From the NCBI GenBank assembly GCA_017472575.1, contig JAFUPX010000044.1, forward strand, positions 1 through 58,898: DNA of 58,898 nt, in the 5' to 3' direction. A program made the translations under genes and the position numbers. Under the pieces are notes generated by a model that saw only the letters and a list, made by a program, of their open reading frames with translations, was not told the DNA's origin and made no database searches. The stretch's first letter is position 1. Each line of letters starts with the position of its first letter. This document shows, in pieces, positions 1 through 58,898 of this stretch. The stretch is from Clostridia bacterium (lineage in GTDB: Bacteria > Bacillota > Clostridia > Oscillospirales > Acutalibacteraceae).

Positions 1-72
1 CAGGAGCGGCATATAAGAGGCGGAATGGCTACCAGAAAAAAATACAGAGGAGAGTATACCGAGGCTCCGTAA
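1..72 (+). CDS. 3' end of an unrecognised gene (partial)
   Basis: An open frame runs from the first base to a TAA at 70-72 and encodes the last 23 residues of a protein, a very basic tail containing GGMATRKKYRGEY. It is followed by two hairpins, which supports a real gene end. Too little is present to name a family. Confidence 0.5.
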   Translation, partial: QERHIRGGMATRKKYRGEYTEAP

Positions 73-86
73 GGAAGTTTGTTTTA

Positions 87-165
87 TTAGGCTGACTTTC
101 ATCAGTCTAACAATAAAAATTTTATCCCCTTCGTATCTGTATGATACAGAAGGGGATAATTTTTA
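87..165. terminator. Double hairpin, bidirectional terminator
   Basis: A first hairpin has arms 87-95 and 102-110 (one G:T pair). A second, stronger one has arms TTATCCCCTTC (122-132) and GAAGGGGATAA (149-159), with an inner GTATC/GATAC extension, followed by T's on the plus strand and preceded by A's that serve the minus strand. It lies between the convergent ends of the partial gene and cadA. Confidence 0.8.
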
Positions 166-171
166 ATCAAA

Positions 172-2013
172 TTAATTTTTTAATACTCTTATAGAGTTTA
201 TCACTGCTATTACAAGCACACCTGCGTCCGCAAAGGCGGCAAACCACATATTTGAAAGTCCCGCTATGCTTAAAATCAGAATTCCTATTTTTACCGAAAG
301 AGAAAAAATAATGTTTTGCCATACTATTCGGTTTGTTTTTTGGGAAATTTTAAAGGCGGTGAAGATTTTAGAGGGCTTATCGTCCATAAGAACAACATCA
401 GCAGCTCCTATTGCCGCGTCCGACCCCATAGCACCCATTGCAAAGCCTATATCCGCCATAGCCAGCACCGGCGCATCATTTACACCGTCTCCAACGAAGG
501 CGGTTTTTTCTTTTTCGGAGCTTTTTTCTATAATTTCTTTAAGCTTCATAACCTTTTGCTCAGGTAAAAGGGAGGAGGAAAAGTTTTCAATTCCAATACT
601 TTCGGCAATAGCTTTGGCAGTAACAGCATTGTCGCCTGTGAGCATATGAGGCTTAATACCTTTGCTTTTAAAGCTGTTTACAGTTGAAAGACTGTCCTCC
701 TTAATACTGTCAGTTATAACGATATGTCCGGCATACTCGCCGTCAATACAAATATGAACTACCGTTCCCGCCTCGGCACTATCTTTATGCTTTACACCTG
801 TTTTCTCCATAAGGCGGTCATTTCCGGCGAAAACAGTTTTGCCCGAAACGGTTGCCTTAATACCAAAGCCCGGCATTTCCTCTACATCAGTTACAGCTAT
901 ATTTTCGATATTTCCTGCCGCTTTAAGAATAGCTTTTGAAACAGGGTGATTTGAGTATTTTTCGGCGGCGGCTGTTATCAGCAGAAGCTCTTTTTCTTCA
1001 ATTTTTTCAGGATATACACCTGATACTGAAAAGCTGCCCTTGGTGAGGGTTCCGGTTTTGTCAAAAACTATGTTTTTAATTTTGCTTATGTTTTCAAGGG
1101 TAGCGGCGTTTTTGATAAGTATACCCTTTTTAGAAGCACCGCCTATTCCGCTGAAATATGTAAGCGGAATGGAGACAACAAGCGCACACGGGCAGGATAC
1201 AACCAGCATCATCAGCGCTCTGTACAACCAGAGAGAAAAGTCCCCGAAAATTATTGAGGGAACAACTGCTACAAGGACAGCCAGAATAACAACAACAGGG
1301 GTATAATATTTTGCAAAACGCTTTATAAAGCTTTCGGTTTTAGCCTTGCTCTTTGCGGATTCCTCCATCAATCTTATAATTTTTGCCGCTGTAGACTCAT
1401 TAAAGCCGCCCTCAGCGGAAATCTTGATAAGACCGTTTATATTGATGCAGCCGCTTAATACCTTGTCACCTACAGTTACATCGGCAGGGATGGATTCACC
1501 TGTCAGCGAGCAGGTATCAACCGAGGAAGAGCCCTCTGTTATGATACCGTCCACCGGAATTTTCTCACCCGGTTTTATTATAAGAATGTCACCCTTTACA
1601 ATTTCCTCGGGAGAAACGGTTATAATCCCGTTTTCCGTTTGCTTGTTAGCCTTGTCGGGTCTAAGATTAATAAGCGAATTTATGCTTTTCTTGCTTTTAT
1701 CAACCGCAATATGCTCAAGCAGCTCTCCTACAGCAAAGAACAGCATAACAAAAACAGCCTCAGGATATTCGCCTATGCAAAACGCGCCTATCGTGGCTAT
1801 TCCCATAAGAAAACATTCGTCGAAAATCTCGCCGTGTATAATATTTTCCGCAGCCTCCTTTAAAACCTCTCCGCCGATTATAATATAAGGAATAAGGAAT
1901 ATTACGATTTGAGCCCAAACAGGCAGGGAAAATACCGAGGTTACAAGCATTGCCGCTACAAGTAAAACAGCGGTAACAATAATTTTAATAATATCTTCTT
2001 TATGCTCTTTCAT
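172..2013 (-). CDS. cadA: Heavy-metal translocating P1B-type ATPase (Zn/Cd/Pb efflux)
   Basis: This membrane pump couples ATP hydrolysis to metal export. In the 613 residues one can see TGES of the actuator domain (171-174), the transmembrane metal site CPC (274-276), the phosphorylation loop DKTGT (318-322), the P1B-specific HP dipeptide (356-357) and GDGVND (508-513). Hydrophobic helices lie at about 9-50, 66-100, 236-285 and near the C-terminus. There is no N-terminal CxxC metal-binding domain, so the protein is shorter than CadA/ZntA of about 700 residues. The start lies 4 bases after the cadC stop and has GGAGTG upstream. A CadC-like partner points to Zn, Cd or Pb; the exact metal is inferred. 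Confidence 0.9.
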   Translation of the reverse strand: MKEHKEDIIKIIVTAVLLVAAMLVTSVFSLPVWAQIVIFLIPYIIIGGEVLKEAAENIIHGEIFDECFLMGIATIGAFCIGEYPEAVFVMLFFAVGELLEHIAVDKSKKSINSLINLRPDKANKQTENGIITVSPEEIVKGDILIIKPGEKIPVDGIITEGSSSVDTCSLTGESIPADVTVGDKVLSGCININGLIKISAEGGFNESTAAKIIRLMEESAKSKAKTESFIKRFAKYYTPVVVILAVLVAVVPSIIFGDFSLWLYRALMMLVVSCPCALVVSIPLTYFSGIGGASKKGILIKNAATLENISKIKNIVFDKTGTLTKGSFSVSGVYPEKIEEKELLLITAAAEKYSNHPVSKAILKAAGNIENIAVTDVEEMPGFGIKATVSGKTVFAGNDRLMEKTGVKHKDSAEAGTVVHICIDGEYAGHIVITDSIKEDSLSTVNSFKSKGIKPHMLTGDNAVTAKAIAESIGIENFSSSLLPEQKVMKLKEIIEKSSEKEKTAFVGDGVNDAPVLAMADIGFAMGAMGSDAAIGAADVVLMDDKPSKIFTAFKISQKTNRIVWQNIIFSLSVKIGILILSIAGLSNMWFAAFADAGVLVIAVINSIRVLKN

Positions 2014-2017
2014 GGTA

Positions 2018-2380
2018 TCACTCCGTTACATGCTCAATTCCCTGAGCGATAATTGTTTTAACATGGTTATCTGCAAGGGAATAGTAGCAAACCTTGCCCT
2101 GCTTTCTGAACTTAACAAGTCCCGCGTTTTTCAGCACTCTGAGCTGATGTGATATTGCAGAGACAGTCATATCAAGAACATCCGCTATATCACAGACGCA
2201 TACCTCGCTCTCGAGTAAAACATAAAGTATGCGGATACGCGTACTGTCCCCGAAAACCTTATAAAGCTCGGCAAGATCATAAAGTGTATCAATAGAGGGC
2301 ATACCTTTAGCCACGGTATCGACTAAATCCTTGTGTACCTCACTGCTTTCACAGCAGGGAGCTGCAGTATTATCTGTCAT
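2018..2380 (-). CDS. cadC: ArsR/SmtB-family metal-responsive repressor, CadC-like
   Basis: A 120-residue winged-helix repressor that leaves DNA when metal binds. Both classic metal sites seem present: CVC (61-63) in the ECVCDIAD region with an N-terminal Cys pair (9-10), as in the alpha3N site of CadC, and D104, H106, H117 and E120 near the C-terminus, which fit the alpha5 pattern DxHx10HxxE. The recognition helix region is SAISHQLRVLKNAGLV (74-89). It is the first gene of a two-gene operon with the ATPase and has a consensus promoter with an overlapping dyad at 2402-2451, so autoregulation is likely. A CzrA or SmtB name would also fit. Confidence 0.88.
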   Translation of the reverse strand: MTDNTAAPCCESSEVHKDLVDTVAKGMPSIDTLYDLAELYKVFGDSTRIRILYVLLESEVCVCDIADVLDMTVSAISHQLRVLKNAGLVKFRKQGKVCYYSLADNHVKTIIAQGIEHVTE

Positions 2381-2401
2381 AAAAACACCTTCTTTGAATA
2401 A

Positions 2402-2451
2402 TTGAACGATTGTTCAAATGTTATTATAAATCAGTGCTTCTGATTTGTCAA
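2402..2451 (-). promoter_or_regulatory. cadC-cadA promoter with ArsR-type operator
   Basis: On the minus strand TTGACA (2446-2451) and TATAAT (2423-2428) are separated by exactly 17 bp. Just downstream lies the dyad TTGAAC-N4-GTTCAA (2402-2417), which matches the TTGAAC/GTTCAA half-sites of SmtB/CadC operators and covers the expected transcription start. Confidence 0.85.
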
Positions 2452-2549
2452 GACCAAATAAAAGAGATTATTATATTCCTAGTCTTCCATATAATATTGA
2501 AAAAAATTTAATTAATGATATACTGATTTCAGGCGGTGTTAGAGTTAAT

Positions 2550-3395
2550 ATGAAAATTTATAAATTTGAAAAATTTATAGGCGATGGAAGAACTATCGGG
2601 ATTTTTTGCAATCAGCAAAGTTCTGACGAAAGTCTGCATTCGCATGATTTTATTGAAGTTGTGTATGTTTTATCAGGCAAGGCAACACAGAGGGTAGACG
2701 AAGCCTGCTACGAGGTTGAAAGAGGAGATATTATTTTCATTAATTACGGCGGTAAGCACTCTTTTGAGCCTCACGGTGCTTTTAAATATGTAAATATTTG
2801 TTTTATGCCTGAAACTCTTGGGATTACCGTTATCACTCAGGATAATGCGCTGGCGTTATTATCTCTTACAGCATTTGATGATATGCGCAAGGATAAAAAC
2901 GGCGGAAAGTTTTCTTTCTCAGGTCAAGAGCGCGAGGAAATTGAATTTATTATAAATGCTATGCTAAATGAGTTTCAAAGTTCGCTTTGTTTTTCGGAAA
3001 AGGTGATCGAGAGTTATCTTGTGGCATTGCTTACCAAAATACTTAGAAAAACAGTTATAGATGATACCGCTGATATTAAAACTGAGTGGGAGAAGCTTTG
3101 TGAATATATAGAGGAAAATCTCGGCGAGGAATTAACGCTTTCTTCGCTTGCGGAAAAAAGCTTTTACAATCCTGCTTATTTCAGCCGTAAATTCAAACAG
3201 TGCTTTGGAATTTCAGTGTCTAAATATATACGTGAAAAAAGAATAGAATATGCTATGAAGCTTTTACGGAATACAACGCTTTGTGTAGATGAAATAATAG
3301 AAAAGTCAGGATTTTCGGACAGAAGCGTATTTTACAGGCAGTTTTCAATATTCACCGGAAAAACTCCTAATGAATATCGGCAAAAAGTAAAATAA
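2550..3395 (+). CDS. AraC-family transcriptional regulator with cupin sensor domain
   Basis: A 281-residue regulator with an N-terminal cupin-like sensor (residues about 1-110, with HSHDFIEVVYVLSG near 30-43) and a C-terminal pair of AraC helix-turn-helix motifs (about 185-281, ending FTGKTPNEYRQ). I chose ATG 2550 because the frame extension to TTG 2445 runs through the -35 box of the divergent cadC promoter. TATAAT at 2489-2494 may be its -10. A terminator follows, and the next gene is an ADP-ribosylglycohydrolase-like protein, the probable target. The effector is unknown; this domain order is typical of sugar or metabolite regulators. Confidence 0.85.
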   Translation: MKIYKFEKFIGDGRTIGIFCNQQSSDESLHSHDFIEVVYVLSGKATQRVDEACYEVERGDIIFINYGGKHSFEPHGAFKYVNICFMPETLGITVITQDNALALLSLTAFDDMRKDKNGGKFSFSGQEREEIEFIINAMLNEFQSSLCFSEKVIESYLVALLTKILRKTVIDDTADIKTEWEKLCEYIEENLGEELTLSSLAEKSFYNPAYFSRKFKQCFGISVSKYIREKRIEYAMKLLRNTTLCVDEIIEKSGFSDRSVFYRQFSIFTGKTPNEYRQKVK

Positions 3396-3428
3396 AACAA
3401 CCTTCAAGGTAAAATATCACTACAGAAT

Positions 3429-3474
3429 AAACTCCTATTTTATGGTATTATCCATAAGAGGAGTTTAATTTTTT
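3429..3474 (+). terminator. Intrinsic terminator after the AraC gene
   Basis: Nested stem AAACTCCT/AGGAGTTT (3429-3436 with 3459-3466) and TTATGG/CCATAA (3440-3445 with 3452-3457), followed by AATTTTTT. It ends only about 20 bases before the next start codon, so it could also attenuate that gene. Confidence 0.75.
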
Positions 3475-3493
3475 ACTGAAAGGTGATTTTTTT

Positions 3494-5017
3494 ATGAAGC
3501 TTGATTTTAAAAATTATAAAGATAAAGTAAAGGCATGCTGGTTAGGCAAAAATATCGGCGGAACAATGGGTACTCCGTATGAGTGTATGAGAGAAGTGCT
3601 TGATATAAAGGGCTTTAAAACCGCCCCTAATGTTGTTTTGCCGAATGATGACCTTGATTTGCAGCTTGTATGGCTCTATGCGCTTGAGCAGCTGGGAGCT
3701 CATGCGATTAATGCAAATATTTTGGGCGAGTTTTGGCATAGTCTGATTACTCCGCATTGGAATGAGTACGGAATAGGAAAAGCCAATATGAGAAGAGGTT
3801 TGATTCCTCCGCTTTCAGGTGATTACGATAATGATTGGCGCAATTCAAACGGAGCTTGGATAAGAACGGAAATATGGGCCTGTGTAGCTCCGGCAATGCC
3901 CGTTATTGCGGCAAAATATGCTATAGAAGATGCTAAGGTTGACCACGGAGCAGGCGAGGGAACATTTGCGGCGGCTTTTGTTGCGGCTATGCAGTCAAGC
4001 GCGTTTGCAATACAAGATCTTAATAGCTGTATTGAAATTGGACTCTCGGCAATTCCTGAGAAAAGCAGAGTAGCAAGAACGGTTAGATTAGTTTTAGATT
4101 GCTATAATAAAGGAATGGATTGGCTTGAGGCAAGAAACCGTGTTTTAGAGGAAAATATGGATATCGGTAACGGTTGGTTTGAAGCTCCCTCCAATATCGG
4201 ATATACGGTTATCGGTCTGATTTACGGCGAGGGAGATTTTAAAAAATCTATGATAACCGCTATTAACTGCGGAGACGATACCGACTGCACCGGCGCAACG
4301 GTTGGAGCAACTCTCGGTATTCTCTATGGTATGGAAGGTTTGCCAAAGGATTGGTGCGACCATATAGGAGATTCAATTGTTACAGTTTCAATTTCCAAGG
4401 GAGGTCAGGGCGGACTTTTCCCAAAAACCTGCTCTGAGCTTACCGAAAGGGTGGTTTCATTAGCACCGAGTGTACTTTACGCGCATAATAAATCGGTTGA
4501 ATATGCGCATCAGGTTTGGACGGATAAAATATATGATTCCAACGGAAGAGAGCATAGTGTTGAATTTTCCGATGTTAATGAAATCCCTGAGGATATTGAA
4601 GATTTGCTTAAACGCAGAGTAAAGCTTTTGCTTCTTCCTGAAACAGAAAGGCTAAAACCGTATTCGATGCATTTTGAATCGGCATTTATTCGCGCGGATG
4701 TAACATTAGGCGGTGTTCCCGAAATTAAACCGTCCGGAGAAATTTCCGCACATATTAAATTTTCAAATGTGCGTGCTTTTGAAAATCAACAGCATCCGTT
4801 ATCGCTTCGTTGGATTTTACCCGAAGGCTTTTCGGCTCAGGGAAAGAGGAGTGCATTATTAATGGATTACAATGCTCACAGTATAGGTGAGACATCTGTT
4901 GACGCAGCAATAAAAGCAGGAGATATTGTTTCGGGTGATAACAGAATAATTCTTGAAGTAACTGTTCCCGGCAGACATACCGCTCTGTATATTTCTTTTG
5001 TATTGTTTGGCTGTTAA
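3494..5017 (+). CDS. ADP-ribosylglycohydrolase-family protein with C-terminal extension
   Basis: The first ~340 of 507 residues belong to the ADP-ribosylglycohydrolase (DraG/ARH) fold. Visible metal-site signatures are NDDLDLQ (51-57) and GDDTDCTGATVG (260-271), with the usual G-x-x-G-x-x-G start (KNIGGTMG). These acidic residues bind two divalent ions in DraG. The last ~140 residues look like a beta-rich extra domain. SD AAGGTGA precedes ATG 3494. It sits alone between two terminators, after an AraC regulator. Family members remove ADP-ribose from proteins or act on nucleosides; which applies here cannot be told from sequence. Confidence 0.85.
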   Translation: MKLDFKNYKDKVKACWLGKNIGGTMGTPYECMREVLDIKGFKTAPNVVLPNDDLDLQLVWLYALEQLGAHAINANILGEFWHSLITPHWNEYGIGKANMRRGLIPPLSGDYDNDWRNSNGAWIRTEIWACVAPAMPVIAAKYAIEDAKVDHGAGEGTFAAAFVAAMQSSAFAIQDLNSCIEIGLSAIPEKSRVARTVRLVLDCYNKGMDWLEARNRVLEENMDIGNGWFEAPSNIGYTVIGLIYGEGDFKKSMITAINCGDDTDCTGATVGATLGILYGMEGLPKDWCDHIGDSIVTVSISKGGQGGLFPKTCSELTERVVSLAPSVLYAHNKSVEYAHQVWTDKIYDSNGREHSVEFSDVNEIPEDIEDLLKRRVKLLLLPETERLKPYSMHFESAFIRADVTLGGVPEIKPSGEISAHIKFSNVRAFENQQHPLSLRWILPEGFSAQGKRSALLMDYNAHSIGETSVDAAIKAGDIVSGDNRIILEVTVPGRHTALYISFVLFGC

Positions 5018-5027
5018 AGTAAATTAG

Positions 5028-5071
5028 AAGACCGTATTTTGAAGATTGCTCTTCAAAATACGGTCTTTTTA
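5028..5071 (+). terminator. Strong intrinsic terminator
   Basis: A 17-bp perfect stem, arms 5028-5044 and 5051-5067, with a 6-base loop and a T-run that overlaps the 3' arm. It follows the ADP-ribosylglycohydrolase stop at 5017 and works on either strand. Confidence 0.9.
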
Positions 5072-5329
5072 TGAGTATCTTCATTCATAAGAATGCAACA
5101 CTAAATATTACGCAAAATTTGTTAAAAATTGCTGTTTACTTATTTCACTTATCCTGTTAAACTATAGTTTGAACAGGAGTTGCTTTAGTATGACGAAATT
5201 TGAAAATCTGCAGTGCAAGCTTGTGCAGTTGGATTGGTGCATTATATAGGCTAAGCGTTGCCTGCCTTTATAATAATAACCGTACCTAATCATTGTTGAA
5301 AACAGAATTCTCAGAAGGGAAAAAAGAAA
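5072..5329 (+). other. Intergenic region with inverted repeat and possible 19-codon ORF
   Basis: This gap holds an inverted repeat CCTGTTAAAC (5153-5162) / GTTTGAACAGG (5167-5177), one base off perfect symmetry, whose right arm ends in AGGAG. Twelve bases later ATG 5190 opens a 19-codon ORF ending at TAG 5247-5249 (it starts MTKFENLQC). It could be a leader peptide or chance; no other support is visible. No clear promoter for the glycosyltransferase was found. Confidence 0.3.
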
Positions 5330-6439
5330 ATGCAAGTGCTGATACTTTCATGTAATACGGGAGAGGGACATAATTCCGCTGCAAAGGCAATAAAGGACCG
5401 TTTTGATTTTCACGGTCACGATGCAGTTATAAAGGATGCTTTATGTTTCTGGTCACCCGAAATCTCTAAGGTAATAAGCAAGAGTCATATTTTTATTTAC
5501 CGTCGGCTTCCTAAGCTGTTCGGTATAGGTTACCGCTTTGAGGAAAACCATCCGCCTAAAGAGGGAGAGGAGTCCCTTAAATACGAGCTTGTTATAAGAG
5601 GAAGTGAATCGCTTTACGAGTATTTGAAAGCGGTTGGGTATGATGCAATTATCTGTACGCATGTTTTTTCGGCAATGATGGTTACCGAAATTAAAAGGCG
5701 GTATCATTATAATGTTAAAAGCTATTTTGTGGCAACAGATTATACCTGCAGTCCCGGAGTTGCAGAGTCAAGTCTTGATACATATTTTATCCCGCATCCT
5801 GCATTAACAGATGAATTTGTTTCCTGCGGTGTGGAAAGAGAAAAAATAGAACCGTTCGGTATACCTGTAAGGCAGGAATTTTATAATCAGGTATCCGCTG
5901 TTAAGGCTAAAAAAACCTTGGGACTTTCTGCGGAAAAGGATATTATATTACTTGCCTGCGGAAGTATGGGCTGCGGACCTATAAAAGAAATCACAGATTA
6001 TTTTGCAGAAAATATTGAAAAGAGTGCAATGCTTGTTGTGATAGCGGGAAGCAACCGAAAGCTTTATAAATCTCTCGGAAAATACCGAGAGTGTGAAAAT
6101 GTAAAAATATTGGGTTATACCACCCGTATGTCTCTTTATATGGATGCCGCAACGGTTATTTTAACAAAGCCGGGAGGACTAAGCTCCACCGAGGCAGCTG
6201 TTAAGGGACTGCCGATGATATTTATAAATGCGGTTCCCGGCTGTGAAACGAGGAACATAGAATTTTTTGAGAAAAACGGTTTCGCCTTAAAAAGGGACAG
6301 TACCCCTGCTCTTTTAAAAGAAGTTGAGGCATATGTAAATAATCCCGAAAAAAGAAAAGAGAAAAGAACGCAGTTAAAAAAAGATTTCAGCGGGAATGCA
6401 GCCGAAAAAATCTATGAGTATGTAATTAAGTGTGATTAA
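5330..6439 (+). CDS. UgtP/MGDG-synthase-like glycosyltransferase (GT28 type)
   Basis: A 369-residue cytoplasmic or membrane-associated GT-B glycosyltransferase. The N-terminus LILSCNTGEGHNSAAKAI (4-21) is the acceptor-side signature of monogalactosyldiacylglycerol synthase and UgtP. The C-terminal nucleotide-sugar site shows KPGGLSSTEAAVKGLPMIF (about 281-299), matching the GT28 GGxxxxE pattern. It probably adds glucose or galactose to diacylglycerol to make glycolipids for the membrane or lipoteichoic acid anchors. SD AGAAGGG precedes ATG 5330. It appears monocistronic. Sugar donor and number of sugars added are not decided by the sequence. Confidence 0.85.
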   Translation: MQVLILSCNTGEGHNSAAKAIKDRFDFHGHDAVIKDALCFWSPEISKVISKSHIFIYRRLPKLFGIGYRFEENHPPKEGEESLKYELVIRGSESLYEYLKAVGYDAIICTHVFSAMMVTEIKRRYHYNVKSYFVATDYTCSPGVAESSLDTYFIPHPALTDEFVSCGVEREKIEPFGIPVRQEFYNQVSAVKAKKTLGLSAEKDIILLACGSMGCGPIKEITDYFAENIEKSAMLVVIAGSNRKLYKSLGKYRECENVKILGYTTRMSLYMDAATVILTKPGGLSSTEAAVKGLPMIFINAVPGCETRNIEFFEKNGFALKRDSTPALLKEVEAYVNNPEKRKEKRTQLKKDFSGNAAEKIYEYVIKCD

Positions 6440-6720
6440 ATGGTGGATTACATAAGCTTTGATTGAATAAGCTTAAAATTGAGGAATTTTCTCATCTACC
6501 GCTTGGAACAGTAAGCATTTTTCATCTGCTTTGTGGAGAATTGCTTTCAGCATAGTTTCTGTGCTTATATGTGCGTCAGCCTAATCAGCATTCGGTTATT
6601 AATATCGTTGTTGCGCTTGTTCTTTGTGCTGCCTCATATCCTTTTGCTTGTATTTTGCCGTATAAAATATGCAGGAAAAATGCACAAAAAACGCAAAAAT
6701 ATGCATAAAAAGAGCCAATA
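6440..6720 (+). other. Intergenic region without a supported gene
   Basis: Nothing convincing is encoded here. One frame from GTG 6533 gives 71 residues, but it has no ribosome binding site and its tail runs into AT-rich regulatory DNA. From about 6669 onward the strand is rich in ATGCA and GCATAAA words, probably the outer part of an ArgR-type binding region. Confidence 0.4.
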
Positions 6721-6835
6721 CATAAATAAAATTCATAATTATGCATAAATATTTATTTTACACTTGACAAATGTGCATATACAAGGTATAATGTTTGCAT
6801 ATTTGAAAATAATTTGCATAAATATTCATCGGAGG
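6721..6835 (+). promoter_or_regulatory. argG promoter with ArgR-type ARG boxes
   Basis: TTGACA (6764-6769) and TATAAT (6787-6792) with a 17-bp spacer form a near-ideal sigma-A promoter. The 14-mer TGCATAAATATTCA (6815-6828) differs at one position from the ARG-box core TGAATWWWWATTCA and lies just downstream of the start site. A second match, TGCATAAATATTTA (6742-6755), has two mismatches and lies upstream of -35. This arrangement fits arginine-dependent ArgR repression. The ribosome binding site GGAGG is at 6831-6835. Confidence 0.75.
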
Positions 6836-6843
6836 TAATAAAA

Positions 6844-8067
6844 ATGGATAAAAGCAAAATCAAAAAGGTAGTTTTAGCTTATTCGGGAGGTCTTGATACA
6901 TCTATCATAATCCCGTGGCTCAAGGAAAATTACAATAACTGCGAGGTTATCGCTGTATCGGGAAATGTCGGTCAGGCGGACGAGCTTGAGGGCCTTGAGG
7001 AAAAGGCTATAAAAACAGGTGCTTCAAAGCTTTATGTTCTTGACCAGACAGAGGAGTATGTAAACGATTTCATTATTCCTACAATGAAAGCAGGAGCAGT
7101 TTATGAGGATTATCTTTTAGGTACAAGCCATGCCCGTCCCTGCATAGCAAAGGGTCTTGTAGAAATCGCTATTAAAGAGGGAGCGGACGCTATCGTTCAC
7201 GGCTGTACAGGCAAGGGCAACGATCAGGTTCGTTTTGAGCTTGCTATTAAGCATTTTGCTCCCAATATGCCTATAATTGCTCCGTGGAGAGAGTGGGATA
7301 TTAAATCCCGTGATGAGGAAATAGAGTATGCCGAGGCGCATAACATTCCGCTGAAGATTAACCGCGAGACAAACTATTCAAAGGATAAGAACCTTTGGCA
7401 TTTATCGCATGAGGGTCTTGACCTTGAGGATACCGGCAACGAGCCTATGTATGAAAAGGAAGGCTTCCTTGAAATGGGTGTTTCTCCCATTGCTGCTCCC
7501 GACAAGCCTACATATGTGACCCTTGAATTTGAAAAGGGTGTTCCTGTAGCGCTTGACGGAGAAAAAATGACTGCTAAGGAAATAATCTTAAAGCTTAACG
7601 AAATTGGCGGAGCAAACGGTATCGGAATTATTGATATCGTTGAAAACCGTCTTGTAGGTATGAAGTGCCGCGGAGTATACGAAACTCCCGGAGGAACAAT
7701 TCTTTACAAGGCTCACAATGTTCTTGAAACTATCTGCCTTGATAAGATGACTATGCACGAAAAGCAGAAGCTTTCCATAACCTTTGCCGAGCTTGTTTAC
7801 AACGGTCAGTGGTTTACACCTTTGCGTGAGGCATTAAGCGCATTTGTTGATAAAACTCAGGAGAAGGTTACAGGCAAAGTAAAACTTAAGCTTTATAAGG
7901 GCAATATGATAAATGCCGGAGTTTGGAGCCCATATTCACTTTACAGCGAAGAAATCGCAACCTTTGGTGAGAGTGATTACGACCAGCGTGATTCAGCAGG
8001 CTTCATTAACCTTTACGGTCTTCCCATCAAGGTTCAGGCTATGGTAGACGCTAAAAATAAGAAATAA
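6844..8067 (+). CDS. argG: Argininosuccinate synthase
   Basis: Joins citrulline and aspartate with ATP cleavage to AMP and PPi, the penultimate step of arginine synthesis. The 407-residue protein starts [20 protein letters not shown], with the N-type ATP pyrophosphatase loop SGGLDTS at 14-20, and keeps the family blocks [14 protein letters not shown] and [11 protein letters not shown] 6844 is preferred over an upstream TTG (6814) because that extension covers the ARG box and the GGAGG ribosome binding site. argH follows after 11 bases, and both should be under the ArgR-type promoter. Confidence 0.97.
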
Positions 8068-8078
8068 GGATTAGAAAT

Positions 8079-9449
8079 ATGGCAAAAATGTGGGCGGGAA
8101 GAACCGCCGGAAATACCGACAGTATTGCGGATGATTTTAATTCTTCAATACATTTTGACTGTAAGATGTTCAAGCAGGATATTGAGGGCAGTATGGCGCA
8201 TGCGGCAATGCTGGGGGCTAAAAATATAATAACTTCAGAAGAGGCGCAAGCGCTTATTGACGGTCTTGCCGAAATACTTTCTGATCTTGAAAGCGGTAAG
8301 ATTGCATTTGATATGAGCTGTGAGGATATTCATATGTTCATTGAGCAGGAGCTTACTGCGCGGATAGGAGATACCGGCAAAAAGCTGCATACTGCCAGAA
8401 GCCGTAACGATCAGGTGGCACTTGATTTGCGTATGTATCTAAGAAGCGAAACCGAGGATATAATTTCGCTTGTGAGAAAGCTTTTAGCGGTTATTACCGA
8501 CGTTGCCGATACTCATAAGGCTTCCATAATGCCGGGATACACTCATTTGCAGAGGGCTCAGCCCATAACCTTCGGACACCACCTTATGGCTTATGCTATG
8601 ATGCTGTTAAGGGATATTGACAGGCTGGCTGACTGCAAAAAGAGAATGAATATCTCTCCCATAGGCTCCTGTGCTTTGGCAGGCACCACCTACGATACCG
8701 ATAGGGAATTTGAAGCAGAAAAGTTAGGGTTTGACGGTATAGCTTTAAACAGTATTGACGGCGTTTCTGACAGGGACTTCTGTGCTGAGCTTATGAGCGA
8801 TATTGCAATTCTTATGATGCACCTTTCCCGTTTTTCGGAGGAGATAATTCTCTGGTCAAGCTGGGAGTTCAAGTTTATCGAGCTGTCTGACGCATATACA
8901 ACCGGCTCCTCGATTATGCCCCAGAAGAAAAACCCCGATATGGCGGAATTAGTCCGCGGCAAAACCGGTAGGGTATACGGTGACCTTTTAGGTCTGCTTA
9001 CTACTCTTAAGGGTCTGCCCCTTGCATATAATAAGGATATGCAGGAGGATAAGGAAAGCGTTTTTGATGCGGTAGAAACGGTTAAAATGTGCTTACAGGT
9101 TTTCATTCCTATGATTGAAACGATGTCCGTTAATACTGCAAATATGAAAACAGCGGCTCAAAAGGGCTTTATAAACGCTACCGACCTTGCAGATTATCTT
9201 GTAAAAAAAGGTATGCCGTTCCGTTCTGCATATAAAATTTCAGGTCAGCTTGTTTCTAAGTGTATTAAGGAAAATACAGTTCTCGAGGAGCTGCCGCTTG
9301 AAAGCTATAAGGAATTCAGCGAACTTTTCGATAATGACCTGTATAGCGAAATAAGCCTTGAAGCTTGTGTTAGTAAGCGAATTTCAAAGGGCGGAACATC
9401 AGTTAAATCTGTTGAAGAACAGATAGAATATGCAAGAAATAAAATTTAA
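8079..9449 (+). CDS. argH: Argininosuccinate lyase
   Basis: Splits argininosuccinate into arginine and fumarate in the cytoplasm. Its 456 residues are the normal length for the fumarase/aspartase superfamily, with the fumarate-lyase signature GSSIMPQKKNPD near 277-288, TARSRNDQVALD near 104-115 and MPGYTHLQRAQP near 150-161. It starts 11 bases after argG and is followed by a terminator, so argG-argH is a complete two-gene operon. Confidence 0.97.
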   Translation: MAKMWAGRTAGNTDSIADDFNSSIHFDCKMFKQDIEGSMAHAAMLGAKNIITSEEAQALIDGLAEILSDLESGKIAFDMSCEDIHMFIEQELTARIGDTGKKLHTARSRNDQVALDLRMYLRSETEDIISLVRKLLAVITDVADTHKASIMPGYTHLQRAQPITFGHHLMAYAMMLLRDIDRLADCKKRMNISPIGSCALAGTTYDTDREFEAEKLGFDGIALNSIDGVSDRDFCAELMSDIAILMMHLSRFSEEIILWSSWEFKFIELSDAYTTGSSIMPQKKNPDMAELVRGKTGRVYGDLLGLLTTLKGLPLAYNKDMQEDKESVFDAVETVKMCLQVFIPMIETMSVNTANMKTAAQKGFINATDLADYLVKKGMPFRSAYKISGQLVSKCIKENTVLEELPLESYKEFSELFDNDLYSEISLEACVSKRISKGGTSVKSVEEQIEYARNKI

Positions 9450-9453
9450 GTTT

Positions 9454-9482
9454 AAAAACTCCTACAAATAGTAGGAGTTTTT
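9454..9482 (+). terminator. Intrinsic terminator of argGH
   Basis: Stem AAAAACTCCTAC / GTAGGAGTTTTT (9454-9465 with 9471-9482), 5-base loop, U-rich 3' arm, directly after the argH stop. Confidence 0.9.
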
Positions 9483-9548
9483 AATTTTGCTAATTTTTAT
9501 AGATTGAATTTTAGGAGACTTGATAATATAATTAAATCGGGTGAGAAA

Positions 9549-10646
9549 ATGAATATTTCATTTGGTGCTAATCTTAAAGCCTTAAGAAAAAAAGCAGGGT
9601 ATACAAGAAAAGAACTGTCAGAAAAAATAGCTTATTCCGAAAAATCCATTGAAAAATGGGAGTTGGGAAGTAGTATTCCCCCGATTTTAACCGTTTGTAA
9701 AATTGCGGAAATTTTCGGTGTTACTCTTGATACTTTGGTTTGTTCTCAGAAAACAGAAATAAAATATTTGCTGGGAATTGACGGCGGCGGAACAAAAACC
9801 GAATTCCTCTTAACCGATTTAAACAGAAATAAAAAAGAACGGTTGGTTTTAGGAGCGTCCAACCCGATTGATATCGGTATTGAAAATTGCAAAAGCCTCC
9901 TTGAACAAGGCATAATGCAGATTTGCAGCGGCATAGATATGATGGAAATTTCAATGTTCGCGGGTCTTGCAGGAGGAATTAGCGGAGAAAATCAAAAAAT
10001 TTTGAATAAATTTTTCTCCCGCTTCGGTTTCGGTGCATATTCAAACGGAAGTGACACCGAAAACGCCTTGGAAACAGCGCTTAAGGGTGAGGACGGTATA
10101 GCCGTTATTATGGGAACAGGCATTATTGCTTTTGCGCAGAAAAACGGTAAAAGAAAGAGAATCGGCGGCTGGGGATATCTTATGGATAAAGGCGGCAGCG
10201 GATATAATTTAGGAGCTGATGCACTTTCCTGTGCTTTTAAAAGTCTTGACGGCAGAGGCGGAAGCGATTTTATGAGAGAACTCATAGAAAAACAAATAGG
10301 AAAGCCGTTAGAAAAAGCAATACCTGATATTTATAATAACAAGGGTAAGGCTTTTATAGCCTCATTTGCAAAAATCGTGTTTGAAGCTTATGAAAACGGT
10401 GATAGTTTTGCCTGCGAAATTATTGATAAAAATATGAGAGAGGTTGCTGATATAATATCGGCAGGATATGATTTTCTTAAGAATAAAAATATCAAAACGG
10501 TTATTTGCGGAGGCTTAAGCAATGAGGCTGAGATTTTAAAGCCTATACTTAATAAATATATTGAAAAGAATATCTGTATTGAATTTTCAAAAGAGCCTAT
10601 TATAAACGGTGCGGTATCATTGGCAGGAGGATTAATTAATGCTTAA
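9549..10646 (+). CDS. XRE helix-turn-helix fused to BadF/BcrA-type sugar kinase (MurNAc/GlcNAc kinase-like)
   Basis: A 365-residue fusion. Residues 5-60 form an XRE/Cro helix-turn-helix (LKALRKKAGYTRKELSEKIA). From about 70 on there is an actin-fold kinase of the BadF/BcrA family, with phosphate loop GIDGGGTKTE (76-85), GTGIIA in the second phosphate motif and GGWGYLMDKGGSGYNLGADAL. This family includes N-acetylglucosamine kinases and the clostridial MurNAc/GlcNAc kinase MurK. ATG 9549 (after GGGTGAG) is preferred to TTG 9504. It overlaps the murQ-like gene by 8 bases, which suggests it makes MurNAc-6-phosphate for it. The HTH could make it a self-acting sensor of its sugar; that is inference. 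Confidence 0.75.
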   Translation: MNISFGANLKALRKKAGYTRKELSEKIAYSEKSIEKWELGSSIPPILTVCKIAEIFGVTLDTLVCSQKTEIKYLLGIDGGGTKTEFLLTDLNRNKKERLVLGASNPIDIGIENCKSLLEQGIMQICSGIDMMEISMFAGLAGGISGENQKILNKFFSRFGFGAYSNGSDTENALETALKGEDGIAVIMGTGIIAFAQKNGKRKRIGGWGYLMDKGGSGYNLGADALSCAFKSLDGRGGSDFMRELIEKQIGKPLEKAIPDIYNNKGKAFIASFAKIVFEAYENGDSFACEIIDKNMREVADIISAGYDFLKNKNIKTVICGGLSNEAEILKPILNKYIEKNICIEFSKEPIINGAVSLAGGLINA

Positions 10647-11451
10647 AACAGAAATGAGAAATCCTGATACTGTAAATATCGGGAAAATGTCAACCTATGA
10701 TATTTTGAAAACAATAAATGCAGAGAACAACAATGTTATATCTGCTATTGAAAAGGCTATACCGGAAATCGAGAGGGCTTGCGATGCTGTAGCTGAGGTT
10801 ATAAAAAACGACGGAAGAGTATTTTACATAGGCGCCGGAACCTCAGGCAGACTTGGTGTTTGTGACGCGGCAGAATGTCCTCCAACATTCGGCGTATCGC
10901 ACGATTTATTTACAGGTATAATAGCCGGCGGCAAAGAGTGTATGTTTAATGCGGCAGAAAATGCCGAGGATAATCCGAGTATTGCGGTTGAGGATTTGAA
11001 AGCTAAAAATTTATCGAAAAAGGATATAGTTATTGGAATTTCAGCCTCAGGCTCGGCGGCTTATGTTATTTCGGGGATTGAATATGCAAAGAGAATTAAT
11101 GCAAAAACCGTTTCTGTAACCAACAATCCCGAAACTGCGCTTGGAGGCAAGGCGGATATAAATATTTGCGCAGATACAGGTCCAGAGGTTATAACAGGCT
11201 CAACCCGTATGAAAGCGGGAACATCTCAAAAAATTATACTTAATATGATTTCAACAGCGGCAATGGTGAAATGCGGATATGTATATGAAAATCTTATGAT
11301 AAATTTAAAGCCTACAAATAAAAAGCTTAGAAACCGAATGATAGGTATTGTATGCGAAATTCTTAACTGCGAAAGGGAAGAAGCAGAGCGGCTTTTAGAG
11401 GAAAACGACTGGAATATCAGAAAAACAGCGGAAAGCAGGGGAACAATATGA
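10639..11451 (+). CDS. murQ: MurQ-like N-acetylmuramic acid 6-phosphate etherase
   Basis: MurQ removes D-lactate from MurNAc-6-phosphate to give GlcNAc-6-phosphate, a step of cell-wall recycling. The SIS-fold protein has GAGTSGRLGVCDAAECPPTFG-type residues at 65-85 with the catalytic-type Glu79, AENAEDN (106-112), and ITGSTRMKAGT (185-195). A UBA-like tail (about 240-268) is typical of the family. At 270 residues it is about 30 shorter than most MurQ. It is unusual in having GISASGSAAYVI at 133-144 where the family has G-x-x-ASGRTPYV. Neighbours are a kinase of the MurK family and a GH16 hydrolase, translationally coupled on both sides. Confidence 0.82.
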   Translation: MLKTEMRNPDTVNIGKMSTYDILKTINAENNNVISAIEKAIPEIERACDAVAEVIKNDGRVFYIGAGTSGRLGVCDAAECPPTFGVSHDLFTGIIAGGKECMFNAAENAEDNPSIAVEDLKAKNLSKKDIVIGISASGSAAYVISGIEYAKRINAKTVSVTNNPETALGGKADINICADTGPEVITGSTRMKAGTSQKIILNMISTAAMVKCGYVYENLMINLKPTNKKLRNRMIGIVCEILNCEREEAERLLEENDWNIRKTAESRGTI

Positions 11452-12251
11452 AAAAGTATACGGTTGATAATCATAGGGAAAGCCTATTGCCTGACGGCAA
11501 GAATTGGAAAATGGTATGGGCGGATGAATTTGACGGTACAGAGCTTGATAGCTCAAAATGGCAGTACAGACTGCATATTATGGGAACCCGTCATAACACG
11601 TGGGTGGATAATGCGGCTCAGCTTGACGGCAAAGGAAATCTTGTGTTTTCTCTTATAGAAAAGGACGGTCATTTTTATTCCTCTCAGCTTCAAACAGGAG
11701 AAAATTATATGGACCGCCCGGGTAAAAAGTTTGAAAGATACACATGGCCTATTGCTAAAATCAGCAAACCTCTTTTTATGCATAAAAAGGGTTATTTTGA
11801 ATGCTGCTGCCGGCTTCAGCAGAAGAAAGGCTGGTGGAGTGCGTTTTGGCTGCAGTCTCCCATTCAGGGAAGTACACTAAATCCTGCTTTTTCAGGGGTT
11901 GAAATAGATATTATGGAGAGCTTTTCTCCCGGAGAGGTTATGCATAATATACATTGGAACGGTTGCGGCGAGGATTGGCAGTCTGCCGGCTCAGGGAAAA
12001 GGTACGTAGAAAACATTGAGGATTATCACCGCTTCGGTGTTGAGTGGAGCGACAGCGGATATACTTTTTATATTGACGGTGTTGAGAGTTGGCATACTGA
12101 CGGTCCTGTTTCGGATACTGATCAGTTTATTCTCATATCCACTGAATGTATGGGATACAGAAAAAAAGAACAAATTCCCGATAAAGAGCTTTTTAATGCT
12201 GTAGGTGATTTTTTCTCGGTTGATTATATAAGAGTGTTTGAAGAGGTGTAA
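11448..12251 (+). CDS. GH16-family glycoside hydrolase (beta-glucanase-like)
   Basis: A 267-residue single-domain hydrolase. WADEFDGTELDSSKW (24-38) is the usual N-terminal GH16 block, and the catalytic signature E-x-D-x-x-E is seen as EIDIME (E152, D154, E157). W130 and W134 nearby fit the sugar cleft (KKGWWSAFWLQ). Family members cut beta-1,3 or mixed beta-glucans, agarose or related galactans. There is no signal peptide, so it should act in the cytoplasm, which is odd for GH16. Its ATG overlaps the end of the murQ-like gene by 4 bases, making it the third gene of that operon. Substrate unknown. Confidence 0.85.
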   Translation: MKKYTVDNHRESLLPDGKNWKMVWADEFDGTELDSSKWQYRLHIMGTRHNTWVDNAAQLDGKGNLVFSLIEKDGHFYSSQLQTGENYMDRPGKKFERYTWPIAKISKPLFMHKKGYFECCCRLQQKKGWWSAFWLQSPIQGSTLNPAFSGVEIDIMESFSPGEVMHNIHWNGCGEDWQSAGSGKRYVENIEDYHRFGVEWSDSGYTFYIDGVESWHTDGPVSDTDQFILISTECMGYRKKEQIPDKELFNAVGDFFSVDYIRVFEEV

Positions 12252-12255
12252 TTTG

Positions 12256-12284
12256 TTGACTTTTTTTCGCTGTTGAGTTATACT
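12256..12284 (+). promoter_or_regulatory. Promoter for icd
   Basis: TTGACT (12256-12261) and TATACT (12279-12284) with a 17-bp spacer, in the 64-bp gap before the isocitrate dehydrogenase gene. Confidence 0.8.
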
Positions 12285-12315
12285 TTATAAGATAAATAAT
12301 AAAAGGATGATCACA

Positions 12316-13527
12316 ATGAGCGAAAAAATACAAATGAAAACTCCGCTTGTCGAGATGGACGGCGACGAAATGACCAGAATTATCTGGCAGATGATAAAGG
12401 ATATTCTTATTCTTCCTTATGTTGACCTTAAAACCGAGTATTACGATTTAGGTTTAGTTCATAGAAACGAAACAGACGACCAGGTTACAATAGACTCCGC
12501 CGAGGCAACAAAAAAATACGGTGTTGCGGTTAAATGTGCAACAATTACTCCCAATGCCGCCCGTATGCCTGAGTATAATTTGAAAGAGATGTGGAAATCT
12601 CCCAACGGAACAATCCGCGCTATACTTGACGGTACCGTTTTCCGCACACCTATTATCGTTAAGGGAATCACTCCCTACATCCCCACCTGGACAAAGCCGA
12701 TAACAATTGCCCGTCACGCTTACGGCGATGTTTATAAAAACACCGAAATGCAGGTGCCTAAGGGTTCTAAATGCGAGATTGTATGCACCGACGAAAACGG
12801 CAATGAAACCAGAAATCTTATTCATAATTTTGAGGGTACAAGCGGTATAATTCAGGGTCTGCACAACACAGATAAATCCATTTCCTCATTTGCAAGAAGC
12901 TGTTTTAACTTCGCTCTTGATACAAAGCAGGATTTATGGTTTGCAACAAAGGATACCATTTCTAAAAAGTATGACCACCGCTTTAAGGATATCTTCAACG
13001 ATATTTACGAGGCTGAGTATAAAGACAAATTTGAAAGCAACGGAATTGAATACTTCTATACTCTTATTGATGATGCCGTTGCACGCGTAATCCGCTCAAA
13101 CGGCGGTTATATCTGGGCTTGTAAGAATTATGACGGGGATGTAATGTCCGATATGGTTGCCACTGCCTACGGCTCACTTGCTATGATGACTTCTGTACTT
13201 GTATCTCCTGAGGGAATTTATGAGTATGAGGCGGCTCACGGCACCGTTCAGCGCCATTATTACAAGCACTTAAAGGGCGAGGAAACCTCAACCAACTCGG
13301 TTGCAACCCTCTTTGCCTGGACAGGCGCGCTCAGAAAACGCGGCGAGCTTGATAACACACCTGACCTCGTAGAATTTGCCGATAAATTAGAAAAGGCAAC
13401 TATCAAAACTATTGAGGACGGCGTTATGACCGGTGACCTTTATCTGCTTTCATCCCTTGAAAATAAGAAAAAGGTAAACACAGAGGACTTTTTAAAGGCT
13501 GTAAACGAGCGTTTAGCAGCTATGTGA
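12316..13527 (+). CDS. icd: NADP-type isocitrate dehydrogenase (eukaryote-like subfamily)
   Basis: Oxidative decarboxylation of isocitrate to 2-oxoglutarate, which supplies carbon for glutamate. The 403 residues start [21 protein letters not shown] and contain [10 protein letters not shown] and [17 protein letters not shown], the substrate-binding block of the homodimeric subfamily that also holds cytosolic and mitochondrial NADP-IDH. The DGDEMTR start distinguishes it from E. coli Icd. NADP use is inferred from the subfamily. ATG 12316 is chosen over ATG 12307 because AAAGGA lies only 1-2 bases before the latter. It has its own promoter and a terminator. Confidence 0.93.
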
Positions 13528-13533
13528 AAATAA

Positions 13534-13567
13534 ACCGACAATCCAAATTTGGATTGTCGGTATTTTT
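13534..13567. terminator. Bidirectional terminator between icd and XRE gene
   Basis: Stem ACCGACAATCC / GGATTGTCGGT (13534-13544 with 13551-13561), loop AAATTT, followed by ATTTTTT. It touches the end of the convergent XRE gene. Confidence 0.88.
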
Positions 13568-13806
13568 TAGTCTTCAATATTTTCTCGTTTAAATAAAGGA
13601 GAGGCGAAGAATTCACTTAAGGTTATTTCAAAGCCTTCACAAATCTCATATATAATTCTCATTTTCATACTTGGATAAGAACAATTCATAATGGTACTTA
13701 AAGTTGATTGCGGAACACCGCTTTTTAAAAATAACTGATATTGCGTCATTTGTCTTTCTTTGCATAATTCTTTAATGCGTTCCGAAACAGCTTCGTTTAA
13801 CTTCAT
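13567..13806 (-). CDS. Small XRE-family transcriptional regulator
   Basis: A 79-residue protein that is essentially one Cro/C1-type helix-turn-helix: MTQYQLFLKSGVPQSTLSTIMN (about 20-41) followed by a helix with ITLSEFF, a common end of this domain. It has no extra sensor domain. The upstream region carries two copies of a 17-bp word (13821 and 13866) that would suit autoregulation. SD GGAGGGT precedes ATG 13806. The small Cys protein at 13935 is divergent from it and may share control. Confidence 0.85.
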   Translation of the reverse strand: MKLNEAVSERIKELCKERQMTQYQLFLKSGVPQSTLSTIMNCSYPSMKMRIIYEICEGFEITLSEFFASPLFKRENIED

Positions 13807-13820
13807 ATATACCCTCCTAT

Positions 13821-13882
13821 ACTTCGATTACTCGATAAAAGTATAGGCTTTTTATTTAATAAAATACTTCGGGTACTTGATA
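13821..13882. promoter_or_regulatory. Tandem operator-like repeats upstream of the XRE gene
   Basis: ACTTCGATTACTCGATA (13821-13837) and ACTTCGGGTACTTGATA (13866-13882) agree at 14 of 17 positions and are 45 bp apart, about four helical turns. The first copy also sits in an inverted repeat CTATACTT/AAGTATAG. This is typical spacing for cooperative repressor binding, probably by the adjacent XRE protein. Confidence 0.55.
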
Positions 13883-13934
13883 TATAGTTTAAATAGTGTT
13901 AAAATTAAAATAAAAAAAGAGAGGCTATGGAATT

Positions 13935-14105
13935 ATGATGTGTGATAATGAATTTTGTATATATTGGCATAAAACAGGTTGCGTTTTAGAAAATATAAGT
14001 TTGGATATACAAGGGGCATATAAGGATTGCATATATATTTCTATAGATAATAATGTATTAAAAGAAAAAAGAAAATTTCAAAGAAAAAAGTTTGATAACT
14101 TATAA
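13935..14105 (+). CDS. Small cysteine-patterned protein, unknown function
   Basis: A 56-residue ORF with two ATGs (13935, 13938) after GAGAGG. Four cysteines lie in the pattern C-x4-C-x7-C-x15-C (CDNEFCIY, TGC, KDCIYISID), in two similar blocks of the type FCIYW...GC and DCIY, which suggests a small zinc- or disulphide-bound fold; the tail is strongly basic (KEKRKFQRKK). It resembles short clostridial proteins of form CIYxxxGxCxLxxIxID that I know only as hypothetical. It is divergent from the XRE repressor and may be its target. It could be a non-gene, but the pattern argues against that. Confidence 0.5.
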   Translation: MMCDNEFCIYWHKTGCVLENISLDIQGAYKDCIYISIDNNVLKEKRKFQRKKFDNL

Positions 14106-14176
14106 AAATCTTTGTTTTCAGTGCGCTAAACAATATTAGATAAAAGAGAAGAGAAAACAAAGAAAAGTGAAAAGTA

Positions 14177-14218
14177 CCAAAAAATAAGAACCATCAAAGG
14201 ATGGTTCTTATTTTTTGG
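14177..14218. terminator. Terminator of the tRNA-Thr gene, overlapping its CCA
   Basis: Arms 14177-14195 and 14200-14218 form a 19-bp perfect stem with a 4-base loop (AAAG), with T-runs inside the outer arm on both strands. The outermost bases (14216-14218) are the encoded CCA of the tRNA on the minus strand. Confidence 0.85.
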
Positions 14219-14291
14219 AGCTGCTAACCAGATTCGAACTGGTGACCTCTTCCTTACCAAGGAAGTGCTCTGCCACCTGAGCCATAGCAGC
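14216..14291 (-). tRNA. tRNA-Thr (anticodon GGT)
   Basis: On the minus strand the 76 bases fold as a cloverleaf: acceptor GCTGCTA/TAGCAGC, D-arm with GGCTCAGGTGGCAGAGC, anticodon stem CTTCC/GGAAG with loop TTGGTAA giving anticodon GGT, T-loop TTCGAAT closed by ACCAG/CTGGT, discriminator T and encoded CCA. GGT reads ACC and ACU threonine codons. Confidence 0.96.
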
Positions 14292-14413
14292 ATATAAAAC
14301 TGTGACCTAAACATTATATGATAATAAAGCCTTAAAGTCAAGAATAATTTTAAAATTAATTTTAAAAAGCATATTCGGGTGATAAAAATTCAATAATATC
14401 ATTGGTGATTTAT

Positions 14414-15019
14414 GTGAAAAGGATTATTAAGAGAATATTTTCGGTTGGTGTTTGCTTACTGGCAGGAGTATCCTTTGGATTTTTAGGATTTCTATATATA
14501 TCGAGTCAAAACAGCGAACCGGTTAAGAAAACTGAGAGCGAGATACCGTATTCATATGTTCCTGATAACGCAGGAGTGATGTTCGAGTTTTACGAGGAGA
14601 AAATATACGCTCATCTTGATTTTGAAAATGAAAAAATCTCACTAATTTTTGCAAATAACGCAGACACATCGGACGGCTATATTTACGGCTACAGAATAGA
14701 TTATACCGTAAAGGCAAATTCCGTTTTAGCAGGAGGAATTATTGATTCTGTAGGAGGAATTGAACTTACTGTGAACGGGGAAACGCTGAGGTATACCGGT
14801 GTACAGATTTCAGACCTTTTATCCGTAACTCCTGAAAACGAGACTGTTAAAAGACAGATAATAACCGTTTTCTTTGAAAAGGTGGCTCAGCTAGGTCTTG
14901 CCAAAAATGACTTCGTTTATATAATTGAAAACAGCGAAACGGATTTAACTGTTCCTGATTGCTACTATTGGAATGAAAATATTAAGGAATTGGCAGAAAA
15001 TGCAGTTATTTTAAATTGA
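14414..15019 (+). CDS. Membrane-anchored protein of unknown function, weakly LCP-like
   Basis: About 201 residues with an N-terminal positively charged segment (KRIIKRIF) and one transmembrane helix at about 8-30, then an extracellular domain. The stretch VLAGGIIDSVGGIELTVNG resembles the 'VDxIGGVEV' core of LytR-CpsA-Psr (LCP) wall-polymer ligases, and the following lines fit that fold loosely, but the conserved LCP arginines and the rest of the domain are missing. I therefore call it a divergent or truncated LCP relative with low certainty. GTG 14414 with GGTGA (14404-14408) is preferred to TTG 14402. Its stop lies inside the -35 of the glnN promoter. Confidence 0.5.
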   Translation: MKRIIKRIFSVGVCLLAGVSFGFLGFLYISSQNSEPVKKTESEIPYSYVPDNAGVMFEFYEEKIYAHLDFENEKISLIFANNADTSDGYIYGYRIDYTVKANSVLAGGIIDSVGGIELTVNGETLRYTGVQISDLLSVTPENETVKRQIITVFFEKVAQLGLAKNDFVYIIENSETDLTVPDCYYWNENIKELAENAVILN

Positions 15020-15044
15020 CAAAACCGATATTTCAATATATACT
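15016..15044 (+). promoter_or_regulatory. Promoter for glnN
   Basis: TTGACA (15016-15021) and TATACT (15039-15044) with a 17-bp spacer. The upstream gene's TGA stop (15017-15019) is part of the -35 box. Confidence 0.85.
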
Positions 15045-15078
15045 TTATTATGAATAAAAAATATCGGAGGGTACCTAA

Positions 15079-17169
15079 TTGAATAATGTAAGCGAAATCT
15101 TCGGCTGTAATGTATTTAACGACGCGGTTATGTACGAGCGCCTCCCTGAGGCTACATATAATAAGCTTAAAAGCACAATAAAGGAAGGCAAGGGGATAGA
15201 CCGCAGTATTGCCGATGAGGTTGCTCTTGCTATGAAGGAGTGGGCGATAGAAAAAGGCGCCACACACTTCACTCATTGGTTCCAGCCGCTTACCGGCATA
15301 ACAGCTGAAAAGCATGACAGCTTTATCGCCCCTACGGACGATGGGCATATTATAATGGAATTTTCCGGTAAGGAGCTTATAAAGGGCGAGCCGGATGCAT
15401 CTTCTTTCCCCTCGGGTGGACTTCGCGCCACCTTTGAGGCAAGAGGCTATACCGTTTGGGATCCCAGCTCCTATGCTTTTGTAAAGGACGGTACTCTTTG
15501 TATTCCTACAGCATTCTGTTCCTATTGCGGAGACGCACTTGACAATAAAACCACCCTGCTTCGCAGTATGGACGCTATAGGTAAACAGGCTTTAAGAGTA
15601 GTTAAGCTTTTCGGACATACGGATGTTAAAAGAGTTGTAACAACAGTCGGTCCTGAGCAGGAGTATTTTCTTGTTGATAAAAAAATGTATGAAGCACGTC
15701 CCGACCTTATGTTCTGTGGCAGAACTCTAATCGGAACAATGCCGCCTAAGGGTCAGGAAATGGATGACCATTATTTTGGTGTTATAAAGCCGAGAGTCGC
15801 CGCCTTTATGCGCGAGCTTGATTCAGAGCTTTGGAAGCTGGGCGTGCTTGCAAAAACTGAGCATAACGAGGCAGCTCCGGCTCAGCATGAGCTTGCTCCC
15901 ATTTTCACAACTACAAATATAGCTTCTGACCATAATCAGCTTACAATGGAGCTTATGAAAAAGATTGCCGACAAGCATGGGCTCGTATGCTTACTTCATG
16001 AAAAGCCATTTAAGGGAGTTAACGGAAGCGGCAAGCATAACAACTGGTCGCTTTCAACCGATACCGGAATAAATCTTTTAAGTCCGGGTAAAAATCCGGC
16101 TGAAAATTTGCTTTTCCTTATAAGCCTCGCTGCGGTAATAACCGCTGTTGACAAGCATCAGGATTTATTAAGAATTTCGGTTGCAACCGCCGGAAATGAC
16201 CATAGACTCGGTGCAAACGAGGCTCCCCCCGCGATTATTTCGATATTCTTGGGTGATGAGCTTACAGGTATCCTTGAATCAATAGAAAAAGGCACTCATT
16301 ATGACAGTACCGAGCTTATTAAGATGACGGTAGGCTCCGATATTATTCCTTACATAAGAAAGGATAATACCGACCGCAACCGCACCTCACCGTTTGCATT
16401 TACCGGAAATAAGTTTGAGTTTAGAATGTTAGGCTCTGCTTCTTCAATTTCGGATGCCAATGTTATGATGAACACAATGGTTGCAGATGTATTTAAGGAT
16501 TATGCCGACCGCCTTGAAAAAGCCGAGGATTTTAAAACAGAATGTATTAATATAATCCGTGAAAGCGTTAAGGAGCATAAGCGTATTATATTTAACGGAG
16601 ACGGATATTCAGAGGAATGGAAAGCCATTGCTAAGGAACGGGGCTTGCTTAACCTTGAAAGTACGGTTGATGCTTTGCCTTATCTTGCAAGCGAGGAAAA
16701 TGTAAAATTCTTTGAGCGTCACGGCGTTTTCAGCAGAAATGAAATTGTATCCAGACTTGAAATTTCTCTTGAAAACTATGCGAAGACTCTGCATATTGAA
16801 GCGCTTACCCTCATTGATATGATGAACAGAGAGGTTATTCCGGCGATAACAGCATATTGCGATACTTTATGCAAGGCGGTTTTCAATAAGCAGAGAATAA
16901 ATCCGTCTCTTGATACAACGGTAGAAAACGAGCTTATTGCAAGGCTTTCTGCAGCGAATTCTGAAATATATCATCTTACGGCTGAGCTTAAAATGCAGGT
17001 TTCAAAGGCTGAAAAAATCGAAAAGGAATATGAAAAAGCGCGCTTCTATCACGACCATATACTTAAAACAATGGAGGATATCCGCCGTTATTCCGATTCT
17101 GCCGAGGCGGTTGTTTCAAAGAATTATTGGCCTTATCCCAGCTACGGTGATATGCTTTTCAGAATTTAA
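15079..17169 (+). CDS. glnN: Glutamine synthetase type III
   Basis: ATP-dependent formation of glutamine from glutamate and ammonia. The length (696 residues) and motifs are those of GSIII rather than [61 protein letters not shown] and [16 protein letters not shown]. The start is TTG 15079, placed 7 bases after GGAGGG; no nearer ATG fits. It has a strong own promoter and is followed 2 bases later by the PfkB kinase gene, so the two should be co-transcribed. Neighbouring icd supplies 2-oxoglutarate for the same nitrogen route. Confidence 0.96.
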
Positions 17170-17171
17170 TT

Positions 17172-18068
17172 ATGATTTACACAGTTACTTTCAATCCGGC
17201 ACTGGATTATGTTATTTACACGGATAATTTAGCGATTGGAAAAACCAACCGCTCCCTTAAAGAAAATATCTTTTTTGGGGGAAAGGGGATAAATGTTTCG
17301 GTTGTTTTGTCTAGGCTGGGAGTATGCACAACAGCGCTCGGTTTTACAGCCGGCTTTACAGGAGAGGCTCTTGAAGCTTATCTTGATAAAGAAAATATTA
17401 AAACCGATTTTATAAGGCTAAAGCAGGGGAATACCCGAATAAATGTAAAGCTTAAGGGCGAAAATGAAACCGAGATAAACGCGGCAGGTCCTGAAATAAC
17501 AGAAGCGGATATAGAAATGCTTTTTGAAAAGCTCAACAGTATAAAAAGCGGAGATGTGCTTGTGCTTTCGGGAAGTGTTCCTAAAACAGTGAAAAAGGAT
17601 ATTTATGCGCGTATACTTTTATTTGTACAGAATAAAGGAATAAAAACGGTTGTAGATGCAGCAGGAGAGCTTCTTTTAAGTGCTTTAAAGCATAAGCCGT
17701 TTTTGATTAAGCCTAATATTGATGAGCTTGCGGAAATATCGGGCAGAGAATTGAAGTCTGCCGAGGATATATCAGCTGCCGCTTTAAAATTAAAAGAATT
17801 GGGAGCGGTTAATGTTCTTGTGTCAATGGGCAAAAACGGAGCCTTGCTGATTGATGAATTCGGCGGTGTTCATTTAAAACAGGCACTTGGAGGAGAGCCT
17901 GTTAACACAGTCGGCGCGGGCGACTCAATGGTTGCAGGATTTTTAGCGGGCTGTGAAAAGGGATATGAATATGCTTTAAGACTGAGCCTTGCCTCCGGCG
18001 GAGCTACCGCCTGTTCTGAGGATTTAGCAACAAAAGAACAGATAGAAGAATTATTGAAAACAGTATAG
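17172..18068 (+). CDS. PfkB-family 1-phosphofructokinase-like sugar kinase
   Basis: A 298-residue ribokinase-fold kinase of the 1-phosphofructokinase/tagatose-6-phosphate kinase subfamily. The N-terminus MIYTVTFNPALDYVIY (1-16) and GGKGINVS (36-43) are typical of FruK/LacC, and the PfkB signature with anion hole and base is NTVGAGDSM (245-253). No fructose PTS or regulator gene is adjacent, so fructose-1-phosphate is only the default substrate. It lies 2 bases after glnN and 20 bases before metY, an unusual operon partner for both. Confidence 0.85.
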   Translation: MIYTVTFNPALDYVIYTDNLAIGKTNRSLKENIFFGGKGINVSVVLSRLGVCTTALGFTAGFTGEALEAYLDKENIKTDFIRLKQGNTRINVKLKGENETEINAAGPEITEADIEMLFEKLNSIKSGDVLVLSGSVPKTVKKDIYARILLFVQNKGIKTVVDAAGELLLSALKHKPFLIKPNIDELAEISGRELKSAEDISAAALKLKELGAVNVLVSMGKNGALLIDEFGGVHLKQALGGEPVNTVGAGDSMVAGFLAGCEKGYEYALRLSLASGGATACSEDLATKEQIEELLKTV

Positions 18069-18088
18069 TTTGAAAGGAATTTATATAT

Positions 18089-19378
18089 ATGAAAGATACA
18101 AGCTTTGAAACTAAATGTATACAGTCGGGATATGTTCCCGGAAACGGAGAACCGAGACAGATTCCTATTATTCAAAGTACTACCTTTAAGTATAATACAA
18201 GCGAGGATATGGGTAAGCTTTTCGACCTTGAGGCAAGCGGATATTTCTATACCCGTCTTCAAAATCCTACCAACGATTATGTTGCCGCTAAAATAGCCGC
18301 GTTAGAGGGAGGAACAGCCGCTATGCTTACCTCCTCAGGTCAGGCGGCATCGTTTTACAGTATTTTTAATATTGCTTCATGCGGAGACCATATAGTTTCT
18401 TCTGCTACTATTTACGGAGGTACCTATAATTTATTTGCTGTTACAATGAAGCGTATGGGAATAGATTTTACTTTCGTTTCTCCCGAATGCTCGGACGAGG
18501 AGTTAGAAGCCGCTTTCCGTCCCAACACAAAGGCGGTTTTCGGTGAGACTATTGCCAATCCTGCGCTTGTAGTGCTTGATATTGAAAGATTTGCAAATGC
18601 TGCCCACGCGCATGGTGTTCCGCTGATTATAGACAATACCTTTGCAACTCCTTATCTTTGCCGTCCGTTTGAGTTTGGTGCGGATATCGTAACACATTCA
18701 ACCACAAAGTATATGGACGGTCACGGTGCATCAACCGGAGGCTGTATAGTAGACAGCGGCAAGTTTGACTGGACGAAGTATCCTGATAAATTCCCCGGAC
18801 TTTGCACTCCTGATGAAAGCTATCACGGTGTTACCTACACAGAGCGTTTCGGCTTGGAGGGCGCGTATATAACAAAAGCTACTGCTCAGCTAATGCGTGA
18901 CTTCGGCTCTATCCAGTCTCCCCAGAACGCATTTTATATTAATCTGGGGCTTGAGAGCTTGCCGGTGCGTATGGAGCGTCACAGCGCAAACGCAAAGAAA
19001 ATTGCCGAGTATCTTTCGACCAATGATAAAATTTCGTGGGTTAAATACAGCGGACTAAAAGGTGATAAATATTACGAGCTTGCTCAAAAATATCTGCCCA
19101 AAGGCTCCTGTGGAGTTGTAAGCTTCGGAGTTAAGGGTGGAAGAAAAGCGGCTGAGGCCTTTATGAAAAATTTAAAGTTAGCGGCTATTGAAACTCATGT
19201 TGCGGACGCGAGAACCTGTTGTCTGCATCCGGCGAGCGCAACTCACCGCCAGATGAATGACGAGGAGCTTATCGCGGCGGGAGTATCGCCAGACCTTGTA
19301 AGATATTCGGTAGGTCTTGAAAATGCAGACGACCTTATTGCCGATATAGAGCAAGCTCTAAATTCTATAAAACTATAA
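18089..19378 (+). CDS. metY: O-acetylhomoserine sulfhydrylase (MetY type)
   Basis: A PLP enzyme of the Cys/Met metabolism family that forms homocysteine from O-acetylhomoserine and sulfide. The 429-residue length, with the extra insert relative to MetB/MetC ([18 protein letters not shown], about 230-247), is typical of MetY. The PLP lysine lies in [13 protein letters not shown] (about 206-218) and the [10 protein letters not shown] block is at about 52-61. It is followed 40 bases later by metA, whose Glu111 predicts an acetyl product, so both form a coherent acetyl-dependent methionine route. Confidence 0.94.
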
Positions 19379-19418
19379 AATTATAAAGTATAATAATCAA
19401 AAAAAGGAGGAGAAGTTT

Positions 19419-20342
19419 ATGCCGATTAAGATTCCAAATGCACTTCCGGCAACAGAAACACTGCAAGGGGAAAATATCTTTGTTATGACAGAGACACGCG
19501 CTCTTTCTCAGGATATACGTCCCTTAAAAATACTGTTGCTTAATTTAATGCCTACTAAGATAGAAACCGAAACCCAGTTGGCAAGACTTCTCGGCAATAC
19601 ACCCTTACAGGTTGAGCTTGAGCTTATCCATACAAAGACACACGTTTCTAAAAATGTATCGGAAGAGCATATGCTGGCATTTTATAAAACCTTTGAGGAT
19701 GTAAAGGAAGAAAAGTTTGACGGTATGATAATAACCGGAGCTCCTGTTGAAAAAATGCCCTTTGAGGAGGTAGAATACTGGGAGGAGCTCTGCGATATAA
19801 TGGAGTGGAGCAAAACAAATGTTACAAGCACCTTTCATATTTGCTGGGGTGCTCAGGCTGGGCTTTATTATCATTTCGGAATAAATAAGTATCCAATGGA
19901 GAAAAAGCTCTCGGGTGTTTACCGCCACAAGGTGGAACGCCGTTCCTCAATGCTTTTCAGAGGAGCTGACGATGTGTTTATGGCTCCTCATTCAAGGTAT
20001 ACAACCGTTAAAAGAGAGGATATAGAAAAGGAACCGCAGCTCAGAATTATTGCTTCATCAGATGAAGCTGGTATTTATGCTCTCGCTACAGATTCGGGTA
20101 AGCAGATTTTTATAATGGGTCACTCCGAGTATGATGGGGAAACTCTTAAAAATGAATATTTAAGGGATAAAAAAGCCGGAATAGAATGTGAAGTGCCTGT
20201 AAATTATTTTCCTGATGACGATGATACAAAGCAACCTCTGGTTTCCTGGCGGGCTCACGCAAATCTGGTTTATTCAAACTGGTTAAACTATTATGTATAT
20301 CAGGTAACACCTTACGATATAAAAGAATCAAAAACTGACTAA
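19419..20342 (+). CDS. metA: Homoserine O-acetyltransferase (MetA fold)
   Basis: Activates homoserine for methionine synthesis. The 307-residue protein has the MetA catalytic Cys142 in [16 protein letters not shown] and a GHSEYD block for the His/Glu part of the triad. The acyl-CoA selectivity position is Glu111 ([13 protein letters not shown]); in characterised MetA proteins Glu here gives acetyl-CoA use and Gly gives succinyl-CoA use, so this should be an acetyltransferase despite the usual 'succinyltransferase' name. SD AAAGGAGGAG is strong. The preceding metY uses the product. Confidence 0.94.
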
Positions 20343-20349
20343 TTTTCGG

Positions 20350-20530
20350 TTGACAAAAATATGCTTGTATGATATACTTTAAAGGATGAATCTTTAAGTG
20401 CGATACAGAGATATCGGCAAGATTTTTACCTGTTTAATAAATAGCCTTTAAGTGCGCTCTTTTTTAGAGCTTTGCGCTTGTGCCTTTTAATTAAAACAAA
20501 AGTCTTGCCTGTATCGGCGAGACTTTTTTA
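20350..20530 (+). promoter_or_regulatory. Promoter and attenuator leader of the pyr operon
   Basis: TTGACA (20350-20355) and TATACT (20373-20378), spacer 17. The leader then holds (i) hairpin ATCTT...AAGAT (20390-20423) with inner CGATA/TATCG around the hexaloop CAGAGA (20406-20411), which matches the CNGNGA loop of PyrR-binding hairpins; (ii) a middle hairpin AAGTGC/GCGCTT with inner GCTCT/AGAGC; (iii) a terminator AAAGTCTTGCC / GGCGAGACTTT (20499-20509 with 20516-20526) with T-run. GGCAAGATTTTT (20416-20427) and CGATACAG (20401-20408) are complementary to the terminator's 5' arm and loop, so an antiterminator can form. UMP-bound PyrR should favour termination. Confidence 0.78.
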
Positions 20531-20546
20531 ATTAGGAGAATGAAGA

Positions 20547-21758
20547 ATGGCTAAAGCAGAAAACACTCAGGCAATAAAAAAAGAAAACGGCTTTTGCGCT
20601 TGTGATTTTGCCAAAGAGTTTTTATCTGTTAATTTCCCTGAGTATAATTCTCCCCATTTTACCGTTATTCCCGGTTTTTGCGATGTGCATGTGCATTTTC
20701 GTGAACCGGGTTTTTTGTATAAGGAGAGCATTCTTTCAGGCTCTATGTCAGCGGCAAGGGGCGGATATACGGACGTTTGTACGATGCCCAACTTAAATCC
20801 TGTGCCGGACAGTGCTGAAAATTTAGAGCTTCAGCTTAAGGCTATAAAAGAAACCGCTAAAATAAGGGTTCACCCGTACGGCGCGATAACAGTAGGTCAA
20901 AAAGGCGAACAGCTTGCTGATTTGGAAGCTATGGCTGAAAAAGTTATAGCCTTTTCGGACGACGGCAGAGGTGTTCAGTCTGCAGAAATGATGCGGTCAG
21001 CAATGATTAAGGCAAAAGCTTTGGGTAAAATAATAGTTGCTCACTGCGAGGATAATTCACTGCTTAACGGCGGATACATCCACAAGGGCGAATATGCGTT
21101 GAAGCATGGTCATAAGGGAATATGCAGTGAAAGCGAGTATCTGCCTATTGCGAGGGATATTGAGCTTGTTAAACAAACCGGCTGTGCTTACCATGTTTGC
21201 CATATATCAACCAAGGAAAGCGTTGACATAATAAGAAAGGCAAAGAGCGAAGGGGTAAACATAACCTGCGAAACCGCTCCGCATTATCTTATTATGGACG
21301 ATAGCTTTTTAAAAGAGGACGGACGCTTTAAAATGAATCCTCCTCTAAGAGCAAAAGAGGACAGGCTGGCTTTGATAGAGGGAATAAAGGACGGTACTAT
21401 TGATATAATAGCTACAGACCACGCTCCCCACTCTTTGGAGGAAAAATCAAAAGGCCTTGAAGGCAGTGCATTTGGAATAGTAGGTCTTGAAACCGCTTTT
21501 GCAGCTCTTTATACCTATCTTGTGAAGACCGGTGTAATAACCCTTGAAAAACTGATAGAGCTTATGGCGCAAAATCCAAGAAAAAGATTTAACATTCCTT
21601 TCTCAAATGATTTTTCAGTCTGGAATTTAAATAAAGAATATACTGTTAACCCTGATGAGTTTTTATCTAAGGGAAGGTCAACTCCATTTGAGGGTATGAG
21701 ACTTACAGGCGAGTGTGTGCTCACAGTGAGCAACGGAAAAGTAGTTTATAAATTATAA
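20547..21758 (+). CDS. pyrC: Dihydroorotase
   Basis: Cyclises carbamoyl-aspartate to dihydroorotate. The 403-residue amidohydrolase shows the metal-binding HxH in FCDVHVHFREPG (45-56), MPNLNPVPD, and the later ATDHAPHS block. These are features of class I (PyrC of Gram-positives). It is the first gene after the attenuator leader; ATG 20547 follows TTAGGAG. Putting pyrC before carB is compatible with one transcript through pyrI. Confidence 0.95.
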   Translation: MAKAENTQAIKKENGFCACDFAKEFLSVNFPEYNSPHFTVIPGFCDVHVHFREPGFLYKESILSGSMSAARGGYTDVCTMPNLNPVPDSAENLELQLKAIKETAKIRVHPYGAITVGQKGEQLADLEAMAEKVIAFSDDGRGVQSAEMMRSAMIKAKALGKIIVAHCEDNSLLNGGYIHKGEYALKHGHKGICSESEYLPIARDIELVKQTGCAYHVCHISTKESVDIIRKAKSEGVNITCETAPHYLIMDDSFLKEDGRFKMNPPLRAKEDRLALIEGIKDGTIDIIATDHAPHSLEEKSKGLEGSAFGIVGLETAFAALYTYLVKTGVITLEKLIELMAQNPRKRFNIPFSNDFSVWNLNKEYTVNPDEFLSKGRSTPFEGMRLTGECVLTVSNGKVVYKL

Positions 21759-21782
21759 TTTAGAATATACGGAGGCTTATTT

Positions 21783-24700
21783 ATGGCAAAAAGAACAGAC
21801 ATCAAAAAGATTTTAATTATCGGCTCAGGCCCTATCGTTATAGGTCAGGCTGCTGAGTTTGACTATGCCGGAACACAGGCTTGTCTGGCTTTAAAGGAGG
21901 AGGGCTACGAGGTAGTTCTCTGCAATTCAAACCCTGCAACAATTATGACCGATACCACCATAGCCGATAAGGTTTATATGGAGCCGCTGACACTCGAATA
22001 TATAGCAAAAATTTTACGCTATGAAAGACCTGACGCTATCGTCCCCGGTATCGGCGGACAGACAGGTCTTAACCTTGCTATGCAGCTTGAGAAAAAAGGT
22101 ATCCTTAAAGAGTGCGGAGTTGAGCTTTTGGGTACAAACAGTGCCAGCATTGAAAGAGCTGAGGACAGAGAGCTTTTCAAAGAGCTTTGCCAGTCTATCG
22201 GCGAGCCTACTATACCCTCCGAAATAACATATAATCTTGAAGAAGCTAAAAAGGCGGCAAAGGATATCGGTTATCCGGTAGTTCTGCGCCCCGCGTTTAC
22301 TTTGGGCGGCACAGGCGGCGGCTTTGCTTACAATGAGGAGGAGCTTGTTGAGGTTGGTCTTAACGCATTTAAGCTTTCTCCTGTTCATCAGGTGCTTATT
22401 GAGAAGAGCGTTAAGGGCTATAAGGAAATTGAGTTCGAGGTTATGCGTGACTCTAACGATAAGGCAATAACCATCTGCGGTATGGAGAATATCGACCCTG
22501 TAGGTGTTCATACCGGTGACTCGATAGTTGTTGCTCCTATTATGACACTTAATGACCACGATTTAAAAATGCTTAACGACAGCGCGATAAAAATTATCCG
22601 CGAGCTTAAAATTGAGGGCGGCTGTAATGTTCAGTTTGCGCTTAATCCCGAAAGCAGCGAATACTATCTTATCGAGGTTAACCCCAGAGTTTCACGCTCT
22701 TCGGCACTTGCCTCCAAGGCGAGCGGATATCCTATTGCCAGAGTAACCGCTAAAATTGCCGTAGGTATGGCGCTTGAGGATATATCTATCGCTAACACTA
22801 CTGCCGCATTTGAGCCGAGCCTTGATTATGTTGTTGCAAAGCTCCCGAGATTTCCATTTGATAAGTTTGCCTCTGCACCTAATGTTTTGGGTACCCAGAT
22901 GAAGGCAACAGGTGAGGTTATGGGCATAGGCTCAAATCTTGAAGAATGCTTGCTGAAATCGGTTCGCTCACTTGAAATCGGAGCAGACCACTTCTATCTG
23001 CCTAAGTTTGACGGTAAAACTGAGGATGAGCTTTTATCTTATATTTCCGAGTTTAAGGACGATAACATCTTTGCTATAGCAGAGCTTATGCGCTTGGGTG
23101 TGAGCGTAGAGGAGCTTCATAAGGTAACAATGATAACGGACTACTTCTTAGATTCGGTTAAGAAAATAGTTGATATGGAAAGTACACTCGCAACCCATAA
23201 AAATGATATAGAAACTCTTAAAGCAGCCAAGAAAATGGGCTTCTCGGATAAGTTTATTGCCAAGCTCTGGAACTGTGACGAGATAGAGATTTTCAACACA
23301 AGAAAGCAGAAGAATATCTTCCCTGTATACAAAATGGTTGATACCTGCCATACAAATGCATATATTCCTTATTTCTATTCTTCCTATACGGATGAAAACG
23401 CATCTGTATTGACAGATAAGAAAAAGATAGTAGTTTTGGGTGCAGGTCCAATCCGTATCGGTCAGGGTGTTGAGTTTGACTATTCAACTGTTCACGCTGT
23501 AACAACTATTAAAAAATCCGGTTATGAGGCTATTATTATTAACAACAACCCTGAGACAGTTTCTACCGACTATACAACTGCGGACAAGCTGTATTTTGAA
23601 CCGCTCACTCCCGAGGATGTTATGAACATAATCGAGTTTGAAAAGCCGGACGGTGTTATAGCTTCTCTCGGCGGTCAGACCGCCATTAACCTTGCCGAGC
23701 CGCTTATGAAGCGCGGAGTTAAGATAATCGGTACCGACTGCGAGGCTATTGAACGAGCTGAAAACAGAGACAGCTTTGAAAAAATTCTCGAAGAGCTTAA
23801 TATTCCTCAGCCTCAGGGTAAGGCGGTTACAAGGATTGAGGACGGCATAAAAGCCGCTAACGAGATAGGTTATCCTGTGCTTGTTCGCCCGAGCTTTGTT
23901 TTGGGCGGCAGAGCTATGCAGATAGTTGCTAATGAAGCACAGTTAGTTAACTATCTCAAAACCGCTGTTGAAATTGATGAAGATAAGCCGGTATTGGTTG
24001 ATAAATATATTCAGGGAAAAGAGGTTGAGGTTGACGCTATCTGCGACGGCCGCGATGTATTCGTTCCCGGAATTATGGAGCTTGTTGAGAGAACAGGTAT
24101 CCACTCGGGCGACTCAATAAGCGTTTACCCCGCTTTCAGTATTTCGGATAAGGTTAAGGGTATAATTCTCCAATATGCTAAAAAGTTAGGCTTAGGTATC
24201 GGAATAGTAGGTCTTTACAATATCCAGTTTATTGTTGACAGCAGTGAGAATGTTTATATAATCGAGGTTAATCCGCGCTCTTCAAGAACGGTTCCGTTCC
24301 TTTCAAAGGCAACTGGCTACAGCCTTGCCGATATCGCAACCGAGGTTATTATGGGCAAATCACTAAAGGAGCAGGGCATATTTGATATCTACCCAACCGA
24401 GAAAAAGCGTTGGTATGTTAAGGTTCCGGTGTTCTCCTTTAACAAGATAAGAGGACTTGACGCTTACCTCTCTCCCGAAATGAAGTCCACAGGTGAGGCT
24501 ATCGGTTATGACGATAAGCTCAACCGCGCTTTGTATAAGGCTTTGCAGGCTTCGGGTATGCATTTGCAGAATTACGGTACTGTTTTTGCAACTATTGCCG
24601 ATAAGGATAAGGACGAGGCACTGCCTCTTATCAGACGCTTCTATAACTTAGGCTTTAATATTATGGCAACACAGGGCACTGCCGAATTCTTAAAGAGCAA

Positions 24701-24956
24701 CGGAATAAGAACCCACATTTTGCAGAAGATAAGCGATAATTCAGAGGAAATTCCCGATGCTATCCGTCAGGGCTACATTGCTTATGTTATCAATACAAAG
24801 GATATAGGCTCTGCAGGGGAAGAGAGTGACGGTTATCAGATAAGACGCTGTGCAACAGATAATAATGTTACTATCTTCACAGCTCTTGATACTGTTAAGG
24901 TTCTGCTTGATGTTCTTGAGGAAACTACCTTAACTATTTCAACAATTGATGCATAG
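21783..24956 (+). CDS. carB: Carbamoyl-phosphate synthase large subunit
   Basis: Makes carbamoyl phosphate from bicarbonate, ammonia and two ATP. The 1057 residues contain two homologous ATP-grasp halves: the first starts IKKILIIGSGPIVIGQAAEFDYAG (residues 6-29), the second repeats the pattern in VVLGAGPIRIGQGVEFDYS (about 550-568). The last ~120 residues are the MGS-like allosteric domain. SD GGAGG precedes ATG 21783. The glutamine-hydrolysing partner carA is not in this operon or window, so it must lie elsewhere. pyrK follows at once. Confidence 0.96.
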   Translation: MAKRTDIKKILIIGSGPIVIGQAAEFDYAGTQACLALKEEGYEVVLCNSNPATIMTDTTIADKVYMEPLTLEYIAKILRYERPDAIVPGIGGQTGLNLAMQLEKKGILKECGVELLGTNSASIERAEDRELFKELCQSIGEPTIPSEITYNLEEAKKAAKDIGYPVVLRPAFTLGGTGGGFAYNEEELVEVGLNAFKLSPVHQVLIEKSVKGYKEIEFEVMRDSNDKAITICGMENIDPVGVHTGDSIVVAPIMTLNDHDLKMLNDSAIKIIRELKIEGGCNVQFALNPESSEYYLIEVNPRVSRSSALASKASGYPIARVTAKIAVGMALEDISIANTTAAFEPSLDYVVAKLPRFPFDKFASAPNVLGTQMKATGEVMGIGSNLEECLLKSVRSLEIGADHFYLPKFDGKTEDELLSYISEFKDDNIFAIAELMRLGVSVEELHKVTMITDYFLDSVKKIVDMESTLATHKNDIETLKAAKKMGFSDKFIAKLWNCDEIEIFNTRKQKNIFPVYKMVDTCHTNAYIPYFYSSYTDENASVLTDKKKIVVLGAGPIRIGQGVEFDYSTVHAVTTIKKSGYEAIIINNNPETVSTDYTTADKLYFEPLTPEDVMNIIEFEKPDGVIASLGGQTAINLAEPLMKRGVKIIGTDCEAIERAENRDSFEKILEELNIPQPQGKAVTRIEDGIKAANEIGYPVLVRPSFVLGGRAMQIVANEAQLVNYLKTAVEIDEDKPVLVDKYIQGKEVEVDAICDGRDVFVPGIMELVERTGIHSGDSISVYPAFSISDKVKGIILQYAKKLGLGIGIVGLYNIQFIVDSSENVYIIEVNPRSSRTVPFLSKATGYSLADIATEVIMGKSLKEQGIFDIYPTEKKRWYVKVPVFSFNKIRGLDAYLSPEMKSTGEAIGYDDKLNRALYKALQASGMHLQNYGTVFATIADKDKDEALPLIRRFYNLGFNIMATQGTAEFLKSNGIRTHILQKISDNSEEIPDAIRQGYIAYVINTKDIGSAGEESDGYQIRRCATDNNVTIFTALDTVKVLLDVLEETTLTISTIDA

Positions 24957-24969
24957 GATAAAAAGAATA

Positions 24970-25701
24970 ATGAAACAGAGTTTTTTTGAAATAAAAAGCA
25001 ATACTGCCTTAACTGACAGTATTATGAAAATGGAATTAAAGGGCGATACCTCCGAGATAACCCGGTCCGGACAGTTTATTAATATTAAGCTGGAGGAAAA
25101 GTTTCTGCGCCGCCCGATTTCGGTTTGTGACTGCGAGGGCGATACCGTAACTATAATTTATAAGATTGTAGGAGCAGGTACTGAACAGATGAGCCGAAAG
25201 AGAAAGGGCAGTCTTGATATTTTAACCGGTCTCGGCAACGGCTACGACACTTCGCTTAGCGGAGAAAAGCCGTTGCTTATAGGCGGAGGAGTAGGAGTAC
25301 CTCCTCTTTATATGCTGGCTAAAAAATTAATAGGCGAGGGCAAAAAGGTCTCTGTAATTTTAGGCTTTAATACTAAATCGGAAATATTCTATGAAAAAGA
25401 GTTTGCAGATTTAGGCTGTGAAGTTACTGTTACAACGGTTGACGGCTCGTACGGAACAAAAGGCTTTGTAACAAATGCAATGGATAGGGAATATAGCCAT
25501 ATATATACCTGCGGACCGGAGCCGATGTTAAAAGCGGTTTATAATGAAAGCAAAACGTCAGGTCAGTTCAGCTTTGAAGAAAGAATGGGCTGCGGCTTCG
25601 GTGCGTGTATGGGCTGCTCGTGTAAAACTCTTTACGGAAACAAGAGAATCTGTAAGGACGGTCCTGTGCTTTTAAAGGAGGAAATAATATGGGAAAAATG
25701 A
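24970..25701 (+). CDS. pyrK: Dihydroorotate dehydrogenase B, electron-transfer subunit
   Basis: The FAD and 2Fe-2S subunit that passes electrons from PyrD to NAD+. A ferredoxin-reductase-like N-terminal part (RRPISVCDCEGD) is followed by the NAD site GGGVGVPPLYMLAK and a C-terminal Cys cluster MGCGFGACMGCSC plus a later C (ICKDGP) for the 2Fe-2S centre. I take ATG 24970 (243 residues), because TTG 24946 lies inside carB; AGGAT is placed upstream. The end overlaps pyrD by 13 bases. Confidence 0.94.
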   Translation: MKQSFFEIKSNTALTDSIMKMELKGDTSEITRSGQFINIKLEEKFLRRPISVCDCEGDTVTIIYKIVGAGTEQMSRKRKGSLDILTGLGNGYDTSLSGEKPLLIGGGVGVPPLYMLAKKLIGEGKKVSVILGFNTKSEIFYEKEFADLGCEVTVTTVDGSYGTKGFVTNAMDREYSHIYTCGPEPMLKAVYNESKTSGQFSFEERMGCGFGACMGCSCKTLYGNKRICKDGPVLLKEEIIWEK

Positions 25702-26600
25702 GTGTAAACCTTTGCGGTATAGAGCTTGATAACCCTATAATTCCTGCCTCAGGCACCTTTGGTTACGGCTATGAGTTTGCAGAGCTTTATGATATAAATA
25801 TACTCGGAACCTTTTCGTTTAAGGGAACCACTAAGGATGCAAGATTCGGAAATCCTACTCCGAGAATTGCCGAATGTACCGCCGGTATGATTAACGCGGT
25901 AGGTCTTCAAAACCCAGGTGTTGAAAAAGTTATATCAGAGGAGCTGCCCAAGCTTAAAAAATGCTTTAATAAAAAGGTTATGGCAAATGTAAGCGGATTT
26001 TCGGTCGATGATTATGTTTACACCTGTGAAAAGCTTGATAAATGCGAGCAGGTAGGCTGGCTTGAGGTAAATGTAAGCTGTCCTAATGTTCACGGCGGAG
26101 GAATGAGCTTCGGAACCTCGCCTGAGGCCGCCGCAGAGGTAACTAAAGCGGTTAAGGCGAAAACAACTAAGCCGGTTATAATAAAGCTATCCCCTAATGT
26201 TACCGATATAGTAAGTATAGCCAAGGCTTGCGAGGAAGCGGGAGCGGACGGTATAAGCCTTATAAATACACTTTTAGGTATGCGGATAGACCTTCGTACA
26301 AAAAAGCCGGTTATTGCAAATAAAATGGGCGGTTTTTCGGGAAGTGCGATTTTTCCTGTGGCTGTAAGAATGGTTTATCAGGTTGCAAATGCAGTAAAAA
26401 TACCTGTTGTGGGTATGGGCGGTGTATCAAGTGCCGAGGATGTTATAGAAATGATGCTCGCAGGTGCAACTGCCGTTGAGATAGGCGCGGCAAACTTAGT
26501 TGACCCCTTTATATGCCGTGACATTATAAACGAGTTACCCTCCGTTATGGAGAAATATAAAATAAATTCTTTGAGTGAAATTATAGGAGGAGCAAAATAA
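25689..26600 (+). CDS. pyrD: Dihydroorotate dehydrogenase B, catalytic subunit
   Basis: FMN enzyme oxidising dihydroorotate to orotate. The 303 residues have the class 1 signature NVSCPNVHGGGMSFG with the catalytic Cys (class 1 uses Cys, class 2 uses Ser) and VVGMGGVSSAEDVIEMM near the C-terminus. Together with the overlapping pyrK this is the heterotetrameric, NAD-linked 1B type. Start ATG 25689 follows AGGAGG inside the end of pyrK, so translation is coupled. Confidence 0.96.
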   Translation: MGKMSVNLCGIELDNPIIPASGTFGYGYEFAELYDINILGTFSFKGTTKDARFGNPTPRIAECTAGMINAVGLQNPGVEKVISEELPKLKKCFNKKVMANVSGFSVDDYVYTCEKLDKCEQVGWLEVNVSCPNVHGGGMSFGTSPEAAAEVTKAVKAKTTKPVIIKLSPNVTDIVSIAKACEEAGADGISLINTLLGMRIDLRTKKPVIANKMGGFSGSAIFPVAVRMVYQVANAVKIPVVGMGGVSSAEDVIEMMLAGATAVEIGAANLVDPFICRDIINELPSVMEKYKINSLSEIIGGAK

Positions 26601-27299
26601 ATGGGTAAGGATGTAATAGTAGCCTGTGATTTTTCAAGCAAGGAGGCTGTGATGAGCTTTCTTGATAAGTTCACCGATTGCAAGCCTTTTGTTAAAATCG
26701 GTATGGAGCTTTACTATGCCGAGGGTCCGGCAATCGTTAAGGAAATCAAGGAAAGAGGACATAAGATATTCCTCGATTTAAAGCTGCATGATATTCCTAA
26801 TACGGTTAAAAAATCTATGGCTGTACTATCCCGACTTGATGTTGATATGTGCAATTTACACGCGGCAGGTACGATTACTATGATGCAAGCGGCTTTAGAG
26901 GGTCTTACCAGACCTGACGGCACAAGACCGTTGCTTATAGCGGTAACCCAGCTGACCTCTACCGATCAGGAGAGAATGGAAAATGATTTGCTTATAAAAG
27001 AGCCTATCGACAAGGTGGTTATGCACTATGCGGCAAACGCCGCTAAGGCAGGACTAGACGGTGTAGTTTGCTCACCTTTAGAGGCAGGCAAGGTTCACGA
27101 AATCTGCGGTGAAAAATTTATGACGGTTACCCCCGGTGTACGCTTTGCAGACGGTGACATAGGCGACCAAAAAAGGGTAATGACCCCTGCCGAGGCTAAG
27201 AAGATAGGCTCAGATTACATAGTTGTAGGAAGACCCATAACCGCCGCAGAGGATCCCGTTGCGGCATATAATCGCTGTGTTGCGGAATTTGTTGGATAA
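26601..27299 (+). CDS. pyrF: Orotidine 5'-phosphate decarboxylase
   Basis: Decarboxylates OMP to UMP, the last step of the route. The 232 residues include the catalytic D-x-K-x-x-D motif in [13 protein letters not shown] (about 58-70) and the phosphate-binding end [11 protein letters not shown] and [13 protein letters not shown]. It follows the pyrD stop directly, with AGGAGG upstream, and pyrE starts 15 bases after it. Confidence 0.96.
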
Positions 27300-27313
27300 A
27301 AGGAGAAGAAATA

Positions 27314-27970
27314 ATGGAGAGCTATAAAAGAGAATTTATTGAGTTTTTAGAAGGTGCCGGAGTTTTAAAGTTCGGTGATTTTACTGCTAAATCGGGAAGA
27401 AAAATCCCCTATTTTATCAACGCAGGAGATATAAAAACAGGTGAACAAATTCAAAAGCTCGGCGAATTTTACGCAAAGGCTTATTTTGAAAAGGTAGGCA
27501 ATAAGAAAACTGTTCTTTACGGACCTGCCTATAAGGGTATACCGATTGCTGTTTCCGTAGCGGTGGCTCTTGCAAAGGAGGGACTGGATGTTCCTTTCTT
27601 CTTCAACAGAAAAGAGGAGAAGGACCACGGTGAAGGCGGAGTTTTTGTAGGCTACAAGCCTTCTGAGGGCGAAGAAATCGTAATAGTTGAGGATGTTATC
27701 ACCGCAGGCACCGCTATAAGAGAGAGTATGGCTATACTGTCAGGTCTTAAGGGTGCAAAGGTTGCCGCAACCTTTGTTATGGTTGACCGCAAGGAAAAGG
27801 GACAAACCGAAAAGAGCGCTATGGCTGAGGTTGGAGAGGAATTCGGTTTTCCTGTTTACTCGGTTGTAGATGTTTACGATATTATTGAATATCTTGAAGA
27901 AAATCCCGAAAACAAAGAGAATGTTGAACGTATAAAGAAATATCTTGAAGTTAACGGTGCTAAGGAATAA
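27314..27970 (+). CDS. pyrE: Orotate phosphoribosyltransferase
   Basis: Adds phosphoribosyl to orotate. The PRPP-binding loop is IVIVEDVITAGTAIRESM (about 136-153), the dimer-contributing flexible loop contains FFFNRKEEKDHGEGG (about 95-109), and GPAYKGIPIA forms the base-side region. Length (218 residues) is normal. SD AAAGGAGAAG; 10 bases before pyrB. Confidence 0.96.
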   Translation: MESYKREFIEFLEGAGVLKFGDFTAKSGRKIPYFINAGDIKTGEQIQKLGEFYAKAYFEKVGNKKTVLYGPAYKGIPIAVSVAVALAKEGLDVPFFFNRKEEKDHGEGGVFVGYKPSEGEEIVIVEDVITAGTAIRESMAILSGLKGAKVAATFVMVDRKEKGQTEKSAMAEVGEEFGFPVYSVVDVYDIIEYLEENPENKENVERIKKYLEVNGAKE

Positions 27971-27979
27971 AGGGAGAAT

Positions 27980-28903
27980 ATGATGAGAAGTCTTATTGAT
28001 ATACTCGATTTTTCGGTTGAGGAATTAGACAGTCTTATTAGTGTAGCAAACGATATTATTGCTAATCCGCAAAAATACAGTGAGAAATGCAAGGGTAAGA
28101 AATTAGCTACGCTGTTTTTTGAACCCTCAACCAGAACAAGGCTGAGCTTTGAAGCGGCTATGCTGGAGCTTGGCGGCAGTGTTCTCGGCTTTTCCGAAGC
28201 GGCAAGCTCCTCCGCGGCAAAAGGGGAGAGCATTGCCGATACGGCTAAAACCGTTTCCTGCTATGCGGATATAATTGCTATGCGCCATCCTAAGGAGGGT
28301 GCGCCCTTGGTTGCCGCAAATAACGCAAGTATTCCGGTTATAAACGCGGGGGACGGCGGACATAATCATCCCACTCAAACTCTTGCCGATTTGCTTACGA
28401 TTTACCGCGAAAAGGGCGGATTTAACAATTTAACAATCGGCTTTTGCGGTGATTTGAAGTTTGGAAGAACGGTTCATTCGCTTATTGCGGCTATGGCTCG
28501 GTATACAGGCATAAAGATTGTGCTTATTTCTCCCGAGGAGTTAAAGCTTCCGAGCTACGTTAAAAAAGATATCCTCGAGAAGAACGGTATTCCTTATAGC
28601 CAGACAACAAGTCTTGAAGAGGCTATGCCTCAGCTTGATATTCTTTATATGACCAGAGTTCAGAGAGAGCGCTTCTTTAATGAGGAAGATTATCTCCGCT
28701 TAAAGGATAGCTATATTCTTGATACCCGAAAGCTTGTAAACGCAAAGAAAGACCTTTGCATTATGCATCCGTTGCCGAGGGTAAATGAAATCAGTGTTGA
28801 AATAGATAAGGACAGCCGAGCCTGTTATTTCAAGCAGGTGCTTAACGGAAAGTATATGCGAATGGCTCTTATCTTAAAGCTTTTACAGGAGGCGGCAGAA
28901 TGA
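27980..28903 (+). CDS. pyrB: Aspartate carbamoyltransferase catalytic subunit
   Basis: Joins carbamoyl phosphate and aspartate. The 307-residue protein shows the carbamoyl-phosphate signature [15 protein letters not shown] (about 48-62), the mobile loop with SSSAAKGES and the aspartate-binding [11 protein letters not shown]. Start codons ATG ATG follow AGGGAG. It overlaps pyrI by 4 bases, so catalytic and regulatory chains are made together, as in the allosteric ATCase of enterobacteria. Confidence 0.97.
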
Positions 28904-29313
28904 ATATAGATTCTATTAATAACGGATTTGTTATCGACCATATAACCGCCGGCAGAGGTATGCGTCTTTTTGAGCTTTTAGGGCTTGATAAGCTGGAATG
29001 CTCGGTTGCGATAATTAAAAATGTAAGCAGTGCGAAGATGGGCAAAAAGGATATTATTAAAATTGATGAGAGCATATCTCTTAATTTTGATGTTATAGGC
29101 TATGTGGACCCAGGTGTTACGGTAAATGTTATTAAGGACGGCTGTCTTACAGAAAAAATGAGTATAAGAAAACCTCAAACACTTGTAAATGTTATTAAGT
29201 GTAAAAATCCGAGATGTATAACCTCTGTTGAACAGGAGCTTGACCATATTTTTAAGCTTACTGACAGCGAAAAAGAGATATACCGCTGTATCTACTGCGA
29301 GACAAAGGCATAG
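28900..29313 (+). CDS. pyrI: Aspartate carbamoyltransferase regulatory subunit
   Basis: The nucleotide-binding chain of ATCase. Its 137 residues have an N-terminal allosteric domain ([11 protein letters not shown]) and a C-terminal zinc domain with C-x4-C (CKNPRC) and C-x2-C (CIYC), the four ligands that hold PyrB contacts. It ends the pyrimidine operon. So flux may be controlled twice: by the leader attenuator and by allostery. No convincing terminator follows; the purE promoter begins 60 bases later. Confidence 0.95.
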
Positions 29314-29372
29314 TGTATAAAAAACGCTGTTGAAAATACAGAAAATCAGCAAAAACACAATGCTCCTTTTGA

Positions 29373-29402
29373 TTGACAATAAACCGTTCTGTATGGTAAA
29401 AT
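29373..29402 (+). promoter_or_regulatory. Promoter of the purine operon
   Basis: TTGACA (29373-29378) and TAAAAT (29397-29402) with an 18-bp spacer. The start site would be near 29409, just before the riboswitch P1 helix at 29420. Confidence 0.75.
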
Positions 29403-29419
29403 AAATTATAATTTTTAAA

Positions 29420-29535
29420 TTTCTTATAACTGACGGATAAGTGGATAACCACAGAGGAGTAAGAAATAATACAGGACCACAGGGCACTCTGCGGCGCTCG
29501 GCGGTCTATGCCGACCGTCTGGGCGCATTTACCCC
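29420..29535 (+). ncRNA. ZTP (pfl) riboswitch upstream of purE
   Basis: The P1 helix is TTTCTTA (29420-29426) with TAAGAAA (29460-29466). Inside it are the conserved strand ACTGACGGA and the P2 hairpin GTGGATAACCAC followed by AGAGGAG, which match the ACUGGCG...GUGGNAAACCACCGGGGAG pattern of ZTP aptamers. The 3' subdomain has hairpin CGGC/GCCG and then CCGTCTGGGC (29515-29524), the other hallmark (CCGCCUGGGC). ZTP/ZMP signals low 10-formyl-THF and turns purine genes on. The platform is less clear: AGGACCACA (29473-29481) can pair with TGTGTCCT (29568-29575), which abuts a T-run, giving a long-range terminator that may compete with the aptamer. Confidence 0.85.
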
Positions 29536-29610
29536 GTGAGCAGAAGCGTTTCTGCCCTTGGGCAAAGTGTGTCCTTTTTCATTTTTTGTTTTATATTTGG
29601 AGGAAAGAAT

Positions 29611-30099
29611 ATGAAAAAAGTCGGAATAATTATGGGGAGCGACAGTGACTTACCCATTATTAAAAAGGCTACCGATATGTTAAAAAGTCTTGATATCCCC
29701 TTTGAGGTACATATTTACTCTGCTCACAGAACTCCCGAGCAGGCGAGAGATTTTGCAGTCTCTGCCCGAGATAACGGCTTCGGAGTTTTAATAGCAGCTG
29801 CCGGAATGGCGGCTCACCTTGCAGGCGCAATAGCCGCAAATACAACCTTACCGGTTATAGGCATACCTTGTAAGTCCAGCAATTTTGACGGACTTGATGC
29901 GCTTCTTTCTACAGTACAGATGCCTACGGGAATTCCCGTTGCAACAGTAGCGGTAAACGGCGGAGGCAATGCGGCGTTGCTTGCGGCGCAAATAATAGCA
30001 GTAGAGGACAAGCAGCTTGCAGATAAATTAAATCAGAAAAGAAAGGCTGACGCGGCGGCGGTTCTTAAAAAGGACGCAGATGTTGCAAGTCAGCTATAA
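29611..30099 (+). CDS. purE: 5-(carboxyamino)imidazole ribonucleotide mutase (PurE, class I type)
   Basis: Forms CAIR, a purine precursor. The 162 residues contain the active-site blocks GSDSDLP (9-15), YSAHRTPEQ and [14 protein letters not shown]. The SAHRTP form is that of class I PurE, which normally takes N5-CAIR from PurK, but no purK is present in this operon. I chose ATG 29611, preceded by GGAGGA; the longer frame from 29536 runs through the riboswitch platform. First gene of the purine operon. Confidence 0.95.
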
Positions 30100-30118
30100 A
30101 ATACAGGAGGAAAAAACA

Positions 30119-30829
30119 ATGGAAATTAAAGAAATGCTTTATGAGGGCAAGGCAAAAAGAGTTTATGCAACTGAAAATCCCGAGGTTTTATTGGTTGACT
30201 ATAAGGACGATGCTACTGCTTTCAACGGTCTTAAAAAAGGAACCATCAGCGGTAAGGGAGCAATAAATAACCGTGTTACCAACTATATGATGAAGATTTT
30301 GGAGCAGAAAGGTGTTCCTACTCATTTTGTTGAGGAGCTTTCTGAGCGCCGCACTCTGGTTAAAAAGGTTTCTATTGTACCGCTCGAGGTTATTATCCGT
30401 AATATCTCGGCAGGCTCCTTTGCAAAGCGTTACGGTGTTGAAGAGGGTATAGCTTTTGATGAGCCTACAATAGAGTTTTCTTATAAAAATGACGACCTCG
30501 GCGATCCTCTTATCAACTCCTATCACGCAATAGCCTTAAAGCTGGCTACAAAAGAGGAGATTGAAACTATAAAGAATATGGCTTTCAAGGTAAACGAGGT
30601 AATGAAGGCTTATTTCAAGGAGCTTAATGTTGATTTGGTAGACTTTAAGCTTGAGTTTGGAAGACTGACCGACGGCACAATAGTCCTAGCAGACGAAATT
30701 TCTCCCGATACCTGCCGCTTCTGGGATAGCGAAACCCACGAAAAGCTGGATAAGGACCGTTTCCGCAGAGATTTGGGCAATGTTGAAGATGCCTACAAGG
30801 AAATGATGAAGCGTATCTTAGGCGAATAA
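30119..30829 (+). CDS. purC: SAICAR synthetase
   Basis: Couples aspartate to CAIR with ATP. The 236-residue protein has the family starts MLYEGKAKRVYAT (5-17), the block VEVIIRN-like VPLEVIIRNISAGSF and LVDFKLEFGR and SPDTCRFWD. ATG 30119 follows ACAGGAGG; the frame extension to 30080 would overlap purE. Confidence 0.96.
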   Translation: MEIKEMLYEGKAKRVYATENPEVLLVDYKDDATAFNGLKKGTISGKGAINNRVTNYMMKILEQKGVPTHFVEELSERRTLVKKVSIVPLEVIIRNISAGSFAKRYGVEEGIAFDEPTIEFSYKNDDLGDPLINSYHAIALKLATKEEIETIKNMAFKVNEVMKAYFKELNVDLVDFKLEFGRLTDGTIVLADEISPDTCRFWDSETHEKLDKDRFRRDLGNVEDAYKEMMKRILGE

Positions 30830-30887
30830 ACGGTAGAGATTTAGTTGGCACAGATAGGATTTTAAAGGCAGAAAAAGGAGCAAATAA

Positions 30888-32312
30888 ATGGGTGGTTACT
30901 TCGGTGTAGTAAGCAAAAGGGATGCTATTTCGGATGTGTTCTTCGGTACGGATTATCATTCTCATCTTGGAACACGCCGCGGCGGAATGGCGGCTTTTGA
31001 TAAAGAAATAGGATTGCAAAGGGAAATACATAATATTCAGAATTCCCCTTTCAGAACAAAGTTTGAGCATGTCTTTGAAGAAATGCAGGGAACCTCTGCT
31101 ATAGGCTGCATAAGCGATTATGACCCCCAGCCTTTGCTTATCCGCTCAAACCTCGGAACCTACGCTATATGCGTTATAGGAATAATAAATAACTCTCAAG
31201 AGCTTATAAATCAGTATTTATCTTTTTCAGGCGGACATTTTGACGCTATGACCGGCGGTAATGTAAATTCAACCGAGCTGGTTGCGGCACTGATAAATCA
31301 GAAAAGCGAGTTTGCTGAGGGAATTAAATTTGCTCAAAAGCAGATAGAAGGTACCGCCTCTATTCTTATTTTAAAGGATAACGGAGATTTGATTGCCGCA
31401 AGAGACCGCCTTGGCAGACTTCCTGTAGTTATAGGAAAAAATGAGGACGGCTACTGCGTTTCCTTTGAAGCCTTTGCTTATAAAAAATTAGGATATGAAA
31501 GCGTTAAGGAATTAGGTCCCGGAGAAATTGTTGAATTAACGGCTGAAAGCTGTGAGGTTCTTGAAAAACCGGGCAAAAAGATGCGTATCTGCTCATTCCT
31601 TTGGAGCTATTACGGTTACCCCACATCAGGCTATGAGGGTGTTAATGTTGAAATGATGCGCTATAAAAACGGCGAGATTATGGCGAAAAATGATATAGAG
31701 CAGGGTAAAGCCAAGGATATAGATTATGTAGGCGGAGTTCCCGATTCCGGCACACCCCACGCAATAGGCTATGCTAATAAAAGCGGAATACCCTTTGCAC
31801 GTGCCTTTATAAAATACACCCCTACGTGGTCAAGAAGCTTTACACCTACTCATCAAACCGAACGCAATAAGGTTGCCAAAATGAAGCAAATTCCGATTCA
31901 TGAGCTTATTCAGGATAAAAAACTGCTGTTTGTGGATGACTCAATAGTCAGAGGTACTCAGCTTAAAGAAACAGTAGATTTTCTTTATGAAAACGGAGCT
32001 AAAGAGGTGCATATGCGTTCAGCCTGTCCGCCTATAATGTATGGCTGTAAATATCTCAATTTTTCAAGAGCAACCGATGATATGGAGCTTATCGCCCGTA
32101 GAGTTATAATGGAGCTTGAGGGTGAGGAAGGCTTTAAGTATGTAGATGAATATATAGATTCTTCCACAGAGCGAGGTAAAAGCTTAAGAAAAGCTATAAG
32201 TGATAAATTTAATTTCGCATCACTGGAATTTCAGTCCCTTGAGGGTATAATCGAGGCAATAGGCATTGAACCGTGTAAGCTTTGCACCTATTGCTGGAAC
32301 GGAAAGGAATAA
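30888..32312 (+). CDS. purF: Amidophosphoribosyltransferase-family protein lacking the N-terminal Cys nucleophile
   Basis: PurF makes 5-phosphoribosylamine from PRPP and glutamine. The 474 residues comprise an Ntn glutaminase domain and a PRTase domain with PRPP loop [14 protein letters not shown] (344-357). The N-terminus reads [12 protein letters not shown], whereas classical PurF starts with a Cys (CGVFG) that is the glutaminase nucleophile; here that place holds Gly. ATG 30888 follows AAAAGGAG and there is no upstream Cys in frame, so this is not a start error. Its [10 protein letters not shown] and C-terminal [10 protein letters not shown] blocks place it in a clostridial subgroup. It may use free ammonia or a partner's glutaminase. 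Confidence 0.88.
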
Positions 32313-32316
32313 CAAA

Positions 32317-33363
32317 ATGAATTTAAAATCAAAATCCGATTCTTACGCCGCAGCAGGCGTTGATATTACAGCAGGATACCGTGCAGTTGAGCTGATGAAG
32401 AAGCATATCGCGCGTACCAAGAACGAGGGTTGTCTTGATGAAGTAGGCGGCTTTGGAGGCTGCTTTGGACTCAGTATTGCAGGAATGGAAGAGCCTGTTC
32501 TCGTTTCGGGAACCGATGGGGTAGGAACCAAGCTTCGCTTTGCAATGCTTCTTGATAAGCACGATACTATTGGTATCGACGCTGTTGCAATGTGCGTGAA
32601 TGACATTATTTGTTGCGGTGCAAAACCGCTCTTCTTCCTTGACTATATCGCCTGCGGAAAGAATTATCCCGAAAAAATTGCAGAAATTGTTTCGGGTGTT
32701 GCGGAGGGCTGTGTCCGTTCGGGAAGTGCTCTTATCGGCGGAGAGACCGCAGAGCATCCCGGTATGATGCCTGAGCATGATTACGATATCGCAGGCTTTA
32801 GCGTTGGTATTGTTGATAAGAAAAAGATGATAGATAACAAAAAAACCGAGGTAGGAGATATTGTTATCGCACTGGCTTCCAGCGGAGTTCATTCAAACGG
32901 ATTTTCCCTTGTAAGAAAGGTTTTTGATGTTGAGAATAATCCTGATTTAACAAAACCTTGCAAAGAGCTTGACGGCAAATCTATCGCAGAGGTTCTTTTA
33001 ACACCTACAAAAATCTATGTAAAATCTGTGCTTGCATTGCTTGAAAAGGTTGATGTTAAGGGAATTTCCCATATTACAGGCGGCGGCTTTTATGAGAATA
33101 TTCCGAGAAGTATTCCTAAGGGACTTAGCGCAAAGATAGATAAAAGCGCTATTAAGGTACTTTCTATTTTTGAACTGATAGCAAAAACCGGTAACATTTC
33201 CCAGAGAGATATGTTTAACACCTTTAATATGGGTGTAGGTATGAGTATAACCGTTGCTAAGCAGGATGCCGACAAGGCTCTCGAAATACTTAAAGCAAAC
33301 GGCGAGGATGCTTACATAATCGGTACTGTTGTTGAAAGTGATGAGGGTGTTATCATTGAATAA
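32317..33363 (+). CDS. purM: Phosphoribosylformylglycinamidine cyclo-ligase (AIR synthetase)
   Basis: Closes the imidazole ring to AIR with ATP. The 348 residues show [14 protein letters not shown] (6-19), [14 protein letters not shown] and [18 protein letters not shown], which form the ATP and dimer parts of the PurM superfamily. ATG 32317 follows AAAGGAAT and lies 4 bases after the purF stop; the longer frame from 32266 would overlap purF. Confidence 0.96.
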
Positions 33364-33988
33364 TACTAAAAATATTGTTGTTTTGGTTTCGGGCGGCGGA
33401 ACCAACCTGCAGGCGCTTATTGATGCGCAAAGCAGGGGAGAATTAGGCAACGGCAAAATTACCTGTGTTGTATCATCAAAGGCTGATGCTTATGCGCTTG
33501 TCAGGGCTAAAGAGAGCGGAATAAAAAGCCGTACTCTTATCAGGAAGGATTATGATGATATAGCCTCGTATAGCAGAGCGATGCGTGATATTCTTCTCGA
33601 AGAAAAAGCTGATTTAGTTGTATATGCAGGCTTTATGACCATACTCGACGAGAGCGTTTGCGATGCATTTCCCAATAAAATGATAAATGTGCATCCTGCG
33701 CTTATACCGTCATTTTGCGGAAAAGGCTATTACGGCTTGCATGTACACGAAGAAGCGCTTAAAAAAGGTGTAAAAATATCGGGAGCCACAGTTCATTTTA
33801 TAACCGCAGAATGTGATGCAGGACCGATTATTCTGCAAAAAAGCGTTGAGGTTATGGAGAACGATACCCCCGAAACACTACAGAAAAGAATTATGGAACA
33901 GGCAGAATGGAAAATATTGCCTAAGGCTGTTCAGCTGTTCTGTGACGAAAAAATTGTTGTTGAAAACGGAAAAACATATATTAAATAA
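33356..33988 (+). CDS. purN: Phosphoribosylglycinamide formyltransferase (folate-dependent)
   Basis: Transfers formyl from 10-formyl-THF to GAR. The protein has the expected N-terminal [17 protein letters not shown], the catalytic block with N-x-H-P ([13 protein letters not shown]) and the later D in [11 protein letters not shown] 33356, seven bases after GAGGGTG, puts the start 8 bases inside purM and gives 210 residues, the normal length; the upstream in-frame codons would make an unusual extension. Translational coupling with purM is likely. Confidence 0.93.
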
Positions 33989-34004
33989 CCGGAGGATTTT
34001 TCAA

Positions 34005-34721
34005 ATGGAAATAAAATCACTTGAAAACGAACTTAACTCACTTGCTTACCATGGCAGAGGTATTATTATCGGAAAAAGCGCTGACGCTAAAAAGGCTGTT
34101 ACAGCCTATTTCATTATGGGCAGAAGTGAAAACAGCCGTAACCGTGTTTTTGTTGAAGACGGTGAGGGTATAAGAACTCAGGCTTTTGATGAATCGAAAA
34201 TGGTTGACCCGCATCTTATCATCTATGCTCCGGTAAGAGTTTTGGGTAATAAAACAATCGTTACAAACGGTGACCAGACTGATACAATCTATGAGCTTAT
34301 GGATAAGCAGATGACCTTTGAGCAATCTCTTCGTACCCGTGAGTTTGAAGACGATGCCCCCAATTTCACACCCCGCATATCAGGCATCATTCGTCTTGAA
34401 AAGGGTGATATGAATTTTGCAATGTCTATCCTCAAATCAGCGGAGGGTGACGGTTCATCCTGCCAGAGATACACATACGCATACTCAAATCCTATTGCAG
34501 GCAGAGCTAAATTTATTCATACCTACAAATGTGACGGCAATCCTCTTCCGAGCTTTGAGGGAGAGCCTAAAACTCTTGAGCTTCCTGATGTTGATATTGA
34601 TACTTTGACCGACATCCTCTGGAAAAATCTTAACAGTGATAATAAGGTATCTCTGTTTGTAAGATATATTGACCTTGAAACAGGCAAATATGAATCAAGA
34701 ATCGTAAATAAGAATAAGTAA
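34005..34721 (+). CDS. purO: IMP cyclohydrolase, PurO-like (stand-alone)
   Basis: Catalyses the final ring closure of FAICAR to IMP. The 238 residues match the PurO-like IMP cyclohydrolase family, first known from archaea: YHGRGIIIGKSADAKKAVTAYFI... at the N-terminus, FIMGRSENSRNRVF, and the SCQRYTYAYSNPIAGRAKFIHTY region. It is unrelated to the N-terminal domain of bifunctional PurH. ATG 34005 follows GGAGGA; the frame extension back to 33813 overlaps purN and is not used. The next gene supplies the transformylase half. Confidence 0.88.
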   Translation: MEIKSLENELNSLAYHGRGIIIGKSADAKKAVTAYFIMGRSENSRNRVFVEDGEGIRTQAFDESKMVDPHLIIYAPVRVLGNKTIVTNGDQTDTIYELMDKQMTFEQSLRTREFEDDAPNFTPRISGIIRLEKGDMNFAMSILKSAEGDGSSCQRYTYAYSNPIAGRAKFIHTYKCDGNPLPSFEGEPKTLELPDVDIDTLTDILWKNLNSDNKVSLFVRYIDLETGKYESRIVNKNK

Positions 34722-34733
34722 GGAATAGTTGAT

Positions 34734-35918
34734 ATGAAAGAATTTGAACTGAAATACGGATGTAACCCCAATCAAAAGCCTGCTAAGATTTTTATGGCGG
34801 ACGGTAAGGAATTACCTATCGAGATTTTAAACGGAAAGCCCGGTTATATTAACTTTCTTGATGCTTTTAACAGCTGGCAGCTTGTTAAGGAGTTAAAGGA
34901 AGCACTGGGTCTTCCGGCGGTTACCTCCTTTAAGCATGTAAGCCCCACTTCCGCCGCAGTAGGCATTAAGCTTCCCGAAAAGCTGAAAAAGGCTTGCTTT
35001 GTTGACGATATCGAGGGTCTTGACGATTCTCCGCTTGCTTGTGCTTACGCAAGAGCCAGAGGAACCGACAGAATGTGTTCCTTTGGAGACTGGGTAGCTT
35101 TATCCGATGTCTGCGATGTAACTACCGCTTTGATGATAAAAAGAGAAGTATCGGACGGCATAATCGCACCGGGATATGAGCCCGAAGCTCTTGAAATTTT
35201 GAAGAGCAAAAGAAAGGGTACATACAATATTGTTAAAATAGACCCCGATTATGTTCCTGAGCCAATCGAGCATAAGCAGGTTTACGGAATAACCTTTGAG
35301 CAGGGAAGAAATAATTTCGAAATCAATAAGGAATTACTTTCAAATATAGTTACTCAGAATAAAGACTTACCCGATAGTACGGTAAGAGATTTAATCATCT
35401 CCCTTATTACGCTTAAATACACACAGTCCAACTCTGTTTGCTTCGCGGTGGACGGTCAGGCTATCGGCGTAGGTGCCGGTCAGCAGTCAAGAATTCACTG
35501 CACCCGCCTTGCAGGCTCTAAGGCTGATACATGGTTCTTGCGTCAACACGAAAAAGTATTAAACCTCCCCTTTAAGGATGAAATAGCAAGACCTGTAAGA
35601 GACAATGTTATTGACGGTTATATAAACAGAAACGAAGAGGATGTCTGCGCAGAGGGTAATTGGCAGAAATACTTTACCGCTCAGCCTGAAAGACTTACCG
35701 ACGAGGATATAAAAGCATATCTTTCCACGATTGACGGTGTTGCATTAGGCTCCGATGCATTTTTCCCGTTTGATGATAATATCGAAAGAGCATTCCGCAG
35801 CGGCGTTAAATATATCGCTGAACCGGGCGGTTCTATCCGCGATGATGCGGTAATAGAATGCTGTGATAAATACGGTATTATATGCGCATTTACAGGTATG
35901 CGTTTATTCCACCATTAA
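34734..35918 (+). CDS. purH: AICAR formyltransferase (stand-alone PurH C-terminal domain)
   Basis: Formylates AICAR with 10-formyl-THF. The 394 residues correspond only to the transformylase part of PurH; the N-terminal MGS-like cyclohydrolase domain is missing. Visible signatures are KYGCNPNQKPA (8-18), SFKHVSPTSAAVG with the catalytic Lys-His pair, and IGVGAGQQSRIHCT near the middle. With purO just upstream (12-base gap) it rebuilds the two PurH activities from separate chains. ZMP, the substrate here, is also the riboswitch ligand that controls the operon. Confidence 0.92.
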   Translation: MKEFELKYGCNPNQKPAKIFMADGKELPIEILNGKPGYINFLDAFNSWQLVKELKEALGLPAVTSFKHVSPTSAAVGIKLPEKLKKACFVDDIEGLDDSPLACAYARARGTDRMCSFGDWVALSDVCDVTTALMIKREVSDGIIAPGYEPEALEILKSKRKGTYNIVKIDPDYVPEPIEHKQVYGITFEQGRNNFEINKELLSNIVTQNKDLPDSTVRDLIISLITLKYTQSNSVCFAVDGQAIGVGAGQQSRIHCTRLAGSKADTWFLRQHEKVLNLPFKDEIARPVRDNVIDGYINRNEEDVCAEGNWQKYFTAQPERLTDEDIKAYLSTIDGVALGSDAFFPFDDNIERAFRSGVKYIAEPGGSIRDDAVIECCDKYGIICAFTGMRLFHH

Positions 35919-35929
35919 GAGGTAAATTT

Positions 35930-37198
35930 ATGAAAATAATGGTTGTCGGCGGCGGAGGAAGAGAACACGCCATAATAAAGAAATTAAAAGAAAATAAAAA
36001 TATAAGTGAAATTTTCGCTCTTCCCGGAAACGGCGGAATAGCAAGGGACGCAGTCTGCATTAATATTTCCGCTACGGATATTAAGAAAATTGCAGAGTTT
36101 GCAGTTCAAAATAAAATAGACTATGCGGTTGTAGCTCCTGATGATCCGTTGGTTTTGGGAGCGGTTGACGCACTCGAAGAAAAGGGTATTCCCTGCTTTG
36201 GACCTAAAGCTAACGCCGCAATAATAGAGGGTAGTAAGGTTTTTTCAAAAGACCTTATGAAAAAATACGGTATTCCTACAGCCGGATATGAAGTATTTAA
36301 TGATATGGAAAAGGCTCTTTCTTATCTCGAAACAGCGCCTATCCCTACCGTTATTAAGGCAGACGGACTTGCTCTCGGCAAGGGCGTAATTATTGCCCAG
36401 ACCCGCGAGGAAGCAAAGGCGGCTGTTAAGTCTATGATGGAGGATAAGGTCTTCGGAAAAAGCGGAGATAATATCGTTATCGAGGAATTTTTAACAGGCC
36501 CTGAGGTATCGGTGCTTTCATTTACTGACGGTAAAACAGTTGTTCCTATGATATCCTCTATGGACCACAAGCGAGCAGGGGATAACGATACAGGACTTAA
36601 TACCGGAGGAATGGGAACGATTGCTCCTAACCCCTACTATACCGAGGCTGTTGCAAAGGAATGTATGGAAAAGATATTCCTTCCTACAATAAACGCTATG
36701 AACAGCGAGGGAAGAACCTTTAAGGGCTGCCTTTATTTCGGACTTATGCTAACAGAAAAGGGTCCGAAAGTAATTGAGTACAACTGCCGTTTCGGAGACC
36801 CCGAAACACAGGTTGTCCTGCCTTTGCTGGAGAGCGATTTGTTGACCGTTATGCAGGCAGTCACCAATGGTACATTAGCTGAAACCGAGGTTAAGTTCTC
36901 GAAGAAAAATGCGGCTTGTGTTATTATGGCTTCGCAAGGGTATCCTAAGTCCTACGAAAAAGGCTTTGAAATAAATATTCCTGATGAGCTGCTTAGCACA
37001 ACCTATGTTGCGGGAGCCGCTTTGAAGGATGGCAAAACAGTTACAAACGGGGGCAGAGTTTTAGGTGTTACCGCCGTAGGTGACAGTTTAAAGCAAGCTA
37101 TTGATAAGGCTTACGGCAATGTAGAAAAAATCAGCTTTAAAAACGCATACTACCGCCGCGATATAGGAGCTAAGGCTCTTAAAGCGGGAAAGGAATAA
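35930..37198 (+). CDS. purD: Phosphoribosylamine-glycine ligase
   Basis: ATP-grasp ligase that makes GAR. The 422-residue protein begins MKIMVVGGGGREHAIIKK and has IKADGLALGKGVI, and NTGGMGTIAPNPYY and EYNCRFGDPETQ, all PurD signatures. ATG 35930 with GAGGTAAA upstream; the extension to 35882 overlaps purH. purL starts 4 bases after it. Confidence 0.96.
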   Translation: MKIMVVGGGGREHAIIKKLKENKNISEIFALPGNGGIARDAVCINISATDIKKIAEFAVQNKIDYAVVAPDDPLVLGAVDALEEKGIPCFGPKANAAIIEGSKVFSKDLMKKYGIPTAGYEVFNDMEKALSYLETAPIPTVIKADGLALGKGVIIAQTREEAKAAVKSMMEDKVFGKSGDNIVIEEFLTGPEVSVLSFTDGKTVVPMISSMDHKRAGDNDTGLNTGGMGTIAPNPYYTEAVAKECMEKIFLPTINAMNSEGRTFKGCLYFGLMLTEKGPKVIEYNCRFGDPETQVVLPLLESDLLTVMQAVTNGTLAETEVKFSKKNAACVIMASQGYPKSYEKGFEINIPDELLSTTYVAGAALKDGKTVTNGGRVLGVTAVGDSLKQAIDKAYGNVEKISFKNAYYRRDIGAKALKAGKE

Positions 37199-37202
37199 TT
37201 AA

Positions 37203-40200
37203 ATGGTATACAGAGTATTTGTTGAAAAAAAGGAAGGACTTGCAAATGAAGCAAAGGCTTTGCTTTCTGACGCAGTAAATCTTCTCGGAATTAAGAATTT
37301 AACCGATGTTCGTATCATCAACCGTTATGACGCTGAAAATATAACCCCTGAGCTTTTCGAATATGCCAAGAAAACTGTTTTCTCGGAGCCTCAGCTTGAC
37401 GATATATATGATGAGGTTGATTTAAATGGCTCTATCAGCTTTGCGGTAGAATTTCTGCCAGGGCAGTTTGACCAGCGCGCGGATTCTGCAGCACAGTGTA
37501 TTCAAATCATCTCTCAGGGAGAAAGACCCACTGTAAGAACAGCAAAAATCTATGCGCTTTACGGTAATTTAACCGAGAGCGAGATAAACGAAATAAAGAA
37601 GTATGTTATTAACCCTGTTGAAGCCAGAGAAGCAGGCTTTGAAAAGCCGGATACACTTAAAATGAATTATGATATCCCCACCGAGGTTGCAACTCTTAAC
37701 GGCTTTACTCTGCTTGACAGGGCAGGTCTTGAAAAGTTTGTTAAGGATTACGGTCTTGCTATGGATGGGGATGATATTGCTTTTTGTCAGGATTACTTTA
37801 AATCCGAGCACAGAGATCCCACTATCACCGAAATCCGTATGATAGATACATATTGGTCTGACCACTGCCGTCACACCACATTTTTAACCGTTATAGACGA
37901 TGTCAAGTTTGAGGATTCTCTTTTGCAGAGCGCTTATGATGAATATATTGCGGTTCGCAAGGAGCTTGGCAGAACAAAGCCGATATGCTTAATGGATTTA
38001 GCCACTGTTGCGGTTAAGTATCTTAAAACAAAGGGTCTTCTTGAAAAGTTAGACGAGAGCGAAGAAATCAATGCCTGCACAGTTAAAATCGAAATAGAGG
38101 TTGACGGTGTTAAAGAGCCTTGGCTTTTGCTCTTTAAAAATGAAACTCATAACCACCCGACAGAAATTGAACCTTTCGGCGGTGCGGCTACCTGTATCGG
38201 CGGCGCTATACGTGATCCGCTTTCAGGTCGTTCTTATGTTTACGGTGCAATGCGTGTTACAGGCGCGGCTGATCCGCTAAAGCCTGTAAGCGAAACAATA
38301 AAGGGTAAATTACCCCAGCGTAAGATAGTAACTACTGCTGCTGCCGGATATTCCTCCTACGGCAATCAGATAGGACTTGCCACAGGTATAGTTGATGAAA
38401 TTTATCACGACGGCTATGCCGCAAAGCGTATGGAAATAGGTGCGGTTATAGCGGCGGCACCGGCAGAGAATGTTCGCAGAGAGCGTCCCGAAGCCGGAGA
38501 TATAGTTGTTCTTTTGGGAGGCAGCACAGGCCGTGACGGTATCGGCGGTGCTACAGGCTCATCAAAGGCTCATAACGCACATTCTGTTGAGACCTGCGGA
38601 GCAGAGGTTCAAAAGGGTAATGCGCCCGAGGAAAGAAAGCTTCAGCGTCTTTTCAGAAACGGTGATGTTTGCCGTCTGATAAAGCGATGTAACGACTTTG
38701 GTGCCGGCGGAGTTTCTGTTGCCATAGGCGAGCTGGCGGACGGCCTTGAAATTGACCTTAATGCAGTTCCTAAAAAGTATGAGGGACTTGACGGTACAGA
38801 GCTTGCAATAAGCGAATCTCAGGAGAGAATGGCGGTTGTTATTGAACCGCATAATGTTGATAATTTTTTAGCAGCTGCGAAGAAAGAAAATCTGCAGGCT
38901 TGCCCTGTTGCGGTTGTAAAGGCTGAACCGCGCCTTGTTATGAACTGGAACGGCAAGAAAATTGTTGATATCAGCCGTGAATTCTTAAATTCAAACGGTG
39001 CGGATAAGCATATAGTTGTAACTCCGGATAAGCCGCAGGCGTATGAAAAGGAAATAAACGGCGGATTTACCGAAAATATAACAGCATTGGCAGATGACCT
39101 TAATATCTGCTCTAAGCGAGGTCTTTCCGAACGTTTTGACTCTACCATAGGAGCCGGAACAGTTCTCATGCCGTTTGGCGGTAAAAATCAGCTTACCCCA
39201 ATTCAGGCTATGGTACAGAAGATTTCGGTTGAGAAAAAGCATACCGACGATTGCTCATATATGGCTTTCGGATATAATCCCTTTGTAACCGAGAAGAGTC
39301 CTTATCACGGCGCATACTTAGCGGTTGTTGAGTCTGTATGCAAGCTGATTGCAACAGGAGCTGAGTTTAAGGATGTTTATCTTACTTTCCAGGAGTACTT
39401 TGAGCATCCCGGTAAGGACGGTAAGCGTTGGGGCAAGCCTTTGGCGGCATTGCTCGGCGCATTTAAGGCCCAAAAGGAGTTAGGCATAGGCTCTATCGGC
39501 GGTAAGGACTCTATGAGCGGAAGCTTTGAGGATTTGGATGTTCCGCCAACTCTTGTTTCTTTTGCAGTTACAACAGGAAAAACAGGTGATGTTGTTTCCA
39601 ATGAGTTTAAAACAGCAGGAAATAAGGTTGTTATGATTTCCCCTGTTTATGACAGTGATAATCTCCCTGAAACACAGTCACTGTTCAGAGTGTTTGACCG
39701 TGTAACTCAGCTTCTGCGTTCCGGTAAAGCAGTTGCCTGCTACACACCCGGTATGGGCGGATTAGGCGAAGCTGTTATGAAAATGTGTTTCGGTAACGGT
39801 CTGGGCTTTAAATTTAATGATAATTTAAGTGCTCAGGGTATATTCGGTTATTGCTACGGCGGATTTTTACTTGAGGTTACAGAGGATGTAGAGGATGCGC
39901 TTGAAATCGGTGTTGTTACGGATGACGGCAAGCTTACCTATAAATCGGAAGAGGTCAGCTTAAATAAGCTGCTTGGCATTTATGAGGATAAGCTCGAAAG
40001 TGTTTACAGCTGTAACATAAAAACAGATAGCGGAAAGATAGAAACCTTCAGCTTTAATGCCGAAACAAGAGTTGCTCCTGCAATTAAGACTGCAAAGCCT
40101 AAGGTGCTTATCCCTGCATTCCCCGGCACAAACTGTGAGTATGACAGTGCAAAGGCTGTACGGGACGCAGGAGCGGAGCCTGAAATCATTGTTATAAACA

Positions 40201-40892
40201 ATCTTACAGCCTCGGGTATTCAGGAAAGCGTTGAAAGCTTTGCTAAAAAGACAAATGAGGCTCAGATGATATTTATTCCCGGCGGCTTTTCCGGCGGAGA
40301 CGAGCCGGACGGCAGCGGTAAATTTATAACCGCTTTCTTCCGCAATGCCGCAGTTAAGGAGAGCGTTACAAGGCTTCTTGAAGAAAGAGACGGTCTTATG
40401 TGCGGAATATGTAACGGCTTCCAGGCACTTATTAAGTTGGGTCTTGTACCTTACGGTAAGATTATCGATACAGATGAATGCTGTCCGACACTTACTTACA
40501 ATACAATAGCGCGCCACCAGTCGAGAATAGTTCGTACAAGGGTTGCTTCTAATAAGTCACCGTGGCTTGCTCTTACAAATGTGGGCGATGTTTACAATGT
40601 TCCGATTTCTCACGGCGAGGGCAGATTCTTAGCAGACGAGGCACTTATAAAGCAATTAGCCGAGAACGGACAGATTGCAACACAGTATGTTGATATGGAC
40701 GGTAACGCCACAGCCGATATTCACTTCAATCCCAACAATTCGATGTACGCTATTGAGGGTATAACCTCGCCGGACGGCAGAGTATTCGGTAAAATGGGTC
40801 ATAGCGAGCGTATCGGTGCGGGACTTTACAAAAACGTTCCGGGAGAGTATAATATCCGTATGTTTGAAGCGGCAGTTAAATACTTTAAATAA
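37203..40892 (+). CDS. purL: Phosphoribosylformylglycinamidine synthase, single chain
   Basis: Converts FGAR to FGAM with glutamine and ATP. The 1229-residue chain joins the synthase part, with two PurM-like halves (LFKNETHNHPTEIEPFGGA; GIGSIGGKDSMSG), to a C-terminal class I glutamine amidotransferase: PAFPGTNCEYDSA, catalytic Cys in MCGICNGFQALIKLG (about 1064-1078), and ISHGEGRF with the His/Glu region. This is the one-chain form rather than PurS-PurQ-PurL. Unlike PurF, its glutaminase is intact. It ends the purine biosynthesis genes; glyA follows after 15 bases. Confidence 0.97.
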   Translation: MVYRVFVEKKEGLANEAKALLSDAVNLLGIKNLTDVRIINRYDAENITPELFEYAKKTVFSEPQLDDIYDEVDLNGSISFAVEFLPGQFDQRADSAAQCIQIISQGERPTVRTAKIYALYGNLTESEINEIKKYVINPVEAREAGFEKPDTLKMNYDIPTEVATLNGFTLLDRAGLEKFVKDYGLAMDGDDIAFCQDYFKSEHRDPTITEIRMIDTYWSDHCRHTTFLTVIDDVKFEDSLLQSAYDEYIAVRKELGRTKPICLMDLATVAVKYLKTKGLLEKLDESEEINACTVKIEIEVDGVKEPWLLLFKNETHNHPTEIEPFGGAATCIGGAIRDPLSGRSYVYGAMRVTGAADPLKPVSETIKGKLPQRKIVTTAAAGYSSYGNQIGLATGIVDEIYHDGYAAKRMEIGAVIAAAPAENVRRERPEAGDIVVLLGGSTGRDGIGGATGSSKAHNAHSVETCGAEVQKGNAPEERKLQRLFRNGDVCRLIKRCNDFGAGGVSVAIGELADGLEIDLNAVPKKYEGLDGTELAISESQERMAVVIEPHNVDNFLAAAKKENLQACPVAVVKAEPRLVMNWNGKKIVDISREFLNSNGADKHIVVTPDKPQAYEKEINGGFTENITALADDLNICSKRGLSERFDSTIGAGTVLMPFGGKNQLTPIQAMVQKISVEKKHTDDCSYMAFGYNPFVTEKSPYHGAYLAVVESVCKLIATGAEFKDVYLTFQEYFEHPGKDGKRWGKPLAALLGAFKAQKELGIGSIGGKDSMSGSFEDLDVPPTLVSFAVTTGKTGDVVSNEFKTAGNKVVMISPVYDSDNLPETQSLFRVFDRVTQLLRSGKAVACYTPGMGGLGEAVMKMCFGNGLGFKFNDNLSAQGIFGYCYGGFLLEVTEDVEDALEIGVVTDDGKLTYKSEEVSLNKLLGIYEDKLESVYSCNIKTDSGKIETFSFNAETRVAPAIKTAKPKVLIPAFPGTNCEYDSAKAVRDAGAEPEIIVINNLTASGIQESVESFAKKTNEAQMIFIPGGFSGGDEPDGSGKFITAFFRNAAVKESVTRLLEERDGLMCGICNGFQALIKLGLVPYGKIIDTDECCPTLTYNTIARHQSRIVRTRVASNKSPWLALTNVGDVYNVPISHGEGRFLADEALIKQLAENGQIATQYVDMDGNATADIHFNPNNSMYAIEGITSPDGRVFGKMGHSERIGAGLYKNVPGEYNIRMFEAAVKYFK

Positions 40893-40907
40893 TTCAGGAG
40901 GTTAAAA

Positions 40908-42143
40908 ATGAACTTTTTTGAAGATTTAAAAAACTATGATACCGAGGTAGCGGACGCATGTAAGCTGGAGCTTGAGCGTCAGCAACACAATATTGAGCTT
41001 ATTGCTTCTGAGAATATCGTCTCCAAGGCTGTTCTTTTAGCCGCAGGCGGCGTTCTTACCAATAAGTATGCAGAAGGGTATCCCGGCAAGAGATATTACG
41101 GCGGCTGCCAGTATGTAGATATTGTTGAGGATATAGCAAGAGAGCGCGCTAAAAAGCTTTTCGGAGCAGAGCATGCAAACGTTCAGCCTCATAGCGGAGC
41201 AAATGCTAACCTTGCTGTTTTCTTTGCTCTTTTACAGCCGGGTGATACCGTTATGGGTATGAATTTACAACAGGGAGGACATTTGTCTCACGGTTCACCG
41301 GTAAATATCTCAGGTAAGTATTTTAATATTGTTCCATACGGTGTTAATGACGAAACCGAAATGATAGACTATGACGAAATGCTCAAAATTGCAAAGGAAT
41401 GTAAGCCGAAGCTTATCGTTGTAGGTGCAAGCGCATATTCAAGAGTTATTGATTTCAAGCGCTGCCGCGAAATTGCCGATGAGGTCGGTGCGTATTTAAT
41501 GGTGGATATGGCGCATATTGCCGGTCTCATAGCGGCAGGTGTTCATCCGTCACCCGTACCTTACGCTGATGTTGTAACAACTACAACTCATAAGACCTTA
41601 AGAGGCCCCAGAGGCGGACTTATCCTTTGTAAGGAGCAGTATGCCAAGCAGATAGATAAGGCTATTTTCCCCGGAATTCAGGGAGGACCCTTAATGCATA
41701 TAATTGCTGCTAAGGCTGTTGCACTTGGAGAGGCTTTAACCGATGAATTCAAGGCTTATCAGGAGCAAATAGTTAAAAATGCCGCCGCTTTGAGCAAGGC
41801 TTTAACCGATAACGGAATCGAGCTTGTTTCAGGCGGTACGGATAACCACCTTATGCTTTTAAAGCTTGTTAATAAGGGTATTACAGGCAAAGAGCTTGAG
41901 CACAGACTTGACGAGGTTCATATTACCGCAAATAAGAACACAATACCCAATGACCCACAAAGTCCCTTTGTTACAAGCGGATTGAGAATAGGTACTCCCG
42001 CTGTTACTTCGCGCGGCTTTAAGGAACCCGAAATGGTACTTATCGCTAACTGGATAAGTGATATTATAAATGATTTCGAGGGAAATAAGGACCGCGTTTC
42101 CAAAGAAGTACAAGAGCTTTGCGCTAAATATCCGATATACTGA
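40908..42143 (+). CDS. glyA: Serine hydroxymethyltransferase
   Basis: PLP enzyme turning serine and THF into glycine and 5,10-methylene-THF. The 411 residues contain [11 protein letters not shown] (25-35), [13 protein letters not shown] and the PLP lysine in [16 protein letters not shown] (about 221-236). It is co-oriented 15 bases after purL with AGGAGG. Glycine and one-carbon units are both consumed by purD, purN and purH, so its place in the purine operon is logical. Confidence 0.97.
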
Positions 42144-42175
42144 TTTGAAAAACTGTTAGATAAGGAGAAACAGTT

Positions 42176-43255
42176 ATGAAATACGAAATTTCAATCACAA
42201 AAACAACAGCACCTAAAGAACATCCGGCTGATGAAAGCAAATTAGGCTTCGGTCAGATTTTCACCGACCATATGTTCTTGATGGATTATTCAAAGGAAAA
42301 GGGCTGGTATAACGGAAGAATAGTTCCTTTCGGACCTATGCCTATTCATCCTGCATCAACTGTTCTGCACTACGGAGCAGAGATTTTCGAGGGAATGAAA
42401 GCATACCGCGCTAAAGATAATACCATCCGTCTTTTCCGTCCTACTGAAAATATTAAGCGTCTTAACAACAGTGCTGAAAGACTTTGTCTTCCTTTGCTTG
42501 ATGAGGAGGGCTGTCTTGATATTTTCAACACTTTAGTTGAGCTTGAAAAGGATTGGGTACCTCATAGCGACGGAACTTCACTTTATATCCGTCCGTACCT
42601 TTTCGGTAATGATCCGCATTTAGGTGTTCACGCTGTAAAAGAGGCTGTTTTTGCTGTCATCTGTTCTCCTGTAGGAGCATATTATGCAGAGGGTATAAAC
42701 CCTGTTAAGATTGCTATTGAATCTCAGGATGTACGTGCGGTACGAGGCGGAACCGGTTATGCAAAATGCGGCGGAAACTATGCCGCAAGTCTTAGAGCAG
42801 GTGAGAGAGCAGAGCAACAAGGCTATACTCAGGTTTTGTGGCTTGACGGTGTTGAGCGGAAGTATATTGAAGAGGTTGGCAGTATGAACGTAATGTTTAA
42901 GATTGCCGGAAAGATAATAACACCTGCCTTAACCGGCTCGGTTCTTCCGGGTATCACGAGAAAATCATGCATAGAGCTTATCAAAGAGTGGGGATACGAG
43001 GTTGAAGAGCGCCTTATTTCTGTTGATGAGCTTTTTGCCGCCGCAGAGAACGGAACCCTTGAGGAGGCTTGGGGAACGGGTACAGCCGCCGTTGTTTCTC
43101 CCATAGGTCATCTTTTCTATAATGGCAAGGAATATACCGTTTCAGATAATAAGATAGGCGCACTCACCCAAAAGCTTTACGATAACCTCACCGGTATTCA
43201 GTGGGGAAAAATCGAAGATAAGCACGGCTGGAGCGTAAAGGTCTGCGAAGCCTGA
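42176..43255 (+). CDS. ilvE: Branched-chain amino acid aminotransferase
   Basis: Fold-type IV PLP transaminase for Val, Leu and Ile. The 359 residues are of the larger, eukaryote-like BCAT form: VLHYGAEIFEGMKAYRA (about 63-79), RPYLFGNDPHLGVH, and the PLP lysine in GTGYAKCGGNYAAS (about 191-204). Preceded by AAGGAG; 32 bases after glyA and followed by a terminator, so it is probably the last gene of this long transcript. Confidence 0.95.
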   Translation: MKYEISITKTTAPKEHPADESKLGFGQIFTDHMFLMDYSKEKGWYNGRIVPFGPMPIHPASTVLHYGAEIFEGMKAYRAKDNTIRLFRPTENIKRLNNSAERLCLPLLDEEGCLDIFNTLVELEKDWVPHSDGTSLYIRPYLFGNDPHLGVHAVKEAVFAVICSPVGAYYAEGINPVKIAIESQDVRAVRGGTGYAKCGGNYAASLRAGERAEQQGYTQVLWLDGVERKYIEEVGSMNVMFKIAGKIITPALTGSVLPGITRKSCIELIKEWGYEVEERLISVDELFAAAENGTLEEAWGTGTAAVVSPIGHLFYNGKEYTVSDNKIGALTQKLYDNLTGIQWGKIEDKHGWSVKVCEA

Positions 43256-43353
43256 TAAAAGGGTTAAAATATGGGCAGAACAGTCATAATCTAAACGAAT
43301 AACCGGGCTATTCGGAATTTGATGACAAAAAAATAATCAAAACTTGCGTTGAT

Positions 43354-43385
43354 AAGCCCTTGCGAATTTTTGCAGGGGCTTTTTT
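43354..43385 (+). terminator. Intrinsic terminator after ilvE
   Basis: Stem AAGCCCTTGC / GCAGGGGCTT (43354-43363 with 43372-43381, one T:G pair), then TTTT. It lies about 100 bases after ilvE and closes the purine operon. Confidence 0.85.
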
Positions 43386-43441
43386 GCATAAACAAAGAGT
43401 TATTTTAGATAATAAGAAAAGAAATATAAGAGGTGAAAACT

Positions 43442-44473
43442 ATGAAATTTGCTTTTTTTGATGCCAAACCCTATGATATATCTTCTTTTGAGAATATATC
43501 AAAGGAAAAGGGAGTGGAATTTAAATTTTTTGAAACAAAGCTAAATGAGGATACTATGGAATTAGCTCATGGCTTTGACGGTGTTTGTGTATTCGTTAAT
43601 GATACCGTTACCGCAAAGGTTATTGATTACTTTTACGAAAACGGTATAAAAATGATAGCGCTTCGCTGTGCAGGCTTTAATAATGTTGATGTTAAGGCAG
43701 CCTACGGCAAGGTGCATATTTTTCATGTTCCGGCATATTCTCCTTATGCGGTTGCAGAGCACGCAATGGCAATGCTGCTTACTTCTATACGCAGAATACA
43801 CAAGGCATATATTAGAACAAAGGATTTTAATTTCAGCCTCAACGGTCTTACCGGCTTTGACCTTTACGGTAAAACAGCCGGAATTATCGGTACAGGTAAG
43901 ATCGGCAGAATATTTATAAATATCTGCAAGGGCTTCGGTATGAAGGTCATTGCGTATGACCCATACCCCAGTGAGGAATATGGCATAGAGTATGTTTCTT
44001 TGGATGAACTTCTTGGCAGAAGTGATATTATTTCGCTTCACTGTCCGTTAACTAAGGACACCTATCATATTATAGACTATCCGTCTATAGAAAAGGTTAA
44101 AAAGGGTGTTGTTATTATAAACACCTCCCGCGGTGCGCTGATAAATGCCGAGGCTTTGCTTGAGGGTATTAAGTCACGAAAAATCGGCGCCGCCTGCCTT
44201 GATGTTTATGAGGAGGAATCGGATATCTTCTTTGAGGATTTTTCGGGGCATATCGTGTCCGACGATACTCTTGCCCGACTTATAACAATGCCGAATGTTT
44301 TAGTAACCTCACATCAGGCTTTTTTAACTGAGGAGGCGCTCAGAAATATAGCAGAAACCACCTTAAATAATATTATAGAATTTTCAAATAACGGTTGTTG
44401 TGAAAACGAGCTTTGCTATCATTGCGGAAAAACTGCAAACTGTAAAACAAATCGCATAAAAAAATGTTTTTAG
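43442..44473 (+). CDS. ldhA: D-lactate dehydrogenase-type 2-hydroxyacid dehydrogenase with Cys-rich tail
   Basis: NADH-dependent reduction of pyruvate to D-lactate, a fermentation step. The 343 residues start MKFAFFDAKPYD, as in LdhA, and show the NAD loop GIIGTGKIGRIF (about 147-158), catalytic Arg in NTSRGALIN, and the His in VLVTSHQAFLTEEA. The C-terminus carries an unusual tail of about 25 residues (319-343) with six cysteines (CCENELCYHC, then two more), which is not part of the usual fold. ATG 43442 follows AGAGGTG. It has a terminator upstream and is probably its own unit. Confidence 0.9.
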   Translation: MKFAFFDAKPYDISSFENISKEKGVEFKFFETKLNEDTMELAHGFDGVCVFVNDTVTAKVIDYFYENGIKMIALRCAGFNNVDVKAAYGKVHIFHVPAYSPYAVAEHAMAMLLTSIRRIHKAYIRTKDFNFSLNGLTGFDLYGKTAGIIGTGKIGRIFINICKGFGMKVIAYDPYPSEEYGIEYVSLDELLGRSDIISLHCPLTKDTYHIIDYPSIEKVKKGVVIINTSRGALINAEALLEGIKSRKIGAACLDVYEEESDIFFEDFSGHIVSDDTLARLITMPNVLVTSHQAFLTEEALRNIAETTLNNIIEFSNNGCCENELCYHCGKTANCKTNRIKKCF

Positions 44474-44528
44474 GTTGTAAAATGAAGAAAACAGTGGTAG
44501 AATAAGGAAAACAAAGGGGAGGATGAAA

Positions 44529-45260
44529 ATGTTTGATGCTGTAAAAATCAAAAATGATTGCGTAGAATGGATAAAAAAGTTTTTTGAAGAAAACGGAAAG
44601 GGCTGTAACGCTGTTGTAGGAATTTCGGGCGGTAAGGATAGCTCTGTTGTAGCCGCTCTTTGTGTGGAAGCCTTGGGTAAAGACAGGGTAATAGGTGTTC
44701 TTATGCCCTGCGGCGAACAGCACGATATCGATATGGCTCACCTTTTGGTAAATCATCTTGGAATAAAGCATTTAGTTGTAAATATTAAAGACTGTATAGA
44801 GGGTCTTAAAAATAGTCTTTCAAAAGAAATGAACTTGTCCGAGCAAAGCAACGTCAATCTTCCTCCCAGAATAAGAATGTCAACTCTTTATGCAGTTGCT
44901 CAGAGCTTTAACGGAAGGGTTGCAAACACCTGCAACCTTTCTGAGGACTGGGTCGGTTATTCTACCCGCTATGGGGATGCCGCAGGAGATTTCAGTCCCC
45001 TTTGTAATTTAACAGTTGCCGAAGTAAAGGAAATAGGCGCTGTTTTGGGGCTTCCTGAGGTGCTTGTACAGAAAACACCTATTGACGGACTTTGCGGTAA
45101 AACCGATGAGGATAATTTAGGCTTTACCTATGCCGAGCTTGACCGCTATATCCGCACAGGCGAAATAGATAATGCCGAAACAAAGCATCGAATAGACAAT
45201 ATGCACCAAAGAAATTTGTTCAAGCTACAGCTAATGCCGGGATTTAAACCGGAAGTATAA
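44529..45260 (+). CDS. nadE: NAD synthetase, ammonia-dependent
   Basis: Amidates nicotinate adenine dinucleotide to NAD+. The 243 residues have the N-type ATP pyrophosphatase loop GISGGKDSSVVAAL (31-44) and NLSEDWVGYSTRYGD with the substrate site. There is no nitrilase domain, so it uses free ammonia. ATG 44529 lies 6 bases after GGGGAGG; ATG 44523 is too close to it. It lies 49 bases after ldhA and 19 before the GH94 gene, possibly co-transcribed. Confidence 0.93.
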   Translation: MFDAVKIKNDCVEWIKKFFEENGKGCNAVVGISGGKDSSVVAALCVEALGKDRVIGVLMPCGEQHDIDMAHLLVNHLGIKHLVVNIKDCIEGLKNSLSKEMNLSEQSNVNLPPRIRMSTLYAVAQSFNGRVANTCNLSEDWVGYSTRYGDAAGDFSPLCNLTVAEVKEIGAVLGLPEVLVQKTPIDGLCGKTDEDNLGFTYAELDRYIRTGEIDNAETKHRIDNMHQRNLFKLQLMPGFKPEV

Positions 45261-45279
45261 AAATAAAAGGAGTATTTTT

Positions 45280-47616
45280 ATGAAATACGGATATTATGAC
45301 AATCAAAACAGGGAATATGTAATTACCCGTCCCAATACGCCGGCGCCTTGGCTTAATTACCTTGGAAACGGCAAGTTCAGCGGTATTATTACAAATACCG
45401 CCGGCGGACTTATATTTAACAAGGATTCCGGCAGTCACAGAATTACGCGCTATAACTTTAACCAGATTCCTTGGGACCGACCGGGAAGATATTTATACCT
45501 GCGCGATATGAGCGACGGTGAATACTGGTCTCCAACCTGGCAGCCTGTAATGAAGGAGCTTCAAGCCTATGAGTGCCGCCACGGTCACGGTTATACAAAA
45601 ATTTGCGGTAAGTATAAGGGTGTAAGCTCTGATATTACATATTTTATTCCTCTTGATAAAAATTACGAGGTATGGAAGGTAAAGCTTACAAATGAAGAAA
45701 ACAGCGCAAAAAAGCTGCGCGCCTTTACATATCTTGAATTTTGCAGCTATCAGGCTAAGTATGACCTTATGTGTGACTGGCCGAGATATTTTATGACCGG
45801 CTTCAACAAGGGCAACGCAGTAGTGTTTGACCCGTGTGATGACTGGATTAAGGTGCCCGAGCGTCTTAGCTTTATCGGTTCAAATATTGATATATCCGGC
45901 TTTGATTGTGACCGCGATGTATTTATTGGCAAATACAGAAGCGAAACCAATCCCGAGGCAGTAGAGAAGGGCGAGTGCTCAAATTCCGAGCTTAATGCAG
46001 ATAACTGCTGTGGTTCTGTAAGCCTTGATGTGGAGCTTTCCGCAAACGAAACCAAAGAGTTTTATATCATTGTGGGAATTACGGATGATGCTGAAAAAAT
46101 AAGCGGTATAATTGATTTGGCTGTAAGGAATGCTGAAAAAGATCTTGGCGAGCTGGCAGAGTTTTGGAACGAGCATGTTGACAGAATTCAGATAGAAACT
46201 CCTGATGAAGAAATGAATACTATGATAAACTGCTGGCATCCCTATCAGTGCCGTATGACCTTTAACTGGTCAAGATTTATCTCCTATTATGAGCGCGGTC
46301 TTGACCGCGGCTGGGGCTACAGAGACAGTATGCAGGATGTTTTAGGAGTAATTCATTCTATCCCCGAACAGGTAAAAGAGAGAATTAAAACCCTGCTTAG
46401 CATCCAGTATTCCCGCGGAGATGCAAGGGCTGTATATTATCCCGGAACAGGTGAGTCATCAGGCGGAGGCCGCTCGGACGATCACATCTGGGGAATTTTC
46501 TCGGTCTGCTCATATATCCGCGAAACAGGGGATTATGCATTCCTTGATGAAAAAGTTCCTTATGTGGACGGCAGCGAGGCTACAGTTTGCGAGCACCTTA
46601 TAAAGGGACTTGAATTTACCCGTGAGCATGTAGGCGAACACGATATTCCGCTATTTTTGCATAACGACTGGAACGATTCATTAAAGAGTATCGCCGAGCA
46701 AGGCAAGGGAGAAAGCTCATTCGTATTCTTCCAGGCGGCTCACGCGGCTTATGAGTTAAAATTATTATTTAAGAAAATTGATGATAAAGAGAAATTTGCT
46801 TGGGCTGAGGATTATTACAACTGGTGCGAAAGCGTATATAACAAGCTTTGGGACGGTAAGTGGTTCCTGCGCGGCTTTAACGATTACGGCGAAAAGTACG
46901 GCACTGATGACGACGAATACAATAAGATATTCTTAAACCCCCAGTCCTGGGCGGTATTAAGCCGTCTGCCGAGCGCAGAGCAGGGTAATTCCTGCTTTGA
47001 AAATGTTAAAAAATACCTGTTTACCGAAATGGGCGTTGTATCCCACGCTCCGGCATCCTCGGGTATTGATATTAAGAATAAGAGCTATTTCGGTCTTAAG
47101 GCAGGTGTCAGAGAAAACGGCGGTATTTTCTTCCATGCAAGCACATGGGCGATTATTGCCGAAACTATCCTAGGTAGAAATGAGGATGCATACTCTCTGT
47201 ATCACCGCGAGCTACCTACAATGCGCAACGAAAATGCTGATAAATGTATGATAGAGCCTTATGTTTACGCTTCATCAATGGTTGCTCCCTGCCACGAAAA
47301 GGATAAAATGGGCGTAGGCTCGTGGCTTAGCGGTACAGCTTCTTGGATGTATGTTGCCGCAACACAGTATATCTTAGGCTTTAGACCTGATTACGACGGC
47401 ATTATAATCGACCCGTGCATTCCGAAAGATTGGAACGGCTTTAAAATGACCAGACTTTACAGAAATGTAAAGGTTGAGGTTGTATCAGGCAAGCTTCCAA
47501 ACGAGGGCGCAAGAAGTAAGGCGCTTATAGTTGACGGTAAGCGCATAGAGGGTAACTTTATCCCTGTAAGCGAGCTTGAGGGCAAATCGAAAGTTAAAGT
47601 TGAGGTTGTCTATTAA
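45280..47616 (+). CDS. GH94-family glycoside phosphorylase (cellobiose phosphorylase-like)
   Basis: A 778-residue cytoplasmic phosphorylase that would split a beta-linked disaccharide with phosphate into a sugar-1-phosphate and a free sugar. The start YGYYDNQNREYVITRPNTPAPW (4-25) is typical of cellobiose phosphorylases, and the D-W-N-D motif carrying the catalytic acid is at 463-466. The GESSGGGRSDDHIW block (about 391-404) belongs to the (alpha/alpha)6 barrel. GH94 also includes chitobiose, cellodextrin and cellobionic acid phosphorylases, so the acceptor is not settled. SD AAAGGAG; strong terminator follows. Confidence 0.9.
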   Translation: MKYGYYDNQNREYVITRPNTPAPWLNYLGNGKFSGIITNTAGGLIFNKDSGSHRITRYNFNQIPWDRPGRYLYLRDMSDGEYWSPTWQPVMKELQAYECRHGHGYTKICGKYKGVSSDITYFIPLDKNYEVWKVKLTNEENSAKKLRAFTYLEFCSYQAKYDLMCDWPRYFMTGFNKGNAVVFDPCDDWIKVPERLSFIGSNIDISGFDCDRDVFIGKYRSETNPEAVEKGECSNSELNADNCCGSVSLDVELSANETKEFYIIVGITDDAEKISGIIDLAVRNAEKDLGELAEFWNEHVDRIQIETPDEEMNTMINCWHPYQCRMTFNWSRFISYYERGLDRGWGYRDSMQDVLGVIHSIPEQVKERIKTLLSIQYSRGDARAVYYPGTGESSGGGRSDDHIWGIFSVCSYIRETGDYAFLDEKVPYVDGSEATVCEHLIKGLEFTREHVGEHDIPLFLHNDWNDSLKSIAEQGKGESSFVFFQAAHAAYELKLLFKKIDDKEKFAWAEDYYNWCESVYNKLWDGKWFLRGFNDYGEKYGTDDDEYNKIFLNPQSWAVLSRLPSAEQGNSCFENVKKYLFTEMGVVSHAPASSGIDIKNKSYFGLKAGVRENGGIFFHASTWAIIAETILGRNEDAYSLYHRELPTMRNENADKCMIEPYVYASSMVAPCHEKDKMGVGSWLSGTASWMYVAATQYILGFRPDYDGIIIDPCIPKDWNGFKMTRLYRNVKVEVVSGKLPNEGARSKALIVDGKRIEGNFIPVSELEGKSKVKVEVVY

Positions 47617-47660
47617 AGCTTAAAAAGTCGGATGCAGTACTGTTTAACTATGATATAATA

Positions 47661-47705
47661 ACACAAAAATCGGGGCAGATTTTCTGCTCCGATTTTTGTG
47701 TTTTA
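47661..47705 (+). terminator. Strong intrinsic terminator after GH94 gene
   Basis: Arms 47661-47678 and 47684-47701 form an 18-bp stem (one G:T pair) with a 5-base loop, A-rich 5' side and T-run 3' side. It closes the conserved-gene part of the window. Confidence 0.93.
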
Positions 47706-47737
47706 TTTCCAATCCCGTAAAATAATAAACCCTAATA

Positions 47738-47793
47738 ACAAGTTGACTTTTCAACTTGTTTGGGTTATAATGCAGAAGTTGAGTTTTCAACAT
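47738..47793 (+). promoter_or_regulatory. Strong promoter flanked by two copies of a dyad operator
   Basis: TTGACT (47743-47748) and TATAAT (47766-47771), spacer 17. The -35 box lies within the dyad ACAAGTTGA-CTTT-TCAACTTGT (47738-47759), and a second copy, AAGTTGA-GTTT-TCAACAT (47776-47793), covers the start site. Both share GTTGA-N4-TCAAC. Two sites 38 bp apart around a promoter indicate repression, of the kind seen with MarR- or TetR-family proteins; no such regulator is adjacent. Confidence 0.8.
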
Positions 47794-47822
47794 CTTATTT
47801 AATCAATGGAGGTAATTTCCGA

Positions 47823-48044
47823 ATGATGAATATAGCATCAAAGGCATTTTGCCGTGTATTTCAAACAGCATTTCGTTTGGCTTTGCCAATACTTCCGTAC
47901 AGAGAACCCGAAATTGTAAATTCATGTCCGGAGCTTGGCAGTGTATTTAAGAAAGAAAATATCAAATCGGTGCTTATAGTTACCGATAAAGGTATTGTAA
48001 ATAACGGACTTACCGCACCGCTTGAAGCAGTATTAGGGGGTTAA
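47823..48044 (+). pseudogene. N-terminal remnant of an iron-containing alcohol dehydrogenase
   Basis: This frame (73 residues, ATG 47823 or 47826 after GGAGGT) reads IASKAFCRVFQTAFRLALP...LPYREPEIVNSC and VLIVTDKGIVNNGLT, which is the start of the group III iron alcohol dehydrogenase family (normally about 380-400 residues). It stops in GGTTAA after about 70 residues, before the NAD and metal sites, and a different gene (CE15-like) begins 4 bases later. So it is probably a truncated remnant after a deletion or recombination, still carrying its promoter and ribosome binding site. It might serve now as a leader that couples translation of the esterase gene. Confidence 0.75.
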
Positions 48045-48048
48045 TGCT

Positions 48049-49080
48049 ATGTTTAAAGAAATGCTGAAAGAACGAAATTTGCCAAAACTTTTAAGCCGAA
48101 ATGAAATGCTGAGTATTTTGTTTAAGGAGGAGTATGGATATCTTCCGCAAAAGCCAACGAATTTAAGTTGGAAGGTTGAAGAGAATATTGTAGGGAATTT
48201 TTGTGCAGGAAAAGCAGTGCTTAATAAAATAACTATAGCCTGTGAAATAGGAGAAAAGGTTTTCTCATTTCCGTTTTGTGTGGCAATCCCCACAGCAGAA
48301 GGCAAGCATCCGTTTTTTATACACATAAATTTTCGTGATGCCGTGCCCGATCGCTATATGCCAACAGAAGAACTTATCGACAACGGTTTTGCTATTTTTT
48401 CCTTTTGCTATAAGGATGTCACAAGCGACAATGATGATTTTACTGATGGTTTGGCGGGCGTCTTATATGGAGATGGCAAACGTAAGCCGACAGATGCGGG
48501 CAAAATAGCCATGTGGGCGTGGGCGGCACATCGTGTTATGGATTATGCTCAAACCTTGAAGAGTGTGCTTGACCTAAAAAATGCCATTGTTTGCGGTCAT
48601 TCGCGTCTTGGAAAAACCGCGTTATTAACAGCAGCTACCGACGAGCGTTTTGCATTTGCATATTCTAACGATTCGGGTTGCGGCGGTGCTGCAATAATAA
48701 GAAAAAAGAAGGGCGAAACGGTAAATGATATTTGCAAGACCTTCTCATATTGGTTCTGCGAAAATTATAAGAAGTATATAGACAATGAAGAAAATATGCC
48801 TTTCGACCAACACTATCTGCTTGCCGGTATTGCACCGAGAAAGGTCTTGATCGGAAGCGCTGCAGAAGACCATTGGGCAGATCCTGTATCTGAACAACTT
48901 TGCTGTATGGCATCGTCAGGGGCGTTTGAAAAAGAATTTGTTTGTGAAAAAATTCCGGCAGAAATCGGTGATGAATTTTTTGAGGGTGATATTGGTTATC
49001 ACTTGCGAAAAGGTCTTCATTATTACAGTCGTGAAGATTGGTTAAAGCTTATAAAATTTGTGAATATGCATAAGCTTTGA
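48049..49080 (+). CDS. CE15-like alpha/beta hydrolase (glucuronoyl or acetylxylan esterase-like)
   Basis: A 343-residue hydrolase. The nucleophile elbow is GHSRLGKTALL with Ser185, and DERFAFAYSNDSGCGGAAI, FDQHYLLAGIAPRKVLI and HWADP follow as in family 15 carbohydrate esterases, which remove methyl-glucuronoyl ester links between lignin and xylan; a C-terminal His lies in GLHYYSREDW. There is no signal peptide, so a small imported oligosaccharide ester is more likely its substrate. It lies 4 bases after the alcohol dehydrogenase remnant, from whose promoter it is probably transcribed. Confidence 0.8.
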   Translation: MFKEMLKERNLPKLLSRNEMLSILFKEEYGYLPQKPTNLSWKVEENIVGNFCAGKAVLNKITIACEIGEKVFSFPFCVAIPTAEGKHPFFIHINFRDAVPDRYMPTEELIDNGFAIFSFCYKDVTSDNDDFTDGLAGVLYGDGKRKPTDAGKIAMWAWAAHRVMDYAQTLKSVLDLKNAIVCGHSRLGKTALLTAATDERFAFAYSNDSGCGGAAIIRKKKGETVNDICKTFSYWFCENYKKYIDNEENMPFDQHYLLAGIAPRKVLIGSAAEDHWADPVSEQLCCMASSGAFEKEFVCEKIPAEIGDEFFEGDIGYHLRKGLHYYSREDWLKLIKFVNMHKL

Positions 49081-49132
49081 ATGACAGCATCGATAAATAT
49101 AATTATATAAAAATTGAAATAAGAAACGATTA

Positions 49133-49359
49133 AGTATAAATCTCCTTGTTTTACAGATAATAACAACACAATTTGTAAATTAAGGAAAAATGAATATATG
49201 AAAGCAACCGGAATTGTGAGAAGAATTGAGGAATGTGTTATAATAGGACAAAAGTCGGAAAAACCGCATAAACACTAGGATTTTCGCTGATTTTTGTCTT
49301 ACCACATTTGCACAAAACAATATATACATAGCAAAAGCGGAGTGATTTCACTCCGCTTT
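49133..49359 (+). repeat. MKATG repeat, copy A
   Basis: First of five co-oriented copies. From left: AGTATAAATCTCC; left dyad TTTACAGAT / ATTTGTAAA; AAGGA; mini-ORF 49198-49278; TTTTCGCTGATTTTTGT; CATTTGCACAAA; ATATATACATAGC; right hairpin AAAGCGGAGTG / CACTCCGCTTT (49334-49344 with 49349-49359). The hairpin has A's before and T's after, so it can terminate on both strands and closes the minus-strand gene next to it, whose stop overlaps it. I do not recognise this element from known repeat or RNA families. Confidence 0.85.
49198..49278 (+). CDS. Mini-ORF A of the MKATG repeat (26 aa)
   Basis: ATG 49198 follows AAGGA and opens 26 codons ending TAG 49276-49278. Residues 1-9 are MKATGIVRR, then IEECVIIGQ, and the end is KPHKH. 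The first nine equal the start of AbrB/SpoVT-family DNA-binding proteins, after which the similarity fades. TGTTATAAT inside codons 13-16 looks like an extended -10 promoter element. Expression is unproven. Confidence 0.5.
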   Translation: MKATGIVRRIEECVIIGQKSEKPHKH

Positions 49360-49720
49360 ACTTTTCTTGTTTTACCCACCAACCATTACAATCTATATAT
49401 CCAAATCGATTCATAAACGGTTCTAAGACTTTTATTTGACCTGTTGTAGGAATAGTTATCCCTTCGCTTATTAGTGTTTCAAAAATTTTGTTTTTATACT
49501 CGTCCATTAAAGTGCCCCACTCATCAGTAATGGCACAAGCTGTTTTATGTTCAGGAGAGCCTTCTTCATAATCGTATTCATTATCTTCAACCCACCAAAA
49601 TTTATTATGAGTTATTGCATAAGCATCTGCCAAGTCTTTTTCTGTTTGTTTATCAGAAAAATAAGCCTTAACATCTGTTGCGGTCATATTAGGGATAGGT
49701 TCTTCTGTCATAACATACAC
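49358..49720 (-). CDS. Acidic protein of unknown function (120 aa)
   Basis: A 120-residue, clearly acidic protein without membrane helix or recognised domain. Features visible are a C-terminal GWWVKQEK, a central EDNEYDYEEGSPEH stretch and several Trp and Tyr residues. GTG 49720 is preferred as start, since AGGAGG lies 8 bases before it; ATG 49711 is also possible. It sits between repeat copies A and B, is read against the repeats and ends in the hairpin of copy A. Its base use is more AT-rich than that of the biosynthetic genes. I do not recognise it. Confidence 0.65.
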   Translation of the reverse strand: MYVMTEEPIPNMTATDVKAYFSDKQTEKDLADAYAITHNKFWWVEDNEYDYEEGSPEHKTACAITDEWGTLMDEYKNKIFETLISEGITIPTTGQIKVLEPFMNRFGYIDCNGWWVKQEK

Positions 49721-49793
49721 AACAAAGACCTCCTTTTACATCCATTATTTTAAATTTATTATATCACAACCACTTTAAAAAGTAAATTCACAC

Positions 49794-50024
49794 AGTATAA
49801 ATTCCCTTTAATCACAAATACTAACATCACGATTTGAATTTAAAGGAGATTTGTATATATGAAAGCAACCGGAATTGTGAGAAGAATTGAGGAATGTGTC
49901 ATATTAGGACAAAAGTTGTCGAAAACTGCGTAAATGCTGGATTTTTTGCAGTTTTTGATTGAACCCAATTTGCACGAAAAATAATATACATAGCAAAAGC
50001 GAGGGGATTTCCCCTCGCTTTTTT
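49794..50024 (+). repeat. MKATG repeat, copy B
   Basis: The most diverged copy. AGTATAAATTCCC is followed by a degenerate left dyad, AAAGGAG, mini-ORF 49859-49933 (same first 12 residues), a changed middle, CAATTTGCACGAAA, ATATACATAGC and the right hairpin AAAAGCGAGGGG / CCCCTCGCTTTT (49995-50006 with 50011-50022). The hairpin stem sequence differs from copy A at paired positions. The AraC gene on the minus strand ends 8 bases beyond. Confidence 0.82.
49859..49933 (+). CDS. Mini-ORF B of the MKATG repeat (24 aa)
   Basis: ATG 49859 to TAA 49931-49933; 24 residues beginning MKATGIVRRIEE and ending SKTA. A three-base insertion relative to copy A and downstream changes give a different C-terminus, and the internal -10 is degraded (CATATT instead of TATAAT). 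SD AAAGGAG. Possibly a decaying copy. Confidence 0.4.
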   Translation: MKATGIVRRIEECVILGQKLSKTA

Positions 50025-50031
50025 ATACCTG

Positions 50032-50856
50032 TTATTTCGTGAGCCGAATGTTTCTGTACTTGCCCGGAGAGATCCCAATTATCTGCTTAAATTTTTTGCC
50101 AAAATAATAGACATCGTTATAACCAACAAGTGTTGCAATCTCCTCCAGTTTACAGTCTGTGTTTTCAAGTATATAGACGGCTGACATGATACGTTGTTTC
50201 GTTATATATTCAATAGGCGATTCTCCATAGAATTTCGCGAATAGTGCTCGGTAATGTGATTCACTAACCCCCTCGATTTTTGCCAGCGTCGCTATCCTTA
50301 TTATTTGGGGATAATTTTCGTGTATATATACCAGTGATTTTTGCAAAATTTTTTCTCTGTCGGTATGTTGTATTTTTCTTGAAAACGCCGTTAATATCTG
50401 CGTAAAAATAGCATTGCTCATATTTTCAAAATGCTTATCATGAATTGTAAATTCATGACACATTCTTTCCCACAGTTCAATTATCCTCACAGAATGCCCA
50501 CAATGCATGATTGTGTTTGTTTTAAGCCCTGCGGTAAGCAGCTTCTGTTGTGCTCTGTATCCGGTAAAATGCAACCACAGATAATTTACCGCAGCATCTT
50601 TCGCAGAATAACTGTATTGCGTATTGGGTTCTAAAATTAGGAAATCGCCATCAGCTATTACAAAAGTTTTGCTGTCAAAAGAAATCGGTTGACTTCCTTT
50701 TATCACGTACATCATATAATAATCTTTTCTGACCGAACGCGTAGAATAATGATTTCGATCAACTGCACCGACACAGTTTATAACAATTTCCTTCGAATCG
50801 TCGCATATATTCGCTGAAGGCTCATTTGGGGCAGTATAATACGTTTGTGTTTTCAT
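50032..50856 (-). CDS. AraC-family transcriptional regulator
   Basis: 274 residues with an N-terminal cupin-like sensor (about 35-120; YYMMYVIKGSQPISFDSKTFVIADGDFLILEPN) and a C-terminal double helix-turn-helix (about 175-272; SESHYRALFAKFYGESPIEYI, then VGYNDVYYFGKKFKQIIGISPGKYR). It is divergent from the DUF4091 gene, with a 113-bp shared region that has repeated TGTCA words, so it is probably that gene's regulator. It ends against the hairpin of repeat copy B. Confidence 0.88.
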   Translation of the reverse strand: MKTQTYYTAPNEPSANICDDSKEIVINCVGAVDRNHYSTRSVRKDYYMMYVIKGSQPISFDSKTFVIADGDFLILEPNTQYSYSAKDAAVNYLWLHFTGYRAQQKLLTAGLKTNTIMHCGHSVRIIELWERMCHEFTIHDKHFENMSNAIFTQILTAFSRKIQHTDREKILQKSLVYIHENYPQIIRIATLAKIEGVSESHYRALFAKFYGESPIEYITKQRIMSAVYILENTDCKLEEIATLVGYNDVYYFGKKFKQIIGISPGKYRNIRLTK

Positions 50857-50969
50857 ACAGCTACTCCCATCATCAAATAATACATTTCATCAATTATTTC
50901 GTCCATTGTCATTCATACAATGTCAGTATACAATAAAAAACACACTAATGTCAATGAAGGGATGATAAT

Positions 50970-52610
50970 ATGAATTTAACGGTAAAACAAGTATCAAGTC
51001 TTGAAAAAATACGTCCGGTTGGTATCGGAAACGTAAAGAAGTTCAGGCACAAAACAGTAATGCGCGGGCAGTTCTTTTCATATCAGATTGCAGTTTCATC
51101 ATCAAATAGTACAACATTGAATTTTAAAATTGATTCAAAAATCAAAAAAAGCATAACCATATATCACGTTAAAAATATAATTATGGATCTTGCCACCTAC
51201 GAAGGTGCCGATGATGACTACCTTGAAAAGAATCCCGCCCTTATGCCGGATATGCTGCTCCCTGCAGAGAATGCTCAAATCAAGCTGAACGGTGATACTT
51301 CTGTCATTTGGATTAACGTTAAGGTGCCTGAAAATATTGCAGCCGGAGAATATACCATCACAACCACGCTTACCGCAGCAAACCCATTCGAGGAAACGCA
51401 GGTCAAACAGGTATTGTATCTTGATGTGATAGACGCGAATATCGGTGAACAGCAAACACTTTTCACGCAATGGTTTTATCCCGATTGTATCGCGGACATT
51501 CACAACGTCTCCATATACAGTAAAGCACACTGGGCTTTAATTGAGAAATATTTAACACTTGCGTGTGAATTGGGCATCAACACAATTTTGACACCGATCA
51601 TAACGCCCCCTCTCGATACAGCTGAAGGCCATACCCGCCCCTGCACGCAGCTTGTTAAAATTGAGAAAATTGGCGAGAGGTTTGATTTCGATTTTACGTT
51701 GCTCGGAAAATGGATAACTCTTTGCCAAAAATGCGGTATTCAATATTTTGAAATGTGTCAGCTTTTTTCGCAGTGGGGACTTAAATATGCGCCCAATATA
51801 CGCATCAAGGAGAATGGCAAAGAATACTATATGTTTGGTTGGCACACGAATGCAAGCTCTGAAGCGTACACGGATTTTCTCAAACAGTTTTTACCAGCAC
51901 TGATGGCCTATCTGCAAAAGGCCGGCATCAAAGATCGCTGTTTCTTCCATATTTCGGATGAACCGCATATCGCTCACCTTGAAGCATATAGGTCAGCCTA
52001 TGATATTGTAAAACCCCTGATTGACGGACGTCCTATACTGGACGCCCTTTCGAGTTATGCGTTTTATGAAAACGGCGTTGTTGACATTCCTGCTACCGCA
52101 TCAAATCATATTGATGAATTTCTCGAGCATAACGTTGCCAATCAATGGGTGTACTATTGTTGCGGTCAATACAAGGACGTTGGCAACCGATTTATCTCCA
52201 TGCCATCCTACCGTAACAGAATATTAGGGCTTCAGATGTACAAGTACAACGTGAAAGGATTTTTGCATTGGGGTTACAACTTTTACAACAGCCAATTTTC
52301 TCTTGAAAAAATTAACCCCTATGTTACAACGTCGGCAGATAAGGCATTCCCATCCGGCGATCCTTTTTCGGTATATCCTACAATTGACGGCGTAACTCCG
52401 TCACTGAGGGGATTTGTGTTCAAAGAGGCGTTATCGGATATTGAGGTTTGCCGCAAATTAGAAGAGTATATCGGCAGAGAAAAGGTGATTGAACTTATCG
52501 ATACCGCAGCCGGTATGAATTTGACTTTTTCGAATTATCCGAGAAATACAACCTTTATACTGGATCTGATTGAGCAGATGGAGATTGAAATAAAACGCCA
52601 CAACACATAA
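50970..52610 (+). CDS. DUF4091 / GH123-like glycoside hydrolase
   Basis: 546 residues: an N-terminal beta-sandwich (about 1-155) and a TIM-barrel-like part corresponding to DUF4091, which is related to GH123 N-acetyl-beta-galactosaminidases. The Asp-Glu pair used by GH123 in substrate-assisted catalysis is seen in FHISDEPH (D330, E331). WVYYCCGQY and GFLHWGYNFY fit the sugar cleft. No signal peptide is present, so it should act on imported sugars. SD AAGGGATGAT. It has the AraC regulator upstream. Substrate unknown; GalNAc-type glycans are only a family-based guess. Confidence 0.8.
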   Translation: MNLTVKQVSSLEKIRPVGIGNVKKFRHKTVMRGQFFSYQIAVSSSNSTTLNFKIDSKIKKSITIYHVKNIIMDLATYEGADDDYLEKNPALMPDMLLPAENAQIKLNGDTSVIWINVKVPENIAAGEYTITTTLTAANPFEETQVKQVLYLDVIDANIGEQQTLFTQWFYPDCIADIHNVSIYSKAHWALIEKYLTLACELGINTILTPIITPPLDTAEGHTRPCTQLVKIEKIGERFDFDFTLLGKWITLCQKCGIQYFEMCQLFSQWGLKYAPNIRIKENGKEYYMFGWHTNASSEAYTDFLKQFLPALMAYLQKAGIKDRCFFHISDEPHIAHLEAYRSAYDIVKPLIDGRPILDALSSYAFYENGVVDIPATASNHIDEFLEHNVANQWVYYCCGQYKDVGNRFISMPSYRNRILGLQMYKYNVKGFLHWGYNFYNSQFSLEKINPYVTTSADKAFPSGDPFSVYPTIDGVTPSLRGFVFKEALSDIEVCRKLEEYIGREKVIELIDTAAGMNLTFSNYPRNTTFILDLIEQMEIEIKRHNT

Positions 52611-52684
52611 AAGACTAAACGATATTCTGCTTTTCAGTATAAATCTCCGTGTGTTTACAGATACTAACAGCGTAATTTGTAAAA

Positions 52685-52816
52685 TAAGGGGAACGAGGGG
52701 AGCGCCGCCAGTGGCGGGAGGAGCGACCCGAGTGAGTGGCAGCGGTCGACAGATGAGGAAGGCTTTTCAAAGCCGACGAAGATGTCGCCACCGCAATAGG
52801 GCAAACTTTCCCCTTA
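52685..52816. repeat. GC-rich inserted element inside copy C
   Basis: About 130 bp with terminal inverted repeats TAAGGGGAA (52685-52693) and TTCCCCTTA (52808-52816), much richer in G and C than the surroundings. Internal palindromes include GCTTTTCAAAGC and GCCGCCAGTGGCGG-like parts. It splits the left dyad from the mini-ORF ribosome binding site. It looks like a small non-coding mobile or palindromic repeat unit. Confidence 0.55.
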
Positions 52817-52846
52817 CAAAAATGTTAGTAAAAAGGAGAAAGATAT

Positions 52847-52927
52847 ATGAAAGCAACTGGTATCGTCCGTCGGGTGGAGGAATATGGTATAATAGGACAA
52901 AAGTCGAAAAAACCGTATAAACACTAG
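52847..52927 (+). CDS. Mini-ORF C of the MKATG repeat (26 aa)
   Basis: ATG 52847 with AAAAGGAG 9 bases upstream, 26 codons to TAG 52925-52927. MKATGIVRRVEEYG with different codons from copy A (for example CGT CGG for the two Arg), then the conserved second half ending KPYKH. TGGTATAAT inside is a perfect extended -10. Confidence 0.5.
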   Translation: MKATGIVRRVEEYGIIGQKSKKPYKH

Positions 52928-53032
52928 AGTTTTCGCTGATTTTTGTGGGGCTCAATTTGCACAAATCAATACATATATAGCAACAGCGAGGTGAAATTCA
53001 CCTCGCTGTTGGCGTTTTAGACAGAAATTGCG

Positions 53033-54103
53033 TTATTCCAGAACCGGTATCTCACAGTGAAATGGCGTTGTACGATTCCATACATAAGGATAAATATATG
53101 AACACTGTCCGTCAGGAGTGGTTTTGTTATGGGAGATAAGCCATTTGCCGTCGCCAAAAGAATAAAGACCCGTTGCACCAAAGGGGAAATCCCAACCGTA
53201 AATGCCGCTCTTTTGATCATAGGTGCCGAAAGGCCTCAGGTTAAGCGTCTCTACTATTTCTGCTGGTATGCTGCATATTTTTTTCTTTGCAGGCGCTTCA
53301 ATGTCAACAGCAAACAAAGAAAAGTTGGGGAAATTGGGCTTGCTCCCCTTGTAAACCGCCATAAAGATAGACTTGGTAAACCGGTCATATTCAAGATTTT
53401 GTACACCATAGTGGGTATTGCCTGTGCGTACAAAGAACTTGTTAAGCGGTGCGGAGGGCCCGCGTTGATGCATATTTTTTTGATTAAGCGGTTGGGCATA
53501 TGTGCTCCAATCGGAAAAATCGTAACAAAGCAATATTTGATGATCGTTATCATCTCTGTTGAGATCGCCGTAAATTCCGTAAGCTACATACAGGTAAAGA
53601 CCGTCGTTTTCACTTTTTCCCGGCAGAGGAGCAAAGGTAAGACCGTCTATACCAGAACATCCGTATTTATGGAGAACAGCATTGCCCTCTTTGCCGATTC
53701 CCGTTCCGTTATAATCATCTATGACCTCTTTCAGATATACTGCTGACATAATATCACTGTTTTCGGCAGGGATGTCAAAGCGGTCAATTTTTGCCACATC
53801 AAATTTGACAACATAAAACGCATCAGAAAAATTCAAATCGGAGTCAATGGCATTAAGGATACCTTTGCCGATGACATCATTTTTATATTCCAACGAGCCA
53901 TACACACAACCGTCCGCTTCATTAAACGCAATGCATCCCAAATGACCGACAAGACCGTCTACCGAACCAATAATCTTGCCGTCAAGCGTTGCCTTTATCA
54001 GTTTTGTCGTGAAAGAATAGTATATATATCCGTTTTTTCTGTCAACGGCAATTCCCTGAATGTGACAGTTTCCCCATGTTCCGGTAAAAAGTGGCTTTTT
54101 CAA
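53033..54103 (-). CDS. Beta-propeller-like protein of unknown function
   Basis: 356 residues made of repeated short beta strands with a pattern like GNCHIQGIAVDRKNGYIYYS and HLGCIAFNEADGCVYGS, as in YncE- or SMP30-type propellers; KYGCSGIDGLTFAPLPG and GVQNLEYDRFTKSIFMAVY look like further blades. There is no signal peptide or membrane helix. It lies 39 bases after the araM gene on the same strand, so they probably form an operon and might share a substrate. It ends just before the hairpin of repeat copy C. I do not recognise a named family. Confidence 0.65.
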   Translation of the reverse strand: MKKPLFTGTWGNCHIQGIAVDRKNGYIYYSFTTKLIKATLDGKIIGSVDGLVGHLGCIAFNEADGCVYGSLEYKNDVIGKGILNAIDSDLNFSDAFYVVKFDVAKIDRFDIPAENSDIMSAVYLKEVIDDYNGTGIGKEGNAVLHKYGCSGIDGLTFAPLPGKSENDGLYLYVAYGIYGDLNRDDNDHQILLCYDFSDWSTYAQPLNQKNMHQRGPSAPLNKFFVRTGNTHYGVQNLEYDRFTKSIFMAVYKGSKPNFPNFSLFAVDIEAPAKKKICSIPAEIVETLNLRPFGTYDQKSGIYGWDFPFGATGLYSFGDGKWLISHNKTTPDGQCSYIYPYVWNRTTPFHCEIPVLE

Positions 54104-54142
54104 AATATCTTTTCCCCTTTCGTTATAACGGTTCAGGTGTTT

Positions 54143-55405
54143 TTACTGTGCTTTTCCGTAAAAATCGTAGTACATCCAGAGCACAGTGTACCTGTCCTTT
54201 AAATCCTTGGCGTAAAGGATTGCGTCGTCAATTTTTTCTTTGCTATAAAGACTGTAAAATTCTTCCATATTAAGGTTTACAAGGGAAAGCATTTTCTTTA
54301 TTTCCTCGGCGCTTGGCATTTCGGCAAGAATTTGTCTGATTTCGGCTTCCTTGCTCAAATATATTTGGGCGTTATCGTTTTTATAATGGCCCACTTTTTC
54401 CTGCAATTCCATACAGCCATTTGCGGAGGCTTTATAAAGGGATTCCATTTTTTTGGTATATTCGTTGCTGTCGGGACGGTAAATTTTTTGAGGAAATGTG
54501 TTTGCTAAAAGCATTTCACGCAATTTTGCTGTAATAACGGTGGAATATGCAACATCTATTCCGTGGGGGAAATAATCCGCACCATTGATAATTCCTGTTA
54601 TTTCAAAAAAGTGAGACAGGTGGTGTTCGCTGCCCGACGCAGGGCGGGAAGATCCTGCAAAGCTCATTAAAATCCCGATGATCACCAAGGCCTCCATCAA
54701 TGCCTTGATACTTTCCTCATTCCTTTCCAGAATGCCCTGGGATAAGGCAAGCGTTCTTTTTATCTGTTCGTAGGTTAAATCATAGATGTAATCGCAAAAA
54801 TATTCGTTGGTTACACAATGGCTTAGTTTCCAGTCGTTGAGTGCAGAAAATTTTCCGATTATATCGCCATAGCCTGCCTGTATCATATCGATAGGAGCAT
54901 TGGCTAACACCTCGGTGTCAGCAATGATTGCCCGGGGAAGTCCTGCCTTATAGGTGACTTTCATACCGTTTGTGATCATGGCAGCGCCATTTGAAGCATA
55001 GCCGTCCATTGAGGGAGCCGTTGCGACAATTATATATGGCACATTGTTATAGAAAGAAATATATTTGCATAAATCCTGAATTACGCCAGAGCCAATGCCG
55101 ATTATGATTTGGGAATCGCCTAAATTTTGGGTAACGGTATTGATGGCAATTTCATTTGGAATAAGGACCTCTCTACCGCTGAAAATAACTTTTCTAATTG
55201 TCTTGCCGTCCAGTGCGTTCAAGGTGCGCTTACCGGCGGCCTCAAAAGTGTTTTCATCGGCGACGATCAAAACGTTGCTAAAATCTTTGCAAATATTTGC
55301 AAGGTGATCGATCGCGCCGCTGTCGATATATACATACTTAATATCGCAAGTGTGAAATTTTCCGCAATCACAAGAAACTCCTTCTAATATTTTGTTGATA
55401 TTCAT
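54143..55405 (-). CDS. araM: sn-glycerol-1-phosphate dehydrogenase (AraM/EgsA family)
   Basis: NAD(P)H-dependent reduction of dihydroxyacetone phosphate to sn-glycerol-1-phosphate, the lipid backbone stereoisomer used by archaea and, in some bacteria, for other phospholipids. The 420 residues show IIGIGSGVIQDLCKYI (nucleotide site), TAPSMDGYASNGAAM, and the metal ligands in SGSEHHLSHFFE and a later His (HGIDVAY). It is slightly longer than B. subtilis AraM (about 394). The start is ATG 55405; frame extension to 55489 enters repeat-associated DNA. The divergent repeat copy D begins 67 bases upstream. Confidence 0.88.
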   Translation of the reverse strand: MNINKILEGVSCDCGKFHTCDIKYVYIDSGAIDHLANICKDFSNVLIVADENTFEAAGKRTLNALDGKTIRKVIFSGREVLIPNEIAINTVTQNLGDSQIIIGIGSGVIQDLCKYISFYNNVPYIIVATAPSMDGYASNGAAMITNGMKVTYKAGLPRAIIADTEVLANAPIDMIQAGYGDIIGKFSALNDWKLSHCVTNEYFCDYIYDLTYEQIKRTLALSQGILERNEESIKALMEALVIIGILMSFAGSSRPASGSEHHLSHFFEITGIINGADYFPHGIDVAYSTVITAKLREMLLANTFPQKIYRPDSNEYTKKMESLYKASANGCMELQEKVGHYKNDNAQIYLSKEAEIRQILAEMPSAEEIKKMLSLVNLNMEEFYSLYSKEKIDDAILYAKDLKDRYTVLWMYYDFYGKAQ

Positions 55406-55530
55406 ATATAAACCCCGTTTCAATTCGTGTTCTTGAATAATAGCACAGCAACAATAAAAAGTAAACCCTGCAGTATAATCTTCTCCCATTTACAGATACT
55501 AACAGCGTAATTTGTAAAATTATTGTAGGG

Positions 55531-55650
55531 GAACGGATTGCCACGCCAGTGTACGCACTGGCTCGCAATGACAGCGGTGGTCGGTAGACGCTGCGTCTAT
55601 CGAACTTGCGTGTCATTCCGAGGGCGCTTGCGCCCGTGGGAATCCGTAGC
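55531..55650. repeat. Highly palindromic inserted element inside copy D
   Basis: About 120 bp. Outer arms ACGGATTGCCACG (55533-55545) and CGTGGGAATCCGT (55635-55647) pair with one mismatch. Nested inside are GCCAGTG/CACTGGC (55545-55562), AATGACA/TGTCATT and GGGCG/CGCCC (55622-55635). The GCAATGACA...TGTCATTCCGAGGG wording is like widespread non-coding palindromic repeats of many bacterial genomes. It lies at the same place of the repeat as the unrelated insertion in copy C. Confidence 0.65.
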
Positions 55651-55676
55651 CCAACATCTGTAAAGGAGAAAGATAT

Positions 55677-55751
55677 ATGAAGGCAACAGGTATCGTAAGA
55701 CGAGTAGAGGAATATGGTATAATAGGAAAAACATCGAAAAAAACCGCATAA
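55677..55751 (+). CDS. Mini-ORF D of the MKATG repeat (24 aa)
   Basis: ATG 55677 after AAAGGAG, 24 codons to TAA 55749-55751. MKATGIVRRVEEYGIIGK, with a Lys codon AAG and Arg codons AGA CGA that differ from copies A and C. A one-base length change in the A-run before the stop shifts the end to KKTA. Perfect extended -10 TGGTATAAT inside. Confidence 0.45.
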   Translation: MKATGIVRRVEEYGIIGKTSKKTA

Positions 55752-55866
55752 ACACTAGGGTTTTCGCTGGTTTGCCCCACTGAACGCATTGGTGTCAAAA
55801 TTGAGTTTTGGGCGGTTTTTATACATAGAAAAAAGTGAGGGGAAGCCCCTCACTTTTTCTGATTAA

Positions 55867-55992
55867 TTAATGTTTTGCTGCTTTGTGATCAGCCAATGTT
55901 TTGCCAGCATTGCTTTTAGCTTTTTTAGAAGACTTTTTAGAAGCTAAAGTTTTGCCAGCTTTACCGACATTGCCACCATGATGTACCGCCAT
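55867..55992 (-). CDS. Small basic protein with repeated GKTLA motif (41 aa)
   Basis: A 41-residue, Lys/Ala/Ser-rich protein with two copies of the motif GKTLA (GKAGKTLASKK near 10-20 and NAGKTLADHK near 28-37), joined by KSSKKAKS. ATG 55992 follows GGGGGGT. The composition resembles nucleic-acid-binding or intrinsically disordered small proteins. Only 2 bases separate it from the gene at 55995-56210, which is upstream in the same direction, so they form a two-gene unit ending at the hairpin of repeat copy D. Confidence 0.55.
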   Translation of the reverse strand: MAVHHGGNVGKAGKTLASKKSSKKAKSNAGKTLADHKAAKH

Positions 55993-55994
55993 TT

Positions 55995-56210
55995 TTACCC
56001 CCCATGCGCATTAGGACAGCAAACTGCACATCCATCTGCGTCTTGATAATACATTTTGGCTTTTGCCACGGCATCTGTTTCACTTGCATAATAGCCAAGA
56101 TAAGTGGCACTTATTATGCCAAGTTTGTTTTTGTGTTCTTCAGTATGAACTTCGTGATGAAGTCCAGGATTATTAGTCTGGTTGTTATTAACATAATAGT
56201 GTTTATACAT
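55995..56210 (-). CDS. Small CxxC-type protein (71 aa), hypothetical family
   Basis: ATG 56210 after AAGGATG gives 71 residues; the frame extends to ATG 56219. The N-terminal part (NNNQTNNPGLHHEVHTEEH) is polar with four His, then LGIISATYLGYYASETDAVAKAKMYYQ and the end DADGCAVCCPNAHGG with C-x2-CC and His. This matches a hypothetical family of Firmicutes (HEVHT ... YLG ... AVxxAK ... GCxxCC) that I know without function; a metal site is plausible. It is followed by the GKTLA protein. Confidence 0.65.
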   Translation of the reverse strand: MYKHYYVNNNQTNNPGLHHEVHTEEHKNKLGIISATYLGYYASETDAVAKAKMYYQDADGCAVCCPNAHGG

Positions 56211-56271
56211 AAAACACATCCTTCCCGCCGATTATTACGGCATAAATTTTTCGTTTTGTGAATTTTTCCAG

Positions 56272-56395
56272 TAGACAAACTGGATCCGGATGTGTTATAC
56301 TGAAACCACAGCAATGTTGGATTGTTTAACACATCCAGCAAAGAGAAAGCATTTTGTTTGTTGTTGCCGCAACTTACGAAATGCTTTCTTTTTTT
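56272..56395 (+). ncRNA. Candidate small RNA with own promoter and terminator
   Basis: TAGACA (56272-56277) and TATACT (56296-56301), spacer 18, predict a start near 56308. The short transcript would hold hairpin TGTTGGAT / ATCCAGCA (56315-56322 with 56333-56340) and end at terminator AGAAAGCATTT / AAATGCTTTCT (56344-56354 with 56379-56389) with a 7-T run. The promoter also lies in an inverted repeat GGATGTGTTA / TTAACACATCC. No supported ORF is present. It is divergent from the small gene pair. Confidence 0.5.
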
Positions 56396-56658
56396 GTTAC
56401 AATCAATTTTCATCAACTCTCTTTCAGAATAAATTTGGCAAAAATCTATATTCACCGCATTATATTATAGCATACTTTCCTTAAAAGTCAAGCACATTTC
56501 CACAATATATTGCGTTTCTTAATTATAAAAAATCAATATATTGTATATACTTTTACATATTTGTACATACTTTAATATATTTTTTCACAAAAATAAGTAA
56601 AACAGCGGAGTGGAATTCCACTCCGCTTTCGTTATGCGATAAAATTTTGGGGATTATT
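56396..56658. other. AT-rich non-coding region with orphan repeat hairpin
   Basis: Mostly AT-rich with many TATAT runs and no supported gene. At 56604-56627 lies the perfect palindrome AGCGGAGTGGAA/TTCCACTCCGCT, preceded by CACAAAAATAAGTAAAAC. This resembles the right hairpin and flank of the MKATG repeat (copy A), so it may be a solo end left by a deleted copy. Confidence 0.45.
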
Positions 56659-56901
56659 GATTTTTAAAGTTTTATGTGGTAAAATAATTATGCCAAACCA
56701 ATTGAATATAAAAACAGGGGCAATTTTTTACTTTTAGTAATTATTGTGCCTTTTTTGCGCATACTCATTTTGTGAATTTGATAAAAATGCAAATTCCGTC
56801 GATATGGATACAGCAGTAATGCTTGTTATATTGAATTAGTTTGGCGACTATCGGAGTTTGCGTTTTTTGTGCGGTTACTTCGGTAGCCGCACTTTTTATT
56901 T
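56657..56901 (+). promoter_or_regulatory. Promoter and structured leader with terminator before the adenylating enzyme
   Basis: TTGATT (56657-56662) and TAAAAT (56680-56685), spacer 17. The ~215-base leader has hairpin I (56716-56750, then six T's), hairpin II GCAAATTCCG / CGGAGTTTGC (56789-56798 with 56852-56861, outer A/T pairs, then T6, with a long internal sequence) and a tight terminator GTGCGG..CCGCAC (56869-56892, then T5). The latter ends only 20 bases before the start codon. Such an arrangement suggests attenuation by an unknown signal; I could not match it to a riboswitch class. Confidence 0.5.
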
Positions 56902-56916
56902 TACGGAGGAATTGAA

Positions 56917-58617
56917 ATGCCTACAGAAAAGAAACTGACGGGTTATCCGTCTATTGATAAACCGTGGTTAAAGTACCACTCTGATAGTCATATATATAGA
57001 GTTGATACTACAGATACTATTTACAATAATTTTAAAAAAATAGCTCTTATAAAGCCAAACCATTTAGCTTTTATCGATTTTAAAACCGGACTCAAGGTTA
57101 CATATGACGAATTATTAAAATCTGTGGATAATTTTGCCGCTGGCTTAGCAGCTATGGGTATCACAAGCAAGAACAAAGTCGGAGTACTTGGTTTTAACAG
57201 TTCAATAGATCCTGTGGCTCTGCTTGGGGCAAACAAAGTTGGTGCAACAACTGTTTTTGTAAATCCTGACGGCAGTTCATCTGATATATCAGAAAACATC
57301 AGTTATGTCGATATTCTGATTTTGGAAAATATTTTTGCGGAAATGGAGCCATCAATTAACAAAAATAACATTCCTGTTGTAATATATGGTTATTACCCGT
57401 ACTTGCCATCACCCAACTGTATAGATTATGATTGTTTTATTTTGCGTGGACAACAACAAAATGTTAGTGCTTTCGTTTCAAAGAGCGACAATGATGCATT
57501 AGTTATATTCAGTAGTGGATCAACGGGTAAGGCAAAACCAATATTACATACAAATCATACTGTAAATTCTGCAGTTCAAAAGATGTTGTGCTCAGATTTC
57601 CCAATAAACGAAGATAATATTCTAATAAAGGCCATACCTTCTCATATAGGTCTTGGAGTTATTACCACAATGCTTGTTTCTTTGATGGCGGGAACAACGT
57701 TTGTCCAATTAAAAGGTTTGCCCGATCCGGCAATTGGGTTAGCAGAAGAGACATTAGGTTTGATCTCTCACTTTGAAGAATGGTCAATCAGAAACGACAT
57801 AGAAATGAAAAGTGGATTGATTCTTTTTGCTGCTCCATATTTTGCTAAACATATTCTTTCAAAGATAGATGAAGTAAAAAACATGGGTATGTTAAAGGGC
57901 ATTTTGCTTGGCGGCGCCAAAATGCAAAAAGAAGAGTTAGATATGATGGATAAAGCTTTTGGCGAAAAAGGATTGAATATTCCTGTTTGCAATGGTTATG
58001 GACAAAACGAAATGGGCGGTGCGGTCGCTTTAAACACTGTTCATTATAATAAAAACGGTAGCGCAGGATACCCTGTTTGTGGCACAACAATTAGAATAGT
58101 CGATCAGCAAACTTATAAAGAGGTACCGTATAACACTGTCGGTCAGATTCTCGAACAAAGCGACAGTAAGTTTTTGTGTTATTTGGGAATGGAAGAAAAA
58201 ACTGATGCATCCAAAATTATTCTTCCCGATGGAACGGAGTGGTACGATTCTACCGATCTTGGTTATATGGATGAGGATGGTTTCTTATATATTACAGGAA
58301 GAACAACAAGAGTTATAATTAAGACGGACCATAAAGTGTCTTTAGATGTTGTAGAATCCAAACTAAAAGGAATTGTCGAGGTTTCTGATGCTGCCGTTGT
58401 GCCTTTTCGTAATGAAAACGATGATGAAGAAATGATAGCGTTTGTTGTGTTAAAAAATAAACAAATTACGCTGTCATTAGACGATCTTAAAGATGGTAAA
58501 TATAATTTAACTGTTTTTGAAGTTCCTGATAGACTTATAATAAAGAATAAATTACCGCACATGAACAACGGCAAAGTCGATTATCAAACACTTGAAAAAG
58601 AAATGGAACTTTTATAA
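56917..58617 (+). CDS. AMP-dependent synthetase/ligase (acyl- or aryl-activating)
   Basis: 566 residues of the ANL superfamily, which activate a carboxylate as acyl-AMP. The phosphate loop is FSSGSTGKAKPILH (about 198-211), the A5-type motif is NGYGQNEMGGAV, A7 is YDSTDLGYMDEDGFLYITGR (about 447-466), and the C-terminal catalytic Lys is in NNGKVDY (about 554). It stands alone, without carrier or condensing proteins, so it might be an acyl-CoA ligase or feed a distant carrier protein. GGAGG precedes ATG 56917. Its codon use is more AT-rich than the biosynthetic genes, as for other genes in this region. Confidence 0.82.
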   Translation: MPTEKKLTGYPSIDKPWLKYHSDSHIYRVDTTDTIYNNFKKIALIKPNHLAFIDFKTGLKVTYDELLKSVDNFAAGLAAMGITSKNKVGVLGFNSSIDPVALLGANKVGATTVFVNPDGSSSDISENISYVDILILENIFAEMEPSINKNNIPVVIYGYYPYLPSPNCIDYDCFILRGQQQNVSAFVSKSDNDALVIFSSGSTGKAKPILHTNHTVNSAVQKMLCSDFPINEDNILIKAIPSHIGLGVITTMLVSLMAGTTFVQLKGLPDPAIGLAEETLGLISHFEEWSIRNDIEMKSGLILFAAPYFAKHILSKIDEVKNMGMLKGILLGGAKMQKEELDMMDKAFGEKGLNIPVCNGYGQNEMGGAVALNTVHYNKNGSAGYPVCGTTIRIVDQQTYKEVPYNTVGQILEQSDSKFLCYLGMEEKTDASKIILPDGTEWYDSTDLGYMDEDGFLYITGRTTRVIIKTDHKVSLDVVESKLKGIVEVSDAAVVPFRNENDDEEMIAFVVLKNKQITLSLDDLKDGKYNLTVFEVPDRLIIKNKLPHMNNGKVDYQTLEKEMELL

Positions 58618-58623
58618 ATATCT

Positions 58624-58659
58624 AAAAATCAACACGAAAATTCATCGTGTTGATTTTTT
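58624..58659. terminator. Intrinsic terminator of the AMP ligase gene
   Basis: Stem of 14 bp, arms 58624-58637 and 58645-58658, 7-base loop, A-rich and T-rich sides. It lies 7 bases before repeat copy E. Confidence 0.9.
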
Positions 58660-58665
58660 GTTTCA

Positions 58666-58898
58666 AGTATAATTTTCTCCTTTTAACAGATAATAACAAC
58701 ACAATTTGTAAATCAAGGAGAAATGTATATATGAAAGCAACAGGAATTGTTCGTAGAATAGAGGAATATGGTATAATAGGACAAACATCGAAAAAACCGC
58801 ATAAACACTAGGGTTTTCGCTGATTTTTGTCCAACTCAATTTGCATAAAATCCGGTCAAAATCGGTTTTTCGGCGATTTTAGAAAGGAGCAGAGCAAC
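58666..58898 (+). repeat. MKATG repeat, copy E (runs to window end)
   Basis: AGTATAATTTTCTCC, left dyad region with AACAGATAATAACAACACAATTTGTAAA-like wording, AAGGAG, mini-ORF 58731-58811, TTTTCGCTGATTTTTGTCC and CAATTTGCATAAAA. The usual GC-rich hairpin is not seen; instead AAAATCG / CGATTTT forms a weak hairpin near 58859-58880, followed by AAAGGAG, which may be the ribosome binding site of a gene beyond the window. Confidence 0.78.
58731..58811 (+). CDS. Mini-ORF E of the MKATG repeat (26 aa)
   Basis: ATG 58731 after AAGGAG, 26 codons to TAG 58809-58811; MKATGIVRRIEEYGIIGQ and end KPHKH as in copy A, but with CGT/AGA arginine codons and third-base changes at Thr, Val and Ile. TGGTATAAT inside. 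GGACAAA and TTTGTCC on the two sides of the second half can pair, suggesting a folded RNA as well. Confidence 0.5.
   Translation: MKATGIVRRIEEYGIIGQTSKKPHKH

Follow-up and report, generated by a model that had tools for sequence, protein, structure and literature searches.

In the final 10 kb of a 58,898-nt stretch of Clostridia bacterium DNA (the window), a repeat recurs that carries a mini-ORF beginning MKATGIVRR, which raises the question of what this repeat is and what its small reading frame stands for. The best explanation is that the five repeats are attL-type (B.P') junctions between small integrative cassettes arrayed in tandem where spoVT begins, at its 5' end, with a mini-ORF that has no coding role of its own; judged from sequence comparison, we assign these two statements a joint probability of about 0.8. 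B would comprise the spoVT promoter, the RBS and codons 1-10, P' would be half of the attP site of a large serine recombinase (LSR), and crossover would take place at a GA dinucleotide.

Five co-oriented copies at the contig end

The window genome (G000) is an assembly of 46 contigs (1.2 Mb, 82% complete), in which a 181-nt query found five copies only. As the initial annotation had described, all are co-oriented on the + strand and start at 49133, 49794, 52636, 55472 and 58666; the first 49 kb, which it had called free of copies, gave no match to a five-copy profile at E<=1e-3. The mini-ORFs, expected to span 24-26 codons, measure 26, 24, 26, 24 and 26 codons in copies 1-5. The common plan claimed for the copies stands as a layout and loosens in its exact motifs: TTTTCGCTGATTTTTGT is exact only in copies 1, 3 and 5, CAATTTGCACAAA is exact only in copy 3, altered in copies 1, 2 and 5 and missing from copy 4, and copy 2 has a changed dyad. 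In copies 3 and 4, REP-like insertions of ~140-150 nt separate the dyad from the ORF, and copy 5 is truncated where the contig ends. The following features were assigned, with promoters named after what we take to be the sigma-G/F consensus:

49134..49162, +: copy 1, sigma-G/F-like promoter GTATA-N17-GATAATA, putative spoVT leader
49198..49229, +: copy 1, putative B half-site, spoVT codons 1-10 and GA crossover dinucleotide
49228-49229: copy 1, GA core, first two bases of codon 11
49230..49254, +: copy 1, putative P' half-site of an LSR attachment site
49260..49278, +: copy 1, conserved hairpin arm and loop AAAACCGCATAAACACTAG
49334..49359: copy 1, terminator-like hairpin adjoining the convergent gene's stop codon
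49230..49890, +: cassette 1, with a single gene (49358-49720, -) of 120 aa that matched no Pfam family
49795..49823, +: copy 2, sigma-G/F-like promoter
49859..49915, +: copy 2, putative B half-site (GA core 49889-49890) and P' half-site
49995..50022: copy 2, terminator-like hairpin
49891..52878, +: cassette 2, AraC-type regulator (50032-50856, -) and GH123-like glycosidase (50970-52610, +)
52637..52666, +: copy 3, sigma-G/F-like promoter, followed by a ~150-nt REP-like insertion to ~52836
52847..52903, +: copy 3, putative B half-site (GA core 52877-52878) and P' half-site
52981..53011: copy 3, terminator-like hairpin
52879..55708, +: cassette 3, gene without Pfam match (53033-54103, -) and Fe-ADH_2 (54143-55489, -)
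55473..55501, +: copy 4, sigma-G/F-like promoter, followed by a REP-like insertion at ~55524-55660
55677..55733, +: copy 4, putative B half-site (GA core 55707-55708) and P' half-site
55830..55858: copy 4, terminator-like hairpin
55709..58762, +: cassette 4, small ORFs at ~55.9-56.5 kb and AMP-binding enzyme (56917-58617, +)
58667..58695, +: copy 5, sigma-G/F-like promoter
58731..58787, +: copy 5, putative B half-site (GA core 58761-58762) and P' half-site
58763..58898, +: start of cassette 5, where the array runs off the contig end

Many related genomes were found to contain related copies, and in all 24 loci that held both, every truncated copy lay upstream of, and co-oriented with, an intact spoVT. 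Because of these two observations the repeats are far beyond chance. The matches in 111/198 genomes include intact spoVT standing alone and are not an array count, while the strict pattern match in 18/394 genomes is a lower bound. The family is also uncatalogued, as had been supposed: Rfam gave a single match, below the gathering score (E=0.95), and a small RNA or riboswitch from that collection was rejected.

The left half of a copy and the start of spoVT

The likeness of MKATGIVRR to the start of AbrB/SpoVT regulators turned out to be meaningful, although the mini-ORF is no gene of its own. Its start is identical to that of SpoVT, full SpoVT genes stand at the 3' end of arrays, and the AbrB domain and SpoVT_C are incomplete in it, since sharing is limited to codons 1-10 in type A and to codons 1-33 in type B. 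The mini-ORF can thus be read as the first ten spoVT codons run into recombination-site DNA. By the same comparison, the left half of a copy is assigned to the spoVT start, with a forespore-type promoter, an RBS and codons 1-10, and the AGTATAAATCTCC block and the dyad to the spoVT promoter region. All five copies contain a sigma-G-like GTATA-N17/18-RATAMTA. In the window genome, spoVT from codon 32 on was located at the very end of contig C23, adjoining pyk, as expected if an array breaks the assembly.

The right half of a copy and LSR elements at spoVT

The copies had been described as a repeat family; rather than a self-contained repeat, each copy marks a seam between gene cassettes. Each is a recombination junction and not an RNA or toxin-antitoxin unit. 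Its right half is best assigned to half of an LSR attachment site, plus hairpins. Among 98 aligned copies P' is conserved over ~25 nt, after which conservation falls. The GC-rich hairpin after the TATACATAG-like box lies mostly beside the stop codon of a convergent cassette gene, as expected of a terminator, and probably ends transcription of that gene. The recurrent starts MRQKS and MMPDER after the tail were rejected as genes; inspection by eye of some reading frames suggested further terminator hairpins.

Four LSR elements (in G172, G058, G100 and G163) share one end point, the GA formed by bases 1 and 2 of spoVT codon 11. The GA core is common to attL and attR in G058, G172 and G100, and LSR genes adjoin attR in all four. 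G172 and G100 each have three LSRs, with attL and attR ~67 kb apart in the former and on two contigs in the latter; in both, the spoVT gene is interrupted, and a search for another full copy found none. G163 also has three LSRs and shows attR only, its attL not being found in loci L320 and L322. Five LSR proteins, from G172, G058 and the type-B elements of G023 and G047, matched PF07508 (5/5) and PF00239 (4/5). By a crude test, P/P' was palindromic in one of three elements (G058, p=0.019; not G172 or G100). No LSR gene was found in the array of the window, and PF07508 had no match in the window genome or in G054 (99% complete), indicating that without a supplied LSR these arrays are immobile at present.

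Mantel tests were performed on 100 distinct type-A copies. P' was linked with the adjacent tail (r=0.42-0.51, p=0.002) and the leader with codons 6-10 (r=0.11-0.12, p=0.003-0.006), while codons 6-10 and the adjacent P' were not linked (r=-0.03, p=0.89). Linkage breaks at the GA while each side stays internally linked. In the 49 of these copies with a usable TATACATAG-like box, analysed with another distance measure, leader and B showed no significant link (r=0.04, p=0.18); a weak link joined B to the outer P' (0.08, p=0.03), with none to the part adjoining the GA. Among 45 intact spoVT genes the link between leader and B was likewise not significant (0.08, p=0.07).

Cassettes between the junctions

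Cassettes were counted only if both ends lay in one fetched locus and spanned <30 kb, which gave 54; large elements, such as those in G058 and G172, stand outside this set. Before counting, locus L075 was removed because it is nearly the same as L074, as were copies that duplicated the 135-nt core or lay too close to the end of a contig, and one (L055) of the 11 type-B copies is probably a spoVT gene cut by a contig end. The smallest cassettes measure 0.66 kb, 28/54 hold one gene, and neither an LSR nor a tyrosine recombinase was found in the 136 ORFs, numbers that are approximate since genes were called with a greedy longest-ORF script. In 34/54 the first gene converges on the site, with its stop within 230 nt (110-217 nt from the left ATG). 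The cargo includes genes for sugar use, DNA methyltransferases and Fic proteins, alongside many unknowns.

Cassettes are bounded by B.P' on the left and by a full promoter with codons 1-10 on the right. With this right end, each insertion leaves spoVT whole and restores the target B.B'. Compared with the empty site of G259, G280 has a 1.2-kb one-gene cassette placed at spoVT with its own promoter and codons 1-10; this insertion is into another family, and the leader is unlike the native one. G220 and G280 share the same cassette body and leader (100% over 80 nt), with tails that are only 78% identical, and the tail of the MetH cassette is likewise decoupled from its body. Tails are thus not strictly co-inherited with cassette bodies, which counts against the best explanation.

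How the cassettes may move

How cassettes move was inferred as follows. An LSR element would lodge at the regenerated target beside a cassette (B.P'-cassette-B.P'-element-P.B'), and excision between the outermost B.P' and P.B' would take element and cassette off as one circle. This circle would integrate at spoVT of a new host, where the element could later leave alone while the cassette stays; homologous recombination between repeats might then mix tails and alter array length. Such a route needs nothing beyond the usual reactions, attP x attB and attL x attR.

Alternatively, a circular B.P' cassette could recombine directly into B.B' through an LSR acting in trans, as in integrons and without a carrier element. 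The many cassettes that hold one gene and have the site on its 3' side, the 34 convergent first genes, the breakpoint at the GA, a P' conserved even where tails have diverged and the lack of a recombinase in the cassettes all agree with this. However, the serine integrases studied are reported to recombine only attP with attB, or attL with attR when the directionality factor is present (PMC3783163), and such direct joining is considered rather unlikely. No circular form of a cassette was seen. The broader proposition of a second, independent gene-cassette platform, on which an LSR in trans joins B.P' and B.B' directly, is doubtful by a shade less. If it were true, the spoVT start would act like attI and the structured tail like attC, and the right end, by rebuilding promoter, start codons and target, would permit limitless arrays with the host gene unharmed. 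Homologous recombination could also have acted alone, with an old LSR scar repaired by a donor spoVT start and cassettes then shuffled, duplicated and transferred by RecA via the repeats. Linkage that decays along the tail (0.44 to 0.20), tails decoupled from bodies and array genomes (G000, G054) without a PF07508 match speak for this reading, which is considered unlikely and is opposed by the loss of linkage at the GA between two internally linked sides, by the four LSR elements that use this same GA and by the insertion into another family with a foreign leader.

Two further readings concern the repeat itself. With its structured ends, similar length (~190-260 nt) and several copies per genome, it could be a mobile MITE-like or RNA element scattered into intergenic regions; yet the five copies of the window genome all stand in one array, copies lay upstream of spoVT in every testable locus, the empty site shows that gene and repeat moved together and Rfam held no match above threshold, which leaves this the most improbable reading. 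Only slightly less remote is that the copies are regulatory decoys, or give a small RNA from the TGTGTTATAATA box, and titrate a spoVT regulator. This is favoured by the likeness of the P' half to an extended -10 promoter and by the terminator-like hairpin behind it, but the TGTGTTATAATA box is an attachment half-site at the LSR elements, and RNAalifold found no consensus RNA structure in 51 leaders.

Other identities were rejected. An IS110/bridge RNA system was discarded with the transposase unmatched in 23 of 29 array-bearing genomes and over the cut-off in 4/29, and capture by a tyrosine integrase or Xer with none in the cassettes and only two tyrosine recombinases, both Xer-like, in G054. 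A phage origin was dismissed as two type-A hairpin patterns and a spoVT-start pattern were unmatched in IMG/VR. The type-B pattern gave eight 17-base matches in IMG/VR. A 239-base query had no match in plasmids.

Relation to known systems

The array of attL-type junctions points to a single-gene acquisition route in gut Clostridia, of which no report was found in the literature searched. It implies that mobile units can reuse one target indefinitely by bringing along the promoter and first codons of that target, and it may explain why contigs frequently end at the spoVT locus. As many cassette genes stop beside a terminator-like hairpin at the site, it also offers a second system for asking how integron cassettes arise. 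Literature searches, which covered few subscription papers, returned no report pairing spoVT with a serine recombinase; in the records retrieved, spoVT with gene cassette and array led to integron work only, and among the matches listed none concerned the spoVT locus by title.

Staphylococcal cassette chromosome (SCC) elements, with their Ccr recombinases, are comparable in that the LSRs match CcrA/B/C models and one conserved gene is targeted, but the scores are far below the Ccr cut-offs and the target is another. The sigK skin, according to the excerpt of PMC5025042, is an intervening element in a sporulation gene, as are the recombinase elements that split spoVT in G172 and G100, whereas array cassettes leave spoVT whole. 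ICESt1/CIME are att-flanked elements without recombination genes that accrete in tandem with an integrative element (PMC3146451, excerpt). The spoVT cassettes equally lack an LSR or tyrosine recombinase, but they are smaller and more numerous, and their right ends consist of leader and codons 1-10 (a B half) with no P half, unlike the usual attR (P.B') of a CIME. Tyrosine integrases serve the ICESt1/CIME case, while the spoVT system seems to use LSRs.

Integrons share the co-oriented array, the short and often single-gene cassettes, a site mostly just 3' of the gene and an enzyme absent from the cassettes. In contrast, the sites of the spoVT array are LSR half-sites in spoVT and many genes are antisense to the array. 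No integron integrase was found in G054, which is 99% complete and has a cassette; its XerD-like and XerC-like proteins scored 122 and 75 bits on the IntI model TIGR02249 (cut-off 265).

The Dehalococcoides ssrA islands, as presented in the excerpt of PMC3146451, stand in tandem at one gene, are bounded by repeats of its end (20 bp of the 3' end of an RNA gene) and have a CcrB-like LSR as integrase; 15 islands lack an integration module and were suggested to be cis-mobilizable and moved by accretion. Tandem units at one gene, gene-derived repeats and an LSR integrase are common to both systems. As far as this excerpt allows comparison, the spoVT array differs in that its repeat comes from the 5' end of a protein gene, spanning promoter, RBS and ten codons, and that its cassettes, down to 0.66 kb, often hold one gene convergent to a terminator-like hairpin and lack a recombinase in 54/54 cases. 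Taken together, the array appears to be integron-like in layout and akin to the Dehalococcoides ssrA islands, and seems to be an undescribed system with a different recombination enzyme.

Truncated spoVT copies form the array

Five related, co-oriented copies were located in the window at the positions given by the initial annotation, and a query with the fifth copy against the own assembly (G000; 1.2 Mb, 82% complete, with the window as its contig C25) returned exactly these five matches. The claimed absence from the first 49 kb was borne out by a profile search, which gave no match there, and an Rfam search with the repeat yielded nothing above threshold, in agreement with the annotation, which recognised no known riboswitch class or repeat family in it. 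The array is cut off by the contig end. Copies 3 and 4 carry two differing REP-like palindromic insertions at an equivalent site, between the promoter dyad and the RBS.

Repeat copies and insertions in the window
49133 (start), + strand, copy 1
49794 (start), + strand, copy 2
52636 (start), + strand, copy 3
55472 (start), + strand, copy 4
58666 (start), + strand, copy 5
about 52684-52836, REP-like palindromic insertion in copy 3
about 55524-55660, REP-like palindromic insertion in copy 4

The mini-ORF had been described as starting like AbrB/SpoVT regulators. In 40 fetched loci, ORFs starting with MKATGIVRR were of two kinds, full genes of ~175-183 codons and truncated ones. The full-length gene, which contains SpoVT_C (PF15714) and an AbrB/MazE-like domain (Pfam) and scores 217 bits against TIGR02851, slightly below the cut-off of 236, is SpoVT. 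The identical start was thereby confirmed, and the window mini-ORFs are of the truncated kind. The spoVT sequence ends two bases into codon 11, with GA, in type-A copies and after about codon 33 in type-B copies. A search of relatives with the copy 5 query gave matches in 111 of 198 genomes, a count for which an intact spoVT by itself suffices. As to location relative to the abrB-like gene, every truncated copy was upstream and co-oriented in 24/24 loci containing both intact spoVT and a truncated copy. No intact copy was found in the own assembly; spoVT from codon 32 onward lies at the extreme end of contig C23, adjoining pyk, and we infer that C25 and C23 are joined via the array.

A promoter-like leader precedes GA and an attachment half-site follows it

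GTATA-N17/18-RATAMTA was present upstream of the ATG in 5/5 window copies. Among distinct type-A copies, 75/100 had a looser GTATA/RATAMTA form within 330 nt upstream (shuffles: 2.2), as did 38/45 intact spoVT genes (shuffles: 1.2), a contrast that overstates independence since the pattern was derived from these same leaders. The pattern resembles the consensus of forespore sigma-G/F promoters. RNAalifold detected no common structure in 51 leaders. A near full-length sigma-G-like gene was found in 6/10 genomes searched (E 1e-122 or better; under the curated cut-off), and the own assembly gave no more than a weaker match. According to PMC4383634, GTATA is an element of sigma-F promoters and SpoVT a factor of the forespore.

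Immediately after GA follows GGAATGTGTTATAATARRRCAAA, conserved over ~25 nt (98 aligned copies), after which conservation falls and a hairpin AAACC-GCATAAACACT-GGTTTT is reached. The GGAATGTGTTATAATARRRCAAA box constitutes an attachment half-site. Genome G172 harbors a ~67 kb element flanked by a junction of this kind and by spoVT from codon 11 onward, with three large serine recombinase (LSR) genes at the element's right end, and a ~30 kb element with an LSR gene at its right end occupies the same GA in G058. G100 and G163 each contain three tandem LSRs, then a TACTTGACA motif, then spoVT from codon 11; the left junction (attL) is on a separate contig in G100 and was sought but not found in G163. 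The three-LSR genomes represent three families of the order.

Tandem LSR triplets (G172, G100, G163)
L275:12195-17165
L319:4530-9553
L320:2611-7571

The P halves of the four elements have 12-15 of 22 positions in common, pairwise, and a P/P' palindrome was detected only in G058 (p=0.019), not in G172 (p=0.63) or G100 (p=0.89). In G058 and G163 the element sits in a type-B copy and intact spoVT then follows; in G172 and G100 it splits spoVT, and no further full copy was found. Relatives of the G058 LSR (E<=1e-90) occur in 8/196 genomes. A PF07508 search gave no match in the own genome or G054, so their arrays may be stranded.

Left and right sequences are probably joined at GA

G280 and its empty relative G259 agree in the flank upstream, in the native leader and in codons 1-10. 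In G280 a tail comes after GA, then an antisense gene of 308 codons, and then, ahead of spoVT, a leader that differs from the native one and is of a type found in other families. G220 shares body and leader with G280, but the tails are just 78% identical. By eye, codons 1-10 adjoining spoVT look foreign up to GA in G220 and native, not foreign, in G280, so that the crossover there may be slightly left of GA.

Joining at GA should let left and right sequence vary independently, while kinship alone is expected to link both sides. In a set of 100 distinct type-A copies, the leader was linked with codons 6-10 (r=0.11-0.12, p=0.003-0.006) and P' with the tail (r=0.42-0.51, p=0.002), and codons 6-10 showed no association with the adjacent P' (r=-0.03, p=0.89). 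The link of leader and B (promoter, RBS and codons 1-10) was not significant in 45 intact spoVT genes (0.08, p=0.07) or, by another measure, in a 49-copy subset (0.04, p=0.18), in which B was weakly linked with outer P' (0.08, p=0.03) and not with the part beside GA (-0.05, p=0.81). Linkage decays along the tail from 0.44 to 0.20, which together with the decoupling of tail and body indicates homologous exchange inside tails too.

Cassettes carry diverse cargo

The loci studied contained 54 units between successive junctions (661-10,516 nt), 28 of them single-gene cassettes. The first gene past the junction is antisense in 43/54, and in 34/54 its stop lies <230 nt from the left ATG. In that region 38/54 cassettes have a perfect GC-rich hairpin, versus 6/255 control windows; among the 34, it occurs in 31, with the stop codon <=15 nt from the hairpin end in 26. 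The 105 cargo proteins gave matches to 127 Pfam families, each in at most 7 proteins; among the matches listed (25/127 families) were AraC regulators, DNA methyltransferases, Fic and varied enzymes. LSR and tyrosine recombinase profiles matched none of 136 cassette ORFs. The window cassette proteins at 53033-54103 and 49358-49720 are without any Pfam match.

Hairpin CGCATAAAYACTRGGKTTTTCG was also observed elsewhere (L144-L146, L157, L158, L163, L164, L195, L197 and others): at an apparent guaA 3' end in 19/80 among the matches listed, and <=350 nt from tRNA genes in 7/30 other matches versus 8/150 random windows, which probably places it in the attachment sites used by other, unrelated integrative elements. 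Its presence in records named Bifidobacterium, Fermentimonas, Absconditabacteria and Thermoplasmatales archaeon (L166, L172, L186, L219) reflects either wide spread or mis-binned contigs.

A second site lies near codon 31-33

Four genomes encode in-frame fusions in which an LSR runs into SpoVT at about codon 31 and carries the SpoVT C-terminal domain.

LSR-SpoVT fusions (G023, G052, G039, G047)
L288, L290, L296 (minus strand), L291:188-1630
L301:2593-4731
L303:1605-3806 (minus strand)

On integration here, the LSR would lose its own tail and gain that of a sporulation regulator, the SpoVT_C domain, a swap that could serve as a switch. Type-B tails encode a peptide in the spoVT frame, conserved in most copies, which is probably the LSR C-terminus in the circular form. 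In G023 (C3, 34-72.5 kb; L300, L302), a ~38 kb island of mostly sugar-transport and carbohydrate-type genes (by eye) has a type-B junction at one end and an LSR-SpoVT fusion at the other.

Comparison with known systems

The spoVT array is real, widespread and apparently undescribed, and apparently represents a variant of LSR-driven tandem genomic islands in an integron-like layout. Cassettes may accrete when an LSR element beside a cassette excises with it as a joint circle, integrates at a new spoVT and later leaves alone, a route that would draw solely on reactions serine integrases are known to carry out; according to PMC3783163, sites paired in other ways do not recombine. What is unusual is that the cassette ends on the right in a complete gene start; insertion therefore leaves spoVT unbroken and does not consume the target. 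The proposed accretion resembles the Dehalococcoides ssrA islands, 15 of which, according to PMC3146451, lack an integration module and were suggested to be cis-mobilizable.
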